Below are positions 1 to 64,000 of a stretch of 64,000 bases of DNA, piece by piece (the stretch's first letter is position 1; each line of letters begins with the position of its first letter). The stretch comes from Alicyclobacillus sp. SP_1 (GTDB lineage: Bacteria; Bacillota; Bacilli; Alicyclobacillales; Alicyclobacillaceae). The DNA lies in contig NZ_JAMCCX010000008.1 in assembly GCF_024706985.1 (NCBI RefSeq), positions 1-64,000 of the forward strand, read 5' to 3'. Under the pieces are notes generated by a model. It searched no databases, was not told where the DNA came from, and was given only the letters and a program-made list of their open reading frames with translations. Made by a program: the position numbers and the translations under genes.

Positions 1-26
1 ACAACCGAATCCCGCCTCCAATCGTA

Positions 27-179
27 TCATGTTTTTCGGGCTACGTCCAGCGGAAATTTACTGCGTTGTAGTGTTAAATGGCTCATCGAAATTCCGGTTT
101 GTGCAGACAATTGAGAGAGCGTCCAATGATGCTCCTCACGCAAGCGTTTGGCCTTTTCTGCCAGACTCAATCCCATCAT
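27..179 (-). CDS. Very short XRE-type helix-turn-helix protein, possibly truncated
   Basis: A 50-codon reading frame whose residues 4-35 match the first half of an XRE/Cro helix-turn-helix (LAEKAKRLRE, then WTLSQLSAQTGISMSHL). The second half is shortened: the usual 'IERGK...PSLDVARKIA' stretch appears as LQRSKFPLDVARKT and a stop follows at once. It may therefore be a remnant or a minimal DNA-binding peptide. A GGAG sits directly against the first ATG, so the second ATG or a TTG at about position 170 could be the true start. It lies downstream of the acetyltransferase gene on the same strand, with a perfect palindrome between the two. Function beyond DNA binding is not known. Confidence 0.5.
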   Translation of the reverse strand: MMGLSLAEKAKRLREEHHWTLSQLSAQTGISMSHLTLQRSKFPLDVARKT

Positions 180-217
180 CTCCTGCAGACAACGTCCGTT
201 TCATGCCGTATCATGAG

Positions 218-235
218 TGTACACAAATGTGTACA
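218..235. promoter_or_regulatory. Perfect 18-bp palindrome, candidate operator
   Basis: TGTACACA and TGTGTACA are exact reverse complements separated by AA. The site is about 40 bases upstream of the short XRE reading frame on the minus strand and downstream of the acetyltransferase. A dyad of this size next to an XRE gene is typical of an autoregulatory operator. The DNA shows the dyad; binding is inferred. Confidence 0.5.
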
Positions 236-325
236 GATGGAGCAAGCTCCAATTGTCGCGGCATGCGAAAGCAGAGGGTATTGCTGTAGATGGGGTCTTA
301 CGGTGCGTGATTGTCGCGAGAGACA

Positions 326-958
326 CTACCGCCATGCCTGTTGAAATTGATGACGGTTGACGGTATACAGTGCGAAGCTTTCGCCTGTCTCGAATTGCCG
401 ACGACGCAGATAGCGCAGGAATAAATCCTCGGGAAAGCGGGGTGGGGAGGTGTGGTCTCGACGTTGTGCTTCGAGCAGACAACCGTGCTCAGGCAGTTTG
501 TCCCATGCCTTTCGAGCTTGTGTGTGATGGATTGGCACGAAGAACAGTGTTGCGTCAGCGGCCATGTCTTGAAATGCGATGCGGAGCAGACGGTGCTTGA
601 GCATTGGGTTCCACCCGTTGCCACGGGCCTCTGGCAGAAGATATGTGCCGCCTTCTATGCAGGCCATTGACCCATCCCGTGTATTTGGGGCGGGTGGCAT
701 TAAGTGTATGTGGGCTAAACCGAGCAGTTTACCGCCCGTGAATATCGCAAAGGCATCGGCGGTAGCGGCAGTTCTGTCGAACTCGAGACCAAGAAACCAC
801 TCACTGATGTGTTCAAGTGTCACCCATTGTTTCGGCCAAGTGGGGTCTTCACAGTAGGTTGTGTGCATCTGCAAAAGGAGCGAAAACGAGAGCGGGTAAA
901 ACTCCAGTGGGTTGTCCCGTAGAGTGGTGCTCACGCTGAATTTGTCGTTATGGTGCAT
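326..958 (-). CDS. GNAT family N-acetyltransferase, RimJ/RimL-like
   Basis: A protein of about 210 residues with the acetyl-CoA binding signature of the GNAT fold: a strand (EGGTYLLPEA) leads into RGNGWNPMLK and a helix, and a later ARKAWDKLPEHG element fits the last conserved motif of RimJ/RimL-type enzymes. These transfer acetyl from acetyl-CoA to an amine on a protein or small molecule in the cytoplasm; the acceptor cannot be told. The ATG at 958 is preferred because GGGG lies 6 bases upstream; an in-frame GTG at 970 would add four residues. It is alone on its strand apart from the short XRE frame downstream. Confidence 0.65.
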   Translation of the reverse strand: MHHNDKFSVSTTLRDNPLEFYPLSFSLLLQMHTTYCEDPTWPKQWVTLEHISEWFLGLEFDRTAATADAFAIFTGGKLLGLAHIHLMPPAPNTRDGSMACIEGGTYLLPEARGNGWNPMLKHRLLRIAFQDMAADATLFFVPIHHTQARKAWDKLPEHGCLLEAQRRDHTSPPRFPEDLFLRYLRRRQFETGESFALYTVNRHQFQQAWR

Positions 959-1086
959 GGAATTCCCCACTTTCCCGTATGGTTCTCGTGAACGGACGTG
1001 ACGAAGTTATTGTAGTGGATTTGCCACGGATGGTGCACATGAAGTCGCCGGAAACGGGTGCGGGCCAATGTACCGTCAAATATTTT

Positions 1087-1148
1087 TACAATTGAGCAAA
1101 AACAAGCGACATCGGGGCACCATGTCTGCTAATATTTATTCAATTGTA
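1087..1148. promoter_or_regulatory. Pair of CAATTG-centred inverted repeats upstream of XRE gene pair
   Basis: TACAATTGA (1087-1095) and TCAATTGTA (1140-1148) are exact reverse complements 44 bases apart, in an AT-rich stretch just upstream of the XRE gene starting at 1170. Two copies bracketing a likely promoter suggest a looped or cooperative operator. This is inference from position and symmetry. Confidence 0.35.
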
Positions 1149-1169
1149 GAATTTGATGGAGTGGTTGAA

Positions 1170-1376
1170 ATGTCCAATTTGGCAGAGAATGTGCGGAGGT
1201 ACCGGCAGGAGAGAGCATGGAGCGTTCGTCAGTTAGCAGCGAAAGCAGGCGTCAGTGTGTCTTATATTTATGCCATTGAATCAGGAGTGCGTGGAAGTAA
1301 CTTGGTGAAGTTAGCGAAAGTGGCGCAGGCCTTGGAAGTTTCGCTCAGCGCACTGTGGGACGAGGGTTCGTCATGA
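1170..1376 (+). CDS. Small XRE-type transcriptional regulator
   Basis: A 68-residue protein that is almost wholly one XRE helix-turn-helix: LAENVRRYRQERAWSVRQLA, recognition helix around VSVSYIYAIESG, then the LVKLAKVAQALEVSLSALW tail. A longer frame opens at 1068, but GGAG 8 bases before the ATG at 1170 and the start of homology at MSNLAENV support 1170. Its stop overlaps the ATG of the next gene by four bases (ATGA), so the two are probably translated together. It is likely a local repressor acting on the inverted repeats upstream. Confidence 0.75.
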   Translation: MSNLAENVRRYRQERAWSVRQLAAKAGVSVSYIYAIESGVRGSNLVKLAKVAQALEVSLSALWDEGSS

Positions 1377-2074
1377 GAAGAAAAGAGTTTTTGTCTGAAT
1401 TACAGCGCAGGCGCAAGGAGCGGGGGCTGACCCAGAGTGAGTTGGCAGACGGCATTGCCACGCAAAGTCTTGTATCTTTAATTGAAAAAGGGCGCATCAT
1501 TCCCACCGAAGAGATGGCAAATGCTTTTGCCGCCCGTCTGCATTGTCATGTGGATGAATTGTTTCCGAAGTTGCAAATTCATCACGATGATCAAGGCGCA
1601 GAACGGAGAGCGTGGAAATTGTTTGTAAGGTGGGAGCTGGGAATTAAAGATAGAGCGCTAGCAAAGGAAGTTCAGTCCATGGAGCAGTCTCCAGCAGCGC
1701 GGGTCTATTCCGACTATCTTTTCCTCAGGCAGGAAAATGCAGTACCGCATGCGAAACTTTATGAAATCGAGGATTCGATGGATGCATCGCGACTCGAACG
1801 GCAGCCGCAATGTTTGGTGTCCCTCGATGCCAATATCATTGTTCCGGCTAGTTTGCGGTTGTGGATTGTTGATGCTGCCAGTCGTGTCTACCTCTATGAG
1901 AGGCTGGAGCGCAAGACTGCGGCCGCTTGCTGGCGTCAACAGGAGGTTCAGTACCTTACCGTCCTGGAGGGTCTCCACGCCCAAGTCGAACTTCTTGGTC
2001 TTCTCAAGGAGACGCTGATAAACTCTTTACAAGGAGGAGAAACCTTTGTCAACGGAAGCGGAGATGGGCTATGA
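1373..2074 (+). CDS. XRE-type regulator with long unknown C-terminal domain
   Basis: About 233 residues. Residues 1-65 form an XRE helix-turn-helix (FLSELQRRRKERGLTQSELA, then SLVSLIEKGRIIPTEEMANAFA). The remaining ~165 residues are mostly helical, rich in Leu, Ala, Glu and Arg, and match nothing I can name; the layout resembles peptide- or ligand-sensing regulators with helical-repeat sensor domains, which is only an analogy. Translation starts at ATG overlapping the stop of the upstream small regulator. The 3' end overlaps the start of the next small gene by 29 bases. Together the three genes look like one regulatory unit. Confidence 0.7.
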   Translation: MRRKEFLSELQRRRKERGLTQSELADGIATQSLVSLIEKGRIIPTEEMANAFAARLHCHVDELFPKLQIHHDDQGAERRAWKLFVRWELGIKDRALAKEVQSMEQSPAARVYSDYLFLRQENAVPHAKLYEIEDSMDASRLERQPQCLVSLDANIIVPASLRLWIVDAASRVYLYERLERKTAAACWRQQEVQYLTVLEGLHAQVELLGLLKETLINSLQGGETFVNGSGDGL

Positions 2075-2228
2075 AGATGCGATTCGCCAAGTGACCAAAA
2101 GTCTACAGAGGCGTCGCAATGCCTTGATGGAAACTGCAGAAAAAGACCCAACGCGCGCCGCTTTCATCGCCGAGCGTGTGGAAGAGATTGACCATCTTCT
2201 TCAAATTGTTGAGTCGTTGCACCGGTGA
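2046..2228 (+). CDS. Small helical protein of unknown function
   Basis: A 60-residue, charged, helix-prone protein (AIRQVTKSLQRRRNALME, then AAFIAERVEEIDHLLQIVES). It is read from a TTG at 2046 with a textbook AAGGAGG eight bases upstream, and overlaps the end of the long XRE regulator gene. No transmembrane or secretion signal is visible. The strong ribosome binding site and overlap argue that it is a real third gene of this unit; its role is unknown, possibly a partner of the regulator. Confidence 0.5.
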   Translation: MSTEAEMGYEDAIRQVTKSLQRRRNALMETAEKDPTRAAFIAERVEEIDHLLQIVESLHR

Positions 2229-2431
2229 CTCATTCGACCGCGAAAGGATGCAGTGGACCGGTGAGGAATTTTCTCACATTCCGCCACGGATTCCATACTC
2301 AATGTGCTGGGCTTGTGATACGATGACGGTAGAACTGGTGCAGACATTCACAGGATACTTTCGGACGATTGGTACATGGTTCGCTGGGATGAATTAGGAC
2401 GTGCCATCTTTCCTTGAGGGATTGACGCAAA

Positions 2432-2728
2432 ATGGCTTTTGAAAAGTTGCAAGATATTCATGTGGACCGTTTGTTTCAGGCGATTCTCAAATTGGAGTCC
2501 GTGGAGGAGTGCTATCGCTTTTTTGATGATCTCTGTACAATTGGAGAAATCAAGTCTTTGGCGCAGCGCTTGGAAGTGGCACGCATGCTAGACAAGGGTT
2601 TTACGTATCATCAGATTGAAGAAGAGACTGGCGCGAGTACAGCCACTATCAGTCGCGTCAAGCGATGCCTTCATTACGGTTCCGATGGCTATATGGACAT
2701 GTTGAGAAAGTTAGCCGAAGAAGAGTGA
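2432..2728 (+). CDS. yerC: YerC/YecD family TrpR-like regulator
   Basis: A 98-residue protein matching the YerC/YecD branch of the TrpR fold: LFQAILKLESVEECYRFFDD, then LCTIGEIKSLAQRLEVARML and the helix-turn-helix YHQIEEETGASTATISRVKR. Family members are small cytoplasmic DNA-binding proteins found in nearly all Bacillota. The length agrees with the family. It is followed after 58 bases by a methyltransferase gene in the same direction. A weak GAGGG lies about 13 bases before the ATG. Confidence 0.9.
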   Translation: MAFEKLQDIHVDRLFQAILKLESVEECYRFFDDLCTIGEIKSLAQRLEVARMLDKGFTYHQIEEETGASTATISRVKRCLHYGSDGYMDMLRKLAEEE

Positions 2729-2786
2729 GAAACAGTCAACGAAAATATGACGTCCGCAGAGAGGCGGATGGTATGGGGATAGAGCG

Positions 2787-3467
2787 ATGATTGATAGATG
2801 GGGTCGTGAACGCATTGAATTCATTGCAGACCCAGTTGATTTTTTTGATGTTTTGGAACAGGCAGACTGGCACCGTGAATTACAGATGACATCGCTCCAT
2901 ATGGCGAGCCTGCGAGATGGAGATGAGGCACTCGATATTGGATGTGGCGCGGGATGGCTAGGGCTATATCTCGCTCATCGGTCAGACATCACCTATCTAG
3001 CAGACAAGTCCCCGCGCATGGTCGAACGGGCTCGTTACAACGCACAGACTTGCAAAATTGACAACGTGCGCTGTTTGGTCGCAGATGTGTTTGACCTTCC
3101 TTTTGTCGACAATAAATTTACAGCCATTTTTTGTGTGAATCTATTATTTACATTGCCGGAACCTGAAAAGGCGATCACCGAAATGATGCGCGTACTCAAA
3201 CCAGGAGGTCGCCTTATTCTCATCAACCCGTCGCAAAAGATGAATGCATGGACGGCGATGCAATACTGTCATGACCAGGGTATCACGAGACTGCAAAGAG
3301 ACACATTTGTCTCGTTAGGAGCTGCGGCAGCCCGTAGCAATCCCATGATGATTCGGGCCTTGGAGAATCCACAGGTGCAAGACGCGGAGATTCGTCAGCA
3401 CTTTATGCTGAGTGGGTTGATTAACTTTGTTCGCATTGTCAAGTTTGATCCGGAGGCTGTGGAGTGA
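2787..3467 (+). CDS. Class I SAM-dependent methyltransferase
   Basis: A 226-residue protein with the Rossmann methyltransferase motifs in order: ALDIGCGAGWLGLYLA (S-adenosylmethionine binding, residues ~50-65), a conserved acidic turn, FTAIFCVNLLFTLPEP (motif around residue 115) and MMRVLKPGGRLILINP. This is the Methyltransf_11/25 type. The substrate cannot be told; C-terminal residues 150-226 look like a substrate lid. GGGGAT precedes the ATG at good spacing. It follows yerC and may share its transcript. Confidence 0.8.
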   Translation: MIDRWGRERIEFIADPVDFFDVLEQADWHRELQMTSLHMASLRDGDEALDIGCGAGWLGLYLAHRSDITYLADKSPRMVERARYNAQTCKIDNVRCLVADVFDLPFVDNKFTAIFCVNLLFTLPEPEKAITEMMRVLKPGGRLILINPSQKMNAWTAMQYCHDQGITRLQRDTFVSLGAAAARSNPMMIRALENPQVQDAEIRQHFMLSGLINFVRIVKFDPEAVE

Positions 3468-3592
3468 TTCATGGACTCGGGTAAGCGGGCTGAGCGGTGT
3501 TATAAGGTCTGGCATTTTCAATGAGTCGAGCCTATTCGACAAATTTGAAGCGTTTCTTCATATTATGTGGTAAGCTATTCGGGTGGATTCAA

Positions 3593-3607
3593 CATTTTCT
3601 GAGATTT
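3593..3607 (+). promoter_or_regulatory. Candidate CodY box upstream of codY
   Basis: The bases CATTTTCTGAGATTT match 12 of 15 positions of the CodY consensus AATTTTCWGAAAATT, including the whole TTTTCTGA core, 108 bases before the codY start. Autoregulation of codY is plausible. The match was made by eye and needs footprinting or a genome-wide motif comparison. Confidence 0.4.
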
Positions 3608-3714
3608 TGAGGTATCCATGGACGGTTTACGGGGAGACGAGCTGTTGCAAGACATTTTTCTACAGTCGATTCCTTGTGGCGGTCAATCACTCACATTAAG
3701 GTAGGAGACGAAGA

Positions 3715-4497
3715 ATGAGCCTTCTGGATAAGGTGCAGGAACTGGGCAAGCTGTTGCGGTCGTCCAACGACCAAGTGGATTTTCACGAAGTCGCAGAGTT
3801 TTTGAGCAAGGTTATGGTGAGCAATGTGTACATTGTTGGCCGCAAAGGGAAAATATTGGGATACGGCGTGGCAGAGCATGCTCTGACCGAAGAATGGCTG
3901 GACATCATGACACGGGAGCAAAGGTTTCCCGGAGACTTCAATAAACATCTTCTGAGAATTGAGCAGACGATTGCCAACTTAGAAGACAAAGAGCCGTTTT
4001 ATGTCTTTTCCCCTGAAGAGAATGAAAGCTTTCGGTCGAAATATATCGCTGTTGCTCCAGTCAGTGGAGCGCGAGAGCGTCAAGGAACGCTCGTTTTCGC
4101 TCGAGCATCGCAACCGTTCAATGAAGATGATATGGTGCTTGCCGAATACAGCGCTTCCATTGTCGCTCTAGAAGTCGTGCATTCCCGTCAACAGCGAAAA
4201 GAGGAAGAAAGTCGTCAGAGAGCGCTCGCGCATTTGGCGGTGGAGTCTCTCTCGTTCTCGGAGTTGCAGGCTGCGAAATACTTGTTGGATGCGGTACGCG
4301 AGTCTTCGGATGGTATCGTCGTCAGCAGTCAGATTGCTGATGAGCATGGCGTGACCCGTTCGGTGATTGTCAACAGCATTCGCAAATTGGAAAGTGCAGG
4401 AACGATGGAAAGTCGTTCACTGGGAATGAAGGGGACTCATTTGCGGGTGCTGAATCCGTACGTGGAGGACGAGATTATCCGACAATTTGAGCGCTGA
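3715..4497 (+). CDS. codY: CodY, GTP- and branched-chain-amino-acid-responsive global regulator
   Basis: A 260-residue protein colinear with CodY: N-terminal GAF-type ligand domain (residues ~1-155, with SNVYIVGRKGKILGYGV and RQGTLVFARASQPFNEDD), a long linker helix, and the C-terminal winged helix with SQIADEHGVTRSVIVNSIRK and LESAGTMESRSLGMKGTHLR, nearly identical to the Bacillus DNA-binding helix. CodY represses nutrient-scavenging genes when isoleucine, leucine, valine and GTP are plentiful. GGAGACG precedes the ATG. The usual Bacillus neighbours (xerC, clpQ, clpY, flagellar genes) are absent; codY stands alone here. Confidence 0.95.
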   Translation: MSLLDKVQELGKLLRSSNDQVDFHEVAEFLSKVMVSNVYIVGRKGKILGYGVAEHALTEEWLDIMTREQRFPGDFNKHLLRIEQTIANLEDKEPFYVFSPEENESFRSKYIAVAPVSGARERQGTLVFARASQPFNEDDMVLAEYSASIVALEVVHSRQQRKEEESRQRALAHLAVESLSFSELQAAKYLLDAVRESSDGIVVSSQIADEHGVTRSVIVNSIRKLESAGTMESRSLGMKGTHLRVLNPYVEDEIIRQFER

Positions 4498-4609
4498 CAT
4501 CCAGTGCGCGCGAGAGAGCAAAAGGACGTGCTTTGAGGGCTTTGCAGGAGCGAGGAGCGCGTGTTCTGCTTTGTGCAGGGTGGGTAGTATAGGATTAAGA
4601 AAGCAAAGA

Positions 4610-4651
4610 TAAAAGGCAGGTCACCGCAGATATTGGCTGCGAGACCTGTCT
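4610..4651 (-). terminator. Rho-independent terminator of the M20 dipeptidase gene
   Basis: Read on the minus strand, GACAGGTCTCGCAGCC and its near complement GGTGACCTGCC form a long stem followed by TTTT. It lies about 90 bases past the stop of the dipeptidase gene, between convergent genes. A second possible stem (GGCGAGG/CCTCGCC) is at 4684-4711. Confidence 0.6.
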
Positions 4652-4738
4652 TATTCGGTGTTGCGGCGTGTGCGAAGACACCTTGAGGCGAGGCGCTTAC
4701 GAAAGGACCTCGCCTACATCGGCAGGCTCTAGACAAGA

Positions 4739-6112
4739 TTAGTCTGCCAATGCGTTAGGAAGACCGAGGTAATAGTGGCAGAGGGTTCGCATCCCCAAGC
4801 GGAAATTTTCGATTGAAAAGTGCTCATTCGGCGCATGAAAGTTTTCGTCGGGTAAGGCAAACCCCATCAGTACGACCGGAATGTGCAACAGGCGGTCAAA
4901 GACTTCCACGATTGGAATGGAGCCACCGCCTCGCGTGAAGCTTGCAGTCACGCCGTATGCTTGTTCATATGCTTTAGCCGCCAATTGAATGGCTGGATGA
5001 GTGAATGGCGTGACATATGGGTGCCCAGAGTCGTGACGTGTTATCGATATTTTCGCGCCAGTTGGTGCATGCTGCTTCACATGGTCCTCGAGGCGGCGGA
5101 GTATGTCTTCCGGATTTTGATTGGGTACCAGTCGGCAGGTGATTTTTGCGTGAGCTTCCCGAGGAATAACCGTCTTGGTCCCTTCACCTTGAAACCCACC
5201 ATAGATACCGTTGATTTCTAATGTGGGGCGGACCCACAGTCGTTCCAAAGTACTGTATCCAGGTTCGCCGTGCAGTGCGGACAATCCGAGTGCGTTGCGA
5301 TAGGTTTCATCATTGTGGTCTAGGGCGTGAAACTCCGCGCGTTCTTCCGGTGATACGTCAGCCACTTGGTCATAAAATCCATCCACAAGAACGCGCCCGT
5401 CGGTGTCATGCAGGGTACCGAGCAACTCGACAAGAGCATGTACCGCATTGGGCACAGCACCGCCAAACAGTCCACTGTGTAAATCGCTGTTCGCTGTGGT
5501 CACGTCGATTTGTACTGCTGCTAAGCCGCGCAGGCCATAACAGATGGTGGGCTGGTTTGGCCCGAGCATCCCGGTGTCCGAGATGAGCAAAACATCCGCC
5601 GCAAAGCGTTCGGCGTTTTGCTCAAGAAATTCAGGCAGATGCGCACTGCCTATTTCCTCTTCACCTTCGATGCAAAATTTGATGTTGACCGGTAGGCTAC
5701 CGTCGGTCACGAGCAGCGCTTGTAGAGCTTTCAGGTGCATGAAGACTTGGCCTTTGTCGTCGCTTGCTCCGCGGGCATAGATTTTACCGTCGCGGATGGT
5801 CGGTTCGAACGGCGGAGTCGTCCAGAGCTCGAGCGGATCGACTGGCTGTACGTCATAATGGCCGTAGACTAAGACAGTCGGCTTGCCGACCGCGCCCATC
5901 CACTCTGCGTAAACGACTGGGTTGCCACGCGTTGGCAGCAATTCGGCGCGGGAAAATCCGAGTTGCTCGAGCTGAGTGCGCAGGTACTCAGCCGTCTGCA
6001 GGATATCGGCTTTGTGTCCGGACAGAGCTGAAATGCTCGGAAAGCGCAATAGTTCAAACAGTTCTGCGAGGTGTTCTGCCTCGTGAGTTTGTAGATACTC
6101 TTCATAGTTCAT
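4739..6112 (-). CDS. M20 family dipeptidase (Xaa-His/carnosinase-like)
   Basis: A 457-residue metallopeptidase. The first zinc ligand site is VYGHYDVQPVDP, the second YARGASDDKGQVFMHLKA, and the catalytic glutamates are in CIEGEEEIGSAH; a dimerisation domain with H-rich DLHSGLFGGAVPN follows. This is the layout of the M20 dipeptidases that cleave a range of dipeptides in the cytoplasm. The start at 6112 is chosen because AAGGAGG stands nine bases upstream; an in-frame start 36 bases earlier lacks a site. It is divergent from the serine acetyltransferase gene and convergent with codY. Confidence 0.9.
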   Translation of the reverse strand: MNYEEYLQTHEAEHLAELFELLRFPSISALSGHKADILQTAEYLRTQLEQLGFSRAELLPTRGNPVVYAEWMGAVGKPTVLVYGHYDVQPVDPLELWTTPPFEPTIRDGKIYARGASDDKGQVFMHLKALQALLVTDGSLPVNIKFCIEGEEEIGSAHLPEFLEQNAERFAADVLLISDTGMLGPNQPTICYGLRGLAAVQIDVTTANSDLHSGLFGGAVPNAVHALVELLGTLHDTDGRVLVDGFYDQVADVSPEERAEFHALDHNDETYRNALGLSALHGEPGYSTLERLWVRPTLEINGIYGGFQGEGTKTVIPREAHAKITCRLVPNQNPEDILRRLEDHVKQHAPTGAKISITRHDSGHPYVTPFTHPAIQLAAKAYEQAYGVTASFTRGGGSIPIVEVFDRLLHIPVVLMGFALPDENFHAPNEHFSIENFRLGMRTLCHYYLGLPNALAD

Positions 6113-6267
6113 CGGATAATGCCTCCTTTTCAGTTCCCATCGGTCCATTCTTTTGTCAGGATGCGGGGCACTCTGTATACTGGAGTTGAGGCTTCTGCGA
6201 TGGTCTGTGCGGACAAATCAAGGCGCCCCATTGGACTCTACACCTGCACGAAGAAGAGTGTCAAATT

Positions 6268-7164
6268 ATGCTGGGAGTGAATTTTGTGCGCAACATGGAC
6301 CGCATTGCACAAGAATTGACCAGTCACAGCATGCGCGTCTTTCAAGGATGCGCGTGCCATCCCGAGCCAGAGGCTATCAATCGCATGGTAAAAGCCCTGC
6401 GCAGTGCGCTCTTGCCAAATTATTTTCCACACCATGCCGGAACGGCGATGGGCGAGGTGAAGCCTGCGTTAGAGGAACTGTTTGTCTTACTGTCGGGCCA
6501 AATTCATCGCGCCTTGTACCGACAGTGTTATGACAAGGAAGGTTCAGAAGAGACGCGCCGCGCCGCAGAGGAGAAGGCGGCCACCGTCATCGAGCAGATG
6601 CCACTTCTTCAAGAGATGTTGTATGAAGATGTGGTGGAGACCCATCATGGAGATCCCGCTGCGTCCGGCTACGACGAGATCATCCTGACTTACCCTGGCT
6701 TACTTGCGTTGACTATTTACCGCACCGCGCATGTTATGGTCGGACTCGATATTCCACTTTTGCCGCGCATGATGACGGAGTACGGGCATCGACTGACAGG
6801 GGTCGACCTCCATCCAGGTGCCAAAATTGGCCGTAGCATCATGATTGACCACGGCACCGGTATTGTTGTAGGCGAGACGGCCGTGGTGGGGAGTCACGTT
6901 AAAATTTATCAAGGGGTCACTCTTGGCGCGCTCTATTTCCCGCGTGACGAAGTCGGTGCGATGGACCGCCAGACCAAGCGCCATCCGACTGTGGAGGATT
7001 ACGCCGTGCTTTACGCCAATGCTACCGTGCTCGGCGGCGAGACAGTCATCGGGCATCACAGCGTCATTGGCAGCAACGCTTGGGTAACCGCGTCTGTCGA
7101 GCCGTATTCTAAAGTTCTCTACCAGGGAGAGCCTGTGGTCATACCGCGGAAAAGCCGAGTCTGA
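6268..7164 (+). CDS. Serine O-acetyltransferase, EpsC-like
   Basis: About 298 residues. The N-terminal ~150 residues are helical, as in the longer serine acetyltransferases, and the C-terminal part is a left-handed beta-helix of hexapeptide repeats with the catalytic stretch IMIDHGTGIVVGETAVVG and KIYQGVTLGALYFPR. It would transfer acetyl from acetyl-CoA to serine, giving O-acetylserine for cysteine synthase (a cysK is at 31.2 kb). The start is uncertain: ATG at 6268 has only a GAAGAG upstream, while a GTG at 6286 has GGGAG at 8 bases. It is unlinked to other cysteine genes. Confidence 0.85.
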   Translation: MLGVNFVRNMDRIAQELTSHSMRVFQGCACHPEPEAINRMVKALRSALLPNYFPHHAGTAMGEVKPALEELFVLLSGQIHRALYRQCYDKEGSEETRRAAEEKAATVIEQMPLLQEMLYEDVVETHHGDPAASGYDEIILTYPGLLALTIYRTAHVMVGLDIPLLPRMMTEYGHRLTGVDLHPGAKIGRSIMIDHGTGIVVGETAVVGSHVKIYQGVTLGALYFPRDEVGAMDRQTKRHPTVEDYAVLYANATVLGGETVIGHHSVIGSNAWVTASVEPYSKVLYQGEPVVIPRKSRV

Positions 7165-7259
7165 CGCGTGTGGATGGCTCAAAGCACCGCATCGGAAACC
7201 TCATGAGAACAAGATTTCAGCGCGTGTTCCACACCGTCGACCGGAAAGGTTGACACATT

Positions 7260-7277
7260 GGACAAAGTTTTTTGTCC
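7260..7277. repeat. Inverted repeat, possible terminator or operator
   Basis: GGACAAA and TTTGTCC form a perfect seven-base stem around GTTT, about 95 bases after the serine acetyltransferase stop. A TTGACA lies just upstream at 7250, but no matching -10 follows. It could end the upstream transcript; the rest of 7165-7517 shows nothing I can identify. Confidence 0.25.
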
Positions 7278-7517
7278 CAAGGCGGCTGTACCCTTTGATT
7301 TTTCTCTACTAAGTGTGGTACTTTACCAGTAACCCTTTACCTCTATTTTGGCCCACCCATCCGGTGAGCCACTTTTTTGTCAGCAAGTGTCGTTTTTTGC
7401 GAATCTTGTTTCTGTCTCATGAGACGAGGAAGGCGGACAGAGCGCATGGGTAGAAGGCGAAAGTAGCGCTCTCTTCTACTTGGGCAGCATGCATCTTGCA
7501 GAGCATGCGTTGGCCTC

Positions 7518-7546
7518 TTGTGATACAAGGAAATCGAGCGTATACT
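7518..7546 (+). promoter_or_regulatory. Sigma-A type promoter of the riboflavin operon
   Basis: TTGTGA and TATACT are separated by exactly 17 bases. The predicted start of transcription, near 7553, lies about 26 bases before the first base pair of the FMN riboswitch. Confidence 0.7.
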
Positions 7547-7578
7547 TGTCACTGTAAGGATGCTTACAATTGAATAGT

Positions 7579-7801
7579 TCCTTCGGGGCAGGGTGAGGTG
7601 CGTCAGCAGTCCGCGCATGGGCGGCAAGAACGCAGAGTGTGTGCTGGGTGTAGACAAACCAATTCCCGATCGGTGGTGACAGATGCAGACGCTGCAACTG
7701 GAGTCCACGAGTCGGAAGTTCGTGTCGGCGATGGCTGGACGGACTGAGACATGAACTGGTGAAATTCCAGTACCGACGGTATAGTCCGGATGAAAGAAGG
7801 A
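7579..7801 (+). promoter_or_regulatory. FMN riboswitch (RFN element)
   Basis: The conserved RFN blocks appear in order: CTTCGGGGCAGGGTG, then ATTCCCGATCGGTGGTGACAG, AGTCCACGAGTC, CTGGTGAAATTCCAGTACCG and ACGGTATAGTCCGGATGAAAG, closed by GAAGG (7796-7800) that pairs with CCTTC (7580-7584). It senses flavin mononucleotide and switches the riboflavin operon off. The arm between GGGTG and ATTCCC carries about 65 bases, longer than in most RFN elements. It is followed by a terminator-like hairpin. Confidence 0.95.
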
Positions 7802-7844
7802 GTCAGGTGCAGCCATTCGCTGTGCCTAAGGTGTCATGTCTGAC

Positions 7845-7879
7845 AAAAGCCCCCTAGGATTGCCTATGCGGGTTTTTTT
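7845..7879 (+). terminator. Riboswitch-controlled terminator
   Basis: A short hairpin (TAGG/CCTA inside CCC/GGG) is followed by seven T. It stands 45 bases past the RFN element, the expected place for FMN-dependent premature termination. Confidence 0.65.
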
Positions 7880-7901
7880 GTGTGGATTTTCGATGGCCTC
7901 A

Positions 7902-8040
7902 CAGACTCCCGGTTGTGTTGGTTATTTGCAACGAGCAGTAGTTCAATGGGTTTGCTCCGGAGTCTGGTGACATGCTGACACACGGAGTGAACCGGAAGGA
8001 ACGAGGTGGCACCGCGGTGGAGACAATGACCCCATCCTCC
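7902..8040 (+). promoter_or_regulatory. T-box-like leader element between FMN riboswitch and ribD
   Basis: The sequence AGGTGGCACCGCGG (8004-8017) is the T-box core that reads the tRNA acceptor end. GAGG (8003-8006) can pair with CCTC (8036-8039) as in the antiterminator, and TTTT follows. Upstream, AGTA (7937-7940) and TGAA (7988-7991) flank a stem (GTTCA/TGAAC, CTCCG/CGGAG, GTC/GAC) like the specifier domain. The ten bases ACACGGAGTG at 7980-7989 also occur in the ileS T-box of this window. The base of Stem I and stems II-III are not visible, and the usual CGTCC is CATCC, so it may be reduced or decayed. By analogy with the ileS leader the specifier would be CGG (Arg), which is weak. No amino acid link to riboflavin is known. 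Confidence 0.5.
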
Positions 8041-9201
8041 TTTTGCGAAGATTCCTGGCGTCACAGACGAGCCTTGTCGACGACGGATGAAGCGTATATG
8101 GAGCAGGCAATTTTGCTGGCGCGCGCGGGGATTGGACAGACGTACCCAAATCCGGCGGTGGGCTGCGTACTCGTGCGGGATGGACGAGTGGTGGGACAGG
8201 GCGCTCATTTGAAAGCAGGCGGGCCACATGCCGAAATTCATGCCTTGGCCGAGGCTGGAGAGGCCGCAGCGGGATCGACCGCATATGTGACCTTAGAGCC
8301 ATGTAGCCATCACGGACGCACGCCGCCCTGTGCAGACGCACTGATTGCAGCCGGAGTTGCGAGAGTCGTTATAGCTTTGGTCGATCCCGATGTGCGCGTG
8401 GCAGGTCGTGGGGTCGATCGGTTGCGGTCGGCAGGCATAGACGTTGTGGTCGGGGTCTTGGCAGCTGCCAGCGAGCGATTGAATGAGCCGTACCTGTTCT
8501 TCAAGCGAACTGGGTTACCGCACGTGTTGTGGAAGTCGGCAGTGACTCTGGATGGGCGCCTGGCCGCCGATTCGGGGCAAAGTCAGTGGGTTACAGGTTC
8601 AGCCGCTAGGGCGGAAGTGCAGGCTTTGCGCCGGCAAGTGGCTGCGATTGTGACGGGTGTTGGGACGCTGTTGGCGGACAACCCGGAGTTGACGATACGC
8701 GGGCCAGACCACGTGCCGGAGGCGAGTGAGCGGCAACCTGTGCGGGTGGTGCTCGACACGCATTTACGCACGCCAGCGACGGCCAAGTTGCTTGGTGCGC
8801 CGGGAAGAACGGTGATTTTCGCGAGCCCGGCCGCAGTGGCAGCGAAGAAGGAGCAGGTATTGGAGCTTGAGAAGGCCGGGCATGTAGAGGTTCGGCCCGT
8901 GCAGACCGCCGCTTCCGGGCTGGACCTGGATGCGGTCCTCTGCCAGCTGGCGCGTATGAATCTGTGGTCCGTGTTGCTTGAAACGGGACCCACGCTGGCT
9001 TCCTCGTTTTTGCAACTGGGCCGAGTGCAGAGAGTGGCGCTCTTTTACGCGCCGAAGTTGCTGCTGTCCGGTCTGCCCATGCTGCAGGGTGCGCCCGTCA
9101 CGCAACACATGGATGAGGCGCTGCAACTCACAGACGTGGAGTGGCGCCGAGTCGGGGATGATTTTTTGGTGGAAGGGCGCGTTCTGGAAAGGGGCGAGTA
9201 G
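8026..9201 (+). CDS. ribD: RibD, bifunctional riboflavin deaminase/reductase
   Basis: N-terminal deaminase domain with the zinc site HAEIHAL and LEPCSHHGRTPPCADAL; C-terminal reductase domain with KSAVTLDGRLAADSGQSQWV and TGVGTLLADNPELTIRG. It deaminates and then reduces the pyrimidine product of GTP cyclohydrolase II in riboflavin synthesis. The start is unclear: homology begins near EAYMEQAILLARAG, so ATG at 8026, TTG at 8074 or ATG at 8098 are possible, and none has a strong ribosome binding site. If the T-box-like element at 7902-8040 works, a start at or after 8074 is likelier. First gene of the rib operon. Confidence 0.92.
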   Translation: MTPSSFCEDSWRHRRALSTTDEAYMEQAILLARAGIGQTYPNPAVGCVLVRDGRVVGQGAHLKAGGPHAEIHALAEAGEAAAGSTAYVTLEPCSHHGRTPPCADALIAAGVARVVIALVDPDVRVAGRGVDRLRSAGIDVVVGVLAAASERLNEPYLFFKRTGLPHVLWKSAVTLDGRLAADSGQSQWVTGSAARAEVQALRRQVAAIVTGVGTLLADNPELTIRGPDHVPEASERQPVRVVLDTHLRTPATAKLLGAPGRTVIFASPAAVAAKKEQVLELEKAGHVEVRPVQTAASGLDLDAVLCQLARMNLWSVLLETGPTLASSFLQLGRVQRVALFYAPKLLLSGLPMLQGAPVTQHMDEALQLTDVEWRRVGDDFLVEGRVLERGE

Positions 9202-9864
9202 ATGTTTACGGGACTCGTGGAAGAACTCGCGAGAGTAGAAGACATTCGGACGAGTGCAGCGGGATCGACCATCCAACTGGCGGCGGCGGTGGTTCTTGCG
9301 GATGTGCACGTGGGTGACTCCATCGCGGTCAATGGAGTGTGTTTGACGGTCGTCCGGCACGATGCGCACTCGTTCGTGGTGGAAGCGGTGCCGGAGACCA
9401 TGCGCCGGACCACGCTTGGCAGCCTTCGTCGGGGCGACGCGGTTCATGTGGAGCGCGCGGTCGCTGTTGGCGGTAGGCTCGGTGGGCACATGGTGTCCGG
9501 GCACGTGGACGGACTTGGAACCGTGGTGTTTGCGCGCCAAGACGGCACGGCCGTGGTCCTGTCCATCGCCGCAGACGAGAGCCTGTTGCGCTATGTGGTC
9601 GAAAAAGGGTCGATTTGCGTGGACGGCGTGTCTTTGACGGTGATGGATGTGAAGGATGGTCAGTTTCAGGTGTCGGTTATTCCTCACACGGGCCAGGTCA
9701 CGTTGCTGGGCAGTGCGACACCGGGCAGACAGGTGAATTTGGAGTGCGATGTGCTTGCGAAGTATGCGGAAAAATGGATGCGTGCGTTGGCGACCGAACG
9801 TCCTTCAGGTGCACGTTCTGGGGTGAGTCGCGAGTTGCTGGCTGAACACGGATATCTTGGATGA
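9202..9864 (+). CDS. ribE: Riboflavin synthase alpha subunit
   Basis: A 220-residue protein beginning MFTGLVEELARVEDI, the invariant N-terminus of riboflavin synthase. It has two repeated lumazine-binding barrels: the first with VNGVCLTVV and the second with GVSLTVMDV, plus GGHMVSGHVDG between them. It dismutates two 6,7-dimethyl-8-ribityllumazine molecules into riboflavin. The ATG comes directly after the ribD stop, with GGGGCGAG upstream, so the two are translationally coupled. The length fits the family. Confidence 0.95.
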   Translation: MFTGLVEELARVEDIRTSAAGSTIQLAAAVVLADVHVGDSIAVNGVCLTVVRHDAHSFVVEAVPETMRRTTLGSLRRGDAVHVERAVAVGGRLGGHMVSGHVDGLGTVVFARQDGTAVVLSIAADESLLRYVVEKGSICVDGVSLTVMDVKDGQFQVSVIPHTGQVTLLGSATPGRQVNLECDVLAKYAEKWMRALATERPSGARSGVSRELLAEHGYLG

Positions 9865-9879
9865 TGCGGGGGATGCACG

Positions 9880-11070
9880 ATGCTGTCTACGATTGAAGAG
9901 GCACTGGTTGACCTGCGCTCGGGCCGGCCAGTTATAGTGGTGGATGACGAAGACCGCGAAAATGAAGGCGATTTTGTGGTGCTCGGCGAGTTTGCCGATG
10001 CTTCGATGGTCAATTTGATGATTACGCGCGGGCGCGGACTTCTCTGCGTACCGATAACTCCGGACCGTGCAGAAGCTCTCGGTTTTTCGGCCATGGTGGC
10101 GAACAATACGGACGTTCACGGAACGGCGTTCACCATCTCCGTGGACGAGGCTCATACGCGTACCGGCATTTCCGCTCATGAGCGCGCGCAGACGATTGCT
10201 GCGATTGTCTCGGCTGACGCCAAGCCGGAGCACTTTCGGCGGCCAGGCCACATCTTTCCCTTGGTCGCAAAAGAAGGGGGTGTGTTGCGCCGGGCGGGTC
10301 ACACAGAGGCTGCGGTCGATCTCGCTAAGCTCGCGGGTGCTCCTCCGGTTGGCGTCATCTGTGAAATTCTCAATGACGACGGGACCATGGCCCGTCTGCC
10401 GGAACTGCTCAAGTTGTCGGAAGAACTAGGGGTCAAAGTCCTTTCGATAGCCGATTTGATAGCCTATCGAAAGCGCGCTGAGAAGTTGGTGGAACGTCAG
10501 GCTGAGGCTATGTTGCCAACAGCCTACGGAGACTTTCGCGCGATTATCTACACCAACAAGTTAGATGACAAAGAACATGTGGCGCTGGTAATGGGTGATA
10601 TTGATGATAGCCCTACATTGGTGCGCGTCCATTCTGAGTGCTTGACAGGAGACGCCTTCGGCTCGTTGCGCTGTGACTGCGGGCCGCAACTTCATGCGGC
10701 ACTGCAGCAAATTGCAGAGGAGGGCCGTGGTGTGCTTCTCTACCTGCGCCAAGAAGGTCGCGGCATTGGTCTGCTGAATAAGATTCGGGCCTACGCCCTT
10801 CAGGATGTTGGTGTGGATACGGTTGAGGCCAATCACCGCCTCGGATTTGCTGATGACCTGCGGGATTATGGGATTGGTGCGCAGATACTGTACGATTTGG
10901 GTGTGCGCAACATGCGTCTGTTGACAAACAATCCGCGTAAGGTCAAAGGCATTGAAGGGCATGGCTTGGCAGTCGTGGAGCGTGTGCCTCTGCAGGTGGA
11001 TGGGAACCCGCACAACTTGTCCTACTTGGAGACAAAGAGAGACAAATTGGGTCATTTGCTGCAATTGTGA
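9880..11070 (+). CDS. ribBA: RibBA, DHBP synthase / GTP cyclohydrolase II
   Basis: A 396-residue fusion protein. Residues ~1-200 form 3,4-dihydroxy-2-butanone-4-phosphate synthase ([38 protein letters not shown] with [16 protein letters not shown]). Residues ~205-396 form GTP cyclohydrolase II ([19 protein letters not shown] with the three zinc cysteines, and [13 protein letters not shown]). It makes both precursors of the riboflavin pathway, from ribulose 5-phosphate and GTP. Spacing from ribE is 15 bases. Confidence 0.96.
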
Positions 11071-11088
11071 TGAGGGGGAGAGAGACGT

Positions 11089-11565
11089 ATGGAAATCAAG
11101 ACTCTGGAAGGACATCTGGTTGGCCACGGCCTGTCGTTCGCCATCGTCGTCGGGCGGTTTAACGAGTTCATTACGAGCAAATTGCTGAGTGGGGCACTCG
11201 ACGCGTTCCAACGTCATGGGGTGGACGATAGTCGAATTCACGTGGCCTATGCGCCTGGGGCATTCGAAATCCCATTTGTGGCACGGCGGCTCGCGGAGAC
11301 AGGTCGGTATGATGCTGTGGTGACATTGGGTGCGGTCATTCGCGGAGCCACGCCGCATTTTGATTACGTGTCTGCGGAGGTTGCTAAAGGCGTTGCCGCC
11401 ATCAGTATGAAAGGGACAACCCCAGCGATTTTTGGGGTTTTGACAACCGACACGATTGAACAGGCCATCGAGCGCGCCGGGACCAAGGCTGGAAACAAGG
11501 GCTGGGAAGCAGCCGTTGCCGCAATTGAAATGGCGAATTTGAACAAGTCTCTCGGCGAATTGTAA
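11089..11565 (+). CDS. ribH: 6,7-dimethyl-8-ribityllumazine synthase
   Basis: A 158-residue protein with the family signatures [47 protein letters not shown] and [17 protein letters not shown]. It condenses the two RibBA/RibD-derived precursors into lumazine, the substrate of RibE, and normally assembles into a 60-subunit shell or decamers. GGGGGAGAG precedes the ATG. It is the last gene of the operon; no transporter gene follows. Confidence 0.95.
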
Positions 11566-11799
11566 GCTCGGAAAGCAACGAATTTTGTCAAACGCCGATG
11601 CGGACGTCTGTGGAGTCCGAGGACCGAAGAAGCAAGGCATCATCGTTTTCTTCACAAGTTCTTGACCTCAGCCGTACGTCTTTGTCCTATACTGCCGTTG
11701 GTAAAAGCGCATCCGGAATGCTACCGGGTGCGCTCAATCATCCAACATCGCGCATTCCGAGACTTTTCGTCGAAGTGCGGGACACACAGGGAGGACAAC

Positions 11800-12249
11800 A
11801 TGCTGACGTCCATTGAGCACCTTTTTCCGGCCACCATTCATCCTATGGTGGTTCATTTCACGATTGCCATCAATTATCTGAGTTTATTGGCGGGGGTCAT
11901 TGGCGTGTTTCGGCGAGGCGACCGTTTTTTTGCTCGCTCTTATGTCTATCTCCTCATCCTCTCGATTTTAGCGACCATTGCAGCAGGGTTTGCTGGAGTG
12001 ATTAGCGAATCTTACCTTACGCATATCTCGCACAGTGCCGCACAAATGCTGCCAGTTCACCGCCGCGATGGAGAACTGACAGGGGTATTGCTCGTCGTAG
12101 CACTTGGGCTACAGTGGGTATTGGCCCGCCGTCAGGACCGCATTTCCTGGCTGTCCCTTTTGTTCAGCATCGCTGCTGCGGTCATGGTCACCATCACGGG
12201 GCATCTCGGCGGTACGATGGTGTACCACTATGGACTTGGCGTTCATTAA
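11800..12249 (+). CDS. DUF2231 family membrane protein
   Basis: A 149-residue integral membrane protein with four predicted spans and the DUF2231 start IHPMVVHFTIAINYLSLLAG, later histidines (SHSAAQMLPVHRRDG) and a C-terminal GHLGGTMVYHYGLGVH. The family often occurs near respiratory or heme-related proteins; its role is not established. The start at 11800 is fixed by GGGAGG five bases upstream. Confidence 0.8.
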   Translation: MLTSIEHLFPATIHPMVVHFTIAINYLSLLAGVIGVFRRGDRFFARSYVYLLILSILATIAAGFAGVISESYLTHISHSAAQMLPVHRRDGELTGVLLVVALGLQWVLARRQDRISWLSLLFSIAAAVMVTITGHLGGTMVYHYGLGVH

Positions 12250-12338
12250 GGCTGGTACGGTGCCATCATGCGAATCAGGGGATGTTTCACCAGGCATGCA
12301 TGAGGACATGCCGGGGAACAGAGTAAGGATGGGATGGA

Positions 12339-14537
12339 TTGAAGCGGAAGACACCAACGCGTTCGCAGTCGACGCAGGCAAAAAACCGCCCCAGTCGCCA
12401 TAAAAAGAGAGTTCTTTTGATTCAGGCAGTGGGGATTGGCACACTCTGTCTGGTCGGTTGGCGCATTTTGGACATTCAGACGACGCTTGGGCCGAGCTTA
12501 TTGAAAGCGGCGGCAAAGATTCAAGACGTTCACAAAACCATTCTGGCGCCGCGAGGTTCGATTTTGGATGACACGGGACATCCAGTCGCATACGATGTTC
12601 CGGCGTATGTGATGGACATAAAGGTCTCTAACTTTCGAAACCGTGAGGCACTGGCCCAAAATCTCTCGGCTGCGATGAAACTGCCGGTCTCGTCGATTGC
12701 TGGTCTTGTCGACGAGAATGACAAGTGGATTCAGTGGCCGCGCCCTGTGTTGGCGACGGTCAAGGAAGCATTGCAAAAAGACTATCAAAACACACCACAC
12801 ATCAACGACTTCACGTTTACAACGACGGAAGAGCGGGTCTATCCATTTGGACGGTTTGCGGCCGCGACCATTGGCTATGTCGGACCGAATGGACAGGGCG
12901 TCATGGGGGTGGAGTCGAGTTACAATAAAGTTCTGGAGGGCACTCCTGGAATTCTGACGTATAAGCAGGACGCTTCGGGGTTTCCATTGCCAGGGACCAT
13001 GAAAACCATTCAAGCAGCGAAGCCCGGCGATTCTGTGGAGTTGACCATTAACCCCACCATTCAAGGATTCGTCGACGAAGAGATGAACAAGTTGGATAAT
13101 CAGGTGCATCCGGCGCATGCCGCCCTGATTGTTATGGACCCATACAACGGAGCCATTTTGGCGATGTCCAGTCGGCCAAACTTCAATCCGAATCACTACT
13201 GGACGGCACCACCGGCAGCATTGGACCAGAATTGGGCAGTGTCTGCCTCGTTTGAACCGGGATCGACCTTCAAATTGGTCGTTTTGTCGGCGGCCCTGGC
13301 GGTGCATGCTATCAATCTCAACCAAAAGTATATGTCTGGGCAAATCACGATTGATGGTCGAACCATTCACGACTGGAATTATTGGGGATGGGGCCGCATT
13401 ACCTATAGGAAGGCTCTAGAATACTCCAGTAACGTGGGTTTTGCGAGAATCGCAATGGCGACGGGTTGGCACAATCTCATGCACTATCTGCGCCTCTTCG
13501 GCATGACCAAACCAACGGGTATCGACCTCCCGGACGAGGCAACTTCAATTCTCTTTCCAAAGTCGGATGAACATGCCAAACAAGGGGAACTGGAGTTGGC
13601 CACGACCGGATTTGGCCAGGGTATTGCCGTCACTCCGCTTCAGTTGGTGGACTCCACGTCTGCCATCGCGAACGGGGGGACACTCTACCGACCATATGTG
13701 GTCAAAGCGATTCTCTCTCCAGACGGAAAGGTCATTCAGCGCATTCGTCCGCACATTCGGCGAGCTCATTTCATTTCGCCGTCCATTCTTAAAACCATTC
13801 GTCAAACGATGGTGCTTGACGTGTCCCAAGGAATTGACAATGCTGCCTATATCAAAGGGTACGATGTCGCTGGCAAGACGGGTACTGCTCAGGTGGTCAA
13901 CCCTAAAACGGGTAAATTCTACAGCTCTCGCTTCTTGACGTCCTTCATTGGATTCGCTCCCGAGTGGGACCCGAAAGTTGTCGTCTATTGCTACGTCGAT
14001 TGGCCTAAACTCCCAGTTAACGATACGTGGGGTAGTACGACGGCCACCCCGATTGCACGTGCCGTATTGAAAGACATCATGGAGTACTATCACATTGCGC
14101 CGCACGGTTCGGTAGCGCAGAAAGAAGAAGCGGCCCTGATGAAGCCGCCAACGCCGACCTCGTATGTGGAGAGCCTGCCGAGCTTAGTCGGGGATTCCCT
14201 GTCCACACTCGACTACTGGGCGAAGAGTACAGGTGCAAATGTCATTCAAAATGGGACGGGTCAAACCGTTGTTCGTCAGTGGCCTGCACCGGGAGACAGT
14301 CTGTCCACCAACATGCCAGTGTATGTTTGGATGTCGCAACCAGCGAAAACGGTCAAAATGCCCAATTTGAAAGGTTTGACCATGGGGCAGGTGTTGTCTT
14401 TGCTCGAAGCGTACCAACTCACACCGGCCCTGCACGGTAGTGGGTTTGTGGCAACACAGTCGGTGCCAGCAGGGTCCGTCGTTCATTCGGGAGAGACGGT
14501 GTCTGTCACTTTGAAACCACCTCTTCAGGAGCCTTGA
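12339..14537 (+). CDS. Class B penicillin-binding protein with two PASTA domains
   Basis: A 732-residue protein: short basic N-terminus, one membrane anchor (residues ~22-45), the class B dimerisation domain, and a transpeptidase domain with active-site serine in PGSTFKLVV, second motif YSSNVGFARI and third motif VAGKTGTAQVV. Two PASTA domains end the protein (residues ~610-670 and ~672-730). This is the PBP2B/SpoVD architecture that cross-links septal or spore peptidoglycan with a SEDS glycosyltransferase. It uses a TTG start. Unlike the usual gene, it is outside a division and cell wall cluster, so it may be an extra copy; whether it serves division or sporulation cannot be told. Confidence 0.88.
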   Translation: MKRKTPTRSQSTQAKNRPSRHKKRVLLIQAVGIGTLCLVGWRILDIQTTLGPSLLKAAAKIQDVHKTILAPRGSILDDTGHPVAYDVPAYVMDIKVSNFRNREALAQNLSAAMKLPVSSIAGLVDENDKWIQWPRPVLATVKEALQKDYQNTPHINDFTFTTTEERVYPFGRFAAATIGYVGPNGQGVMGVESSYNKVLEGTPGILTYKQDASGFPLPGTMKTIQAAKPGDSVELTINPTIQGFVDEEMNKLDNQVHPAHAALIVMDPYNGAILAMSSRPNFNPNHYWTAPPAALDQNWAVSASFEPGSTFKLVVLSAALAVHAINLNQKYMSGQITIDGRTIHDWNYWGWGRITYRKALEYSSNVGFARIAMATGWHNLMHYLRLFGMTKPTGIDLPDEATSILFPKSDEHAKQGELELATTGFGQGIAVTPLQLVDSTSAIANGGTLYRPYVVKAILSPDGKVIQRIRPHIRRAHFISPSILKTIRQTMVLDVSQGIDNAAYIKGYDVAGKTGTAQVVNPKTGKFYSSRFLTSFIGFAPEWDPKVVVYCYVDWPKLPVNDTWGSTTATPIARAVLKDIMEYYHIAPHGSVAQKEEAALMKPPTPTSYVESLPSLVGDSLSTLDYWAKSTGANVIQNGTGQTVVRQWPAPGDSLSTNMPVYVWMSQPAKTVKMPNLKGLTMGQVLSLLEAYQLTPALHGSGFVATQSVPAGSVVHSGETVSVTLKPPLQEP

Positions 14538-14625
14538 ACGAAGCGGTCAACGCTGTAGGGAACGTGCTGCCGCTCATGTTGTAGTCGTCCGCGAAAAACG
14601 TTAGACCCTAGAGGAGGCGTCTTGG

Positions 14626-15831
14626 TTGGCTGTTCGTGCAGTGGTGCCGGAGAGCCATCCGCTCACACGGCGCCTTTTACTCGTGTTGGCGGTGGCTTGC
14701 GGGCTTTCCGTGGCCAATATTTACTATGCGCAGCCTCTGCTCGCAGACATAGGCCGCACATTTTCTGTCTCGGCCCGGCAACTCGGCGTTCTTTCGATGA
14801 TGACGCAAATTGGCTACGCAGTCGGGTTGTTTCTGTTCGTTCCGCTCGGAGACCGCTTTGAACAGCGTCGGTTGATTGTTGTCATGCTCGGAGTGGTGGC
14901 ATGCATGCTCGCCGCGGTTGCCTTGGCGCCAACGCTACTCTGGTTGTATATCGCCTCACTCTTGATGGGTGTCACGACCGTCGTACCGCAGCTGATTGTT
15001 CCACTTGCCGCAAATTTGGCTCGCGAGGAAGAGCGGGGGAAAGTCGTCGGCACCGTCATGAGTGGCTTGCTCATCGGAGTGCTCTTGGCCCGTACATTTG
15101 CTGGTTTTGTGGGGGCGTGGTTCGGCTGGCGCACCATGTTTGGGGTGGCTGCCGTGTTGATGATTGCGCTCGGCATGGTCCTTTACATGTTGCTGCCAGT
15201 TCGCCATCCGGACAGTAAAACGGCGTATGGCGAGATTCTCGCCTCACTGTTTCGTCTGACGCGGGAACTCGGTCCTTTGCGTGAAGCCGCCGCTATGGGA
15301 GGGCTGCTCTTTGGGGCGTTCAGTGTCTTTTGGACGACGCTCGTGTTTCGCCTAGGGTCCCCGCCCTACCATTACGGCTCTGAAGTAGCTGGTTTGTTTG
15401 GCTTGGTCGGCGTGGCCGGCGCGTCCATCGCGCCAGTCGCCGGTCGCCTCGCAGACCGCCAGTCGCCACGGCGGGTTGCGGCTATGGGCGCGCTTTTCAC
15501 GCTCCTGTCCTTCGCGCTCTTTGCGGTCCTGGATGATTGGCTGTGGGGTCTCGTGTTTTGTGTCATTTTGCTCGATCTCGGTGTTCAAGGAGCGCAAATT
15601 TCGAATCAGGCTCGCATTTACAGTCTGCGGCCAGACGCCCGCAATCGACTGAACACGGTGTACATGGTCACGTACTTTGTGGGTGGGGCACTCGGGTCGG
15701 CACTCGGGGCGGATGCGTGGAGCGCCTACGGTTGGCCTGGGGTATGTGTGGTAGGCGGTGTGTTTGCGCTGTTGGCTGTCTATCTCGGCTGGAGGCGCGT
15801 TCGCCCGCTGGCGGTGAATGCTGAGAAATGA
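14626..15831 (+). CDS. MFS transporter, AraJ/YgaY-like drug exporter group
   Basis: A 401-residue protein with twelve predicted membrane spans. The MFS motif A appears as PLGDRFEQRR between spans 2 and 3, and a second, half-repeat copy is ADRQSPRRVA. The N-terminus VANIYYAQPLLADIGRTFSV is typical of a broad exporter group of unknown substrate. The TTG start has GAGGAGG eight bases upstream. It lies between the PASTA penicillin-binding protein and an aminopeptidase gene, in the same direction. Confidence 0.85.
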   Translation: MAVRAVVPESHPLTRRLLLVLAVACGLSVANIYYAQPLLADIGRTFSVSARQLGVLSMMTQIGYAVGLFLFVPLGDRFEQRRLIVVMLGVVACMLAAVALAPTLLWLYIASLLMGVTTVVPQLIVPLAANLAREEERGKVVGTVMSGLLIGVLLARTFAGFVGAWFGWRTMFGVAAVLMIALGMVLYMLLPVRHPDSKTAYGEILASLFRLTRELGPLREAAAMGGLLFGAFSVFWTTLVFRLGSPPYHYGSEVAGLFGLVGVAGASIAPVAGRLADRQSPRRVAAMGALFTLLSFALFAVLDDWLWGLVFCVILLDLGVQGAQISNQARIYSLRPDARNRLNTVYMVTYFVGGALGSALGADAWSAYGWPGVCVVGGVFALLAVYLGWRRVRPLAVNAEK

Positions 15832-15959
15832 CGCCTGTCTGTACTATACTGAACTGTGTATCGCGTAGTTTTCTGTGCGAAGCAGACGGTCAAGGGTGCT
15901 ATCGTTTTCGGACCGTCGCTTGAGGCTGAAGAGAAACCATTCGGTAGGGGGGTCGCTAG

Positions 15960-17222
15960 GTGATGTTGTCGAACACAAAGCTTTCGTCGCAGCGAAAAAA
16001 GTATGCAGAACTGGTGATCAAGGTTGGCGTCAATCTACAGCCTGGCCAACACTTGGTCATTGGATTCGCTAGTAGACAAGTCTATCCAGAGCATGTCGAG
16101 TTTGCACGAGATCTCACTTCCGCAGCGTATGACGCTGGTGCGAAATTCGTCCATGTGGATTATGGAGACGAGTGGTGGCTCCGTGAGACCGTTCAACGCG
16201 GCGCACTGTCTACGCTTGCCGAACGCGCCGCGTGGCAGGCGCAGTGGGTGCAGAAATTGGCGGACGAAGGTGCAGCCTTCGTCGCTATTCCGGCGTCCAA
16301 TCCACACCTCTTTGACGGCGTTCCACGAGGGAGTGTGGATGAGGCGAACAAAGCAATCGCAGGAGCATTTCGGTCATTCAATGATCGCCGCACGAACAAC
16401 GAGTACAGTTGGACGTTGGCGTCTGCACCGACCGAGGCATGGGCGGATGTCGTCCATGCGGACCTACCCAAAGAAGAGCGGGTCGCCGCACTGTGGCAAG
16501 GGATTTTGCAGGCTTCGAGAGCTACTGGGGAACAGCCGGTGGAAGACTGGCGGGCGCATTTAGAGCGTCTCAAACGGCGCAGTGACTGGCTCAATCGTCT
16601 CGGCATTCGCCAACTTCACTACCGCGCGCCGGGAACGGATTTGACCATCGACATGCACGAGCGCCACTATTGGACCGCCGCCGGACAGCCGACACAAGGT
16701 GGCATACCGTTTGTCGCCAACATTCCCACGGAAGAAGTCTTCTCTGCCCCACTGCGGACTGGAGTCCATGGAAAAGTGCGCAGCACGATGCCGCTGGTTC
16801 ACAATGGGTCGCTCATTGAGGGCATTGAATTGACTTTTTCGGAAGGGCGTATTGTGGATTATCGTGCCTCGCGCGGCCAGGATGCGTTGCAGCATATCGT
16901 CGAGGCGGATGAAGGCAGTCACTACCTCGGGGAAGTGGCGCTTGTGCCAGTCGACTCACCCATCTCACAAATGGGCACGCTCTTTTACAACACGCTGTTT
17001 GATGAAAATGCCTCGTGTCATCTAGCGATTGGCAAAGCCTACCCACTGATTGAAGGTGGGCATGGATTGACTCGCGAGCAGTGGTCCGAAAACGGCCTGA
17101 ATGAGAGTTTAATGCATGTGGATTTCATGATTGGATCGACGCACATGGACATCGACGCCAAGACATCGGATGGACGTGTGGTGCCACTCTTTTCGAAAGG
17201 AAAGTGGACAGAGCAAGTCTGA
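15960..17222 (+). CDS. M29 family aminopeptidase (AmpS/aminopeptidase T)
   Basis: About 420 residues, matching thermophilic metal-dependent M29 aminopeptidases: YAELVIKVGVNLQPGQHLVI at the N-terminus, NIPTEEVFSAPLRTGVHGKV with the first metal ligand glutamate, GEVALVPVDSPISQMGTLFY, and C-terminal HVDFMIGSTHMDIDAKTSDG with metal-binding histidines and aspartate. It removes N-terminal residues from peptides in the cytoplasm. GTG at 15960 and ATG at 15963 are both possible after a G-rich ribosome binding site. Confidence 0.9.
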   Translation: MMLSNTKLSSQRKKYAELVIKVGVNLQPGQHLVIGFASRQVYPEHVEFARDLTSAAYDAGAKFVHVDYGDEWWLRETVQRGALSTLAERAAWQAQWVQKLADEGAAFVAIPASNPHLFDGVPRGSVDEANKAIAGAFRSFNDRRTNNEYSWTLASAPTEAWADVVHADLPKEERVAALWQGILQASRATGEQPVEDWRAHLERLKRRSDWLNRLGIRQLHYRAPGTDLTIDMHERHYWTAAGQPTQGGIPFVANIPTEEVFSAPLRTGVHGKVRSTMPLVHNGSLIEGIELTFSEGRIVDYRASRGQDALQHIVEADEGSHYLGEVALVPVDSPISQMGTLFYNTLFDENASCHLAIGKAYPLIEGGHGLTREQWSENGLNESLMHVDFMIGSTHMDIDAKTSDGRVVPLFSKGKWTEQV

Positions 17223-17282
17223 GCAGTTGAATCGTCCTCTCGCAGAGCGAGGCGCCTTTTGGGGCCTTGCAGTGCGGAAACA

Positions 17283-17320
17283 AAAAGCCGCCGGTAGCCG
17301 AGAGGCTAACGGCGGCTTTT
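17283..17320. terminator. Bidirectional terminator between M29 aminopeptidase and ileS
   Basis: AAAAGCCGCC and GGCGGCTTTT form a perfect stem with A and T tracts on both sides, around an inner TAGCC/GGCTA stem. The genes converge here, so one hairpin can end both transcripts. Confidence 0.85.
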
Positions 17321-17354
17321 CAATGGGCATCCGGAGCGATTGCTGTCGGTGTCC

Positions 17355-20300
17355 TCAGGCGGTGACGGTCAATGTCAACTGCTTCCCATTGACATTCCAC
17401 TCTTTTGTTAAATCGCCAGTCAGTGCCTCGTCGACTAATTCGGCGATGAGCACCGTTTCCCGGATGGTCGAAAAATTGCGCCGGAGGATGTCGAGCACCT
17501 CCTGATCTCCTTCCGCGTGGAAGCGGACGCGCTGTGTGACCTCGTAGTTTACCTCTTTGCGCATCATCTGCATCTTCGAGACGATTTCGCGAACAAATCC
17601 TTCCTCAATGAGTTCCGGCGTCAGTTCCGTATGCAACCCAACAAAGCCGAACGCGTTCGTCGCCATCTTGCCCGGGAAGTTGGGTTCGTAGGCGACGGTC
17701 GCGTGTTCACGCGTTATCGTCTCGCCCATCAACGAGACTTCCCCATGGTGTTGAAAAGCCTCGACCGTGGCCTTGTCTACGGTCTTGGAGGCAGCAAGCA
17801 GAGATGGCAGTTTGCTGCCGAACGATTTTCCTGCAGCTTTCAGGTCTAAGTGCAAATACGCTCTGGCGAATTCGGATTCTGTTCCGTACACCAGCTCTTT
17901 GACGTTTAATTCATCCTTCAACACCGCCTCATACGGCGCGAGCAGCGTCTCTATGGTCTTGGGTAGATAGAGTTTGGCAAGCGGCTGGCGTGTTTTCAGC
18001 TTACTTTCGTTGCGAAGGAGTCGGCCAGTCTCGACCACCCGCAGAACCGCCTCCATCTCTGCGATGAGCGCGGTGTCAAGCAGCGCTTCGTCGGCAGATG
18101 GAAAGTTACACAGGTGTACGCTGTCCGGCGCGTCCTCGGCGTCAGTTCCTCGAACTACATTCTGGTAGAGTTCTTCTGCGGCAAACGGCGTAAATGGAGC
18201 CATCAACTTGGCCACGGTGGCAAGGACATGAGAGAGCGTCAGATATGCGGACACTTTGTCGGTCTCCATACCAGAGGCCCAGAAACGTTCGCGATTGCGG
18301 CGGATGTACCACGTTGACAATTCGTCGACAAACTCCTGCAGTGCCCGTGCTCCAGCTGTCGCATCGTATTGTTCCAGTCCGCGTTCGACACGAAGAATGG
18401 TCTGTTGCAGGCGGGCTAGTATCCAGCGGTCAAAGACCGGTCGATCCGCCACGGGTACTTGATGCTCCTCAGGCGAGAAGTGGTCGAGTAGCGCGTAGAG
18501 TGCGTAAAAAGCGTGCACATTCTGCAGCAAGTCGAGAAACTTCGCCTTGCTCTCTGCCACGGCGCGATGGTAAAACAGCTGCGAGTTCCACGGTTGGGTG
18601 TTGGACAGAAAGTAAAAGCGCAGTGCGTCTGCCCCGTGGGCGTCAAATGCTTCGAATGGGTCAATCACGTTGCCCTTAGACTTAGACATCTTTTTCCCAT
18701 GCTCATCGAGCACGTGGCCCATGACCAATACGTTTTTGTATGGAGCCTGACCTGTGACGAGGGTCGCGATGGCGAGCAAAGAGTAAAACCAGCCGCGTGT
18801 CTGGTCGACCGCTTCCGAGATGAAATCAGCGGGGAAGCGCACGGCGAACTCCGCTTCGTTCTCGAACGGATAGTGCAGTTGTGCGAACGGCATGCTGCCA
18901 GAGTCAAACCAGACGTCGATGACTTCGGGCACGCGCTGGTAGACGCCGCCGCAGGCACAGTCGAAGGTGATGTCGTCGATGTACGGTTTATGCAGTTCCT
19001 GAGGTAGTCGACCGGCACGCTCGAGTAAGTCGGCGCGCGAAGAGATGCAAACTTCGTCCCCGCACGATTTGCAGCGCCAAATGGGCAGCGGTGTCCCCCA
19101 GTAGCGATTGCGCGAGAGGTTCCAGTCCACCACATTTTGAAGAAAGTTGCCCATGCGCCCAGATTTGATGTTGTCCGGCATCCAATGTACGCCATTCGAG
19201 TTGGCCAGCAATTGGTCACGTACGTCGGTCATGCGGATGAACCAACTGTCGACCGCGTAGTAGAGCAGCGGTGTGCCACATCGCCAACAGTGCGGATACG
19301 CATGTTCAAACTTGTGCTTTTCATAGACGAGACCGCGAGCCGAAAGGTCTTTGACGAGATCGACATTTAAATCTTCATCTTTGACAAACCGACCTGCATA
19401 CTCTCTCACGTGTTTCGTAAAGCGACCGGTATCGTCGACAAAGTTGCAAAATGCCATGCCGTGTTCGCGACAGACGCGATAGTCGTCTTCGCCAAAAGCA
19501 GGCGCCATATGGACAATGCCAGTGCCGGACTCGTCGGTTACGTGGCCCGAGAGCAAGACTTCAAATTTGCGCCCCGCCTCGTCATCGAGATATGGAAACA
19601 CTGGTTGATAGTGAAGGCCCGCCAAATCCTTGCCGAGGTACTCCGAGACCACTTGGTCACCCTCCATGAGAAAGTGCTCTTTTCTTCCCGCCGCCACGTA
19701 GTAGCGCTCGCCTCGCACAGGAGAGTCGATGAGCACGTAGGTCAGGTCCGGATGGACCGCTAAGCCCACATTGGATGGCAAAGTCCAGGGAGTCGTCGTC
19801 CAAGCCAAGAAAAAGGTGGGTCGGTCATGCGCATCCTCCGACACGTCGGAGGCGGTCGGAGGTTCGGTCGACATCGAACGTTGCTGTGCCATGCCGCCGT
19901 CTGCTCGGAGGCGGAACTTGGCCGTCACCGACAAATCCTTGACGTCCTCGTATCCTTGCGCCACCTCGTGGCTGGACAGCGTCGTCTCGCAGTGTGGACA
20001 GTAGGGTGAGACCCGGTGCCCCTGATAGAGGTAGCCTTTGTTGTATATGCGATAGAGCAGGTTCCACACGGACTCAATGTAGTCGTCCGTCATGGTGAGG
20101 TAGGCGTTGTCGAGATCGACCCAATAGCCAAGGCGCTCCGTCAATTCCCGCCAGGTCGTCTCGTACTGAAATACGCTGGCCCGGCACGCTTCGATGAAAC
20201 GTTCCACACCAAACGCTTCGATTTGCTTTTTGCCGCTGATGCCGTATTTTTTTTCAATCTCGATTTCGACCGGCAGACCATGCGTATCCCAACCCGCTTT

Positions 20301-20543
20301 GCGCACCACGTGGTAGCCTTTCATCGTTCGGTAGCGGGGGTAGACGTCTTTGATGACGCGCGTCAAGACGTGTCCAGGGTGCGGCTTGCCGTTGGCTGTT
20401 GGCGGACCTTCGTAAAAGACGAATTCCGGACCGCCTCGCCGTTCTCGTTCACTTCGTGCGAACACATCTTGCTCCTTCCAGAATTGGAGAATGCGCTCTT
20501 CTCGCTGCACAGCTGGCTCTTTGGCGTCGACTTTTCGCAACAT
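17355..20543 (-). CDS. ileS: Isoleucyl-tRNA synthetase, long (type 2) form
   Basis: A 1062-residue class I synthetase: PPTANGKPHPGHVLTRVIKD carries the HIGH-type motif, GWDTHGLPVEIEIEKKYG follows, the editing domain has GTGIVHMAPAFGEDDYRV, and GKKMSKSKGNVIDP is the KMSKS loop. It charges tRNA-Ile and edits valine. The length (about 920 is usual for the Bacillus form), the HPGH variant and the lack of the C-terminal zinc finger point to the eukaryote-like type 2, a type known for lower mupirocin sensitivity; resistance here is inference. GAGGAGG lies eight bases before the ATG. It is controlled by a T-box leader. Confidence 0.95.
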   Translation of the reverse strand: MLRKVDAKEPAVQREERILQFWKEQDVFARSERERRGGPEFVFYEGPPTANGKPHPGHVLTRVIKDVYPRYRTMKGYHVVRKAGWDTHGLPVEIEIEKKYGISGKKQIEAFGVERFIEACRASVFQYETTWRELTERLGYWVDLDNAYLTMTDDYIESVWNLLYRIYNKGYLYQGHRVSPYCPHCETTLSSHEVAQGYEDVKDLSVTAKFRLRADGGMAQQRSMSTEPPTASDVSEDAHDRPTFFLAWTTTPWTLPSNVGLAVHPDLTYVLIDSPVRGERYYVAAGRKEHFLMEGDQVVSEYLGKDLAGLHYQPVFPYLDDEAGRKFEVLLSGHVTDESGTGIVHMAPAFGEDDYRVCREHGMAFCNFVDDTGRFTKHVREYAGRFVKDEDLNVDLVKDLSARGLVYEKHKFEHAYPHCWRCGTPLLYYAVDSWFIRMTDVRDQLLANSNGVHWMPDNIKSGRMGNFLQNVVDWNLSRNRYWGTPLPIWRCKSCGDEVCISSRADLLERAGRLPQELHKPYIDDITFDCACGGVYQRVPEVIDVWFDSGSMPFAQLHYPFENEAEFAVRFPADFISEAVDQTRGWFYSLLAIATLVTGQAPYKNVLVMGHVLDEHGKKMSKSKGNVIDPFEAFDAHGADALRFYFLSNTQPWNSQLFYHRAVAESKAKFLDLLQNVHAFYALYALLDHFSPEEHQVPVADRPVFDRWILARLQQTILRVERGLEQYDATAGARALQEFVDELSTWYIRRNRERFWASGMETDKVSAYLTLSHVLATVAKLMAPFTPFAAEELYQNVVRGTDAEDAPDSVHLCNFPSADEALLDTALIAEMEAVLRVVETGRLLRNESKLKTRQPLAKLYLPKTIETLLAPYEAVLKDELNVKELVYGTESEFARAYLHLDLKAAGKSFGSKLPSLLAASKTVDKATVEAFQHHGEVSLMGETITREHATVAYEPNFPGKMATNAFGFVGLHTELTPELIEEGFVREIVSKMQMMRKEVNYEVTQRVRFHAEGDQEVLDILRRNFSTIRETVLIAELVDEALTGDLTKEWNVNGKQLTLTVTA

Positions 20544-20577
20544 GTTGCTGGCCTCCTCGAAGTTTCACTATGAGAAA

Positions 20578-20940
20578 TCAAAAAAGCTCGCCCCTCTATA
20601 GGGACGAGCTGTTCACCCGCTGTACCACCCTCATTAGCCACCCGATTCGTCGCACGACGAACGCCTGCTCCATCGGTCGCCTCGGCGAATGTCTTCGCAA
20701 TGAGGCGTCTCTCGCTATCGGGAGAGGAGCCGGATGCCTTACGCGGCAGTCTGAAACCAGTTTTCGCCGGTCTTTGCGACCCTGGTTGGACTGCGTTCGG
20801 GCGTCATCTTGAAGGGGATATTCACGCACTCCGTGTATGGGCTTGCACCGCCGCCCATTCTCTGAGACACTGACAAGAACGCTACTTGTCCTTCGCATCG
20901 ACACATGTTAGGTTTCATGTAGAAGGATATATTGAAGGAA
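20578..20940 (-). promoter_or_regulatory. T-box leader of ileS with terminator
   Basis: On the minus strand the leader has GAAGG, AGTA (S-turn), a long Stem I, then GTGAAT followed by ATC (complement of 20817-20819) in the specifier position and CCTTC closing the stem. The T-box core at 20618-20630 reads GGGTGGTACAGCG, with A where CC is usual. The terminator (20578-20610) pairs AGCTCGTCCC with GGGGCGAGCT and ends in six T. Uncharged tRNA-Ile would favour antitermination and ileS expression. Confidence 0.92.
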
Positions 20941-20950
20941 TTGATAACGA

Positions 20951-20979
20951 ATTGTAACACGCTGCCTGTCAGTTCTCAA
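20951..20979 (-). promoter_or_regulatory. Promoter of the ileS T-box leader
   Basis: On the minus strand TTGAGA and TACAAT are 17 bases apart, placing the transcript start near 20944, just before Stem I of the T-box. Confidence 0.6.
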
Positions 20980-21041
20980 GCCTACTTTCGGCGCAAGGCT
21001 CGTGCTCTAGACTCGTATCCAAGACAATGAGGTGACATCGT

Positions 21042-22343
21042 TTGGATAAGAAATGTATCAGCGTGGTCGGGCTTGGATTCATTGGCTTGCCGCTCGCGCT
21101 CAGCTTTTGTGAAAAAGGGTTTCAGGTCTATGGTGTGGATGTCGATCCCGGTAAAATCGACCTTCTCCAGCGGGGAATGGCGTATGTGACGGAAGACGAT
21201 GACGGTGTTCCGCTCGACGCTCATTTGAAAAAGCATCTTGCTGCCGGCACCTTTATTCCCACGACCGAGATGGAGCATACGCGTGCGAAAGTGTCGGCCT
21301 ACGTGGTCACGGTAGGCATTCCCGTGCACCCTTCGGGTGGCCAATTAATTTACGAGCCCCTCGACGCAGCCATCGATGCGCTGGGCAGCGTCATTATGCG
21401 CGGCCAACTCATTCTCTTGCGCCCGACGCTGGTGCCGGGCACGGTCGAGCAGCGGCTGCTACCGCGACTGACTGCCGTGAGCAAACTCGCTGCGGGGTCT
21501 GACTTTCATGTGGCCTATGCGGCAGAGCGAGTGGCAGAAGGCCGTGCGATGAAAGAGTTCCGCACGCTCGATGTCGTCGTCGGCGGACTCACGCCCGCCT
21601 GTACGCAGAGGGCGTCTGAATTGCTCGCAGAACTGACGGACGGTGCCATTCATCAGACCGATTTGCGCACATCGCAACTCGCCAAAGTCGTGGAAAATGT
21701 GCAGCGTGACGTCAACCTCGCTATCGTCAATGAATTGGCGAAAGTGGCACAGGCGCACGAAGTAGATTTGTATCATCTCATTGAAATGACGAATACTCAT
21801 CCGCGCGTACAACTGCTCATGCCGAGCGTAGGAGTGGGTGGGTTTTGCATCCCCAATGCGTATCTCTATCTGCGCGACTCGGTCGAAGACAAGGACATGA
21901 TGCCACTCTTTGAAACGGCGCGCGCCGTCAATGCGGGGGTGCCGCATCGGTTGGTTGAAGCAGCGGCCCTTCGCCTGCAGGACAGAGGTCGCCGCCTTAC
22001 AGGGACTCGCGTCGCAGTGCTCGGGCTTGGGATGAAAGACGGATCGAACGATACCCGCCAAAGCCCGGCAGTCGACTGTGCGCTCGCTTTTGCTGCAGCT
22101 GGGGCGGATGTGCGTGCGTTCGATCCGACCGTGCCGCGTGCCACGTTCGATTTTCAAGTTGAAACCATGGCAGAGTGTCTCGAGAGCGCTGCCGTGGTTG
22201 TGGTCGGTGCCTGGCAACCGGAGTTTGAATCGGTGCCCTGGAAAGATGTCTGGCCGCTGACGGACACGCCCGTGATTATTGATCCGCGTCACCGTCTGGA
22301 CACTTTTTTGCCCTCACCGCAGCCGTCTGGGCAACTTTCCTAG
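21042..22343 (+). CDS. UDP-sugar dehydrogenase, WecC/UDP-ManNAc dehydrogenase type
   Basis: A 433-residue NAD-dependent enzyme: Rossmann start ISVVGLGFIGLPLALSFCEK, central LAKVVENVQRDVNLAIVNEL with the conserved lysine and asparagine, and catalytic cysteine in VGVGGFCIPNAYLYL; the C-terminal UDP-binding domain has LGLGMKDGSNDTRQSP. Such enzymes oxidise UDP-hexoses or UDP-N-acetylhexosamines to uronates for surface polymers; the QRDVNLA version favours the N-acetyl-mannosamine group. TTG start with GAGGTG upstream. A glycosyltransferase gene follows after 14 bases. Confidence 0.85.
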   Translation: MDKKCISVVGLGFIGLPLALSFCEKGFQVYGVDVDPGKIDLLQRGMAYVTEDDDGVPLDAHLKKHLAAGTFIPTTEMEHTRAKVSAYVVTVGIPVHPSGGQLIYEPLDAAIDALGSVIMRGQLILLRPTLVPGTVEQRLLPRLTAVSKLAAGSDFHVAYAAERVAEGRAMKEFRTLDVVVGGLTPACTQRASELLAELTDGAIHQTDLRTSQLAKVVENVQRDVNLAIVNELAKVAQAHEVDLYHLIEMTNTHPRVQLLMPSVGVGGFCIPNAYLYLRDSVEDKDMMPLFETARAVNAGVPHRLVEAAALRLQDRGRRLTGTRVAVLGLGMKDGSNDTRQSPAVDCALAFAAAGADVRAFDPTVPRATFDFQVETMAECLESAAVVVVGAWQPEFESVPWKDVWPLTDTPVIIDPRHRLDTFLPSPQPSGQLS

Positions 22344-22357
22344 GAGGTATTTTTGGA

Positions 22358-23806
22358 ATGTCACGCGTTTTGTTGGTCGCGCACCTGTTTCCGCCAGTCG
22401 GCGGCATTGGCGTGCAGCGGTCGCTCAAGTTTGCGCAGTATCTGGGGGAGTATGGGATACATCCGGTCGTACTCACGGCCAACCACCACCATACGTCCAC
22501 GCTTGATGAGAAGTTGCTCGAGGCCATTCCCAGCGACGTACCTGTGTTTCGCGTCGATGACGACATGGCGCGGCTCATGAGTCGGATTTCCCCGGTTCAG
22601 GTTGCGCCCGCCGCACCTCGGTCGCCCATCGAGGCAGGCGGTTCTGCTGCGCCATCCGGTTCTCCCCGAAGTCAGGTGAGGGAGCAAAAGGCGCGCGTGA
22701 GCTTTATCAAGCGCGGGCTCGTCCGCCGGCTCAAACAGGCTCGTGGGCTCGTCGCTATTCCTGATGAAGCCCTGCTTTGGGCGCTTCGTGCGGCGTGGCA
22801 GGCGCGCATTCTCGTCCAGGAGCAGAAGATTGACTGCGTGCTGACCACCTCGGGTCCGAACAGTGCGCACATCGTGGGTCTTCTGGTCAAGCGCTGGACT
22901 GGTGTGCCGTGGGTGGCAGATTTTCGGGACCCATGGACGGACAACATGCACTTTTCCGCGCGGGCACTGCGCGCCGCTGTTGAGCGTCGCCTGGAGCGCC
23001 GGGTTCTCCGCGAGGCAGACGCTGTTGTCACCGTCACGGATTCGTTCGCGGAGTTGTTTCGCCGCAAAGAGGCTTCCGTGCGGGGGAAGGTGAGCGTCAT
23101 TCGAAATGGGGTCGATCCGCTCGATTTTCCTCCCCACGACACGCTCCCTCGGTCTGGGCCGTTGACGCTGCTCTATGCAGGCATTCTCTATCCAAAGCGT
23201 TCTCCGAAGACGTTTTTGCAGGCGCTTCGTCGCGCTCTGGATGCGGGGCGCATTGCGGAAGACGGCTTGCAAGTCGAGTTTGCGGGGGTCTTCGACTCGC
23301 CTGGTTCTGCAGAGAATGCCGAGTTGGTGGAGCGGCTGGATTTGCAACGGATCGTCCGTCGACTAGGTTATCTTAGCCACGCGGAGGTTGCTAAACGCAT
23401 GATGCAAGCTCATGCACTGCTGTTGATTGGCGACGACGACGAGCGGGCTGGCATGTACATTCCGGGCAAATTGTACGAATATCTATACGCGCGTCGGCCG
23501 ATTCTCGCGCTTCTAAAAGAGGGTGAGGCGTCCCGCTGGATTTTGCGCTGCAATGCAGGCGTGGTTGCTTCGAATCAGTCGGTCGCTGACGTGGAAGATG
23601 CACTGGTTGAACTGGTTCAGCGGATTCAACAAGAGGGATGCTGTCTACCGGACCATCCGTTGTTACAGTCGTTGACGCGTCAGGCGCAAGCGGCGGACTT
23701 GGCCCGATTGCTGAACGAGGTCACGGCGGTGGAGACAGGACAGAGGATATCTGCAGATTCACTGGCGGAACTTGCGGCAGGCAGTGAGGAGGAGTCACGT
23801 CGATGA
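22358..23806 (+). CDS. Glycosyltransferase, GT4-like (GT-B fold)
   Basis: A 482-residue GT-B protein. The N-terminal acceptor domain begins RVLLVAHLFPPVGGIGVQRS, the typical glycine-rich loop with the rest of a family 4 fold, and contains TSGPNSAHIVGLLVKR and VADFRDPWTDN. The C-terminal donor domain has TLLYAGILYPKRSPKTFLQA and YIPGKLYEYLYARRPILALL. It likely adds a sugar to a lipid-linked or surface polymer, using the uronate from the gene upstream. Residues ~85-115 form a Ser/Pro/Ala-rich insert. TAGGAGG precedes the ATG. It overlaps queC by four bases. Confidence 0.85.
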   Translation: MSRVLLVAHLFPPVGGIGVQRSLKFAQYLGEYGIHPVVLTANHHHTSTLDEKLLEAIPSDVPVFRVDDDMARLMSRISPVQVAPAAPRSPIEAGGSAAPSGSPRSQVREQKARVSFIKRGLVRRLKQARGLVAIPDEALLWALRAAWQARILVQEQKIDCVLTTSGPNSAHIVGLLVKRWTGVPWVADFRDPWTDNMHFSARALRAAVERRLERRVLREADAVVTVTDSFAELFRRKEASVRGKVSVIRNGVDPLDFPPHDTLPRSGPLTLLYAGILYPKRSPKTFLQALRRALDAGRIAEDGLQVEFAGVFDSPGSAENAELVERLDLQRIVRRLGYLSHAEVAKRMMQAHALLLIGDDDERAGMYIPGKLYEYLYARRPILALLKEGEASRWILRCNAGVVASNQSVADVEDALVELVQRIQQEGCCLPDHPLLQSLTRQAQAADLARLLNEVTAVETGQRISADSLAELAAGSEEESRR

Positions 23807-24507
23807 ACGATGAGACGAAGGGTCGGGCAGTCGTCATTCTCAGTGGCGGGTTGGACAGCGCGACTTGCTTGGGAATTGCTGACAGTCTCGGTTACGGGGT
23901 AGACGCGTTGACGTTTGACTATGGTCAACGGCACCGCCGTGAGATTGATTCGGCAAACGCCTTGGCAGAGCATTATAACGTTCGAAATCATCGGGTGGTT
24001 CCACTTGACTTTCTGCACGTCATTGGCGGAAGCGCCCTCACGGAAGCGGATTGGTCCGTGCCGAGGGAAGGCGTCAACGCGCAGGCCATCCCGTCCACGT
24101 ATGTTCCCGGACGCAACCTTCTGTTTCTGGCCCTCGCTGCATCCTATGCGGAAGTGATTGGGGCACATGCCATCTTTATTGGGGTCAATGCGCTCGACTA
24201 CAGTGGATATCCAGATTGTCGCCCGGAATTCATAGACGCTGTGTCTCGCGTATTTCAGGTAGGGACTAAAATGGGGGTAGAAGGGGTTGCGCCACGTTTG
24301 GAGACGCCACTCCTGTCGTTGACCAAGGCTCAAATCATTCAGTGGGGGACATCGCTCGGCGTACCCTACGAGTTGACCACCTCTTGCTATGAAGGTGGCG
24401 CAGTAGCTTGTGGCGTCTGTGACAGTTGCCGACTGCGCCTCTATGGCTTTGCCGAAGCGGGGCTCACCGACCCCATTCCCTATCAGTTGAGCCACTCTGA
24501 CCTGTAA
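23803..24507 (+). CDS. queC: QueC, 7-cyano-7-deazaguanine synthase
   Basis: A 234-residue ATP-dependent enzyme with the PP-loop VVILSGGLDSATCLGIA, FDYGQRHRREIDSA, PGRNLLFLALAASYAEVIGA, and the zinc-binding cysteines in CYEGGAVACGVCDSCRLR. It converts carboxydeazaguanine to preQ0, the precursor of queuosine in tRNA. Its ATG overlaps the stop of the glycosyltransferase, which is an odd partner. The usual queD, queE and queF genes are not in the window. A weak hairpin (GGTCAA/TTGACC, 24511-24528) follows. Confidence 0.93.
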   Translation: MNDETKGRAVVILSGGLDSATCLGIADSLGYGVDALTFDYGQRHRREIDSANALAEHYNVRNHRVVPLDFLHVIGGSALTEADWSVPREGVNAQAIPSTYVPGRNLLFLALAASYAEVIGAHAIFIGVNALDYSGYPDCRPEFIDAVSRVFQVGTKMGVEGVAPRLETPLLSLTKAQIIQWGTSLGVPYELTTSCYEGGAVACGVCDSCRLRLYGFAEAGLTDPIPYQLSHSDL

Positions 24508-24596
24508 ATCGGTCAAAAAGGATTGACCCTCTTATCCAGGGCGAGGAGCGCTTGGATGGGAGAGTTCGGTCCTGAGATGTCTTGTGGGCGCCGCAC

Positions 24597-25235
24597 TCAG
24601 CGCTGAAATTCGTGAATCAGTTTCCAAGCCTTCTCCAGACTTTCGCGCTTTTGACCGTCCGACCGAATATAATCCTGCAAAAATGGCATGGTTCGGGGAT
24701 TCATCCTTGTAAACAGGATGATGCGAGCCTCTTCTTGAGTCAGAGTCAGTGTCGTGAGGCTTGCGCTTGATTCTTCGCTGGCAGCGGTATATGCAATTTC
24801 TCTGTGAGCGGTCGCCTCCACGTGCGAAGTCGCCTCATGGCGGTCGGTTGTTTCAGTATGAGAACGCACCAGCTCGTCCACGGCGCCCGCTGTGGTCTTT
24901 TTGTTGGAGTGCGTCTCTGCGGACCGCGAGACTTCTTTTTTTGATTTGGCCGCTAGGTCTGATGTCGCCGACTTACTCTTCTCTTGCTGGGAATCCATTT
25001 TCTCTGTGCGGTCGGTCGGGTATCGACTTGCAGTCAGATCCGTGCCTGATGTCAACTCGCTAGGAGAGACATGAAGTGCGGTGGCAATCTGTGTCAGTAC
25101 TTGGTCATCTGGTTGGCGTCGGTTCGTCTCGTACATGGCGACGGCGCTCGTACTGATGTGCGCCAACTGGGCGAGTTTGGCTTGCGTAAGCCCTAATTCG
25201 CGGCGCAGCGTCGCAATTTTTGTCCCAATCTCCAT
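24597..25235 (-). CDS. XRE-type regulator with Ser/Thr/Glu-rich linker and C-terminal domain
   Basis: A 212-residue protein. Residues 1-65 form an XRE helix-turn-helix (IATLRRELGLTQAKLAQLAH, ISTSAVAMYETNRRQPDD). Residues ~70-160 are low complexity, rich in Ser, Thr, Lys, Glu and His. A short conserved-looking C-terminal domain (EEARIILFTRMNPRTMPFLQ, then a helix) ends it. The C-terminal motif resembles that of several Bacillota regulators of unknown target. GAGGTG is ten bases before the ATG. It is divergent from the UPF0173 gene. Confidence 0.75.
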   Translation of the reverse strand: MEIGTKIATLRRELGLTQAKLAQLAHISTSAVAMYETNRRQPDDQVLTQIATALHVSPSELTSGTDLTASRYPTDRTEKMDSQQEKSKSATSDLAAKSKKEVSRSAETHSNKKTTAGAVDELVRSHTETTDRHEATSHVEATAHREIAYTAASEESSASLTTLTLTQEEARIILFTRMNPRTMPFLQDYIRSDGQKRESLEKAWKLIHEFQR

Positions 25236-25341
25236 TGAAACTGTTCACCTCGCGGACATGTCCCACATTGAGTATAAAGTCACTCGGCAAATCCTGCAAA
25301 GTATCTTGCTTTTTAGGGTGTTGACCGTTGCACCTAACATT

Positions 25342-25371
25342 TTGACCTGCATCTGCTGTGCACGATATACT
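25342..25371 (+). promoter_or_regulatory. Promoter upstream of the UPF0173 hydrolase gene
   Basis: TTGACC and TATACT are separated by 18 bases, about 65 bases before the gene start. Confidence 0.6.
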
Positions 25372-25436
25372 CATGGGGGACAGTGGAAATGATAGCTTCT
25401 AACATCGAATGAAATCCAGGTGAAGGGGAGATATGA

Positions 25437-26120
25437 GTGAAAATTACGTACCATGGTCAATCGACGTTTTTGGTAGAGGCGAATGGACACGCGGTCATTA
25501 TCGATCCGTTCCTGAGCGGCAACCCGAAAGCGGTTTTGAAGCCGGAAGATGTTAAGGTCGACGCTGTTTTGTTAAGCCATGGGCACGGCGACCATATTCT
25601 CGATGCCGAGCAGATTGCCAAGCAAAACGATGCCGTCCTCATTGCGCCGAATGAGCTGGCTGTTTACTTTGGCAGTAAAGGGGTCAAGGTGCACCCAATG
25701 CACATTGGTGGAGCACATCAGTTTCCGTTTGGCAGAGTCAAGCTGACGCTTGCCTTTCACGGGTCGGGCATCGACTCTCCGGATGGTTTTTTGTACGCTG
25801 GGATGCCTTCGGGGATTTTGCTGACGATGGGAGAAAAGACTCTCTACCATGCTGGAGACACCGCTTTGTTCGGGGATATGAAGTTGATTGGCGACCGCAA
25901 TGCGATTGACGTCGCTTTGTTGCCGATTGGAGACAATTTTACCATGGGTCCAGAAGATGCGGTTTATGCCGCCGAATTGATTCATGCCAAGCATACGGTA
26001 CCCATGCATTACAACACTTTTGATTTGATTGCTCAAGACCCTCATGCATTCGTCCGTGAGTTGGAGATAAAAGGGCTGGCAGGACACGTGTTGGAGTATG
26101 GACAGAGTCTCGAGGTCTAA
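25437..26120 (+). CDS. UPF0173 metal-dependent hydrolase (YtkL-like)
   Basis: A 227-residue metallo-beta-lactamase-fold protein: [16 protein letters not shown], the metal site [42 protein letters not shown], and [10 protein letters not shown] at the C-terminus. All canonical metal ligands are present. The family is conserved in Bacillota and archaea, but its substrate is unknown. The GTG start has AAGGGGAG six bases upstream. It is followed by two strong hairpins. Confidence 0.9.
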
Positions 26121-26167
26121 AGCACTCTGAAGTTTGCTTGCTCGACAACCATCTTTGTCTCAGATGA

Positions 26168-26213
26168 CCACAGAAAGCGGAGACTGCTAAAGCACAGTCT
26201 CCGCTTTCTGTGG
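26168..26213. repeat. Perfect 19-bp inverted repeat
   Basis: Bases 26168-26186 and 26195-26213 are exact reverse complements (core AGAAAGCGGAGACTG) around an eight-base loop, 48 bases past the UPF0173 stop. No T tract follows, so it is not a plain intrinsic terminator; it may protect the 3' end of the transcript. Confidence 0.7.
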
Positions 26214-26275
26214 GTACGCCTCGCCTCAACCGTTTTGGAGAGCTTCGTGGATTATGGTTGTCTTCGATAGAAATT

Positions 26276-26308
26276 GGCCAAAAATGGACTAACAGTCCTT
26301 TTTTGGCC
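26276..26308. terminator. Bidirectional terminator between UPF0173 and DUF3243 genes
   Basis: GGACT/AGTCC forms the core stem around AAC, extended by A and T tracts and GGCC on each side (one mismatch). The A and T tracts let it work in both directions for the two convergent genes. Confidence 0.75.
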
Positions 26309-26322
26309 CGCCGACGGGTTCC

Positions 26323-26577
26323 TCAGTGTGCTTTATCGGCCATTTTGACCATTAGCCTCGCTAGGGTTTTTCTTTCCTCCGTATCGCCGCTGTCCCACAA
26401 CTCTTTCAGTAAGCGCTGCTCGGGGTTTTTCGGGTCGACCCGGTTGGCGAGGAACTCGCCCATTTTTGCTGCCACGTTGCCGATTTGTTCATCTGAAAAG
26501 CCCATGGCCTGGGCTTTGTCGACATGCTCGCCGAGGAACTCTTTCCAGTGTCCGAAGTTGTCAAGAACTGTCGTCAT
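26323..26577 (-). CDS. DUF3243 family protein (YmfJ-like)
   Basis: An 84-residue protein, the normal length for DUF3243: VLDNFGHWKEFLGEHVDKAQ, then MGFSDEQIGNVAAKMGEFLA and LLKELWDSGDTEERKTLARL. It is a small soluble helical protein of unknown role, widespread in Bacilli. The start at 26577 is set by GGGAGG eight bases upstream; a longer in-frame reading from 26631 lacks a site. Confidence 0.85.
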   Translation of the reverse strand: MTTVLDNFGHWKEFLGEHVDKAQAMGFSDEQIGNVAAKMGEFLANRVDPKNPEQRLLKELWDSGDTEERKTLARLMVKMADKAH

Positions 26578-26762
26578 CTGCTCAGCCTCCCTTGATAATT
26601 GAACGCAGTGTTCTCTCAAAGAATGCCGCACATCCTCGCAACTTATGCATGTCCTTGGACGTAGGCGAATATCTTTGTCATGCGGGAGTGACGGATATCG
26701 ATGCGCGTCACGATGTATGATTGGCGGTTGAACATGGGATATCTAGAGGGGATGGACGGTTC

Positions 26763-27065
26763 ATGCGCAGAAAGACTGCTTATGTGCGGAACGGGCAATT
26801 GAAATCCGTGTTGTACGGAGCGGCGACGGTCGCTTTGTTGGCTTATGCAGTGCCCAAAATTCCTCGGCTGGAACACGGGCTAGGAGGAACTTTTTCATTT
26901 TTGTGGATAGCTTTTGCAGGGCTTGCTGTCTCGGCCAATGTTTATTTTGCTGTGGCCGCAGACAAAGAGCGAAGTTACATGCTGGAGATGCAGACGGCGC
27001 GGCGCGAGCACGCGATAAGCTCTGTGCCAGCAGAGACAGTGGAGCAGACGCGGGCGCGTGGATAG
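26763..27065 (+). CDS. Small membrane protein of unknown function
   Basis: A ~100-residue protein with two predicted membrane spans (SVLYGAATVALLAYAV and SFLWIAFAGLAVSANVYFAV) and a charged C-terminal tail. The ATG at 26763 follows AGAGGGG by about eleven bases; an in-frame TTG at 26721 is less likely. I recognise no family. It stands alone between DUF3243 and the DNA polymerase IV gene. Confidence 0.5.
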   Translation: MRRKTAYVRNGQLKSVLYGAATVALLAYAVPKIPRLEHGLGGTFSFLWIAFAGLAVSANVYFAVAADKERSYMLEMQTARREHAISSVPAETVEQTRARG

Positions 27066-27174
27066 CAGGATTGGCCTCAAGTGGCAGAAATGTGAGCAGA
27101 GGAAAGAGCGAGACTATGGCTCGGAAATGTGCCTGCGGGACGCTCTTTGCGCCCCGCGGCGATGTCTTGAAATA

Positions 27175-27276
27175 TCACTTGTGTTTTCGTGAGTAGAAAG
27201 CCACATAGGCTGCCCCAGCGATGATACAGAGGACCATGGTGACAATCGGATCGAGCGCGCCATCTAAAAATTCCAC
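27175..27276 (-). CDS. 33-residue single-span membrane protein
   Basis: A GTG-started frame of 34 codons with AAGGGGGAG eight bases upstream. The product starts with a short acidic segment (EFLDGALDP), has one hydrophobic span (IVTMVLCIIAGAAYVAFY) and ends SRKHK, giving an N-out/C-in small membrane protein by the positive-inside rule. It lies 75 bases downstream of the DNA polymerase IV gene on the same strand, so it may be cotranscribed. No known function. Confidence 0.5.
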   Translation of the reverse strand: MEFLDGALDPIVTMVLCIIAGAAYVAFYSRKHK

Positions 27277-27351
27277 GACATGTTCTCCCCCTTCGTCTCG
27301 TCATCTCGAGATGGTTCATGGGACTGCTCACGGTGCAGAGCGGCCATAGGT

Positions 27352-28641
27352 TCAATCTGGTTCGTCCGTGCGTTCGAGGGAAGTCCCTCGATGCTTTTTG
27401 TCGCGTAGGCGATTGGACTCACTCGGCAAAGCCATCCGGCCACGCATGACAATATTTTCGCCGTACTTGTCCCGCAGTGCATCGGTCACTTGCGAGAGTC
27501 GGTGGCGCTTCTCTTTCCGCTTCAGTGCATCTAAGCTCGAGCCTGTAGCGCCTTCTCCCACGTCAAATAGAGTCAGTTGAACGTCTTCTTCCTCGTCCTC
27601 ATAAGGACTCAGTTGGCCTAGTGCCACTCCGAGTAGGCGCACCGGACGCTTGCCGTTCCAGGCCGCGCGGAGCAGTTGCTGTGCGGCATGATATATGTCT
27701 TCGGTCAAATCGGTTTTCTGCTTCAGTGTGGTGACGCGCGTGATGGTCTCCATCGACGTGTAGCGCACAGTCAACTGCACGGTCCGGCCGACCAAGTTTC
27801 GCTTCCGTGTTCGCCTTCCCACGCCGTCTGCCAAGTTTAGCAGCGTGCGGCGCATCTCCTCGAGGTCGCGACAGTCGGATGCAAGCGTGGTGGAGTGACC
27901 GATACTTTTCGGTGGACCTGGATGAGGTTGTACCTCTCGCAGGTCTTCACCAGAAGCCCACTGCTGCAGTTCCACGCCTCTTGCCCCAAACCAACGCTTC
28001 GCCTCGGCTGGATGGAGTCGCGCCAAGTCTCCGATGGTGCACACACCGCGCTCTACAAAGCGACTTGCGGAGCGCTCTCCCACTCCGTACATCTGACGGA
28101 TGGCGAGTGGCCACAGGTCTTGTTCGAGACGGTCTCGCCGCAGTTCGAAACAGCCACGTGGCTTTCGAAAATCACTGGCCATTTTCGCTAAAAACTTATT
28201 GTCTCCAATCCCGACCGACGCAGGCAGATGCAATTCGTCCCATAAGGCGGTTTGGAGCGTTTTCGCTAGCTGTTGCGGTTCTCCAAAGAGATGGCTCTGT
28301 GTGACGTCCGCGAAACACTCATCAATGCTCACGACCTCAACAAGTGGCGTGAAGCGGCGCACGATGTCAAAAAAAAGTCGAGAATAATGGCGATAGAGCA
28401 CAAAGTTTGGCTCAATCAGCAGGAGGTGCGGGCAAATTCTCAAGGCTTCGCGGACCGTCATCGTCGCCCGAACGCCGAGAGCGCGAGCTTCGTAGCTGGC
28501 GGTGACGAGAATGCCATGGCGAGTCTTTGGGTTGCCTGCGACAGCCGTCGGTCGATGTTCGTATTTGTCCGGTTCCTCGGCTGCATGGCATGAGCAGTAA
28601 AAGGCATTCATGTCGACATGAAGGATATCCCTTGCGCTCAC
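27352..28641 (-). CDS. dinB: Y-family DNA polymerase IV (YqjH-like)
   Basis: A 429-residue translesion polymerase: ILHVDMNAFYCSCHAAEEPD with the first metal aspartate, ASYEARALGVRATMTVREAL, and VVSIDECFADVT with the catalytic Asp-Glu pair. The palm, little finger and a C-terminal tail (DKYGENIVMRG, then a basic end with RGTSL) align with Bacillus YqjH. It synthesises across lesions with low fidelity. Steric-gate position F15Y16 is normal for the family. GTG start. No LexA box was found by eye in the short upstream gap. Confidence 0.9.
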   Translation of the reverse strand: MSARDILHVDMNAFYCSCHAAEEPDKYEHRPTAVAGNPKTRHGILVTASYEARALGVRATMTVREALRICPHLLLIEPNFVLYRHYSRLFFDIVRRFTPLVEVVSIDECFADVTQSHLFGEPQQLAKTLQTALWDELHLPASVGIGDNKFLAKMASDFRKPRGCFELRRDRLEQDLWPLAIRQMYGVGERSASRFVERGVCTIGDLARLHPAEAKRWFGARGVELQQWASGEDLREVQPHPGPPKSIGHSTTLASDCRDLEEMRRTLLNLADGVGRRTRKRNLVGRTVQLTVRYTSMETITRVTTLKQKTDLTEDIYHAAQQLLRAAWNGKRPVRLLGVALGQLSPYEDEEEDVQLTLFDVGEGATGSSLDALKRKEKRHRLSQVTDALRDKYGENIVMRGRMALPSESNRLRDKKHRGTSLERTDEPD

Positions 28642-28819
28642 CTCGTCTGGTTCGCCTCCCGGGAAAGGTCCACACCTGTTCGCCCGAAAATCGACGAGTG
28701 CCTGACCTTCTGTGCGCTTTGTCTATTGTATCATGATGACGGAATTGTGGACGGGGTGGCGAAACGGACTGAAGTTCGGCATACTGAAGAGGACTAGATT
28801 CTTGAGTAGAGGTGAACGC

Positions 28820-29338
28820 ATGCGTAAAGTGTGGGATTGGGTATGGCCGATTGCGTTGGGATGTGCCGTAGCTTGGGGCATCATTCAATGGGTGGTGTCG
28901 TTTGCGGTAGTACCGACGGGTTCAATGTACCCAACCATTCCAAACCCTTGCTACATCCTCGTCAATCACCTAGTGACGGAGTTTTCTCCGATTCACGAAG
29001 GTGAAGTCGTGGTGTTTCATTATCCTGATGACACGAAAGAGATATTTGTCAAGCGTGTCATAGGTACGCCTGGAGATACGGTGTACATTCATGGTGGCAA
29101 AGTCTACGTCAACGGAAAAGTGCTACCCGAACCTTATTTGCACGGAGAACCGACACTCGGCACGTTTGGACCGTATCATGTGCCGAAAGGAAAGTATTTT
29201 ATGATGGGCGATAATCGACAAAATTCATTCGATAGTCGCTTTTGGAAGCCGCATAAGTACGTGCCGCGTTCGTATATTATCGGATCGGCAGATTTCGTGA
29301 TTTGGCCGCTGAGCAAAGTAGAGCCAATTCCGCAATAA
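28820..29338 (+). CDS. Signal peptidase I
   Basis: A 172-residue type I signal peptidase. One N-terminal membrane anchor (residues ~8-31) leads to the catalytic serine S35 in VPTGSMYPT; the general-base lysine is K78 in FVKRVIGTPGDTV. Box E appears as YFMMGDNRQNSFDSRFWKP. It cleaves signal peptides of secreted proteins on the outer face of the membrane. ATG at 28820 is chosen by AGAGGTG upstream and the position of the anchor. It lies between the polymerase IV gene (divergent) and argR. Confidence 0.92.
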   Translation: MRKVWDWVWPIALGCAVAWGIIQWVVSFAVVPTGSMYPTIPNPCYILVNHLVTEFSPIHEGEVVVFHYPDDTKEIFVKRVIGTPGDTVYIHGGKVYVNGKVLPEPYLHGEPTLGTFGPYHVPKGKYFMMGDNRQNSFDSRFWKPHKYVPRSYIIGSADFVIWPLSKVEPIPQ

Positions 29339-29404
29339 GGAATGAAGGGCGCCGTTGCGACCAGACCATCAAATCTGTTCCCACCGACCTGGGGAGGTTC
29401 GCTG

Positions 29405-29860
29405 GTGAAAGAGAAGCGCCATATGCGCATTAAGGAATTGGTCAGTCAGCAAGAAATTGAAACACAGGAAGAGTTGGTAAAAGCCCTAGAGGAGTCCGGC
29501 TTTCCTGTGACTCAGGCGACCATCTCCCGGGACATCAAAGAGTTGCAGTTGATTAAAGTGGTTGGTTCCAGTGGCCGCTATAAGTATGCCATTCCTGTGG
29601 CAACTTCCGTCGTCACCGTCGAAGCCCTGAGGCGCAAGTTGACAGACGTCTTTATCACGCAGTCGCGAGCGCAAAACTTGATTGTCATCAAAGTCATGCC
29701 GGGGAACGCTCATTCGATTGCGGCCATGTTGGACGGCCTCACTCAGCATGGATTACTCGGCACGATTGCAGGCGATGACACGATTCTCATGGTGTGTCAA
29801 GATGAGCCATCGGCGATGGATTTGGTCGATTTGTTGCTACACCAATCGGGTTCGGTCTAA
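29405..29860 (+). CDS. argR: Arginine repressor ArgR
   Basis: A 151-residue protein, the usual ArgR length. The N-terminal winged helix has LVSQQEIETQEELVKALEES and the recognition stretch FPVTQATISRDIKELQLIKV. The C-terminal arginine-binding domain has VIKVMPGNAHSIAAMLD and LGTIAGDDTILMVC. It represses arginine synthesis as a hexamer with arginine bound. The GTG at 29405 is preferred because GGGGAGG lies seven bases before it. No arginine genes are adjacent. Confidence 0.93.
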   Translation: MKEKRHMRIKELVSQQEIETQEELVKALEESGFPVTQATISRDIKELQLIKVVGSSGRYKYAIPVATSVVTVEALRRKLTDVFITQSRAQNLIVIKVMPGNAHSIAAMLDGLTQHGLLGTIAGDDTILMVCQDEPSAMDLVDLLLHQSGSV

Positions 29861-29920
29861 AGTCTAAGAAATCGCGACGCTGTGTCTGAGCAAATGGCTG
29901 AATATGGGGAGGCGCGCTTC

Positions 29921-31111
29921 ATGGCGATAGCTTCGGTGGAAGAGTCGGCTTTGGCAGAAAGACTGCGAAACTTTCGACGGCATTTGCATCAACACCCGGA
30001 ACTCAGTCTCGAAGAAGTGCAGACGACTGCCTCAATCGTGGAGTTTCTTAAAGACAGCGGCATTGAGGTACTGTCTTCCAACTTGCCTACGGGCACATTT
30101 GCTTTGGTCCGTGGGAAACGGCCGGGTCCGTGCGTCGCCATTCGCACCGACATCGATGCACTTCCGATTGTCGAACAGACTGGGTTGCCGTACGCCAGTA
30201 CCATCGAAGGCAAAATGCATGCCTGCGGTCACGACTTTCATACTGCCTCTGTTCTCGGAGCGGCATGGTTGGCGCAACAGTGGGCAGACTCGGAGGAGTC
30301 GTTCGCGGGGAGTATTTTGTTTGTGTTTCAGCCTGCGGAAGAGGTGGGTGCAGGGGCAAAACAGGTGGTTGCCAGCGGTGTCCTTCAAGAGCAGGGAGTC
30401 CGTTGCATTTTTGGCGAGCACAACAATCCCTTGCTCGAACGCGGCTACATTGGCGTTAAGTCGGGACCACTCATGGGGAGTGTCGACGACTTTCGGATTG
30501 TCGTTCGCGGAACGGGTGGACACGCGGCCATTCCGCAGACTTCGGTCGATCCGATATTGGTCGCGGCTCATCTTGTCACGGGATTGCAGTCGCTTGTGAG
30601 CCGCAACGTGTCTCCGCTGCACTCGGCGGTCGTTACGGTCGGGCAGTTGCATGCGGGGACTGCGCGCAACATCATCCCCGAAGAGGCGGTGTTGGAGGGC
30701 ACGGTTCGCACGCTACAGCCAGAGAATCGAGATTTACTCGAAGAGCGCTTGAAGACACTCGCCTTCTCGACGGCGGCAGCGTTCGGAGCGAGTGCGGAGG
30801 TCGACTATGAGCGGCAGTTGCCGGTGACAGAGAGTGACGAAGCGATGGCAGCCATTGTTCGGGAGGCGGCTCAGCACGTGGTCGGCGTTGATGCTGTGGT
30901 TGAGGCCATGCCGACGCTCGGGGGAGAAGACTTTTCCATCTACGCTGAACATCTGCCGAGTTGCTTTTTCTGGGTTGGAACGGGCAAGCCTGATGGTTCC
31001 TCAAGGGGTTGGCATCATCCACAATTTGATGTCGATGAAGCACAGATGTTGGTGGCAAGCAAAATTTTTGTGGAAGCGGCGCGCAGAGCCTTGGTGCATT
31101 TTTCGAAGTGA
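29921..31111 (+). CDS. M20D amidohydrolase (N-acyl-amino acid hydrolase type)
   Basis: A 396-residue enzyme of the M20D group: FRRHLHQHPELSLEEVQTT, AIRTDIDALPIVEQTGLPYA, the metal-binding MHACGHDFHTASVLGAAW, catalytic FQPAEEVGAGAKQVV, dimerisation-domain GTGGHAAIPQTSVDPI and C-terminal LGGEDFSIYAEHLP. Members remove acyl groups from N-acetyl amino acids or related amides. GGGGAGG is eight bases before the ATG at 29921. A second, separate member is at 50.9 kb. It lies between argR and cysK. Confidence 0.88.
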   Translation: MAIASVEESALAERLRNFRRHLHQHPELSLEEVQTTASIVEFLKDSGIEVLSSNLPTGTFALVRGKRPGPCVAIRTDIDALPIVEQTGLPYASTIEGKMHACGHDFHTASVLGAAWLAQQWADSEESFAGSILFVFQPAEEVGAGAKQVVASGVLQEQGVRCIFGEHNNPLLERGYIGVKSGPLMGSVDDFRIVVRGTGGHAAIPQTSVDPILVAAHLVTGLQSLVSRNVSPLHSAVVTVGQLHAGTARNIIPEEAVLEGTVRTLQPENRDLLEERLKTLAFSTAAAFGASAEVDYERQLPVTESDEAMAAIVREAAQHVVGVDAVVEAMPTLGGEDFSIYAEHLPSCFFWVGTGKPDGSSRGWHHPQFDVDEAQMLVASKIFVEAARRALVHFSK

Positions 31112-31211
31112 TGCGTGTGGCGGGCGATTCTCGGCCGAGAGCAACGGATGTTTCCGCACTCGATAGTACAGCGGTTCGATGTTGGTCGTGGAGAAAGAAA
31201 GGGTGCTGCTT

Positions 31212-32135
31212 GTGACGATTTATCAGTCAGTGCTCGATATGATAGGCAATACGCCGATTGTCAAGTTGCGGCGTCTTCCGAATCCAGACGGGGCGGATGT
31301 GTTTGTCAAACTGGAAGGGCACAATCCCGCCGGGAGCGTTAAAGACAGGCCAGCGCACAACATGATTGTCCGTGCCGAGGCGGAGGGAAAGCTCATTCCC
31401 GGAAAAACGACGGTCATTGAACCGACGTCGGGGAATACCGGAATCGGCATTGCTATGGTCTGTGCCGCGAAGGGCTACCGTTGCATCATCACGATGCCGG
31501 ACAATGCTACGGAAGAGCGCGTGAAAATTCTTAAAGCGTACGGTGCTGAAGTGCATTTGACTCCGGCTGGCTTGCGGATGCAGGGGGCGATTGACGAAGC
31601 TGTCAAAATCGCCAAGACGTTGCCGCACACGTTCATTCCGATGCAGTTTGAAAATCCGGCCAATCCGGATGCGCACCGAAACACTACGGCAAAAGAGATA
31701 TTTCGGGACTTCGAAGGTCGGTTGGACGCCATGGTCCTGACGGCAGGTACTGGAGGCACGGTCACGGGCACCGGAGAAGAATTAAAGAAGCTGATTCCCG
31801 GCATCAAAATCTATGTCGTTGAACCTGCGGGCAGTCCAGTGCTCTCTGGGGGACAGCCTGGATCTCACAAGATTCCTGGAACGGGCCCTGGTTTCGTCCC
31901 CAAGGTCCTGAATCGACAGGCTTTCGACGAAATTTTGCTGATTGAGGACAGCGATGCTCAGTCGATGGCGAGGCGCTTGGCAGCGGAAGAGGGATTGTTG
32001 CTTGGCGCTTCGGGTGCGGCTGCCGCATTTTTTGCTCTTCGCATCGCGGCGGATTTGCCAAGGGATGCGCGCGTGTTGTCCATTGCACCGGACACGGGCG
32101 AACGTTACTTGTCGTCCGACCTCTTCAAGTCCTGA
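31212..32135 (+). CDS. cysK: Cysteine synthase A
   Basis: A 307-residue PLP enzyme: SVLDMIGNTPIVKLRRLPNP, the lysine that binds PLP in LEGHNPAGSVKDRPAHNMIV, the substrate loop EPTSGNTGIGIAMVCAAKGY, and the phosphate-binding TAGTGGTVTGTGEEL. It makes cysteine from O-acetylserine and sulfide. GTG at 31212 gives the standard N-terminus and has AAAGG about nine bases upstream. It is unlinked to the serine acetyltransferase at 6.3 kb. Confidence 0.93.
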   Translation: MTIYQSVLDMIGNTPIVKLRRLPNPDGADVFVKLEGHNPAGSVKDRPAHNMIVRAEAEGKLIPGKTTVIEPTSGNTGIGIAMVCAAKGYRCIITMPDNATEERVKILKAYGAEVHLTPAGLRMQGAIDEAVKIAKTLPHTFIPMQFENPANPDAHRNTTAKEIFRDFEGRLDAMVLTAGTGGTVTGTGEELKKLIPGIKIYVVEPAGSPVLSGGQPGSHKIPGTGPGFVPKVLNRQAFDEILLIEDSDAQSMARRLAAEEGLLLGASGAAAAFFALRIAADLPRDARVLSIAPDTGERYLSSDLFKS

Positions 32136-32145
32136 GTTCTGTAGC

Positions 32146-32164
32146 AGTCGTTCGCCGACTTTTT
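32146..32164 (+). terminator. Terminator after cysK
   Basis: AGTCG and CGACT pair around TTCGC and are followed by TTTT, eleven bases after the cysK stop. Confidence 0.5.
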
Positions 32165-32199
32165 ACGTTTCCCTGCGGTTGCTTTAAGGGGGTCGTGGC

Positions 32200-33729
32200 G
32201 TGGCCCACTTATGGGCAGATGTCGTTTCACTTGTCATCTGGTTGGCGTACCTGACGGCACTGCTGGATTTAGGACGTCAGTCGGAGAGCCGTGCGTCGCG
32301 TCGCGAACTGGGTCGTTGGCCGATGGGGTGGAGACTTCTCGTCTTCTCGATGCGGGTCGTGCTGTTCGCATTTGGAGTGATTGAAGCGATTGCAATCATC
32401 CCGGCGGTCAGCCGCTTGAGGTGGTTTCATGCAGTCTCCATCTGGATAGCCGTTCTCTGGATAGCGGCCATTTGTATCCGCCCAATAGTCGTGCCAGCTT
32501 TGCGTCGCATCACCTTACGAAAAGCTGCGGCACCTGTCCTGAAAGTGCGGCGGATAAGGTGCTCGCGTCACTTTGCCAGTGTACCTGCGGGGCGTCTGGG
32601 TGCGTCGCATCCAAGGTGCATCGCTGCGCCCCGGCGCTGGCACCTATCAAGACAAACCGTTCTTGTGCCGCGCGATGTCAGACTACTTCAGCGCCTTATG
32701 GCAGACTGCGTGGAGCAAGCACGCCCATATTTGCACATGCGGCCACGCACTCGGCTCGCTTTCGGTCTGTTTCACGGCGACTACGAGATGCACCTCTCGG
32801 TAGCGAATGTTGAGATGCTGCCTGGCGTGGCTCCGCATCGAGCGATTTATGAGGTGGGTTCTATTACCAAGTTATGGGCCGCGTCGTTGCTCGCAGACTG
32901 CATAGAGCGCGGACAATTGGAGCTTTTAACCCCTTTGTCGGACATCTTCCCGACTCGTCTGCCGCCCGGCTCTAGCGCCGGGGACATCTGTCTTGCGGAC
33001 CTCGCGACTCACCACTCCGGACTGCCTCGTCTTCCGTCCAATCTGTTGTTGGGTGGGCGCTTTCTGTCGCGATTTTCTCCCTATCGGAGTAATCCATACC
33101 GTTTTTTTGATGAACGTCGACTCTTTCGCTTTTTGCGACGCTTTCATGCCAAATCAAACCCTGCTCGGCAGAAGGACTATGGAACCTACTCTAATTTAGG
33201 GTTTGATATACTTGGCCATGCCCTCGCCAAAAAGTGTGGGATGTCTCTCGATGCCGCGCTGGACGAGCATCTTTCGCGCCCTCTCGGACTCCGCAGCACG
33301 TCCCTGAAGGTGCGCAAAGAGATGGCCCGTCGCCTCCTCCCCGGACACGCCTTTGGCGGGCGACTGGAATCCAACTGGAAGACGCACTTTGGTGGTGCGC
33401 TCGGGTTGCACTCGAGTACCGAAGATGTGGTACGGTTTTTGCGCGCGAGTTTTGCCTCCCTGGAAAGACAGTTGCAACATCCTGCCCTGCGATATGCCTT
33501 ACAGCGTCGGGCCAGTTTTGCACCTGGTCTTGGCATCGGTCTCGCTTGGATGCTCCCCGAACGAGTTCCCGTTGCGTGGCACAATGGTGCGACGGGTGGG
33601 TATAGTAGCTTTGTCGGCTTAGACCTACTCGAGCCGAGAGGGCTCGTTGTGCTGTCGAATGACGCTGCTTCGGTCGATCCGCTAGCACTCCACCTGTTCC
33701 GCTCTCTTCGCGAGCGCACCCTTCCGTGA
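32200..33729 (+). CDS. Membrane-anchored serine hydrolase, beta-lactamase class C fold
   Basis: A 509-residue protein. Three or four membrane spans occupy residues ~1-105 and are followed by a basic stretch. From about residue 170 a class C beta-lactamase/DD-peptidase-like domain has the active serine in YEVGSITKLWAASLL (S-x-x-K), the Tyr motif in YGTYSNLGFDILGHAL and a third motif near WHNGATGGYSSFVG. Such proteins may act on peptidoglycan peptides or unrelated esters; the substrate is open. GTG start with AAGGGGG upstream. It is monocistronic. Confidence 0.8.
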   Translation: MAHLWADVVSLVIWLAYLTALLDLGRQSESRASRRELGRWPMGWRLLVFSMRVVLFAFGVIEAIAIIPAVSRLRWFHAVSIWIAVLWIAAICIRPIVVPALRRITLRKAAAPVLKVRRIRCSRHFASVPAGRLGASHPRCIAAPRRWHLSRQTVLVPRDVRLLQRLMADCVEQARPYLHMRPRTRLAFGLFHGDYEMHLSVANVEMLPGVAPHRAIYEVGSITKLWAASLLADCIERGQLELLTPLSDIFPTRLPPGSSAGDICLADLATHHSGLPRLPSNLLLGGRFLSRFSPYRSNPYRFFDERRLFRFLRRFHAKSNPARQKDYGTYSNLGFDILGHALAKKCGMSLDAALDEHLSRPLGLRSTSLKVRKEMARRLLPGHAFGGRLESNWKTHFGGALGLHSSTEDVVRFLRASFASLERQLQHPALRYALQRRASFAPGLGIGLAWMLPERVPVAWHNGATGGYSSFVGLDLLEPRGLVVLSNDAASVDPLALHLFRSLRERTLP

Positions 33730-33890
33730 TGCCAGTTTGTGGCGCCGTGATGGTTCTTGGCACCGACGACTTAGTGAGCTGGCCCATGTTGCCTGTTACT
33801 CGAAGGGGCCGAGTGGCACATCATCTATGGGTTGTGGTAGGCTAAAGTTGCAACGCGAACTTTCCGAAAACAAAAGGAGGCGCGTCCTAA

Positions 33891-34205
33891 GTGAGTTTTT
33901 TTAAGGCGTTGAAACGAGTACCCGAGTCTTTGAGTGGTTCTGGGCATGATATGTCTGGAGCTGCGAAGGAGCCATTGCCGGAGCATGAGTGTGACCATTG
34001 TCATGTGGCCATGGAGTACAAAGGCCCACACGCGATTCGTACGGGCGGACTAAGCAGGAAATTTGGTTTGGTCGGAGATGTCGTGTTGGGTGTTGGGGAG
34101 ACCATCATCAGCAATGTTTTGGAGCGAAACGTCGCCGTTCACGTATTCGTCTGCCAAGAGTGTGGTCGCATTGAGATGATTAACGACCCGAAACACGGCT
34201 TTTAA
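33891..34205 (+). CDS. Small zinc-ribbon protein of unknown function
   Basis: A 104-residue protein with two CxxC pairs (CDHCHVAMEYKG and FVCQECGRIEMI) at residues ~34-37 and ~91-94 that fit one zinc ribbon. The segment between contains a glycine/valine-rich stretch (LVGDVVLGVGETIISNVLER) that may be membrane-associated. GTG start with AAGGAGG ten bases upstream and a terminator after it. Members of this type are seen in several Bacillota; no function is known to me. Confidence 0.65.
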   Translation: MSFFKALKRVPESLSGSGHDMSGAAKEPLPEHECDHCHVAMEYKGPHAIRTGGLSRKFGLVGDVVLGVGETIISNVLERNVAVHVFVCQECGRIEMINDPKHGF

Positions 34206-34257
34206 TTCGACTCTTTAACAAAATTCATCGCATCCATGCACTTCCAGAACATACGGT

Positions 34258-34284
34258 AGCCTGGCCACTTCGCCAGGCTTTTCC
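34258..34284 (+). terminator. Terminator after the zinc-ribbon gene
   Basis: AGCCTGGC and GCCAGGCT pair perfectly around a six-base loop, followed by TTTTCC. It lies 53 bases past the stop and faces the convergent yitT-like gene. Confidence 0.8.
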
Positions 34285-34309
34285 TATAAAACGTGGACAA
34301 AACGTCCGG

Positions 34310-35203
34310 TCAGTCTATGATATGGCGAAATTGACCGAGTACTTCGGTCGTGTCGAGGACCGTCATAAAGGCTGATTCATCCATCTGTTGGACGAGAATT
34401 TTTAAGTCGGCAATTTCGATGACCGTCAATACGCACATCAAGACACCGAGTTCGGCGTTGCTGTATGTCCCTTCGGCACGCATCAGCGTGCTACCACGCG
34501 TCAAACGGCTGTTGATGGCCGCAGCCATCTCGTTTGCCTTGGATGTGACGATGAGCGCCGTCTTTCGCTGTTGATGATGCATCAGTGCAGCAATCACGCG
34601 CGCCGTGGCAAACATGGATACCAGGGTGTACATACCAGCTTCTGTGCCAAATACCGTTACCGATAAAAGCAGCACGATAACGTTCATAACGAGACCGGTG
34701 GACGAGACGTTGCGTCCAGTCAATCGGTAGAAGACCACAGACAGAATGTCGGTGCCGCCCATCGATCCACCGACGCGTATGGCCAATGCAGAGGAGATGC
34801 CGCCGAGCACGCCACCATAAAGAGACATCAAGAGGAGGTCGTGATGCGGGGTGCGAAAATGCAGATGAATGAGGTCGGTTGCCAGAGAGAATCCAACAAT
34901 GCCTATGGCAGTTAAGACCACAAAGCGTCTTCCGAGGAACCGATAACCGAGTAAAAAGAGCGGTATATTGAAAAGAAAATAGAGTGTGCCGATGGGCAAA
35001 AATATGAAGTAGTGGTGTAAAATTTGGGCGATACCCGTTAGGCCACCAGACAGAATGTGTGCTGGAACGAGGAAGTTGTTGACCGAGATAGAACCCGCCA
35101 AGTCGCCAATCAAAACAATGACGACTCTCCATATAAAATCAAAGGTGGGGTATGACCGCAATTTCTTTACATGGACTGTTGGCGATGAGAAACGTGTGGG
35201 CAT
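34310..35203 (-). CDS. YitT family membrane protein
   Basis: A 297-residue protein with five or six membrane spans in residues ~20-200 (VNNFLVPAHILSGGLTGIAQ, SSALAIRVGGSMGGTDILSV) and a cytoplasmic C-terminal DUF2179 domain (residues ~205-297, with RGSTLMRAEGTYSNAELGVL). This is the YitT/DUF161 layout, common in Bacilli in several copies; the function is unknown, possibly transport. AAGGAAGG is nine bases before the ATG. It is divergent from ytoI. Confidence 0.9.
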   Translation of the reverse strand: MPTRFSSPTVHVKKLRSYPTFDFIWRVVIVLIGDLAGSISVNNFLVPAHILSGGLTGIAQILHHYFIFLPIGTLYFLFNIPLFLLGYRFLGRRFVVLTAIGIVGFSLATDLIHLHFRTPHHDLLLMSLYGGVLGGISSALAIRVGGSMGGTDILSVVFYRLTGRNVSSTGLVMNVIVLLLSVTVFGTEAGMYTLVSMFATARVIAALMHHQQRKTALIVTSKANEMAAAINSRLTRGSTLMRAEGTYSNAELGVLMCVLTVIEIADLKILVQQMDESAFMTVLDTTEVLGQFRHIID

Positions 35204-35326
35204 GGAGGTCGACCTTCCTTTCGAGCGTTATGCTCTCCATCCAACGTTCATCATACAGGATGCTGTCCGATTGGGTAAGGAGAATTTCGCAAGAAGTTGC
35301 AACAAGCAGACCGGGGAGGAAGTTCC

Positions 35327-36634
35327 GTGTCCACCAAACATGAACAGATTTTAGAATACATTGAAAGCCTGACTGTGGGAGCCCGTATCAGTGTTCGCGG
35401 CATTGCTCGCGAGATGCAGGTCAGTGAAGGGACTGCCTACCGGGCTATCAAAGATGCAGAAGTTCACGGTCTCGTCAGTGCGATGGACCGCGTTGGAACC
35501 GTGCGTATTGAGCGCAAAGAACCGCGTGAAATTGAGAGTTTGACCTATGCAGAGGTTGTCAGTATCGTCGAGGGAACGGTGCTCGGTGGACACGCTGGTC
35601 TTCAGAAAACGCTTCATAAGTTCGTCATTGGCGCCATGCGCCAAGAAAACATTGCCCGCTATTTGGACCCAGGTAGTCTCATGTTGGTCGGGAATCGAGA
35701 AAATGTTCAAAAACTATCGCTCGATTCCGGCGCGGCCGTTCTTATAACGGGAGGATTTGACGCATCGGAGGAAGTTCGGAAGTTGGCAAATTCTCGCGAG
35801 TTGCCGATTATCTCCTGTTCCTACGACACGTTCACGACGGCTGCGATGATCAACCGCGCCATTTACGACCGACTTATCAAAAAAGACATTCTCTTTGTAG
35901 GAGATGTGGCGCAGACGGAGAGTCTTGCCATGCTGCCGCGCGAAGCCACGGTGCGAGATTACTTTCACGCGGTCGAAACGACGGGCCACGCTCGACTCCC
36001 GGTGGTTGACTCTTCGGGACGGCTGGTTGGCGTGGTGACTGCTCGCGATGTCGCGGACTGCCCTGCGGAAGACTCTGTGGAGTTGCACATGTCGCGCAGT
36101 CCGGTGACGGTGACACCGCAGACGACGGTCGCGTCGGCGGCGCATCGCATGGTATGGGAAGGCATTGAGATGCTGCCGGTCATTCACAACCGAAAGTTGG
36201 TTGGCATTCTCACGCGCCAGGATGTCATTAAGTCTCTGCAAGTGATGAATCGGCAACCACAAATCGGGGAGACGTTAGAAGACATGGCGGTGCGCGGATT
36301 TGTGACCGAAGAGACGGATTCGGGTGGCATTCGCGTGGTGGGGCGAGTGACTCCGCAATTGACGAGTGGACTCGGTACCCTGTCCAGTGGCATGTTGACC
36401 ACGCTCATGGAGCATGCCGCCCGAGAGTGTCTGCGCAGACGGCGCAATGTCGACATGGCAGTTGAGAACATGTCTATCTACTTTTTAAAACCCGTGTCGA
36501 TTGAAGCAAATCTCCACATTACGGCGTCTGTGCTCGACTTTGGTCGACGTTTTGCGAAAGTCGAAGTTGATGTGGAAAGTGCGGAAGAGCATAGTGCGCG
36601 AGCACTCATCACCACACAGTTGATGGAGAGGTGA
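35327..36634 (+). CDS. YtoI-like protein: helix-turn-helix, DRTGG, CBS pair, hotdog domain
   Basis: A 435-residue protein colinear with Bacillus YtoI. Residues 1-65 form a winged helix (ARISVRGIAREMQVSEGTAY), followed by a DRTGG domain (~70-190, with MLVGNRENVQKLSLDSGAAV), two CBS domains (~195-310, with GHARLPVVDSSGRLVGVVTA) and a thioesterase-like hotdog domain (~330-435). It probably senses an adenine nucleotide through the CBS pair. GTG at 35327 has GGGGAGG seven bases upstream. It sits directly before dnaE, as in Bacillus, though nrnA is missing between them. Confidence 0.88.
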   Translation: MSTKHEQILEYIESLTVGARISVRGIAREMQVSEGTAYRAIKDAEVHGLVSAMDRVGTVRIERKEPREIESLTYAEVVSIVEGTVLGGHAGLQKTLHKFVIGAMRQENIARYLDPGSLMLVGNRENVQKLSLDSGAAVLITGGFDASEEVRKLANSRELPIISCSYDTFTTAAMINRAIYDRLIKKDILFVGDVAQTESLAMLPREATVRDYFHAVETTGHARLPVVDSSGRLVGVVTARDVADCPAEDSVELHMSRSPVTVTPQTTVASAAHRMVWEGIEMLPVIHNRKLVGILTRQDVIKSLQVMNRQPQIGETLEDMAVRGFVTEETDSGGIRVVGRVTPQLTSGLGTLSSGMLTTLMEHAARECLRRRRNVDMAVENMSIYFLKPVSIEANLHITASVLDFGRRFAKVEVDVESAEEHSARALITTQLMER

Positions 36635-36643
36635 GCGAAGCCG

Positions 36644-39640
36644 TTGACTGCATTTGTCCATCTGCACGTGCACACAGGGTACTCCTTGAAGGAAAGTTGT
36701 CTGCGCATTCCGGATGCTATCGCCAAGGCGAAGAGCGCTGGTATGACTGCGCTCGCCATCACAGACACGAACGCACTCTATGGTGTTGTTCCATTTTACA
36801 AAGCAGCCCGTGAAGCTGGTATTCACCCGATTCTCGGGGCCCAATTGCAGGTGGACATGGGGTCAGTGCTGGACACGGTCGTGTTACTTGCGCGTAATTT
36901 GGACGGCTACCGAGACCTGTGTCAATTGGTGACGGCTGCCCATCAGAAGCCGCGCCAGCCGCATGTGACGCTGTCTGAACTTGCCGAACGGTCTCTGCAT
37001 CTTTTCGTCCTCGTAGCTGGAGGCGAGTCTCAGTTGTTGCGGCAGTATGCCGCTGGGCAAGATGAGACTGCCACCGATTCGTTGGTGAGCCTGGTCGATG
37101 TCGTACCGACTGGGCAAGTCTATGTGGATATTCAAGACCACGGTGTGGAACACGAACGCCGGGGTCTGCCTGGTCTGCTAGCTGCGTCTCGCAAATTGGC
37201 AATACCGCTCGCCGCCACGAACGATGTCCACTATCAGGAAGAGGAAGACGCCACAGTGCAGCGCGTATTGGCAGCCATCGATACGGCTTCGCCCGCTTCA
37301 CCCCTGGCCTCCACGCGCTATCATCTCGCCACTGAGGAAGAGATGTTGGCGCGCTTCGTGCACTTTCCGGAGGCGCTCGCAAACACGGTCGAGATTGCTC
37401 AAGCTTGCCAAGTGGAGCTACCTTTGGGGCAGGTCCGATTGCCAGTATATCCAGTTGCCGCTGGTGAATCGTCAGCCGAAGTGCTCCGCAAAGCGGCGAC
37501 GGCAGGCGCTGTTTCACGTTACGGTACGTTGACGACAAACGTCATCGAGAGGCTCCATCACGAACTGGAGATCATCACTCGTCTCGGTTTTGCGGATTAC
37601 TTCTTGGTCGTTGCGGATTTCATCCGCTTTGCCCATCGTCAGGGCATCTCGACTGGACCTGGTCGAGGCTCTGCGGCGGGGAGCCTTGTCGCCTACGCGC
37701 TTCGTATCACGGATGTCGATCCGCTGGCAAACCACCTTCTCTTTGAGCGCTTTCTCAACCCGGAGCGGGTCAGTTGGCCTGACATCGATACAGATTTTGA
37801 GTTCGAGCGCCGTGGCGAAGTCATCCAGTACGTTCAAAATCGTTACGGAGCCCATCACGTTGCGCAGATTGGCACCTTTGGAACGCTTGCAGCTCGCGCC
37901 GCTTTGCGCGATGGTGGGCGGGCACTCGGGGAGGATAATGGGCGGATCGACCGACTGGCCAAGCTCATTCCGCAGCAACCCGGCGTGACGCTTTGCGGGG
38001 CGCGGGAGCAGGTACCTGCATTGCGGCAGATGCTGGAGAGTGACCCGCGTGCTCATCGGCTTTATGAAACTGCTATTCAACTGGAAGGCTTGCCGCGCCA
38101 CCCATCGATCCATGCGGCGGGCGTCATCATTTCGCCGCTTCCCATTGCCGACTTGGTGCCAGTCGTTCCTGGGCCGGATGGTATTGCCGTGACGCAGTTT
38201 CCGATGGAAGATGTGGAGTCGCTCGGATTTGTGAAAATGGACTTTCTGGGGCTGAAGACGCTGACTTTGATTGACGGCACGATTGCCAGCGTTCAGCGAC
38301 GCAGCGACCAGCGGGTGGACTTTCGCAAACTCCCGACGGACGATGCGGCAACTTTCGCCATGCTCAGTCGCGGCCAGACGAGCGGGTGCTTTCAATTGGA
38401 GTCTTCGAGTGGGGTGCGCCGGGTGCTGAGGGACTTGAAGCCGACTTCAATGGAGGATTTGATTGCCGTCATTTCCCTGTACCGACCTGGTCCAATGGAC
38501 AACATTCCAACATTCATTGCCGCCAAGCACGGGAGACAGCCGATTCACTACCCCCATCCGGACTTGCAGCCTATTCTCGCCGATACCTACGGAGTTATTG
38601 TCTACCAAGAACAAATCATGCAAATTGCGTCGAAGATGGCTGGGTTCTCTCTTGGACAGGCAGATTTGCTTCGGCGTGCGGTCTCGAAGAAGAAGCGCGA
38701 TGTGCTGGATGCAGAGCGTGAACGATTTGTTTCTGGATGCAGGGAGCGGGGATACGGGGATGACGTGGCGAACGGTGTCTACGATTTGATTGTTCGGTTT
38801 GCAGACTATGGATTCAATCGCTCGCACGCGGCGGCTTACGCTGTGCTCAGTTATCGTACGGCCTACTTGCGGGCGCACCACCCGGCTGATTTCTTTGCGA
38901 CGCTCATGACCCTAGCGAGTGCTCATCCGGATAAGGTGCGCGATTATGCAAAAGATGCGGCGGCGCTTGGAATTCGCGTCCTGCCGCCGTCGGTGCAGTA
39001 TAGCGATGGTGATTTTTGTGCAGAGTCTGACACGTCCATTCGTTCGGGACTGCTTTCTCTGCGCGGCGTTGGCCGTGCGGCTGTGGCAGAACTGGTGCGC
39101 ATGCGCAAAGACGGAGGCTCGTTCTCGTCGCTTGTGGATTTGGTCCAACGCGTGTCGCCGCGCGTGTGCAACCGAAAGGCGATGGAGAGCCTACTGCTGG
39201 GCGGGGCGCTGGCCGACCTTTTGCCAACATCCGAGGCATCCTCGGATGTTAAGATGAAGCTGCTTTCGAGCGCCTACGAAGCAGTTCAGGGCAGTCCGAG
39301 TAGCAGTAGTTCAGTGCCACTCTTTGGTCTGGCTGACGCCGAGTCGGGGAAGAGGGCGCTGCGCAGCGAGATAGCTCCTATGGAACAAAGCGGCGAAGGA
39401 TTGGAGACCTTGTTCATCCGCTATCGCAGTTCCGCAGAGTCTAGAGCGATGCTGTCAAAAGTACGACAAATTTTGGCCGATTCACGGGGCACGACGCCTG
39501 TCGTCCTGTACGATGAAGAGTCTCGGCGCGCGCGACGCCTGGAAGAAAAGTGGAACGTTACTCCGAGCGTGGACGTGATTGCCGAATTGGAGTCGGTCGT
39601 TGGGATTGGAAATGTGAAGCTACGGCCTTCCGCCGTATAA
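36644..39640 (+). CDS. dnaE: DNA polymerase III alpha subunit DnaE, short at the C-terminus
   Basis: A 998-residue replicative polymerase. The PHP domain starts FVHLHVHTGYSLKESCLRIP; the catalytic palm has GPGRGSAAGSLVAYALRI and SWPDIDTDFEFERRGEVIQY; the fingers and the tandem helix-hairpin-helix region (LLSLRGVGRAAVAEL) follow. Family members are commonly 1050-1150 residues. Here the OB-fold stretch that usually follows is replaced by about 50 residues of Ser/Glu-rich sequence, and only the final domain (PVVLYDEESRRARRLEEKWN) is kept. A perfect 11-bp hairpin lies at that junction. TTG start, nine bases after ytoI. Confidence 0.92.
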   Translation: MTAFVHLHVHTGYSLKESCLRIPDAIAKAKSAGMTALAITDTNALYGVVPFYKAAREAGIHPILGAQLQVDMGSVLDTVVLLARNLDGYRDLCQLVTAAHQKPRQPHVTLSELAERSLHLFVLVAGGESQLLRQYAAGQDETATDSLVSLVDVVPTGQVYVDIQDHGVEHERRGLPGLLAASRKLAIPLAATNDVHYQEEEDATVQRVLAAIDTASPASPLASTRYHLATEEEMLARFVHFPEALANTVEIAQACQVELPLGQVRLPVYPVAAGESSAEVLRKAATAGAVSRYGTLTTNVIERLHHELEIITRLGFADYFLVVADFIRFAHRQGISTGPGRGSAAGSLVAYALRITDVDPLANHLLFERFLNPERVSWPDIDTDFEFERRGEVIQYVQNRYGAHHVAQIGTFGTLAARAALRDGGRALGEDNGRIDRLAKLIPQQPGVTLCGAREQVPALRQMLESDPRAHRLYETAIQLEGLPRHPSIHAAGVIISPLPIADLVPVVPGPDGIAVTQFPMEDVESLGFVKMDFLGLKTLTLIDGTIASVQRRSDQRVDFRKLPTDDAATFAMLSRGQTSGCFQLESSSGVRRVLRDLKPTSMEDLIAVISLYRPGPMDNIPTFIAAKHGRQPIHYPHPDLQPILADTYGVIVYQEQIMQIASKMAGFSLGQADLLRRAVSKKKRDVLDAERERFVSGCRERGYGDDVANGVYDLIVRFADYGFNRSHAAAYAVLSYRTAYLRAHHPADFFATLMTLASAHPDKVRDYAKDAAALGIRVLPPSVQYSDGDFCAESDTSIRSGLLSLRGVGRAAVAELVRMRKDGGSFSSLVDLVQRVSPRVCNRKAMESLLLGGALADLLPTSEASSDVKMKLLSSAYEAVQGSPSSSSSVPLFGLADAESGKRALRSEIAPMEQSGEGLETLFIRYRSSAESRAMLSKVRQILADSRGTTPVVLYDEESRRARRLEEKWNVTPSVDVIAELESVVGIGNVKLRPSAV
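39226..39250. repeat. Perfect 11-bp hairpin inside dnaE
   Basis: AACATCCGAGG and CCTCGGATGTT pair exactly around CAT, within the codons for LPTSEASSDVK. It stands where the OB-fold segment of DnaE is expected but missing. It may be a deletion scar or a pause site. Confidence 0.6.
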
Positions 39641-39692
39641 TCTGGAGAGATGCAGAGTACTGTGAGAGAGACAGGCCGTAGGGGGTGAGTGG

Positions 39693-40175
39693 ATGAAGGA
39701 TGAGGTGATTGCCCTGCTGTCCAAGCGGGGCGTTGAATTGACGGATATTGCAGCGATTGTTCACCAATTGCAGGCGCCCTATTACGCAGATTTGACCATC
39801 GATGTCTGCCGCGAGAGCGTGCTTCGTGTTTTGGACAAGCGCGAAGTTCAGCACGCACTCTTCACCGGCATTGCGCTCGACCAGTTGGCAGAGCAGAAAC
39901 TTCTGCCGGAGCCACTCCAGAGCATCATGGAGAAAGATGAGCCGCTCTACGGAGTAGACGAGATTGTCGCCTTAGCCGTGACCAATGTGTACGGCTCCAT
40001 CGGTCTTACAAACTTTGGATACTTGGATAAGACGAAAGTGGGTATTCTCGGGTATCTCAACAACCACGATACTGAGATACACGTTTTTTTGGACGATCTC
40101 GTTGCGAGCATTGCAGCTGCTGCCGCGGCTCGGATTGCTCATCAGCATCACGCAGCGTCTTATCCGGACGACTAG
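39693..40175 (+). CDS. Phosphatidylglycerophosphatase A family protein (YutG-like)
   Basis: A 160-residue soluble protein with PgpA-type motifs: KRGVELTDIAAIVHQLQAPY near the N-terminus, the central YGVDEIVALAVTNVYGSIGL, and FLDDLVASIAAAAAARI at the end. It matches the YutG branch of Bacillota, which has been linked to phosphatidylglycerophosphate dephosphorylation; related proteins lack membrane spans, as here. It follows dnaE after 52 bases and may be cotranscribed. Confidence 0.82.
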   Translation: MKDEVIALLSKRGVELTDIAAIVHQLQAPYYADLTIDVCRESVLRVLDKREVQHALFTGIALDQLAEQKLLPEPLQSIMEKDEPLYGVDEIVALAVTNVYGSIGLTNFGYLDKTKVGILGYLNNHDTEIHVFLDDLVASIAAAAAARIAHQHHAASYPDD

Positions 40176-40231
40176 TTGGCGCAGGCACGAAGGTCATGCC
40201 GTTTTTTACTATGCTCTCTAGTGTTCGGACA

Positions 40232-40240
40232 TGATATACT
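40232..40240 (+). promoter_or_regulatory. Extended -10 promoter element
   Basis: TGATATACT fits the extended -10 form (TG-N-TATAAT type). It lies about 80 bases before the small gene at 40320 that leads into accD. No clear -35 was found. Confidence 0.4.
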
Positions 40241-40319
40241 ATCGTTATGTATTCCTGCTCGGACCACGGGAAGTGGTTTTGGCGTTCGGTTGGATGGGAA
40301 TGGATTGGGGCGAGGGTGG

Positions 40320-40514
40320 ATGTGGACTGTGATTTACATCGCTCAGTCCGCCAAACAGGCTGAGCGGGTGAAAGACCAACTGACCAACGAAGGCTTTTTA
40401 GCAAAAATTCGCCCGGCTCATGTGGCGAAACAGCAGTACGAGATTTTGATTCCGGAAACGGAACTGGATGAGGTGCGGGAAGTCTTAAATGACATTTTGC
40501 ACTCGTCTTTTTGA
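40320..40514 (+). CDS. Small DUF2007-like protein ahead of accD
   Basis: A 64-residue protein with a beta-alpha-beta layout: VIYIAQSAKQAERVKDQLTN, LAKIRPAHVAKQQYEILIPE and ELDEVREVLNDILHS. This resembles small signal-transducer-like or DUF2007-type proteins. Its job is unknown, but the conserved place right before accDA, 15 bases ahead of accD, suggests cotranscription. The start at ATG 40320 has GAGG only four bases upstream; the in-frame TTG at 40305 is an alternative. Confidence 0.6.
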   Translation: MWTVIYIAQSAKQAERVKDQLTNEGFLAKIRPAHVAKQQYEILIPETELDEVREVLNDILHSSF

Positions 40515-40529
40515 TGTCGAGGTGACCTA

Positions 40530-41438
40530 GTGCTTAGAGACCTGTTTACAAAAAAACGTCATTATGCCACGTTGCCACCGACCGAACAGCGGCCACAAAC
40601 TGCTGTACCAGCGGTGGGAGAGAAAGACATCCCGCGCGGTTTAGTTGAAAAGTGTGACGGTTGCGGGGCGTTGCTGATGGCGAAAGAGCTGCAAAAAAAT
40701 CTCTATACGTGCCCGCACTGTCACCACCACTTCAATGTGGACGCTTGGACGCGGCTGTCGATTACCCTGGATAACGGATCGTTCGAAGAAATGGATGCTG
40801 GAGTGCATTCCCAAAATCCGCTGAACTTTCCTGACTATCAGAGTAAGCTGGACAAGGCGCAGACGGCTACTGGATTGGTCGAAGGGGTGGTGACAGGCAC
40901 CGGAAGCATTTCTGGATTTCCGGTAGTCGTGGGCGTGATGGATGCGCGTTTCATTATGGGCAGTATGGGCTCTGCAGTTGGCGAGAAATTGACGCGAGCG
41001 ATGGAGAGGGCCTATGATACGCGCACGCCGATGGTACTCTTCACGGCCTCTGGTGGGGCGCGTATGCAAGAGGGTGTCCTCTCACTCATGCAAATGGCGA
41101 AGACGAGCGTGGCTTTAGAGCGCATGAATGAGGCGGGCGTCTTGTTCGTGACGGTCATCACGCATCCGACGACAGGCGGGGTCAGTGCGTCGTTTGCGTC
41201 TCTGGGGGATATTGTTCTAGCCGAGCCGGGAGCGTTGTTTGGCTTTGCTGGACGGCGGGTTATTGAACAGACCATTCGTCAAAAATTACCGGAGGATTTT
41301 CAGACCGCAGAATTTGTGTTGAAGCATGGCATGATTGACGAGGTCGTCCATCGCGCAGAGATTCCAGCTACGCTCACGACCATTCTGAGAATTCATCGAC
41401 AAGGGGGGCGACCGAATGGCGACGGAGTTGGAGTTTGA
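40530..41438 (+). CDS. accD: Acetyl-CoA carboxylase carboxyltransferase subunit beta
   Basis: A 302-residue protein with the N-terminal four-cysteine zinc ribbon ([20 protein letters not shown] and the following PHCHHH) and a crotonase-fold carboxyltransferase domain with [40 protein letters not shown] and [20 protein letters not shown]. With AccA it moves the carboxyl group from biotin to acetyl-CoA, the first step of fatty acid synthesis. GTG start with GAGGTG upstream. Its 3' end overlaps accA by 23 bases. Confidence 0.96.
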
Positions 41439-42402
41439 GCGTCCCATTCGCGACCTTCAGGCGAAAATTGTTGAGTTGCGCGGCCTGACGGAGACGAACG
41501 GCGTTAATTTGGCCGGGGAACTGTCCAATCTCGAACACAAGCTCGAGGAGATAACGCAATCGGTTTACGGCGGATTGACAGCTTGGCAGCGCGTGCAGTT
41601 GGCGCGGCAGCCCGGTCGGCCTACCACGCTCGACTATATTCGCGGCATGTGTGAAGAATTTATCGAGTTGCATGGCGACCGTGCGTTTCGGGATGACCCG
41701 GCCATCGTCGGCGGCATCGGGTTGATGGATGGTCAAGCGCTGACCATCATTGGACATCAGCGGGGACGGGACACGAAAGAGAACCTTGAGCGCAATTTTG
41801 GAATGGCTCACCCGGAAGGCTATCGCAAAGCGCTGCGTCTCATGCGCCAAGCAGAGAAATTTGGGCGCCCGGTGGTGCTTTTCATTGATACGAAAGGCGC
41901 ATATCCAGGGAGTTCCGCTGAGGAGCGCGGCCAAAGTGAGGCGATTGCTACGAATCTGCGGGCGATGGCGGGCCTGCGCACGCCGACCATCTGTATTGTC
42001 ACCGGCGAAGGCGGCAGTGGCGGTGCGCTCGGGCTGGGCCTAACGGATCGAATTTTCGCCCTGGAGTATGCTTGGTATTCGGTGATTGCGCCTGAATCTG
42101 CGGCGGCCATTCTCTGGCGTGACTCTGCTTTTGCGGAACGCGCCGCTGAGTCAATGCACATCACGGCCCCCGACCTGTTGGTGTATGGGATTGCTGATGG
42201 ATTGATTCCAGAGCCTGTTGGCGGTGCCCAAAAAAATCCACAAGAGGTCATTCAGAGGGTCCGCGAGAAAATTCTTGTGACTTTGCAAGAACTGAAGCAA
42301 ATTCCTATTGCCGAACTCGTAGAAGCGAGGTACCATAAGTACAGGGATATGGGATCTTACTCGGAAGACGAATTGAACGGAAGCGGCGATGTCCACCCAT
42401 GA
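41416..42402 (+). CDS. accA: Acetyl-CoA carboxylase carboxyltransferase subunit alpha
   Basis: A 328-residue protein with an N-terminal helical part (residues ~1-75) and the carboxyltransferase core: [60 protein letters not shown] and [20 protein letters not shown]. It forms the heterotetramer with AccD. The ATG has GGGGGG seven bases upstream and lies inside the end of accD, so the subunits are translationally coupled. A terminator hairpin begins in the last codons. Confidence 0.96.
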
Positions 42403-42420
42403 TGGTGGACATTCCGTTTT
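42389..42420 (+). terminator. Terminator after accA
   Basis: ATGTCCACC and GGTGGACAT pair perfectly around CATGAT, followed by TCCGTTTT. The 5' arm lies inside the last codons of accA. Confidence 0.75.
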
Positions 42421-42526
42421 CCCGGGGGAAATTGCCGAGACCACTTGCAGAGTAGCTCTCCCAGGCAGGCATTTTGCCGAACGTCAGCGTTCCCAAATCT
42501 GGTTTGTTGAAAAGGAAAGGTGAGGT

Positions 42527-44281
42527 ATGAGAAAAACAAAAATTGTGTGTACGATTGGACCAGCCAGTGAGTCTCTTGACATGCTGCGTCAACTCATGCG
42601 GGCCGGCATGGATGTCGCTCGCTTGAACTTTTCTCACGGTACATACGAAGAACATGCGGAACGTATTCGCCGCATTCGCCAGGCAGCGGACGAAGTGAAC
42701 AAACACGTGGCCATCTTGTTGGATGTCAAAGGGCCAAAAATTCGTACCGGAAAAATTGAAGGCGGTCAAGTGGAGTTGGTGGATGGTGCGGAGGTCACGT
42801 TGACCATAACTCCAGTCGAGCGCGGCACTGCGAGTCGCGTTTGGATTTCGTACGAAGGTCTGGTGGAAGATGTATACCCAGGTGCCCCCATTCGCATTGA
42901 CGATGGTCTCATTGGTCTCGAAGTCATTGAGGTTTCTGGAGCAGACATACGCTGCCGAGTGACGAATGGCGGCACGCTCAAGGACAACAAAGGCATCAAC
43001 GTTCCAGGTGTCACGCTGCGCATCCCAGGGGTTACCGATAAAGATAAGGCGGACATTCGCTTCGGGATTGAGCAGGGTGTGGATATGTTTGCGGCTTCGT
43101 TTGTCCGCAAAGCAGGCGACATCTTAGAGGTTCGGAAGATTCTCGAAGAACACGAGTACACGGCCGACATCATTGCCAAGATTGAGACTGTCGAAGGAAT
43201 GGACAGGCTCGAAGAAATTCTTGAAGTGACTGACGGCATGATGGTCGCTCGCGGAGACCTTGGTGTGGAGATTGCAACGGAAGATGTACCGTTGGCGCAA
43301 AAGCGGATTATTAGTCTCTGCAATCGTGCTGGCAAACCGGTTATCACGGCTACCCAAATGCTTGATTCCATGCAGCGTAATCCGCGACCGACGCGGGCAG
43401 AAGCGGGCGATGTCGCAAATGCCATTTTCGATGGTACTGATGCGGTCATGCTTTCCGGCGAGACGGCAGCTGGCCGCTATCCACTCGAGGCAGTGCAGAC
43501 CATGGCGCAAATTGCGCTCCGCGCTGAGGATGCCATTCTCAAAAATGAGGTTGCTTATCGGCATCATGTTAAGGTCGAGCGGATGGTCACGGATGCGGTC
43601 AGCCACGCTGCCAAAGAGATGGCGGAAGACCTGGATGTGGCAGCCATTGTGACGGCCACCACATCCGGCTATACAGCTCGCAAAATTGCTAAACACCGCC
43701 CACTTCGCGACGTGATTGCCGCCACCCCGAGCAGTCAAGTAGCGCGGCGTCTCATGGTCACGTGGGGAATTCATCCAGTCGTGGTGTCGATGACGACCAC
43801 GACCGATGAAGTGTTGGAGACCGCGGTTCAAGGAGCTCTCGATGCTGGCTATGTGCGCCATGGCGACATGGTGGTCATCGTTGCGGGGGTTCCGGTAGGA
43901 ATGAGTGGAACCACGAATTTGCTCAAAGTGCATACGCTCGGCGATGTTTTGGTGCGAGGCACGGGAATCGGAAAAGCAGCCGCCAGTGGTCGGGCGATTG
44001 TGGCGACGTCTGCCGCCGAGATACTACAGCGCACGGAAGTCGGAGATATTCTCGTCACAGATGTGACGGATGCTGACGTGATGCCCGCCATTGAGCGTGC
44101 ATCTGCCTTGGTTGTGGAAGAAGGTGGATTGACGTCTCATGCAGCCGTGGTTGCCATCTCTCTCGGCAAGCCAGTGGTGGTAGGCGCGCGCGGTGCCACC
44201 AAGTTGGTTCCTGATGGAGCCACCATCACGGTCGATCCGTTGCGGGGCCTCATCTATCGCGGCCGCGCACAGGTGCTCTGA
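42527..44281 (+). CDS. pyk: Pyruvate kinase with C-terminal phosphohistidine domain
   Basis: A 584-residue enzyme. The barrel domain starts TKIVCTIGPASESLDMLRQL and contains LDVKGPKIRTG, AKIETVEGMDRLEEILEVTD and MVARGDLGVEIATEDVPLAQ with the catalytic lysine and metal ligands. The allosteric domain is followed by an extra ~100 residues with a PEP-utiliser motif (EGGLTSHAAVVAISLGKPVV), the extra domain found in Bacillus and Geobacillus pyruvate kinases. It makes pyruvate and ATP. AAGGTGAGGT precedes the ATG. The pfkA gene that usually stands between accA and pyk is missing. Confidence 0.96.
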   Translation: MRKTKIVCTIGPASESLDMLRQLMRAGMDVARLNFSHGTYEEHAERIRRIRQAADEVNKHVAILLDVKGPKIRTGKIEGGQVELVDGAEVTLTITPVERGTASRVWISYEGLVEDVYPGAPIRIDDGLIGLEVIEVSGADIRCRVTNGGTLKDNKGINVPGVTLRIPGVTDKDKADIRFGIEQGVDMFAASFVRKAGDILEVRKILEEHEYTADIIAKIETVEGMDRLEEILEVTDGMMVARGDLGVEIATEDVPLAQKRIISLCNRAGKPVITATQMLDSMQRNPRPTRAEAGDVANAIFDGTDAVMLSGETAAGRYPLEAVQTMAQIALRAEDAILKNEVAYRHHVKVERMVTDAVSHAAKEMAEDLDVAAIVTATTSGYTARKIAKHRPLRDVIAATPSSQVARRLMVTWGIHPVVVSMTTTTDEVLETAVQGALDAGYVRHGDMVVIVAGVPVGMSGTTNLLKVHTLGDVLVRGTGIGKAAASGRAIVATSAAEILQRTEVGDILVTDVTDADVMPAIERASALVVEEGGLTSHAAVVAISLGKPVVVGARGATKLVPDGATITVDPLRGLIYRGRAQVL

Positions 44282-44414
44282 GCACACCATCGGGTGGCCA
44301 ACGTGGACACTTACTGGCACACGTCACACGTGCCTGCGGGGCACCTGCGAATGTACCGACAGAGTCCTCATCTGCTTAAGTCTGGCCCGCTTGAGCGGCG
44401 AAGTCGCTTAGTCT

Positions 44415-45296
44415 TTAGGTGCTGTGCGTGCCGTGGTACGGCACGCGAAGTTGAGGCAATTGGATTTCGGCAGCTTCCAAGAGATTGGAAAAGAGTTGCA
44501 TAGTCGTGACTACCCCTACGCCGCCAGGCGTGGGGGTCATTGCTTTGACCACGTTGGCGACATCCGGATGTGCGTCGCCCACAATGTCACCCTGAGGAGT
44601 CTCGTTGATACCCGCGTCAATCAGCGTCAGATTTGAGTGGCACATCTCGGGTTGGATGAGTGCAGGTTTACCAACCGCGACGAATGCAATTTCCGCTTGC
44701 TGAAGGTGCTTGCCGATGTCGCGAGTGGACGCATGGCATACGGTCACCGTGGCCCCTTTGCGGAGCAGCAGGTGAAGGAGTGGCATGCCGACCGTCTTAC
44801 CGCATCCGATGAGTGCCACATCGCGTCCTCGTAGGGGGATGCCGTAAAACTCTAAAAGTCTCAGGCAAGCGAGTGGGGTTGCCGGTCGCAAACCGGGATC
44901 GCCCACCATATTTGCTAATTGATTTCCTGCAGTCAGGCCGTCGATGTCCTTCTCCGGTCGAATGGCCGCCAAGATGCGATGGGTATCGAGATGATGAGGT
45001 AAGGGCAGCTCGAGCATGATTCCGTGTACATGCGAATCCTCGTTCCAATGGTGAATGGTGGAGAGTACCTGCTGTTCCGTTACGCGCACCGGAAAGGTGT
45101 GCAATTCGTATTCAATGCCCAGTTGCTTCGCCAGACGGGCTTTGGACTTGGCGTAACACAGTGAAGCTGCGTCGCCTTCGACCAAAGCGGCAACTAATTT
45201 GATGGTCACGCCGAGGCGCTGGTACGCAGAAACCGTTTCGTGGATGTGTGCTTTCATGGTTTGTGCAACGGGTTTACCGAGCAGTTGATGAGCCAC
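44415..45296 (-). CDS. folD: FolD, methylene-THF dehydrogenase/cyclohydrolase
   Basis: A 293-residue protein with the FolD motifs: catalytic lysine in CYAKSKARLAKQLGIEYEL, GIMLELPLPHHLD, EKDIDGLTAGNQLANMVGD and the Rossmann loop ALIGCGKTVGMPLLHLLLRK. The usual GxxPCTP motif reads GLRPATP. It interconverts folate one-carbon units for purine and methionine synthesis. GTG at 45296 is chosen for the GAGGAGAG eight bases upstream and normal length; longer in-frame readings run into the leader. A ZTP riboswitch controls it. It converges with pyk. Confidence 0.93.
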   Translation of the reverse strand: MAHQLLGKPVAQTMKAHIHETVSAYQRLGVTIKLVAALVEGDAASLCYAKSKARLAKQLGIEYELHTFPVRVTEQQVLSTIHHWNEDSHVHGIMLELPLPHHLDTHRILAAIRPEKDIDGLTAGNQLANMVGDPGLRPATPLACLRLLEFYGIPLRGRDVALIGCGKTVGMPLLHLLLRKGATVTVCHASTRDIGKHLQQAEIAFVAVGKPALIQPEMCHSNLTLIDAGINETPQGDIVGDAHPDVANVVKAMTPTPGGVGVVTTMQLFSNLLEAAEIQLPQLRVPYHGTHST

Positions 45297-45384
45297 AGTA
45301 ATATCTCTCCTCTTCTGGGGTGGCAGGGCAAGGGTCACTACTTGGCCAACGTGAGCACGTGCAGAACTCCGCTCAGAAGCACAC

Positions 45385-45505
45385 AAAAAGACCGCCCTCG
45401 GCAATGAGGAACAACGCAGGTTGTCCAGTTTGCCCAGGCGGTCGGCATATTTTCACTCACAGTCCCTCGTGGTGCTCCACGTTTCCGCCAGTTCTGTGAG
45501 GTGCA
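45385..45505 (-). promoter_or_regulatory. ZTP/ZMP (pfl) riboswitch with terminator upstream of folD
   Basis: Read on the minus strand: ACTGGCGGAAACGTGGAGC, then CACCACGAGGGA, a linker, and GCCGACCGCCTGGGCA. These match the two conserved halves of the pfl RNA, with the pseudoknot-forming GGCG and CCGCC. A terminator follows, GACCGCC pairing with GGCGGTC before TTTTT (45385-45447), sharing bases with the aptamer. It would turn folD on when ZMP or ZTP rises, that is, when one-carbon folates are short. Confidence 0.92.
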
Positions 45506-45535
45506 CTCAAATCGATTGCATTCGTAACCAAGTCT

Positions 45536-45564
45536 ATTTTAGCAAGAGCAAACTTGCTCCGCAA
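45536..45564 (-). promoter_or_regulatory. Promoter of the ZTP riboswitch-folD transcript
   Basis: On the minus strand TTGCGG and TAAAAT are 17 bases apart, putting the start about 25 bases before the aptamer. The spacer holds GAGCAA/TTGCTC, a perfect dyad (45546-45559) that could be a repressor site. Confidence 0.5.
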
Positions 45565-45704
45565 GCGTGTGATTGGAAATTTAGGAATTGCACCATTTTG
45601 GTTTTTATGGCACTCTAGGGTAAGCATGTTTTACGGGCAGGCCCTGCATATTTTAGACTTTTTGAATTCGGCGATGTCATTTGGTGGACTAAAGGATGAA
45701 GTGA

Positions 45705-46958
45705 ATGAGGACATCTTATCGGCAAGTCATGAAAAACACTCTATTTGTTCGCGTTGCCTTCACGAAGCTGTCCAGTCAAGCGGGTTATGCGCTGTTCTGG
45801 TTCGCCATTCGATTGTTTGTTTTTGATAAGACGCACAGCCCGCTTCTGTATTCGTTGGTTGTACTATTGCCGACGGTTGCGCAGGTGACCTTTGCCCCGA
45901 TAGCCGGATGGTTCGTCGATACATGGGGGTCCAAAGCCAGTATTATTCTCTCTGATTCGGTACGCATATTGGGAGCGCTGGCCATACCTTTTTTACCTAT
46001 TTGGGGTATTTTAATCGTTGGTTTATGCGTTGTCATAGCAGACAATTTAATCTCACCTGCGGAAAGCGTGTTGGTTTCTACGGTAGTGGTCACGGGCGAT
46101 TTTCTGGAAGCCAACACCATCTTGAGTTTTAGCGCCCGCATTGTCGGTCTATTAGGCCCCATCGCAGCAGGAATATTGATGAATGGAAGCAATGGTAAAA
46201 TTGTCTTCTTTTCGTCTGCGGCACTCTGTGTCTTATCCGTGTTTTTCACGGCCATTCTGCCTATCCAGAGAACGAGTCACGACCGCAAAAGTCACGCAGA
46301 GGGTAGCACGAGTCGATTAAGTTGGAAATCAGCATGGTCGACTATCTTTCGAGATAAAGTGTTGACCTTTGTTGTGGTCTTTATCGGGATGGCACAAACC
46401 GTGTCCATGATGTCGGACGCGGTCGTTTTGACGAAGTTCCGAGGGGGACTGCATTTCAGTTCTAGTCTCATCGGTGTTGTCCTCAGTCTGGGCATTTTGT
46501 CTTCAGCCATTGGTTTGCCGATAGGAACTTCCCTCGGAAAGCCACTTCTAAGGAGGCTCGTTCTGATTGTGAGCGGGATTGGCTTGAGCGGCATGGGGTT
46601 CTTCTTAATCGGAGTCTTTCATTCCCACATATACACCATCCTGTCTTACGTGTTTCTTGATTTTTTTGCTGCATTCGGTGGCCCTTTGATCATCAGCACC
46701 ATTCAAGAACGAGTGGAGATTTCCATACTAGGTCGCGTGATTGGAGTCATTACAAGTCTTGTGAGTGTACTGTCCATATTGGCCATTCCAATGGCGGGTC
46801 TATGGGCAACATGGGTGTCGCCCAGTGACGTATTGGTTATTTGCGGAGGAACACTCTTTCTGTTGTGTATGGCGTTCCTCCCGATTGCAGTGGTTGTTGG
46901 TAACCATGAAGTAAAACATAGAGCCCAGCACCGGATAGAAAACGAGAAATTTTTATGA
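45705..46958 (+). CDS. MFS transporter, macrolide-efflux-like
   Basis: A 417-residue protein with twelve predicted spans: FTKLSSQAGYALFWFAIRLF, then VVLLPTVAQVTFAPIAGWFV-D, and RFRGG-type loop residues in VVLTKFRGGLHFSSSLIGVV. It resembles the MFS_3/macrolide exporter group. Composition is visibly richer in A and T than its neighbours, and it is isolated between the folD leader and a lipoprotein gene, so horizontal gain is possible. AAAGGA is about nine bases before the ATG; an in-frame ATG at 45729 is an alternative. Confidence 0.8.
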   Translation: MRTSYRQVMKNTLFVRVAFTKLSSQAGYALFWFAIRLFVFDKTHSPLLYSLVVLLPTVAQVTFAPIAGWFVDTWGSKASIILSDSVRILGALAIPFLPIWGILIVGLCVVIADNLISPAESVLVSTVVVTGDFLEANTILSFSARIVGLLGPIAAGILMNGSNGKIVFFSSAALCVLSVFFTAILPIQRTSHDRKSHAEGSTSRLSWKSAWSTIFRDKVLTFVVVFIGMAQTVSMMSDAVVLTKFRGGLHFSSSLIGVVLSLGILSSAIGLPIGTSLGKPLLRRLVLIVSGIGLSGMGFFLIGVFHSHIYTILSYVFLDFFAAFGGPLIISTIQERVEISILGRVIGVITSLVSVLSILAIPMAGLWATWVSPSDVLVICGGTLFLLCMAFLPIAVVVGNHEVKHRAQHRIENEKFL

Positions 46959-47053
46959 ATCATGAAGTCCATGAGCTAAATATGAGATCAGCACGCGCGA
47001 TAAAAGAGATCATTGTAGACACGTCAAACATGCTATCCACGAATCGATATGAG

Positions 47054-48709
47054 TTACCTTACGTCGAGTCCGGTAGCAGAGCGCGGTGACCACACGCGAA
47101 ATTCGTCAGCCAGTTTCAGCCAATCGTAAATAGGCAGCGGACTGGACAACGAAGTCATTTCCACGTCTGTGATGGGTGTATCCACTCTCATTTGGAGTAT
47201 GCCCGAGGGTAAGATGTGGAAATTCACGTGTCGTTGATGGCCGATATCTACTCGAAATGACGCGACTGGGAGCTCGGTAAATAACACAGGTGGATGATTG
47301 CGGCTCATTTCAATGAACCACAGATTCGTCGCAATCACGCCAAATGTGTCACCTCCGTCGGGTTTCGAAAAATTGAACGGATCCGCCTTGGGAAGCTGTG
47401 TTGGCAACATGGGGGTGATGTCCTTTTCATGCTGAAGTTGCAACAACCGCTGTTGTCCGTTGGAGGGGATGACGACATTCCGCCACGCCGTGTGCTGGGA
47501 TGTTTGGTACGAAGTCCATGCCGAGGGAGGCAGAAAAACATGCTCTAAGGTAAAATCCTGTCCGCCATCCTTCGATTGAAACAGGAAAAACGCATGGGCA
47601 TTGTCTACAGAACTGAGCATCGGGGATTCGTCCACGAGCACTTCAACCAACCCGGGACTTGGCACCGCTGACTGCAGCAATTGACCAGGAAGCGAGTTTG
47701 CCATTCGAGTCCAATCGGATGCTTGGTTCGTGGATGAAAACAGGGAGACGACGTCCGTCCCGTAAAGATAGGATTCACTCACCTTGAGTCGCGTGTCTCC
47801 AGACTCGAGGATTTGATATCCTCTTTGGCTCGCGGTAGCATCGGCAGCATCGGCGGAGGCAGGTAGTTTCACTTTCTGCCATGCGGTCGCGGATGATGGG
47901 AGAAGATAGCTGGTGGTCGATGGGGTCGCGTTGGCAGACGCAGTAGACGGAGTCGGAGTTGTCGTTAATTCAATCGCCCCGTGAGTGAGACCTATCAAAT
48001 GCCACCGCAGCGAGGCCCTCAGATTTGTCAACGAGATTGGCAAGGTGGGTAGAGACTGAGTCCTGACGTGATGTTTCTCCCATGTCACGCGCAGCACGGT
48101 CATGGTTTGGGAGGCTGACGAGCCATACGGGTTGACGAGAATGTCACAGGAAGACGTACTGATGGGCAGTATACTCAAAATGCCGGAAGCAAAGACGCTT
48201 GGTACGGTGTTCCAAGACTGTCCGCCGTCCATGCTGACGTATAGGTGGTGTTCTCCGGCCATCCAGGCGGTTTCAGGGTTAAGCCACTTCAGAGACACGA
48301 CGTGTGCCGGACCGGCGGAAAAGAGCTGGTTGACGGCAGATAGGTTTACTTCTGGGTAAGCGGAGCGAACCGAGCGAATGGTTACTCCCGATGTTTGAGC
48401 CTTCTTTGCGGGCTTTTGCGAAACCACCGCCACGCGAACGGAGACTGCCTGTTGGGATGTAGAATTTGCACTGGCTTGACTGGCGGTTTGTCCAGAAGCA
48501 GTAGATTTGGTGCTGCTTTGACCGAGAGTGGTTGTCGTGGCGTCCGCGCCAGATTGGGTCGAAGTGGAAGTGGCAAAACGGGCTGAGGTCGTTGAAGCAG
48601 ACGCTCCAGCGGATGATGCTGATGAGGTATCACAGCCTGTCACAGCGAATAGCAGTGCGGTTGTCGCCAACGGAAATAGCAAAATTCTTATCGGTTTTTT
48701 CAGATTCAT
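47054..48709 (-). CDS. Lipoprotein with Ser/Thr-rich linker and Asp-box repeats
   Basis: A 551-residue secreted lipoprotein. Residues 1-25 form a signal peptide with the lipobox FAVTGC. Residues ~27-100 are a Ser/Thr/Ala/Gln-rich linker. The rest looks like a beta-propeller with Asp-box motifs (LYVSMDGGQSWNTV near residue 157, LFQSKDGGQDFTLE near 380, and a looser copy SSTNQASDWTRM), as in BNR and photosystem-assembly-like proteins. No catalytic residues can be assigned. It is tethered to the outer membrane leaflet face. The gene is monocistronic. Confidence 0.75.
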   Translation of the reverse strand: MNLKKPIRILLFPLATTALLFAVTGCDTSSASSAGASASTTSARFATSTSTQSGADATTTTLGQSSTKSTASGQTASQASANSTSQQAVSVRVAVVSQKPAKKAQTSGVTIRSVRSAYPEVNLSAVNQLFSAGPAHVVSLKWLNPETAWMAGEHHLYVSMDGGQSWNTVPSVFASGILSILPISTSSCDILVNPYGSSASQTMTVLRVTWEKHHVRTQSLPTLPISLTNLRASLRWHLIGLTHGAIELTTTPTPSTASANATPSTTSYLLPSSATAWQKVKLPASADAADATASQRGYQILESGDTRLKVSESYLYGTDVVSLFSSTNQASDWTRMANSLPGQLLQSAVPSPGLVEVLVDESPMLSSVDNAHAFFLFQSKDGGQDFTLEHVFLPPSAWTSYQTSQHTAWRNVVIPSNGQQRLLQLQHEKDITPMLPTQLPKADPFNFSKPDGGDTFGVIATNLWFIEMSRNHPPVLFTELPVASFRVDIGHQRHVNFHILPSGILQMRVDTPITDVEMTSLSSPLPIYDWLKLADEFRVWSPRSATGLDVR

Positions 48710-48937
48710 CGGTTGATTAGCCTCTTTTCGCTCTCTATTTTACAATAACCTCGACCGCTTTGCTGACCGTATTCTCGGATAAGCGTTCATCAAGTAGACG
48801 AAGGAAATGCTGAGATTGTGACAAAATGCACCCGAATGACTGCGAGAAAATATTGCATAGTGACACCAGTCGCTGTTCGAGAGGAATCGGAAGGCTGTTG
48901 CAGAAGTACAGTAGTTGTGACAGATGGAGGTTCGTAA

Positions 48938-49756
48938 ATGACGGTTCACATCAAGCGATTGACAGAGCCTGCTGAGTGTGCGCAATGTCATCGATTGGCG
49001 GCAGCAGTGTGGGGGGAAGAGTCGGCATGTTCGGTGCCGCAGATGGTCATTCACGCGAACTTCGGCGGTCTGGTGTTACTGGCTCAGGACGGCGGGGTAC
49101 CGGTCGGCTTTCTCTTCAGTTTTCCGGCACGCTACAACACCGAGTGGGTCTTATGGTCGCATGAGACGGCCGTGTTGCCGGCGTATCAACATCAGGGTAT
49201 TGGAACTTTGTTGAAGCGCACTCAATTTCAAGTTGCGGGCGAGATGGGTTATGAAGCCGTAGCTTGGACGTTCGATCCGCTGGTGGCTCGCAACGCCGAC
49301 TTCAATCTCAACAAACTGGGGGCACTGGTCGAAGACTATCGGATTGATGTTTATGGTCCCATGCAAGGCGACCCTATTAACCGCGATTTGCCGACGGATC
49401 GCTGGATTGTTCGCCGGCCTACCACGGTAGAACGAAGCGTTCCCGAAAACGCGGCAGTTGCCTGCGCGGGCGGGGGGGAGACAGTACTTCTGTCGGTTGG
49501 CAACGAGGTTACGCCCATCCCCCACGCGTCCATAGAGAGAGCCATGGCAGGTGCTGAAGGTCGGCCGATGACTGTACAAATCCCCCTCCGACTCGACTGC
49601 CTGCTGGCCAATCAACCACGACTGGCGCACGACTGGCGCACCAATTTTCGCACTGTCGCAACCAATCTTTTAGAAGCGGGCTATGGAGTGTCTTGTTATC
49701 GGACAGAAGCGGAGCACGGTACCTACGTCTGGAAAAAGCGGAGGGCTCCAAAATGA
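48938..49756 (+). CDS. GNAT N-acyltransferase, probable D-amino acid N-succinyltransferase
   Basis: A 272-residue GNAT protein of the COG3375 type: ETAVLPAYQHQGIGTLLKRT is the acyl-CoA loop, and FDPLVARNADFNLNKLGALV the family's second motif. In Geobacillus a homologue next to an N-succinylamino acid racemase and an M20 hydrolase succinylates D-amino acids. The same three genes overlap here, so the same role is inferred; N-acetyl transfer cannot be excluded. ATG with GGAGG upstream. It ends in an ATGA overlap with the racemase gene. Confidence 0.8.
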   Translation: MTVHIKRLTEPAECAQCHRLAAAVWGEESACSVPQMVIHANFGGLVLLAQDGGVPVGFLFSFPARYNTEWVLWSHETAVLPAYQHQGIGTLLKRTQFQVAGEMGYEAVAWTFDPLVARNADFNLNKLGALVEDYRIDVYGPMQGDPINRDLPTDRWIVRRPTTVERSVPENAAVACAGGGETVLLSVGNEVTPIPHASIERAMAGAEGRPMTVQIPLRLDCLLANQPRLAHDWRTNFRTVATNLLEAGYGVSCYRTEAEHGTYVWKKRRAPK

Positions 49757-50895
49757 GCGGAATGAGTGTGCGGGAAGTGGTGGTGCGGCGGCTGAACCTG
49801 CCGATGCGCGAGCCATTTGAAACGTCCTTTGGACGCGAGACAGACAAAGATGTATTGGTGGTTGAGGTGCACACAGACGCTGGCCATATTGGTTACAGCG
49901 AGTGCGTGGCGATGGCCAGTCCCGTGTACAACGAAGAGACCACCAGTACCGCTTGGCAGATGCTCAGCGACTTCTTTGTGAACCAGCTCTGGGACCAGTC
50001 CTTCCATGAGCGGGAGGATTTATTTCTCGTTCGAGACCGGCTACAACCGTTTCGGAAGAATCAGATGGCGAAAGCAGCACTCGAGATGGCTGTGTGGGAT
50101 GCGTATGCCGCAGAATACAGTGTTCCGCTCTTCGAACTGCTGGGCGGTGTTCGCCGCGAGGTGCCAGTCGGAATCAGTGTGGGCATCCAGGCCTCCACAA
50201 GACGTCTGATAGAAAAAGTCGAAGGCTATCTCGAGCAAGGCTTTCAGCGCGTCAAGGTCAAAGTGCGCCCTGGATATGATGAGGAACCTCTGTCCGCCCT
50301 GCGCCGTGAATTTCCAGGTCTTTTGCTGATGGCGGATGCTAACAGTGCATACACTTTGTCGGACGTGCCGCTGTTAAAGGCGTGGGACCGCTTTCATTTG
50401 ATGATGGTCGAGCAGCCGCTCGGATACGATGATTTAGTCGATCACGCCACGCTTCAAGCGGCCATTGATACGCCCGTCTGTCTGGACGAGAGCATTCACT
50501 CGGCTGCTGATGTTCGCAAGACCGCAAAAATCAAGGCGGGTAAAGTTATTAACTTGAAACTCGGGCGAGTTGGCGGCTTTGCAGAAGCGATTGCAATTCA
50601 CGATGCTTGTGCGGAGTATGGACTGGACCTGTGGTGTGGAGGCATGCTCGAGACGGGAATCGGGCGCTTGCACAATATCGCCATCACGTCGCTGCCCGGA
50701 TTCAATCTTCCGGGGGACACCGCGCCGAGTGCTCGCTATTTTACAGAAGATATCATTGAACCGGCGGTGGAATTCTCGACGCCGGGCAATTTAGCGGTCG
50801 AACCGCTCTGTGGGGTCCACAGTCGCGTCGATAGAGACCGCTTGGAACATTGGACCGTCGACAAGCGCACACTGCGCCAGGGGGAATCGTCATGA
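49753..50895 (+). CDS. N-succinylamino acid racemase / o-succinylbenzoate synthase family
   Basis: A 380-residue enolase-superfamily enzyme. The K-x-K catalytic pair is in QRVKVKVRPGYDEEP, metal ligands are LLMADANSAY, MMVEQPLGYDDL and VCLDESIHSAAD, and the second catalytic lysine is in KVINLKLGRVGG. This is the OSBS/NSAR (MenC) group, several of whose members do both reactions. No menaquinone genes are near, so racemisation of N-succinyl amino acids is the better guess. The start overlaps the acyltransferase stop; the stop overlaps the hydrolase start. Confidence 0.88.
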   Translation: MSGMSVREVVVRRLNLPMREPFETSFGRETDKDVLVVEVHTDAGHIGYSECVAMASPVYNEETTSTAWQMLSDFFVNQLWDQSFHEREDLFLVRDRLQPFRKNQMAKAALEMAVWDAYAAEYSVPLFELLGGVRREVPVGISVGIQASTRRLIEKVEGYLEQGFQRVKVKVRPGYDEEPLSALRREFPGLLLMADANSAYTLSDVPLLKAWDRFHLMMVEQPLGYDDLVDHATLQAAIDTPVCLDESIHSAADVRKTAKIKAGKVINLKLGRVGGFAEAIAIHDACAEYGLDLWCGGMLETGIGRLHNIAITSLPGFNLPGDTAPSARYFTEDIIEPAVEFSTPGNLAVEPLCGVHSRVDRDRLEHWTVDKRTLRQGESS

Positions 50896-52055
50896 GCGCG
50901 GTGCACTGGACGGAACGCGCGAATGCCTGGCAAGACGAAGCTCGAATTCTCTTTGACCATTTGCACAGCCATCCGGAAGTCAGTTGGAAAGAAGTCGAGA
51001 CGACCAATTTTCTGGCTACTCAGTTGCAGAACCTAGGTCTTCGCGTGACCACATTTCCAGACATCCCCGGAGTCCTTGGTGAGTGGGGGCCAACGTCCGG
51101 CGCGACGGTCGCATTGCGCGCCGACATCGACGCTCTGTGGCAACAGGTAACGGGTGAGTGGAGAGCAAACCATTCCTGCGGTCATGATGGCCATATGACG
51201 ATGGTCCTCTTGGCCACGCGCTTGCTGCGCGAACGTCTGCCGAATCCAGCCGTGCGGATTCGCGTGTTGTTTCAACCTGCGGAAGAGAAAGGCGAAGGAG
51301 CCATTCGGTTTACCGAGCGAGGAGCGGTCGAGGACGTGGTCTATCTCTTTGGGGTCCACGTCCGTCCTTTGGAGGAGTTGGATGTTGGGCGCATGTCGGC
51401 GGCCATTCTCAACGGAGCCGCCATTCAACTGGAAGGGCAGGTGCGCGGTACTGCTGCCCATGGGGCTCGTCCACATTTAGGCGTCAATGCCATCGAAGTA
51501 GCGTCTGCCATCTTGCAATCGGTACAGGGCATCCACCTCGCACCGATGGTACCTCATACGGCTAAGATGACGAGACTGGTCGCTGGTGGCGATAGCGTCA
51601 ACATCATTCCCGATACTGCCTCATTCGCTTTTGACTTGCGCGCCCAGACCAATGAGTGTATGGATGCGTTGGCCAACGCCGTGGAGTCTCGCATTGAGTG
51701 CATTGCATCGATGTACGGGGCAGAAGTGGAGATATGGCGAGGTCCTCGAATCATGGCCGCAGAAGTTAACCCTGAGGCGCGGGAGCTGATGGCCGCCTCA
51801 ATTCAAGCGGTGCTTGGGGCCGAAGCACTGGCTCCAGACATTGTTACGCCAGGAGCCGAGGATTTTCACTATTACACCAGTTTACGGCCTGGAGTCAAAG
51901 CGACTATGCTGGGTCTGGGGTGTGGAGTTACCCCGGGACTTCATCACCCTCAGATGACATTTCAACGCGAGCTTTTGCTCGACGGAGCGAAGATCCTCGC
52001 CGAGGTGGTGTCTAGGGCCGTTGATGAGGTTAGTAGAATTTCTGCCGATGTTTGA
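50892..52055 (+). CDS. M20D amidohydrolase, probable N-succinyl-L-amino acid hydrolase
   Basis: A 387-residue M20D peptidase: LFDHLHSHPEVSWKEVETTN, VALRADIDALWQQVTGEWRA, metal-binding SCGHDGHMTMVLLATRLLRE, catalytic FQPAEEKGEGAIRFTE, and VTPGAEDFHYYTSL. As the last gene of a three-gene overlapping operon with an acyltransferase and a racemase, it most likely frees the L-amino acid from N-succinyl-L-amino acids, completing an irreversible D-to-L conversion. ATG overlaps the racemase stop (ATGA). It is distinct from the M20D gene at 29.9 kb. Confidence 0.87.
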   Translation: MSAVHWTERANAWQDEARILFDHLHSHPEVSWKEVETTNFLATQLQNLGLRVTTFPDIPGVLGEWGPTSGATVALRADIDALWQQVTGEWRANHSCGHDGHMTMVLLATRLLRERLPNPAVRIRVLFQPAEEKGEGAIRFTERGAVEDVVYLFGVHVRPLEELDVGRMSAAILNGAAIQLEGQVRGTAAHGARPHLGVNAIEVASAILQSVQGIHLAPMVPHTAKMTRLVAGGDSVNIIPDTASFAFDLRAQTNECMDALANAVESRIECIASMYGAEVEIWRGPRIMAAEVNPEARELMAASIQAVLGAEALAPDIVTPGAEDFHYYTSLRPGVKATMLGLGCGVTPGLHHPQMTFQRELLLDGAKILAEVVSRAVDEVSRISADV

Positions 52056-52433
52056 AATCCATCAACCGCCACCTGCTGTCCGTCTTGTGTTTTGCTGTGA
52101 TGTTCCCACTCCGCGCGTTGTTCAAAAACGCTCACAGCGTCAAAAAACATCGCGGGAACTCGGTCCAGTGTGGTAGAGTAGTTCTGTCGACTACTTTTGT
52201 CGAATGTTGCACTATCGATTCGGGGAGAGAAGCTGGTCTCCTACTCGCAGTAGGACATTAGCTTGTAGCGCCGACCGATGAGGCGACTTAAGATACCCTC
52301 TATTCTCCCCCAACTACTTTCACGAGAGAGACGGACTCCTTGAAAGGGAGTCACGTCACCTGAATGGAAGAGAGAAAAACTTCCATATGAAAACATCCAT
52401 CCTGAAAAGCGGACAGAGAGTAGGAGGAGAAGC
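52056..52433. other. Non-coding interval with three stem-loops before the exosortase-linked operon
   Basis: No convincing gene. AGTAGT/ACTACT at 52177-52195 followed by TTT may terminate the amino acid operon. TCCTACT/AGTAGGA at 52239-52255 forms a tight hairpin. GACTCC/GGAGTC at 52334-52352, extended by GACG/CGTC, forms a third, about 80 bases before the penicillin-binding protein start. The last two could belong to a structured leader; no known riboswitch was recognised. Confidence 0.4.
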
Positions 52434-54509
52434 ATGCTGCGCGGAAAGTCGCGAAAGTCGGCACGCAGGCGAAATCCGGCATCCCGGCTGTGGATTATCA
52501 CCGGATTTTCCACCGCTGCTTTGGTTAGCCTGCTGCTGCGTCTCGGTTATGTCCAGGTGGTTCAAGGAGCGGTCTATCGGTCCGAAGCGACGAATGTGGA
52601 AGTATCATCCTACCCAGTACTGCCCCCACGAGGGTATATCTATAGCAGCAATGGCACCATTTTGGCGCAGAACCACCCGATATACGATGCATATTTAGCC
52701 CGCGTTCCGCATGTGAGCCACGATTATGCGGAGATAGCCAAAAAATTGGCGCCCTGGGTGCACATGACGCCGACTGCCTTATTGGCCGCGATGAAAACCA
52801 GTCCGTTATCGCCGCAGGTTCGAATTGCACAGGGGTTGTCCGATGCCGCCATTTCTTATATCTACGAGCATCATAATGAGTTGCCAGGCGTCGAAGTTCA
52901 GGTTGATCCGGTTCGCAATTACCCGGAAGGTGACCTGGCTGGACACATCCTTGGATATGTGGGCCCCATCACGAGCCAGACTGAGAACTATTATGTTGGT
53001 AAATTACACTACTTAGACAATCAAATTGTGGGAGAGACCGGGATTGAGGCGGAATACAACTCATACTTGGAAGGACACGTGGGCGAAGAGCAGTATTTAA
53101 TTCGCAGCAATGGAACGGTGAAGTCCATTGGCATGCAGCCACCGCCGCAGTCCGGGGACAACTTGCAACTGACCATCAATTCTGCATATCAGGCACAGGC
53201 GCAGAGAATTGTGGCCGACTTTATTCAACGCGACGATGTGATGCGTTATGAAATTCACTCCGCCGCGGCCGTCGTGCTGAATGTGAAGAATGGCGCTGTC
53301 GAAGCGTTAGTCAGTTATCCCTACTACAATCCAGAATGGTTCATCAACGGCAGTATTGTCAAACATGAAAATTATCTGAACAAGTCGCAAGCTTTGATTG
53401 ACAACGTCATCCAAAGTAGAGAGTACCCAGGGTCTGCTGTCAAACCGGCGAATGCCTTGGCAGGACTTGAGTCGGGCACCATTACGCCACAAACTGTGGT
53501 GGACGACCGAGGGTATTTGAAGATTGGAGACCGCATCTTTCACAACTGGTATCGACCTGGCTTTGGCGATGTGACGGTGGTCACGGCTCTGGAACATTCA
53601 GATGATACGTTCTTTTACCAGCTCGGCATGTGGCTTGGGGGCTGGGTCAATCAGCATTATCCGCATCACGAATCTTATACGCAGTGGGTAAGAACTCGCT
53701 TTGTGAAAGCGATTGACACGATTTTTGGCTGGGAGTATAAATTTGGACTTGGACAACTGACGGGGATTGACCTTCCTGGCGAAGTACGTGGACGTTTCTA
53801 CGAAGAAGACACGCGTAAAAACTATGAAGAAGTTCGCTATCCGCTTTTGAAAGCAGAAGCGAGCATGAAGAAAAAAGGCTATTTTAACAACTGGGGTGCC
53901 TTACCTGACTTGGCGTTTGCGGATATTGGACAGTCGCAGGAATTTACACCGATTGAAATGGGACAATTTGTCATGACCATTGCAGACAAAGGCGTCAAAT
54001 ATCGACCGTATGTGTTAAAAGCCATATATCCGGCCGATGAGGTGCCGGGGTCACCGGGAAGTAAGCCAATCTTTGTCGAGAAGCCCAAGGTCCAAGCGCG
54101 AATCTCCTTGAATCCTACGGATTTGAAAGCGGTCTACAAAGGGATGTATCTGATGGCCAATGCGCCTGGAGGGCTGCTTTACCAGGGGGGGTTTGCCGGA
54201 ACGCCGTACCATGCGGCGGGAAAGACAGGTACGGCGCAAATTGTTCTTGACGGCAAGCGCGTGGATGACTCCGTGACCATCGCGTTCGCACCGTTTCATC
54301 ACCCGCAGGTTGCTATTGCGGTCATGGTCCCAGGTGGCGGAGCGAGTACGACCACTGCGTCGCATATTGCCAAACGCCTGTTTAATGCGTACTTTGAGAT
54401 GCATCACGAGTATTTTCCAAAGTCCGATTGGTTGCCTGACACATTCCAACCCCATGTATGGAAGCACACATTTGCTTACTGGCAACCAGCAGATGGGTAT
54501 TTACCGTAA
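52434..54509 (+). CDS. Class B penicillin-binding protein, PBP2/MrdA type
   Basis: A 691-residue transpeptidase: basic N-terminus, one anchor (residues ~20-40), dimerisation domain with VRNYPEGDLAGHILGYVGPI, and a catalytic domain with active serine in REYPGSAVKPANALAGLESG, second motif LEHSDDTFFYQLGMWLGG (Ser-x-Asp as in PBP2) and third motif AAGKTGTAQIV. This is the elongation-type HMW class B group. No PASTA domain. GGAGGAG precedes the ATG. Only 42 bases separate it from the exosortase locus in the same direction, so it may be cotranscribed and help build the wall around the anchored product; that link is inference. Confidence 0.88.
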   Translation: MLRGKSRKSARRRNPASRLWIITGFSTAALVSLLLRLGYVQVVQGAVYRSEATNVEVSSYPVLPPRGYIYSSNGTILAQNHPIYDAYLARVPHVSHDYAEIAKKLAPWVHMTPTALLAAMKTSPLSPQVRIAQGLSDAAISYIYEHHNELPGVEVQVDPVRNYPEGDLAGHILGYVGPITSQTENYYVGKLHYLDNQIVGETGIEAEYNSYLEGHVGEEQYLIRSNGTVKSIGMQPPPQSGDNLQLTINSAYQAQAQRIVADFIQRDDVMRYEIHSAAAVVLNVKNGAVEALVSYPYYNPEWFINGSIVKHENYLNKSQALIDNVIQSREYPGSAVKPANALAGLESGTITPQTVVDDRGYLKIGDRIFHNWYRPGFGDVTVVTALEHSDDTFFYQLGMWLGGWVNQHYPHHESYTQWVRTRFVKAIDTIFGWEYKFGLGQLTGIDLPGEVRGRFYEEDTRKNYEEVRYPLLKAEASMKKKGYFNNWGALPDLAFADIGQSQEFTPIEMGQFVMTIADKGVKYRPYVLKAIYPADEVPGSPGSKPIFVEKPKVQARISLNPTDLKAVYKGMYLMANAPGGLLYQGGFAGTPYHAAGKTGTAQIVLDGKRVDDSVTIAFAPFHHPQVAIAVMVPGGGASTTTASHIAKRLFNAYFEMHHEYFPKSDWLPDTFQPHVWKHTFAYWQPADGYLP

Positions 54510-54551
54510 GTCTAGATTCTGGTCGATATCTAGGGAGCGAGGGAACCGGTC

Positions 54552-55040
54552 GTGGGTGCACAGACATTTGGGCGACAGTGGTTGGGCTTTCGGCGCGAAG
54601 TCGTGCTGCGTGAGTTGGCTGCTTATGAGCAAGAGATAGCTGACCTGAGAGCAAAATTGGCGAAAGCAGAACAGCGGTGGCAGCGAGCCGAGGCGGAGCG
54701 AGAAGAACTGTCGTTGACTTTGGCAGCCATGCGGCGGCAACAACTCCAACCGCTGTCGTCCGGTTCTGCATCACTGCAGCCAGCCATTGTGCTTGTGGGA
54801 CCGACAGATGTGCTTGGACCCATTACTCTAGTGGTCGATGCCCTCGAGAGTAGTCCGCACTTCACACCTCGGTTTCGCGTGTTTCGCGACGGTTTTTATC
54901 GCGTGGACGGAGAAACAGCGGATCGGACAAAGCTTGTCGACTGGCTCCGCGCGTTGCCGGAAGTCCGCGAGACGCGTCAGGACCAAGAGACCATTCACGT
55001 GGTTCCAGGAACTCGTGGAACCGGGGAGCGAAGCGGATGA
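54552..55040 (+). CDS. Coiled-coil protein of the exosortase locus, unknown function
   Basis: A 162-residue soluble protein. Residues ~18-62 form a strong coiled coil (LRELAAYEQEIADLRAKLAK, QRAEAEREELSLTLAAM). Residues ~75-158 look like a small alpha/beta domain (IVLVGPTDVLGPITLVVDAL, FRVFRDGFYRVDGETAD, LPEVRETRQDQETIHVVP). I cannot name a family. The GTG start follows GAGGG, and its stop overlaps the ATG of the glycosyltransferase by four bases. The overlap suggests a partner or regulator of that enzyme. Confidence 0.65.
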   Translation: MGAQTFGRQWLGFRREVVLRELAAYEQEIADLRAKLAKAEQRWQRAEAEREELSLTLAAMRRQQLQPLSSGSASLQPAIVLVGPTDVLGPITLVVDALESSPHFTPRFRVFRDGFYRVDGETADRTKLVDWLRALPEVRETRQDQETIHVVPGTRGTGERSG

Positions 55041-57274
55041 AGGGTACTCTAAAGCAGCGGGTGGCCGACACTCGCGAGTCAGAGACGTTTGTCTCTCTGC
55101 GACCCTATCGCTTGGACGGGTCAGACTCGCTGGTCGATCCGGTCGATCCTACGACGGCCCGAATCATCCCCGCAGATGCAGCTCGCCGTCATCAGTTGCT
55201 CGCGTTTGCTCGGGTTGGCACCTGTGTCTGGTTGGCGGCGGTGCATCCGCACGACATCATGGGGACCTTCATGGAACTCGGATTGCCAAGTTCCTATACG
55301 TATCGGTGGTGTTACGCGGAGCGCGAAGATCTTCTCTTTGCGCAAGACCGAGTCTATGGGATGGTGGACCGAGAAGGCGGAGAACGGCTCGGGTCTTACC
55401 TTCTGCGTACGGGGCGTATTACGACACAAGACTTGGTCGCTGCGTTAGCGGATCAAAATGTGGATGAAGCTGGGCAAAAGCTCGGAGCGATTCTCCTGCA
55501 AAGAGGTGTCATCACCAACTGGAATATTGCGGAGGCTGTTGCCAGTCAACGCGGTTATCCGCTGATTGACCTGCTCGGTCAGACAGCTTTGACCAATAAT
55601 CTCGTTTCCTCGCGTCTTGATGGTGCGTGGGCGTTGGCAGAAGAACGGTTCTGGCACCGTCATTTGATGGTGCCACTCGACGAAGATGAGCAGACGTTGA
55701 CCGTGGCGATGGTCGATGTGGACGACCGGGAAGCTCTGGAGTATTTGGAGAAGACGGCAAAGAAGCGTTTGCGCGTTTTTGTGACGGGGTCTCGCGATGT
55801 CGTGCATGTGCTCAACCAGCGGTTTGGTGCCACACAATCCTTGGAGAGTCAGCTGTCCCTCTTTCGCTTGCGGCCAGAAGACAGTGCCGCAACGCCTGTG
55901 TCTCGGGCTCAGTGGTTGTGGATGCTGGCGCTCTTGATGGTCGCGATGGTTGGTTTTATCCTTCGCCCCGTGTGGACAGGGACATTTTTGGCTGCTACGG
56001 TCGAAGTGGTCTATGCTTCGGTGAGCCTCTTCCGCCTCATGACAATGTCCGCCGCCATTCGCAGCAACACAGAGTATGTGGTCACGGAAGCAGACATGCA
56101 GTCTGTGCCACCGACCTCTTTGCCGGAATACACGGTACTCGTCCCGCTGTATAAGGAAGCGGATGTATTACCCATGTTGACAAAAGCACTCCAACAACTG
56201 CGCTATCCGAAGGATCGGCTGGATGTCAAGCTGCTATTAGAGGAAGATGACCGAGAGACTCTAGAAGTTGCTTTGAATGCTCGGCTACCCAGTTACATGG
56301 AGATTGTCGTCGTGCCCCATTCCGAGCCACAAACGAAGCCCAAGGCGTGCAATTATGGCCTAGCCAAAGCGCGCGGGGAGTACGTGGTTATCTTTGACGC
56401 GGAAGATGTTCCAGAGCCAGACCAACTCTTGAAAGCCGTTACCATTTTTCGTGAGGAACAGAACGAGAATCTTGCTTGCATTCAAGCAAAACTGTCTTAT
56501 TATAATGAGAATCAGAATATCTTAACGCGCTGGTTTACGGCGGAATATTCGAATTGGTTTGAGTTGCTTCTGCCGTCGCTGTTTCGCTTGGACATGCCCA
56601 TTCCTCTGGGAGGAACGTCCAATCACTTCCGGACGGACGTGTTGCGTGCCTTGGGCGCGTGGGATCCTTTCAATGTCACGGAAGACGCAGATCTGGGCAT
56701 TCGCCTTCACAAGTCCGGTTATCGGACGGGGGTGATGAACTCCACCACGTTTGAAGAAGCAAACTCGGACTTTGTGAACTGGGTGCGCCAACGTTCCCGT
56801 TGGGTAAAAGGGTATATTCAAACGTGGTTCGTTCACATGAGACATCCTGTGCGCCTATTTGAAGAGCTTGGGAATGTCGGTTTTTGGGGCTTTCAGTCGA
56901 CGATTGGTGGCATGCCGCTGCAATTTCTTCTAAACCCGATTTTATGGGGCTTGACAGTTGCTTGGTATGTGTTTGGTTCCAGCTACTTGCAGCATGTATT
57001 TTCAGGGTGGATTTATTACTTGGGGAATGTCTCGCTGTTTTTTGGGAACGTCGCGTTTATCTACGCCAATCTGATGGGTGTGGTGAAGGCGCAGCGGTGG
57101 TCGCTGGCCAAGTGGTGTTTGCTCACGCCCGTTTATTGGGTTTTTATGTCGATTGCTGCGTATAAAGCGCTGTATCAATTCTTTCTGCGTCCCTCCTACT
57201 GGGAAAAAACGATTCATGGTATGGCGAGTGAGCACTTTGCGAGCACTGTGGATCAGATGGGTGCAGGGATGTGA
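55037..57274 (+). CDS. GT2 glycosyltransferase with N-terminal GspE/MshEN domains
   Basis: A 745-residue membrane protein. Residues ~35-105 resemble half of a GspE N-terminal domain. Residues 117-171 hold two MshEN motifs (RLGSYLLRTGRITTQDLVAA ending ADQ140, and KLGAILLQRGVITNWNIAEA ending ASQ171), the repeat that binds c-di-GMP in MshE and NfrB. Two spans follow (~293-335). The GT2 domain (~362-600) has DxD-like FDAEDVPEP, GGTSNHFRTD, TEDADLGIRL and RQRSRWVKGY, as in processive synthases. Further spans end it. It likely builds or transfers a glycan at the membrane under c-di-GMP control. GT-MshEN fusions like NfrB have the opposite domain order. Confidence 0.85.
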   Translation: MKGTLKQRVADTRESETFVSLRPYRLDGSDSLVDPVDPTTARIIPADAARRHQLLAFARVGTCVWLAAVHPHDIMGTFMELGLPSSYTYRWCYAEREDLLFAQDRVYGMVDREGGERLGSYLLRTGRITTQDLVAALADQNVDEAGQKLGAILLQRGVITNWNIAEAVASQRGYPLIDLLGQTALTNNLVSSRLDGAWALAEERFWHRHLMVPLDEDEQTLTVAMVDVDDREALEYLEKTAKKRLRVFVTGSRDVVHVLNQRFGATQSLESQLSLFRLRPEDSAATPVSRAQWLWMLALLMVAMVGFILRPVWTGTFLAATVEVVYASVSLFRLMTMSAAIRSNTEYVVTEADMQSVPPTSLPEYTVLVPLYKEADVLPMLTKALQQLRYPKDRLDVKLLLEEDDRETLEVALNARLPSYMEIVVVPHSEPQTKPKACNYGLAKARGEYVVIFDAEDVPEPDQLLKAVTIFREEQNENLACIQAKLSYYNENQNILTRWFTAEYSNWFELLLPSLFRLDMPIPLGGTSNHFRTDVLRALGAWDPFNVTEDADLGIRLHKSGYRTGVMNSTTFEEANSDFVNWVRQRSRWVKGYIQTWFVHMRHPVRLFEELGNVGFWGFQSTIGGMPLQFLLNPILWGLTVAWYVFGSSYLQHVFSGWIYYLGNVSLFFGNVAFIYANLMGVVKAQRWSLAKWCLLTPVYWVFMSIAAYKALYQFFLRPSYWEKTIHGMASEHFASTVDQMGAGM

Positions 57275-57291
57275 CGTAGGGAGGGTTGTTA

Positions 57292-58947
57292 TTGGGGATG
57301 GTCGCGAGTTCGCAAGAGTTGTTGAACCAGGAGCCCAATCCGTCTCAGTTCTTTCCCCAAGGAGTACCTCGCGCGGTGCGAAGAATTGGACTGACGATGG
57401 CACTGCTGTCCGGTGTCGTGTCTTTGACGACGGGGTATCTCTTGGTCTTTCGGTATCATCAACTTTTTGGTGATGCGATTTCGAGAGCTATCGTCGGCAT
57501 GTACATGACATGGGATGGACACTTTCATCTCGCCGCCATGGGGTTTTACTGGAGTCCACTGCTCAGTTTGTTCTCCGTCCCGTTCGCTCTCGCACGACAT
57601 TGGTGGCCACCTTTAATGACGTATGGGTTTTCCGCCAATATTTTGTCAGCTTTATTTGCGGCCGTCGGCGTCTATCATCTCTACCGCATCTTGTGGCGCT
57701 TCGGTCTATCCCAATGGGCCTCGGTCGTCTGGACAAGCCTCTATCTCTTAAATCCGCTCATCCTTCTCTATTCTGCCAACGGAATGTCGGACGCCATTGA
57801 GTGTGCAATACTCTTGGCGATGGTCGATGGTTTGGTCGAATACCTGCAGACCGACCGACTCGGAGCGTTGGTTCGAAGTGCCACCTGGCTGGCAGCGGCG
57901 TTTATGGTGCGCTACGAATCCGTCCCGATTGGCGCGTGTCTGGGCATCGCTTTGGTGCTTTCCATATGGATTCGTACTAAAAATTGGTATCGGGCGGAAG
58001 CGATTGGGTTGGCTCTTTTGTTTCCAATTGTGATGGCGGGGATTATCTGGATGTTGCTTGGAGCGATGATTATGCACAATCCGTTCTACTTTTTGAATTC
58101 GCGCTACTCGAATGGCGCTCAAATCAGCACCGGATCGTACAATTTTCCGCAGGTCTTGGCCGCACGTCATCACCTTGGCGTCACTCTCTATCAAGTGTTC
58201 CGATTTATGGACAATTTTTGGGCGTATGCTCCGGCTGCTGTCACCGTCGCCGTCCTACAATTTCGGCGCCGCACCGACTCGATTGGCATCTCATTGCTCG
58301 CCGCTTCGTTCGGTGCCCCGTTGCTACAGATAGTGCTCCTGTATTCTCATCGGTCTGCCGATTGGCAACGCTTTTTTATCTACTACATTCCGTTTGGATT
58401 TTTGCTGTTCGCATACGTGATTTGGAAACTGCCGATAAGATGGCGCTCATGGTTTGCTTGGATGGGATGCTTTGCACTTGTGGCGAGCAATTACGCCGCT
58501 CTCGAAGCGATGAAGTCGCCCGTGTGGGGCAACGGAGATACGAGCGTGTATCAAGCGGTCTTTGATAGCCAGCGGGGGTCACTGAAGGATAACGCGAATT
58601 ACATGACGCTCGAACAAGGTGAAGTAGAAGCTCATTATATCAATGCGCATCCGCATCTGGTGGTGTTAATCAGTACATTTGACAGCCCGCTGGTGATGCC
58701 GTTTATTCGGAGGCCGGGGCAAATCATTTTTTCTGGAGAACCCTCTTATGATTCGATATTGGAAAATCCGCTAGGTCGTGCCAATGCTATTTTGACCGTG
58801 CCGAATAGCCCCCATTCGCTCGGCGCGGATACGAGCATCAATCGGATGTATCCTGGACTTTGGGCAGGACATGTGTCTTGGACCAAGCTCATTCACCAGT
58901 GGAAAAATGGCGACCGCCTGTATGCGGTCTTAAAGGATGCACCGTAA
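57292..58947 (+). CDS. Multi-spanning GT-C-like glycosyltransferase of the exosortase locus
   Basis: About 550 residues with ten or more hydrophobic spans and an extracytoplasmic C-terminal domain (from about residue 425). An acidic residue in the first outer loop (YMTWDGHFHLAAMGFYWSPL) and conserved-looking LYSANGMSDAIECAILLAMV and AAAFMVRYESVPIGACLGIA fit the dolichol-/lipid-phosphate-sugar-dependent GT-C (GT39-like) fold. It probably glycosylates a protein or lipid outside the cell. A TTG at 57292 lies six bases after GGGAGG; TTG 57286 and ATG 57298 are alternatives. It lies 17 bases after the GT2 gene and 28 before the exosortase. Confidence 0.75.
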   Translation: MGMVASSQELLNQEPNPSQFFPQGVPRAVRRIGLTMALLSGVVSLTTGYLLVFRYHQLFGDAISRAIVGMYMTWDGHFHLAAMGFYWSPLLSLFSVPFALARHWWPPLMTYGFSANILSALFAAVGVYHLYRILWRFGLSQWASVVWTSLYLLNPLILLYSANGMSDAIECAILLAMVDGLVEYLQTDRLGALVRSATWLAAAFMVRYESVPIGACLGIALVLSIWIRTKNWYRAEAIGLALLFPIVMAGIIWMLLGAMIMHNPFYFLNSRYSNGAQISTGSYNFPQVLAARHHLGVTLYQVFRFMDNFWAYAPAAVTVAVLQFRRRTDSIGISLLAASFGAPLLQIVLLYSHRSADWQRFFIYYIPFGFLLFAYVIWKLPIRWRSWFAWMGCFALVASNYAALEAMKSPVWGNGDTSVYQAVFDSQRGSLKDNANYMTLEQGEVEAHYINAHPHLVVLISTFDSPLVMPFIRRPGQIIFSGEPSYDSILENPLGRANAILTVPNSPHSLGADTSINRMYPGLWAGHVSWTKLIHQWKNGDRLYAVLKDAP

Positions 58948-58975
58948 TCGACTGGAATAGTGATGGAGAGTGATG

Positions 58976-60655
58976 ATGGTGGCTATCGGGATGAACCAGC
59001 CGTCGAGAACTGCGCTTGGGTCGAAGAGTGTTCGGGTTAGTGCGCTCTCTCGATGGTGGTGGATCACGTTTTGGGTGGTCGGCACCGCGCTGCCATTCGG
59101 GCCGTTTCTGACCTCCATGGTCAAGGCCGCCTTGGCGGATACGCCTTACGCCTATCTGATGTGGATCCCGATTTTCTCCTTCGCGTGGGCCGCTTTGTCT
59201 CTGCGCCATGTGCCATCCTATAGTGACGACCGAGAGTTGAACGCCATTGTTGGGGTCTTTATCACGGTGACTTCCGGAATCTTTCTCTACTATGGGAGCT
59301 ATCATTGGGCCTTTCGTTATGTGGCTAACGGTGATGCCTTGCTTTTGTGGCCGCTATGGGGACTGGGACTGGCTTGGTTGTTCTTTGGAGTCGGCGTCAC
59401 CCGATTTCTGTGGAAGCCTCTCGCCTATCTCATGCTTTGTTGGACTCCCCTTTATACGGAAGTCGTTCGCTGGACCAACCCACGGCTAGAGACGATGGAC
59501 AACGCCTTGATGAGAGGATTGTTTGACCACTTTTCCTGGGTTCGACTAGGTTCCACTTATGGAAGCTACGATGTATTTGGGCATAGCAAGTGGTCCCTGT
59601 TGATTGTCTCCAGCCCTTGCAGCGGAGCCGACAGCTTTTTGGCGATGGTCGTCTGGCTGCCAGTTCTTCTGGTTGCCTTTAAGGCAACTTGGCAGCAGCG
59701 GACCCTTCTCATCGTGCTCGGCGCCGTCATGGCAATATGTCTGAACTGGATGCGGCTCATCGGTTTGGTTGCCGCGACGCACTGGTTTGGGCCTGGGATT
59801 ACCTTCGGATGGATTCACCCGGTTCTGGGAGCTGTTTTGTTCGCCGTGGCTTTAACGATGCTCTTGCTCATTGGGCATCGCCTTGGATTAAAGCCTAAGT
59901 CGCCACAAAAGGACCAGCAGCATCTGAAGACGCCAGGGGTTATGCGCAGTGGATTTGGAGCACTGTCCATTGCGACATTGACGGGACTTCTCCTTCCACT
60001 GTACCTGCCGGACTCGGGAACCGTGGTTACGCCCATCCCAACGAAGACAGAGCAAATTTCCCGTTTGATGCCAGCGAATATGCCTGGGTATCAGCGGCAG
60101 GTGTTGCTGCGTCAAAATGAGAGTTCCTTGTTTGGAGCGGGATCTTACGGAGAAGCTTACTCTTACATGAGCCGAGATGGATACGCACTGCTCGCTGAAG
60201 AGTTTCGAAGTTATCAGCTGTCCGCTTTGCAAAGTTACGGTGTAGACCATTGCTTACTGTTTCACGGCAATACTATTTTGGCATCCCGTCAATACAGTCT
60301 TCGTCGCGGTATCACGGCGGACGCATTCATCATTTCTCTGCCGGTTGTGGGTAAAGCCGGGCGGCCTTCCTTGTACGTGGATCTGTCGTATATTTATGCG
60401 GTTCAAACCAACGGCAAAACCGCCTACTTGCGAGCGGAATTTGCGGGTTCTCTGGTGAATTCCAGTCAGCGTCAAGGTGATAGGCACAATGTGGCGTCGT
60501 TACTTCCAGTTGCCTTCTCAGAGACTGGAGGAGCGCGATGGTCGCGCTCGAACAGCCATTGGTCAGCATCCGTTCAGGCAAGGGAAGACAAATTTTTTAC
60601 CTTCGTCCAGACGTTTGCTAAATTCACTTTGCCGAATCCTTCAGCGACCCAGTGA
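58976..60655 (+). CDS. Exosortase family protein with C-terminal EpsI-like domain
   Basis: About 559 residues. Eight or so spans fill residues ~28-310. The family's catalytic residues are all present: C215 in SSPCSGADSFLAM, R260 in ICLNWMRLIGLV and H281 in WIHPVLGAVLFAV. The C-terminal ~210 residues after one more span (~325-345) are extracytoplasmic and resemble the EpsI-type domain often fused or linked to exosortases. Exosortases are transpeptidase-like enzymes that cut and transfer C-terminal PEP-CTERM-type tails. They are common in Gram-negatives and rare in Bacillota. ATG 58973 or 58976 is likely after GGAGAG. Its presumed substrate is the next gene. Confidence 0.88.
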   Translation: MVAIGMNQPSRTALGSKSVRVSALSRWWWITFWVVGTALPFGPFLTSMVKAALADTPYAYLMWIPIFSFAWAALSLRHVPSYSDDRELNAIVGVFITVTSGIFLYYGSYHWAFRYVANGDALLLWPLWGLGLAWLFFGVGVTRFLWKPLAYLMLCWTPLYTEVVRWTNPRLETMDNALMRGLFDHFSWVRLGSTYGSYDVFGHSKWSLLIVSSPCSGADSFLAMVVWLPVLLVAFKATWQQRTLLIVLGAVMAICLNWMRLIGLVAATHWFGPGITFGWIHPVLGAVLFAVALTMLLLIGHRLGLKPKSPQKDQQHLKTPGVMRSGFGALSIATLTGLLLPLYLPDSGTVVTPIPTKTEQISRLMPANMPGYQRQVLLRQNESSLFGAGSYGEAYSYMSRDGYALLAEEFRSYQLSALQSYGVDHCLLFHGNTILASRQYSLRRGITADAFIISLPVVGKAGRPSLYVDLSYIYAVQTNGKTAYLRAEFAGSLVNSSQRQGDRHNVASLLPVAFSETGGARWSRSNSHWSASVQAREDKFFTFVQTFAKFTLPNPSATQ

Positions 60656-60694
60656 GCTTGAGTGCGATAATCCTTAAATTTGTGAAAGTATGTA

Positions 60695-60722
60695 TGGACA
60701 GCTGAAAACTTTATGCTAAACT
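60695..60722 (+). promoter_or_regulatory. Promoter of the presumed exosortase substrate gene
   Basis: TGGACA and TAAACT are 16 bases apart, with TGC forming an extended -10. Predicted start near 60729, about 94 bases before the gene. The interval is clearly AT-richer than the flanking genes. The substrate thus has its own promoter in addition to read-through from the exosortase gene. Confidence 0.5.
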
Positions 60723-60730
60723 TACCATAG

Positions 60731-60752
60731 TAACTAATATATTTGTTAGTTA
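60731..60752. promoter_or_regulatory. Inverted repeat at the substrate gene's transcription start
   Basis: TAACTAA and TTAGTTA are exact reverse complements around an eight-base AT-rich loop, nine bases downstream of the -10 element. The position suits an operator for a repressor or a 5' stabilising hairpin. Confidence 0.5.
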
Positions 60753-60822
60753 ATAAGAACAAGTTTGTTTCCTGTAGAGAACAAAAAGTCCACGAATTGT
60801 GGAAGAGTATGGGGGAACGGCG

Positions 60823-61317
60823 ATGAAAACATGGACAAGTGCATGGCTTTCACTCTTTACCGTGGGTGCGTTGCTCGGCGCGGCGGCGTTGTCAGCACCA
60901 AATGCTTTGGCCGCGACAGGACCGGGGACGGGTTCAACTACAACGACGAGCGGACCTCTGGGTAGTTCGCGGACGAATCCTGCTCCGGGTTCACCAAGTC
61001 CGTCAAGTCCAGGAGGCTCATCGAATTCTGGACGTTCACAAAATACTACAGGTGGCTCATCAACTCCATCAAAACCACCAGGTCCAGCGGGCACATCAGG
61101 TAAGGGGTCTGGCTCTAAACAAGACGGAAAGTCTTCCAACGACAATTCTGGTTCGAGTAAATCGAATCAATCCAAGACGGGTACACAAGGCAATCCAACC
61201 CAAGCCCCAGGTGGAGTTAAACCTTTGGATGCTCCAGAGGTTCCTTACGCGGCGATATTTCCACTGATGGCGGTACTTGCGTTTGGTATTTACCGTTGGC
61301 GAGTCCGCAAGGCTTAA
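60823..61317 (+). CDS. Secreted low-complexity protein with exosortase-type sorting tail
   Basis: A 164-residue protein. Residues 1-30 form a signal peptide ending NALA before ATG (A-x-A site). Residues 31-137 have no fold: they are made almost only of Gly, Ser, Thr, Pro, Asn, Gln and Lys. The C-terminus has three parts: APEVPYAA (137-144), a hydrophobic span (145-157) and RWRVRKA (158-164). This is the layout of PEP-CTERM/exosortase substrates, but the motif differs from the named ones I know. The Ser/Thr-rich body suits glycosylation by the neighbouring enzymes. GGGGGAA lies five bases before the ATG. It follows the exosortase gene directly, which supports an enzyme-substrate pair. Confidence 0.82.
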   Translation: MKTWTSAWLSLFTVGALLGAAALSAPNALAATGPGTGSTTTTSGPLGSSRTNPAPGSPSPSSPGGSSNSGRSQNTTGGSSTPSKPPGPAGTSGKGSGSKQDGKSSNDNSGSSKSNQSKTGTQGNPTQAPGGVKPLDAPEVPYAAIFPLMAVLAFGIYRWRVRKA

Positions 61318-61347
61318 GCAGAATAAGTAAAGGCACAGGTATTCGAT

Positions 61348-61370
61348 GAAACGTCGGCCGTTTCTCTTCT
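61348..61370 (+). terminator. Probable terminator of the substrate gene
   Basis: GAAACG and CGTTTC pair around five bases and are followed by a T-rich tract (TCTTCTTT), 31 bases after the stop. Confidence 0.45.
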
Positions 61371-61554
61371 TTGACGGAGTGAGGTGAGCAGACGAAGGAT
61401 TAAGAAGTAGCTGAGATGCTTTTCTTCTCTTTCGGTTGAATTTCTTGCCCGACTCTGGCGCAGGGCAACAGACTTCAATGGAGGTCGAACTTGCGGCGGC
61501 GAGGAAATCTGTGATAACCTGTAGCATGAAAATAGAACATGTGGATACTACGGA

Positions 61555-61580
61555 GGAGCCTGTCGCCAGGTTCCTTTTTT
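61555..61580 (+). terminator. Intrinsic terminator ahead of the Na+/H+ antiporter gene
   Basis: GGAGCCTG and CAGGTTCC pair (one G-T) around a short loop, followed by six T, 109 bases before the antiporter start. Located this far from the upstream gene, it may belong to an attenuated leader of the antiporter. The rest of 61371-61688 shows a TTGCCC/GGGCAA hairpin near 61447-61468 but no recognised riboswitch. Confidence 0.65.
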
Positions 61581-61688
61581 GTCTTCTCTGACGATTCCAT
61601 GCGCGCTTTACTTTGGTGTGGGTGTGCGAAACGAATGTGAAGTTTCAAAGCGGCTTGAATACGGCAAGACTGGTCAGGAGCGAAGACA

Positions 61689-63026
61689 TTGAATTCACCC
61701 GCGTTTACGATGGCAGAACAGATGGTTGAAATGCTCTTCTTTGTCTTTTTAGGTGGTTCAGTGGCTAGTGTTCTAGCCGAGAAATCAAACGTGCCAGATG
61801 TCGTCTGGTTCTTGCTCGTGGGCATGCTTCTCGGGCCGTCTGTGCTTAGCGTTCTTCACGTGCCCACAGAGTCTTTGTTAAACCAGAGCGTTTTGCTGCT
61901 GGGCGCTTCCTTCATTCTGTTTCACGGCGGTACCATGACCAATTTGCACGTTTTGCGCCGTATGTGGGTGAGCGTGCTGCTTCTGTCCACCGTGGGTGTC
62001 TTGGTAACGGCGGCGGTTGTGGCGGTGGCAGTACATGCCCTGTTTGCCCTTTCCTTTTCGACTGCGTTTCTGCTCGGGGCTGTGGTTGCCTCGACGGACC
62101 CCGCGTCGCTCATCCCGATTTTTCAGCGCTACCGAATTCGGGAGCGAGTGGCTCAAGCTATCATTGCAGAATCGGCTTTTACGGATGCCACCGGGGCGAT
62201 TGTCACGACGGTTGTCTTTGCGACTCTTGTTCCTATGGCTGTGGGTGTGCCGAAGAGTGTTTCGGCAGCAGGGGTGGCACTACAGAGCGCACATCCCTCT
62301 ATTGGTGAAACTGTTAGCCAGACAGCGCATATCACCTCACTTTTTGTGTCAGCGGCCCAGTTGGCACTGGGCGGCATGGTTGTTGGTGTGGTTATCGGCG
62401 GACTAACCGCGCTATTGCTGTCCCGCAGTCGGTCAGGGAACGTGCGTAGATTTCCGTTCATCCCCACGTCCCTCGCTGTAGTTTGCTGCGTCCTGGCAAG
62501 TCTGACGCTTGCGAATGTACTGCACGCCAGTCTCTTTATGAGTGTGTTTGTGGCGGGACTCACGGTCGCCAATGGTAATAAAGGTGCCCTCGCCACATCG
62601 CCGCTGACCGTTCAATCGATGGAATCTTTTCTCGACGTTCTGAATCTGCCGTTACGAATTCTCATCTTCATTTTTTTAGGTAGTCAAGTACAGCTGATGA
62701 TTCTCTGGAAGTATGGTTGGAAAATAGCGGTTGTGACGCTCGTTTTTCTGTTCTTAGCGCGACCTATGACGGTTGGGTGTTCTCTCTTGCCAGACCGCTT
62801 TGCCAGATGGCAAGCTCGCGAATTACTGTTTTTCTGCTGGACGCGGGAAACTGGAGTTTTAGCCGCCGCTTTGATTGGCATGGTCACGAGTTCGGCTGTC
62901 GTGCCACATCCCGCCCTGCTCAAGAGTGTGACGTTGGTTTTTATCCTCGTTACCCTGTTGCTTCAAGCCAGCACGGCCCCTACGCTGGCGAAATGGTTAC
63001 ATCTGCGGGAAGAATCGAGTGGGTGA
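61689..63026 (+). CDS. CPA1-type Na+(K+)/H+ antiporter
   Basis: A 445-residue protein with about twelve spans. The core carries SFSTAFLLGAVVASTDPASLIPIFQ-like sequence with the TDP motif of the unwound helix and IIAESAFTDATGAIVTTVVF with the paired aspartate, as in NhaP/NhaK-type exchangers. It exports Na+ or K+ in exchange for protons across the membrane. No C-terminal RCK or CBS domain is present. TTG start with CAGGAG upstream. A terminator in the leader suggests regulated expression. Confidence 0.85.
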   Translation: MNSPAFTMAEQMVEMLFFVFLGGSVASVLAEKSNVPDVVWFLLVGMLLGPSVLSVLHVPTESLLNQSVLLLGASFILFHGGTMTNLHVLRRMWVSVLLLSTVGVLVTAAVVAVAVHALFALSFSTAFLLGAVVASTDPASLIPIFQRYRIRERVAQAIIAESAFTDATGAIVTTVVFATLVPMAVGVPKSVSAAGVALQSAHPSIGETVSQTAHITSLFVSAAQLALGGMVVGVVIGGLTALLLSRSRSGNVRRFPFIPTSLAVVCCVLASLTLANVLHASLFMSVFVAGLTVANGNKGALATSPLTVQSMESFLDVLNLPLRILIFIFLGSQVQLMILWKYGWKIAVVTLVFLFLARPMTVGCSLLPDRFARWQARELLFFCWTRETGVLAAALIGMVTSSAVVPHPALLKSVTLVFILVTLLLQASTAPTLAKWLHLREESSG

Positions 63027-63162
63027 TTTGGGACAGGAGTCTACGGCCATGCCAGAGAATGTTATTCTATCAGGTAGCATCACCAACGACATTTCGCGGA
63101 CAGACGAGCGCTCAAGTTCAACGAGCAGCAGACAAAGGCTTTGAAACGGGGAGTGACGAGGA

Positions 63163-63618
63163 GTGTTGGAAGAGTTCAAAAAGTTCATTGCGCGGGGAAA
63201 TGTGGTCGATCTCGCCATCGGCATCATCGTGGGTGGTGCCTTTGGCAAGGTCGTCTCATCGCTTGTCAATGACATCGTCATGCCGCCGCTTGGCCTCTTA
63301 CTCGGCAAAGTGGATTTTTCCGACCTTTACATTAATTTGTCGCGCACCCATTACGCCACGTTCGAAAAAGCACAAGCTGCAGGTGCGCCGACCATTAACT
63401 ATGGAGCGTTTCTCGGCAATGTGGTGGACTTCTTTATTATCTCTATCTGCATTTTTCTGGTCATTCGCCAAGTCAATCGCTTCCATCGTCAAAAACCAGA
63501 AACTCACCGGCCAGTTGAGCCGGAGACGAAAAGTTGCCCATACTGCATGTCCAACATTCCTTCTGCTGCTACTCGTTGCCCGAATTGCACGTCTCATCTC
63601 ATTCACATTCGCTCATAA
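63163..63618 (+). CDS. mscL: Large-conductance mechanosensitive channel MscL with zinc-ribbon tail
   Basis: A 151-residue channel: [20 protein letters not shown] and the first span with [20 protein letters not shown], a periplasmic-side loop, the second span ([20 protein letters not shown]) and the cytoplasmic helix. The family is typically ~130 residues. Here the C-terminus carries a zinc ribbon, [20 protein letters not shown], in place of the plain charged bundle. It opens under membrane tension to release solutes. TTG start, GAGGAG just upstream. The metal site could stabilise or gate the pentamer; that is inference. Confidence 0.93.
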
Positions 63619-63716
63619 ATGACCATGGCGCACCAGTATGTCACCGGGCACCATGGTTATCTTTCGCATGATTAGAAAACGTTTTTGAGAGCTTTGGTGG
63701 TCAGAATACGGAGCGA

Positions 63717-64000
63717 TCACCAAAAATAAAGAGGGTTGCTGAGGGCCGCTAGCAGGGTGTCATCGACTTCAGCAAAATGTCTCCACACTTCGGCGTAGAG
63801 AAAGCTCTGACCAAAGGTCGGAAACGTGTGCAGAACTTCGGTGGAATCTTCCGAAGATGTGGTACTCCAGACGATGCCGGGGGCACCGACCAAGCGGACT
63901 TCGTCTCCCGGCTGTAAGTTGCTTGCGCAGAGGGAGACCATCTTTTGATTGCTCTCCGAAGCCCGCTCCTCCGATGCACTGAGGCGGTCGCGCCATATAC
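63717..64000 (-). CDS. C-terminal part of an unidentified protein, runs off the window
   Basis: An open frame of 94 codons with no stop up to the window edge, ending at 63717. The visible part includes NLQPGDEVRLVGAPGIVW (an SH3-like or hydrolase-like strand pattern) and TFPTFGQSFLYAEVWRHFAE. An internal ATG at 63941 may not be the true start. No family can be named. Intergenic bases 63619-63716 show nothing else. Confidence 0.45.
   Translation of the reverse strand, partial: IWRDRLSASEERASESNQKMVSLCASNLQPGDEVRLVGAPGIVWSTTSSEDSTEVLHTFPTFGQSFLYAEVWRHFAEVDDTLLAALSNPLYFW

Follow-up and report, generated by a model that had tools for sequence, protein, structure and literature searches.

A predicted Gram-positive exosortase locus with one tail protein and a c-di-GMP-type glycosyltransferase in Alicyclobacillus

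Described exosortase systems and the Alicyclobacillus locus

Exosortases are usually associated with bacteria that possess an outer membrane; to our knowledge, what their bacterial substrates become attached to is not yet settled. In the PEP-CTERM/EpsH system, the enzyme carries the motifs C-x-G, N-x-x-R and H-x-x-x-G and, in some EpsH proteins, a C-terminal extension homologous to EpsI (PMC1569441). The XrtG system comprises a CTERM protein, an exosortase and two glycosyltransferases (PMC12854382). Archaeosortase A of Haloferax couples processing to surface anchoring, at midcell, and lipid anchoring has been shown (PMC7157517). In one comparison of bioleaching acidophiles, a PEP-CTERM exosortase system was reported only in Leptospirillum ferriphilum (PMC5418355). 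We found no literature on exosortases in Alicyclobacillus, an earlier mention by Haft and others in 2012 being possible.

The window analysed here is a 64,000-nucleotide stretch of Alicyclobacillus sp. SP_1, a probably acid-loving bacterium. Six genes, all on the + strand, were found among its ORFs where the sequence-only reading had placed them: a PBP2-type transpeptidase (52434–54509; TIGR03423/PF00905), a coiled-coil protein (54552–55040), an MshEN-GT2 (55037–57274), a PMT_2-like GT-C membrane glycosyltransferase (57286–58947, start codon uncertain within 57286–57298), an exosortase of 561 aa (58970–60655, alternative ATG at 58976) and a tail protein of 164 aa, the presumed substrate (60823–61317, alternative GTG start at 60799). 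The first two of the gaps previously given (42, −4, 17 and 28 bases) were exact; the others vary with the start codon, from 11 to 23 bases before the GT-C gene, and from 22 before the exosortase gene to 28 if the ATG at 58976 is used.

Comparison with related genomes redefined the conserved unit without the PBP, as the exosortase and tail protein, usually accompanied by the coiled-coil protein, MshEN-GT2 and GT-C. This unit recurred in Alicyclobacillaceae, Sulfobacillus harzensis, several Bacillota MAGs and one Actinomycetes MAG. In a survey of 41 Alicyclobacillaceae genomes, nine of which had the exosortase, full-length MshEN-GT2, coiled-coil protein, GT-C and exosortase co-occurred in the same five, and this four-gene module was also present in S. 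harzensis, in Bacillota MAGs and in the Actinomycetes MAG. A scan of genome contigs with single sequences found no relatives, but an alignment-based scan did, with exosortase relatives in Alicyclobacillus and Sulfobacillus, both of which are Gram-positive. No plasmid-borne relatives were found. The window's own genome, searched by profile only, contained a single exosortase of this type.

The exosortase matched PF09721 (64 bits, cutoff 25.7) and TIGR04178 (50.2 bits, cutoff 23). Its membrane part reaches approximately residue 345 and is followed by a beta-rich, extracytoplasmic C-terminal domain (~356–555; AF2 model, pLDDT 80.5). The predicted nucleophile Cys217 in C-x-G (codon 59618–59620), Arg262 in N-x-x-R (59753–59755) and His283 in H-x-x-x-G (59816–59818), all on the + strand, were invariant in 10 relatives and in alignment A3, which has 18 members. 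None of the NCBIfam cutoffs of the named subtypes (XrtA to XrtY and others) was reached by the window exosortase, the best match being XrtV (46.4 bits, cutoff 313), with XrtA at 38.1 (cutoff 208), and the best E-values of its relatives imply scores that are likewise under these cutoffs. The earlier proposal of a Gram-positive exosortase outside the named subtypes agrees with the model searches. We read the enzyme as a predicted, so far unnamed subtype that is paired with a distinct class of tail.

A close published parallel is PEP-CTERM/EpsH, with which the locus shares the three enzyme motifs, substrates that combine a signal peptide with a PE motif, a hydrophobic stretch and a basic end, and exopolysaccharide genes in the neighbourhood. 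In contrast, the hosts here are presumably Gram-positive, the score to TIGR02602 lies below its cutoff (37.2 versus 105.55 bits), substrates are few (one in this genome) and an MshEN-GT2, GT-C and coiled-coil protein take the place of a large EPS locus. A C-terminal extension is common to the window exosortase and some EpsH proteins, but EpsI models (TIGR02914, PF11984) matched neither the window exosortase nor, among the families listed for them, any of the 18 members. The fold of this domain is PsbP/Mog1/LpqN-like at a borderline level (VIA Z up to 8.6); this value, and that for the coiled-coil model (up to 6.6), lie in the range of unrelated models, so we claim no more than 'PsbP/Mog1-like' and 'ferredoxin-like'. 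Foldseek returned nothing at E below 0.001 with either model, and a PDB search by sequence found no relatives of the exosortase.

Our main reading, to which we assign a probability of roughly 0.6, is of an unnamed exosortase subtype and tail class that act by cutting at the PE motif, alongside a c-di-GMP-driven glycan layer and positioning by the coiled-coil protein. The signal peptide would export the tail protein, whose tail would keep it anchored in the membrane until the exosortase recognised P-E-x3-A-x3-P at the outer face. Cys217, aided by Arg262 and His283, would then cut the tail at this motif, and the cut protein would be passed to a surface acceptor and released into, or fixed in, an exopolysaccharide-type layer. 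At high c-di-GMP, the MshEN-GT2 and GT-C would make the glycan or a lipid-linked precursor, and the DivIVA/GpsB-like coiled-coil protein may position the GT2 complex. Such a compact Gram-positive system, here a single enzyme with a single presumed substrate of 164 residues, linked to a putative c-di-GMP-type glycan synthase, offers a small setting in which the substrate acceptor could be found, and both the unnamed subtype and the unnamed tail class can be modelled for annotation.

Glycan synthesis, c-di-GMP and the coiled-coil protein

The MshEN-GT2 (PF05157, PF13632/PF13641) consists of an N-terminal pilus-ATPase-like lobe, a c-di-GMP-type motif and a membrane GT2; its PDB relatives were PilF, PilB, MshE and BcsA. 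Its MshEN domain scored above the NCBIfam cutoff (NF053729, 40.0 bits, cutoff 38), in line with the c-di-GMP-type sensor previously predicted on this glycosyltransferase. Two 24-residue motifs, RLGSYLLRTGRITTQDLVAALADQ and KLGAILLQRGVITNWNIAEAVASQ (55385–55549, + strand), were compared with the motif of PMC5013675. The first has one deviation, R at position 11, and the second fits a relaxed form. Because several relatives have a degenerate second motif, regulation by c-di-GMP may not hold throughout the group. The catalytic signatures EEDD, DAED, TED and QRSRW (56240–56803, + strand) are kept in relatives, as EDD/ADD, DAED, [TA]ED and QRSRW in 12/12 sequences, some of which have [TA]ED in place of TED. 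They correspond to the D, DxD, TED, QxxRW set of processive (NfrB/BcsA-like) enzymes, with DAED replacing DxD. Processive glycosyltransferases such as NfrB of Escherichia coli have the same kinds of signature, and NfrB, also an MshEN-GT2, makes a c-di-GMP-dependent EPS (PMC8669469). However, the MshEN domain is C-terminal in NfrB and N-terminal here, where there is no NfrA and the partners are instead an exosortase, GT-C and coiled-coil protein. The own genome had 13 GGDEF matches, and GGDEF, EAL or HD-domain genes stood near three related loci; no riboswitch (c-di-GMP or other) was matched in the locus by Rfam up to E 1.

The GT-C matched PF13231 (29.0 bits, cutoff 26.1), had an early Asp63 that was invariant in an alignment of nine relatives and had no PDB relatives by sequence. 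It may serve protein or lipid glycosylation rather than polymer synthesis. The sequence-only reading went further, proposing that, once outside the cell, the low-complexity tail protein is modified by both glycosyltransferases before the exosortase cuts and anchors it, which we regard as possible but doubtful. The window linker is rich in Ser+Thr (36%), the GT-C matches PMT_2, a family of protein mannosyltransferases, and both genes are close neighbours of the tail gene. As a general rule, however, this was not borne out: in several genomes GT2/GT-C pairs occur with no exosortase or tail protein nearby, some tail protein and exosortase pairs stand beside Pel-like genes instead, the S. harzensis linker next to the same glycosyltransferases has only 9% Ser+Thr, and several substrates are folded domains.

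The Pel-like arrangement was seen in A. mengziensis and a relative, where PelF/PelG-like genes lie next to the related exosortase and tail protein, an assignment based on PF11997 and our own reading of gene order; in the window, MshEN-GT2 and GT-C are found instead. Because Pel-like loci house related exosortases, and GT2/GT-C pairs exist without them, a matrix polysaccharide is likelier than tail-protein glycosylation. The GT2, with its QRSRW and its relationship to BcsA, provides a further polysaccharide link. More speculatively, and in our view unlikely, the exosortase might form a covalent bond between the tail protein, at its cut C-terminus, and the glycan, or lipid-linked precursor, of the c-di-GMP-activated GT2 and GT-C, so that a protein–polysaccharide conjugate would be built by a Gram-positive cell on c-di-GMP command at the place set by the DivIVA/GpsB-like adaptor.

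This adaptor candidate has a DivIVA/GpsB-like start and coiled coil followed, in the AF2 model, by a ferredoxin-like domain with a conserved F-R-x-F/Y-R-D-G-x-Y-R-V-D. PF05103 (DivIVA) matched 10/11 family members (best E 5e-4) but not the window protein alone up to E 1, and in the PDB GpsB chains were the best match (E 0.0047). The likeness is weak for each single sequence but consistent over the family, hinting that sorting may occur at a defined cell site. The midcell processing by Archaeosortase A, an enzyme of the same superfamily, is comparable to this possible role, although that system is archaeal with lipid anchoring.

The sorting tail and its co-occurrence with the exosortase

The tail protein has a signal peptide (as read from sequence), an ~105-residue S/T/G/P-rich linker and a sorting tail (61234–61314, + strand) composed of PEVPYAAIFP, a hydrophobic stretch and RWRVRKA, an architecture like that of PEP-CTERM proteins. 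Across 18 aligned tails, P-E-x3-A-x3-P was invariant although the proteins otherwise differ. This pattern matched 26 of 1993 ORFs of related loci, where shuffling gave an expectation of 1.09, and 25 of the 26 were tails within exosortase loci. With E allowed up to 10, the window tail was matched by no NCBIfam CTERM model, the PEP-CTERM model TIGR02595 included, and the best scores of its relatives were below cutoff (PEF-CTERM 14.5, cutoff 23; MYXO-CTERM 13.2, cutoff 15.85). A profile search of the own genome recovered this one tail protein (E 4.6e-17, next match 1.1), in agreement with its being a dedicated substrate. The related claim of one substrate that is all linker held for this genome and not as a rule, as relatives have substrates with folded bodies, and an exosortase genome among the 41 surveyed can encode as many as seven tail proteins.

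Tails were present in 9/9 exosortase genomes of the family and in 0/32 of the others. The association between tail profile and exosortase is partly circular, because the profile rows were gathered beside exosortases; the profile also picked up trans-encoded tail proteins that had been left out of its building. In loci L031 and L032, the divergent exosortases had no PE tail nearby. Cleavage and surface anchoring are inferred here, and a signal peptide and C-terminal helix would be enough for membrane anchoring. The tail protein could thus simply remain uncut in the membrane, with another role for the exosortase-like protein. We consider this improbable, given that P, E, A and P are invariant across otherwise different proteins found solely in exosortase genomes, and that the exosortase keeps its catalytic residues.

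Relation to XrtG and the neighbouring transpeptidase

In the XrtG system (TIGR03110/TIGR03111, Firmicu-CTERM) too, Bacillota have neighbouring genes for a CTERM protein, an exosortase and glycosyltransferases. The contrast originally drawn with XrtG was overstated, since the published set is made up of components of the same types (PMC12854382), yet the sequences are clearly separate. A divergent XrtG system is very unlikely: with E allowed up to 1, TIGR03110 picks up 7/18 exosortase relatives, but the window exosortase scored 16.5 bits where the cutoff is 102.75, and no TIGR03110 match was found in its own genome at the limit used. The GT2 here differs in having an MshEN domain and in its distance from the XrtG-associated GT2 (TIGR03111, 47.6 bits, cutoff 363.95), and the GT-C, coiled-coil protein and tail class also differ. 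XrtG loci themselves have exosortases of roughly 200–400 aa, a short GT2 with ≤35 bits to our GT2 profile and, in the DNA examined, neither a GT-C nor a coiled-coil match. On the TIGR03110 score and these differing loci, we reject XrtG membership.

GpsB binds PBPs, and the PBP2-type gene lies on the same strand, 42 bases 5′ of the gene for the GpsB-resembling coiled-coil protein. A dedicated partnership, for example in linking the tail protein to peptidoglycan, is nevertheless scarcely credible, as the transpeptidase is one of four paralogues in its own genome, such paralogues occur in 41/41 family genomes, the copies compared occupy different gene neighbourhoods and no PBP of this type stood beside any other related exosortase locus compared. 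On the four paralogues and the absence from those loci, we reject the PBP as a system member, contrary to its earlier inclusion in the gene set.

The substrate gene may have its promoter at 60695–60722 (+ strand; TGGACA-16-TAAACT with TG before the second hexamer), a consensus match in a region where promoter-type matches were no more numerous than in shuffled sequence. A possible terminator with an 11-pair stem and T run, likewise a consensus match, lies 3′ of the substrate gene (61552–61577, + strand).

A Gram-positive exosortase and its relatives

All six genes proposed by the sequence-only reading at 52434-61317 were present on the + strand. The exosortase (58970-60655, + strand) matched PF09721 and TIGR04178, both above curated cutoffs. 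When it was checked against the NCBIfam subtype models, as that reading had advised, it fell far below every named one, the best being XrtV (46.4 bits vs a cutoff of 313), with XrtG at 16.5 bits (cutoff 102.75). No model in NCBIfam 20.0 recognises this exosortase system, which may have been mentioned earlier in the literature. Cys217, Arg262 and His283 were invariant across 18 relatives and fall within the three motifs that PMC1569441 describes for EpsH. EpsI models matched neither the window exosortase nor appeared among the families listed for the 18 relatives. The AlphaFold2 model (pLDDT 80.5) predicted a helical membrane part to approximately residue 345, followed by a beta-rich C-terminal domain with borderline similarity (Z 8.6) to PsbP/Mog1/LpqN-like folds.

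Exosortase relatives occurred in 9/41 Alicyclobacillaceae genomes and in 2/299 genomes sampled phylum-wide (own genome counted). Among GTDB species genomes, 15 such loci were detected; their hosts included Alicyclobacillus ferrooxydans TC-34, A. mengziensis S30H14, Sulfobacillus harzensis DSM 109850, several Bacillota MAGs and one Actinomycetes MAG (HOT.MB2.50). The last is classified in another phylum, and its copy of the same module reflects either transfer or mis-binning.

A distinct class of sorting tail

The last of the six genes (+ strand) encodes a 164-residue protein made up of a signal peptide, a Ser/Thr/Gly/Pro-rich linker and the tail PEVPYAAIFP-LMAVLAFGIY-RWRVRKA. Nearly all related exosortase loci contained an ORF combining a signal peptide with the same type of tail. 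The pattern PE-x3-A-x3-P occurred near the C-terminus of 26/1993 ORFs in these loci vs 1.09 expected from shuffling the last 60 residues of each ORF; with duplicate loci (L012/L024, L015/L034, L018/L037, L019/L038), approximately 21 distinct tail proteins lie behind this count. The sole evident false match was L026 4788-5078. P, E, A and P were invariant in 18 aligned tails.

Across the 41 family genomes, a tail profile (E <0.001) matched in exactly the nine exosortase genomes and in 0/32 others; as the profile was built from tails beside exosortases, its matches in the exosortase genomes are partly circular evidence, whereas the lack of matches elsewhere is not. Also outside this circularity are the trans-encoded tail proteins of two family genomes, G037 and G040, which carry signal peptides on other bodies. 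The window genome encodes one tail protein, G037 seven and G040 four. Sequence evidence supports both the exosortase-tail pairing and the enzyme class.

Some tail proteins of G037 and G040 (loci L114-L119, L121) are encoded at a distance from the exosortase; one of these exceeds 500 residues and seemingly has Ig-like and carbohydrate-binding domains. At locus L032, the secreted neighbour (9399-9944, - strand) of a divergent exosortase (9998-11617) ends in a transmembrane helix but has no PE motif, and may represent another class of tail.

Two modules and their proposed interplay

The coiled-coil protein was found in 5/41 family genomes, the same five with full-length MshEN-GT2, GT-C and exosortase. 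Its start shows a weak DivIVA/GpsB likeness (PF05103 in 10/11 members, the window protein on its own giving no match; GpsB chains as best PDB matches), and its C-terminal domain is ferredoxin-like in the predicted model. Several genomes carried GT2/GT-C pairs with a shorter GT2 and neither coiled-coil protein nor exosortase nearby. In A. mengziensis and one relative (L017, L018), the exosortase and a linker-type, Gly-rich tail protein instead adjoin PelF-like (PF11997) and PelG-like genes, apparently a Gram-positive Pel-like locus with an exosortase. Glycosyltransferase pairs without exosortase, together with exosortases beside Pel-like genes, indicate that two modules combine: judged by gene content, the system is an exosortase with its tail protein plus a c-di-GMP-type glycan synthase.

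The MshEN domain proposed for GT2 was confirmed: it scored above the NCBIfam cutoff, and its two motifs closely resemble the published one, the second being degenerate in several relatives. GT2 also carries EEDD, DAED, TED and QRSRW, the kind of signatures found in processive synthases, among them NfrB, which produces a c-di-GMP-dependent exopolysaccharide (PMC8669469). With 13 GGDEF matches, the genome probably supports c-di-GMP synthesis. Genes with GGDEF, EAL or HD domains are located close to the related loci in G040, A. ferrooxydans and A. mengziensis.

The earlier suggestion that the two glycosyltransferases modify the linker of the tail protein is unlikely, as it leaves unexplained the pairs without a tail protein, the exosortases with Pel-like genes and the S. 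harzensis linker, with 9% Ser+Thr beside the same glycosyltransferases. We favour a route in which the tail protein would be exported, held by its tail, cut by the exosortase at or near PE and passed to a surface acceptor. It would thereby be built into a polysaccharide layer, or anchored there, with GT2 and GT-C synthesising this layer on a c-di-GMP signal.

The PBP2-type transpeptidase, previously counted in the gene set, was rejected as a member: it is one of four PBP2-type paralogues in the genome (identity of the others to the window copy 76%, 69% and 40%), the copies compared have differing gene neighbourhoods, and none lies at any other related exosortase locus. PBP2-type proteins of some kind occur in 41/41 family genomes.

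Known systems and further observations

The window system may work in the same way as PEP-CTERM/EpsH, but its exosortase scores below the TIGR02602 cutoff, and no CTERM model matched the tails. The nearest Gram-positive parallel is XrtG, with the same kinds of gene products: a CTERM protein, an exosortase and two glycosyltransferases (PMC12854382). The claim of an unheard-of gene set is weakened because this similar composition is already published; the two nevertheless remain separate by sequence, MshEN, GT-C, coiled-coil protein and tail class.

Stand-alone shorter MshEN-GT2 and GT-C pairs in Alicyclobacillaceae (L095, L096, L097, L098, L101) are apparently a separate, uncharacterised c-di-GMP-type glycan unit. 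An HD-domain protein also occurs at the Pel-like exosortase locus L018. Large secreted proteins near glycosyltransferase genes (L020 7059-9125, with a TIG match; L013 16569-19187; L028 10754-13096) look like glycoside hydrolases with IPT/TIG repeats. The window encodes two PBP2-type proteins (12339-14537 and 52434-54509), and the four close relatives of the latter in the genome are an unusual expansion. It also contains a ZMP/ZTP riboswitch (RF01750; 45425-45505, - strand; 66.7 bits vs a gathering score of 39) and a secreted Ser/Thr/Ala-rich lipoprotein-like protein (47054-48709, - strand) with a weak, below-threshold YCF48-type match.
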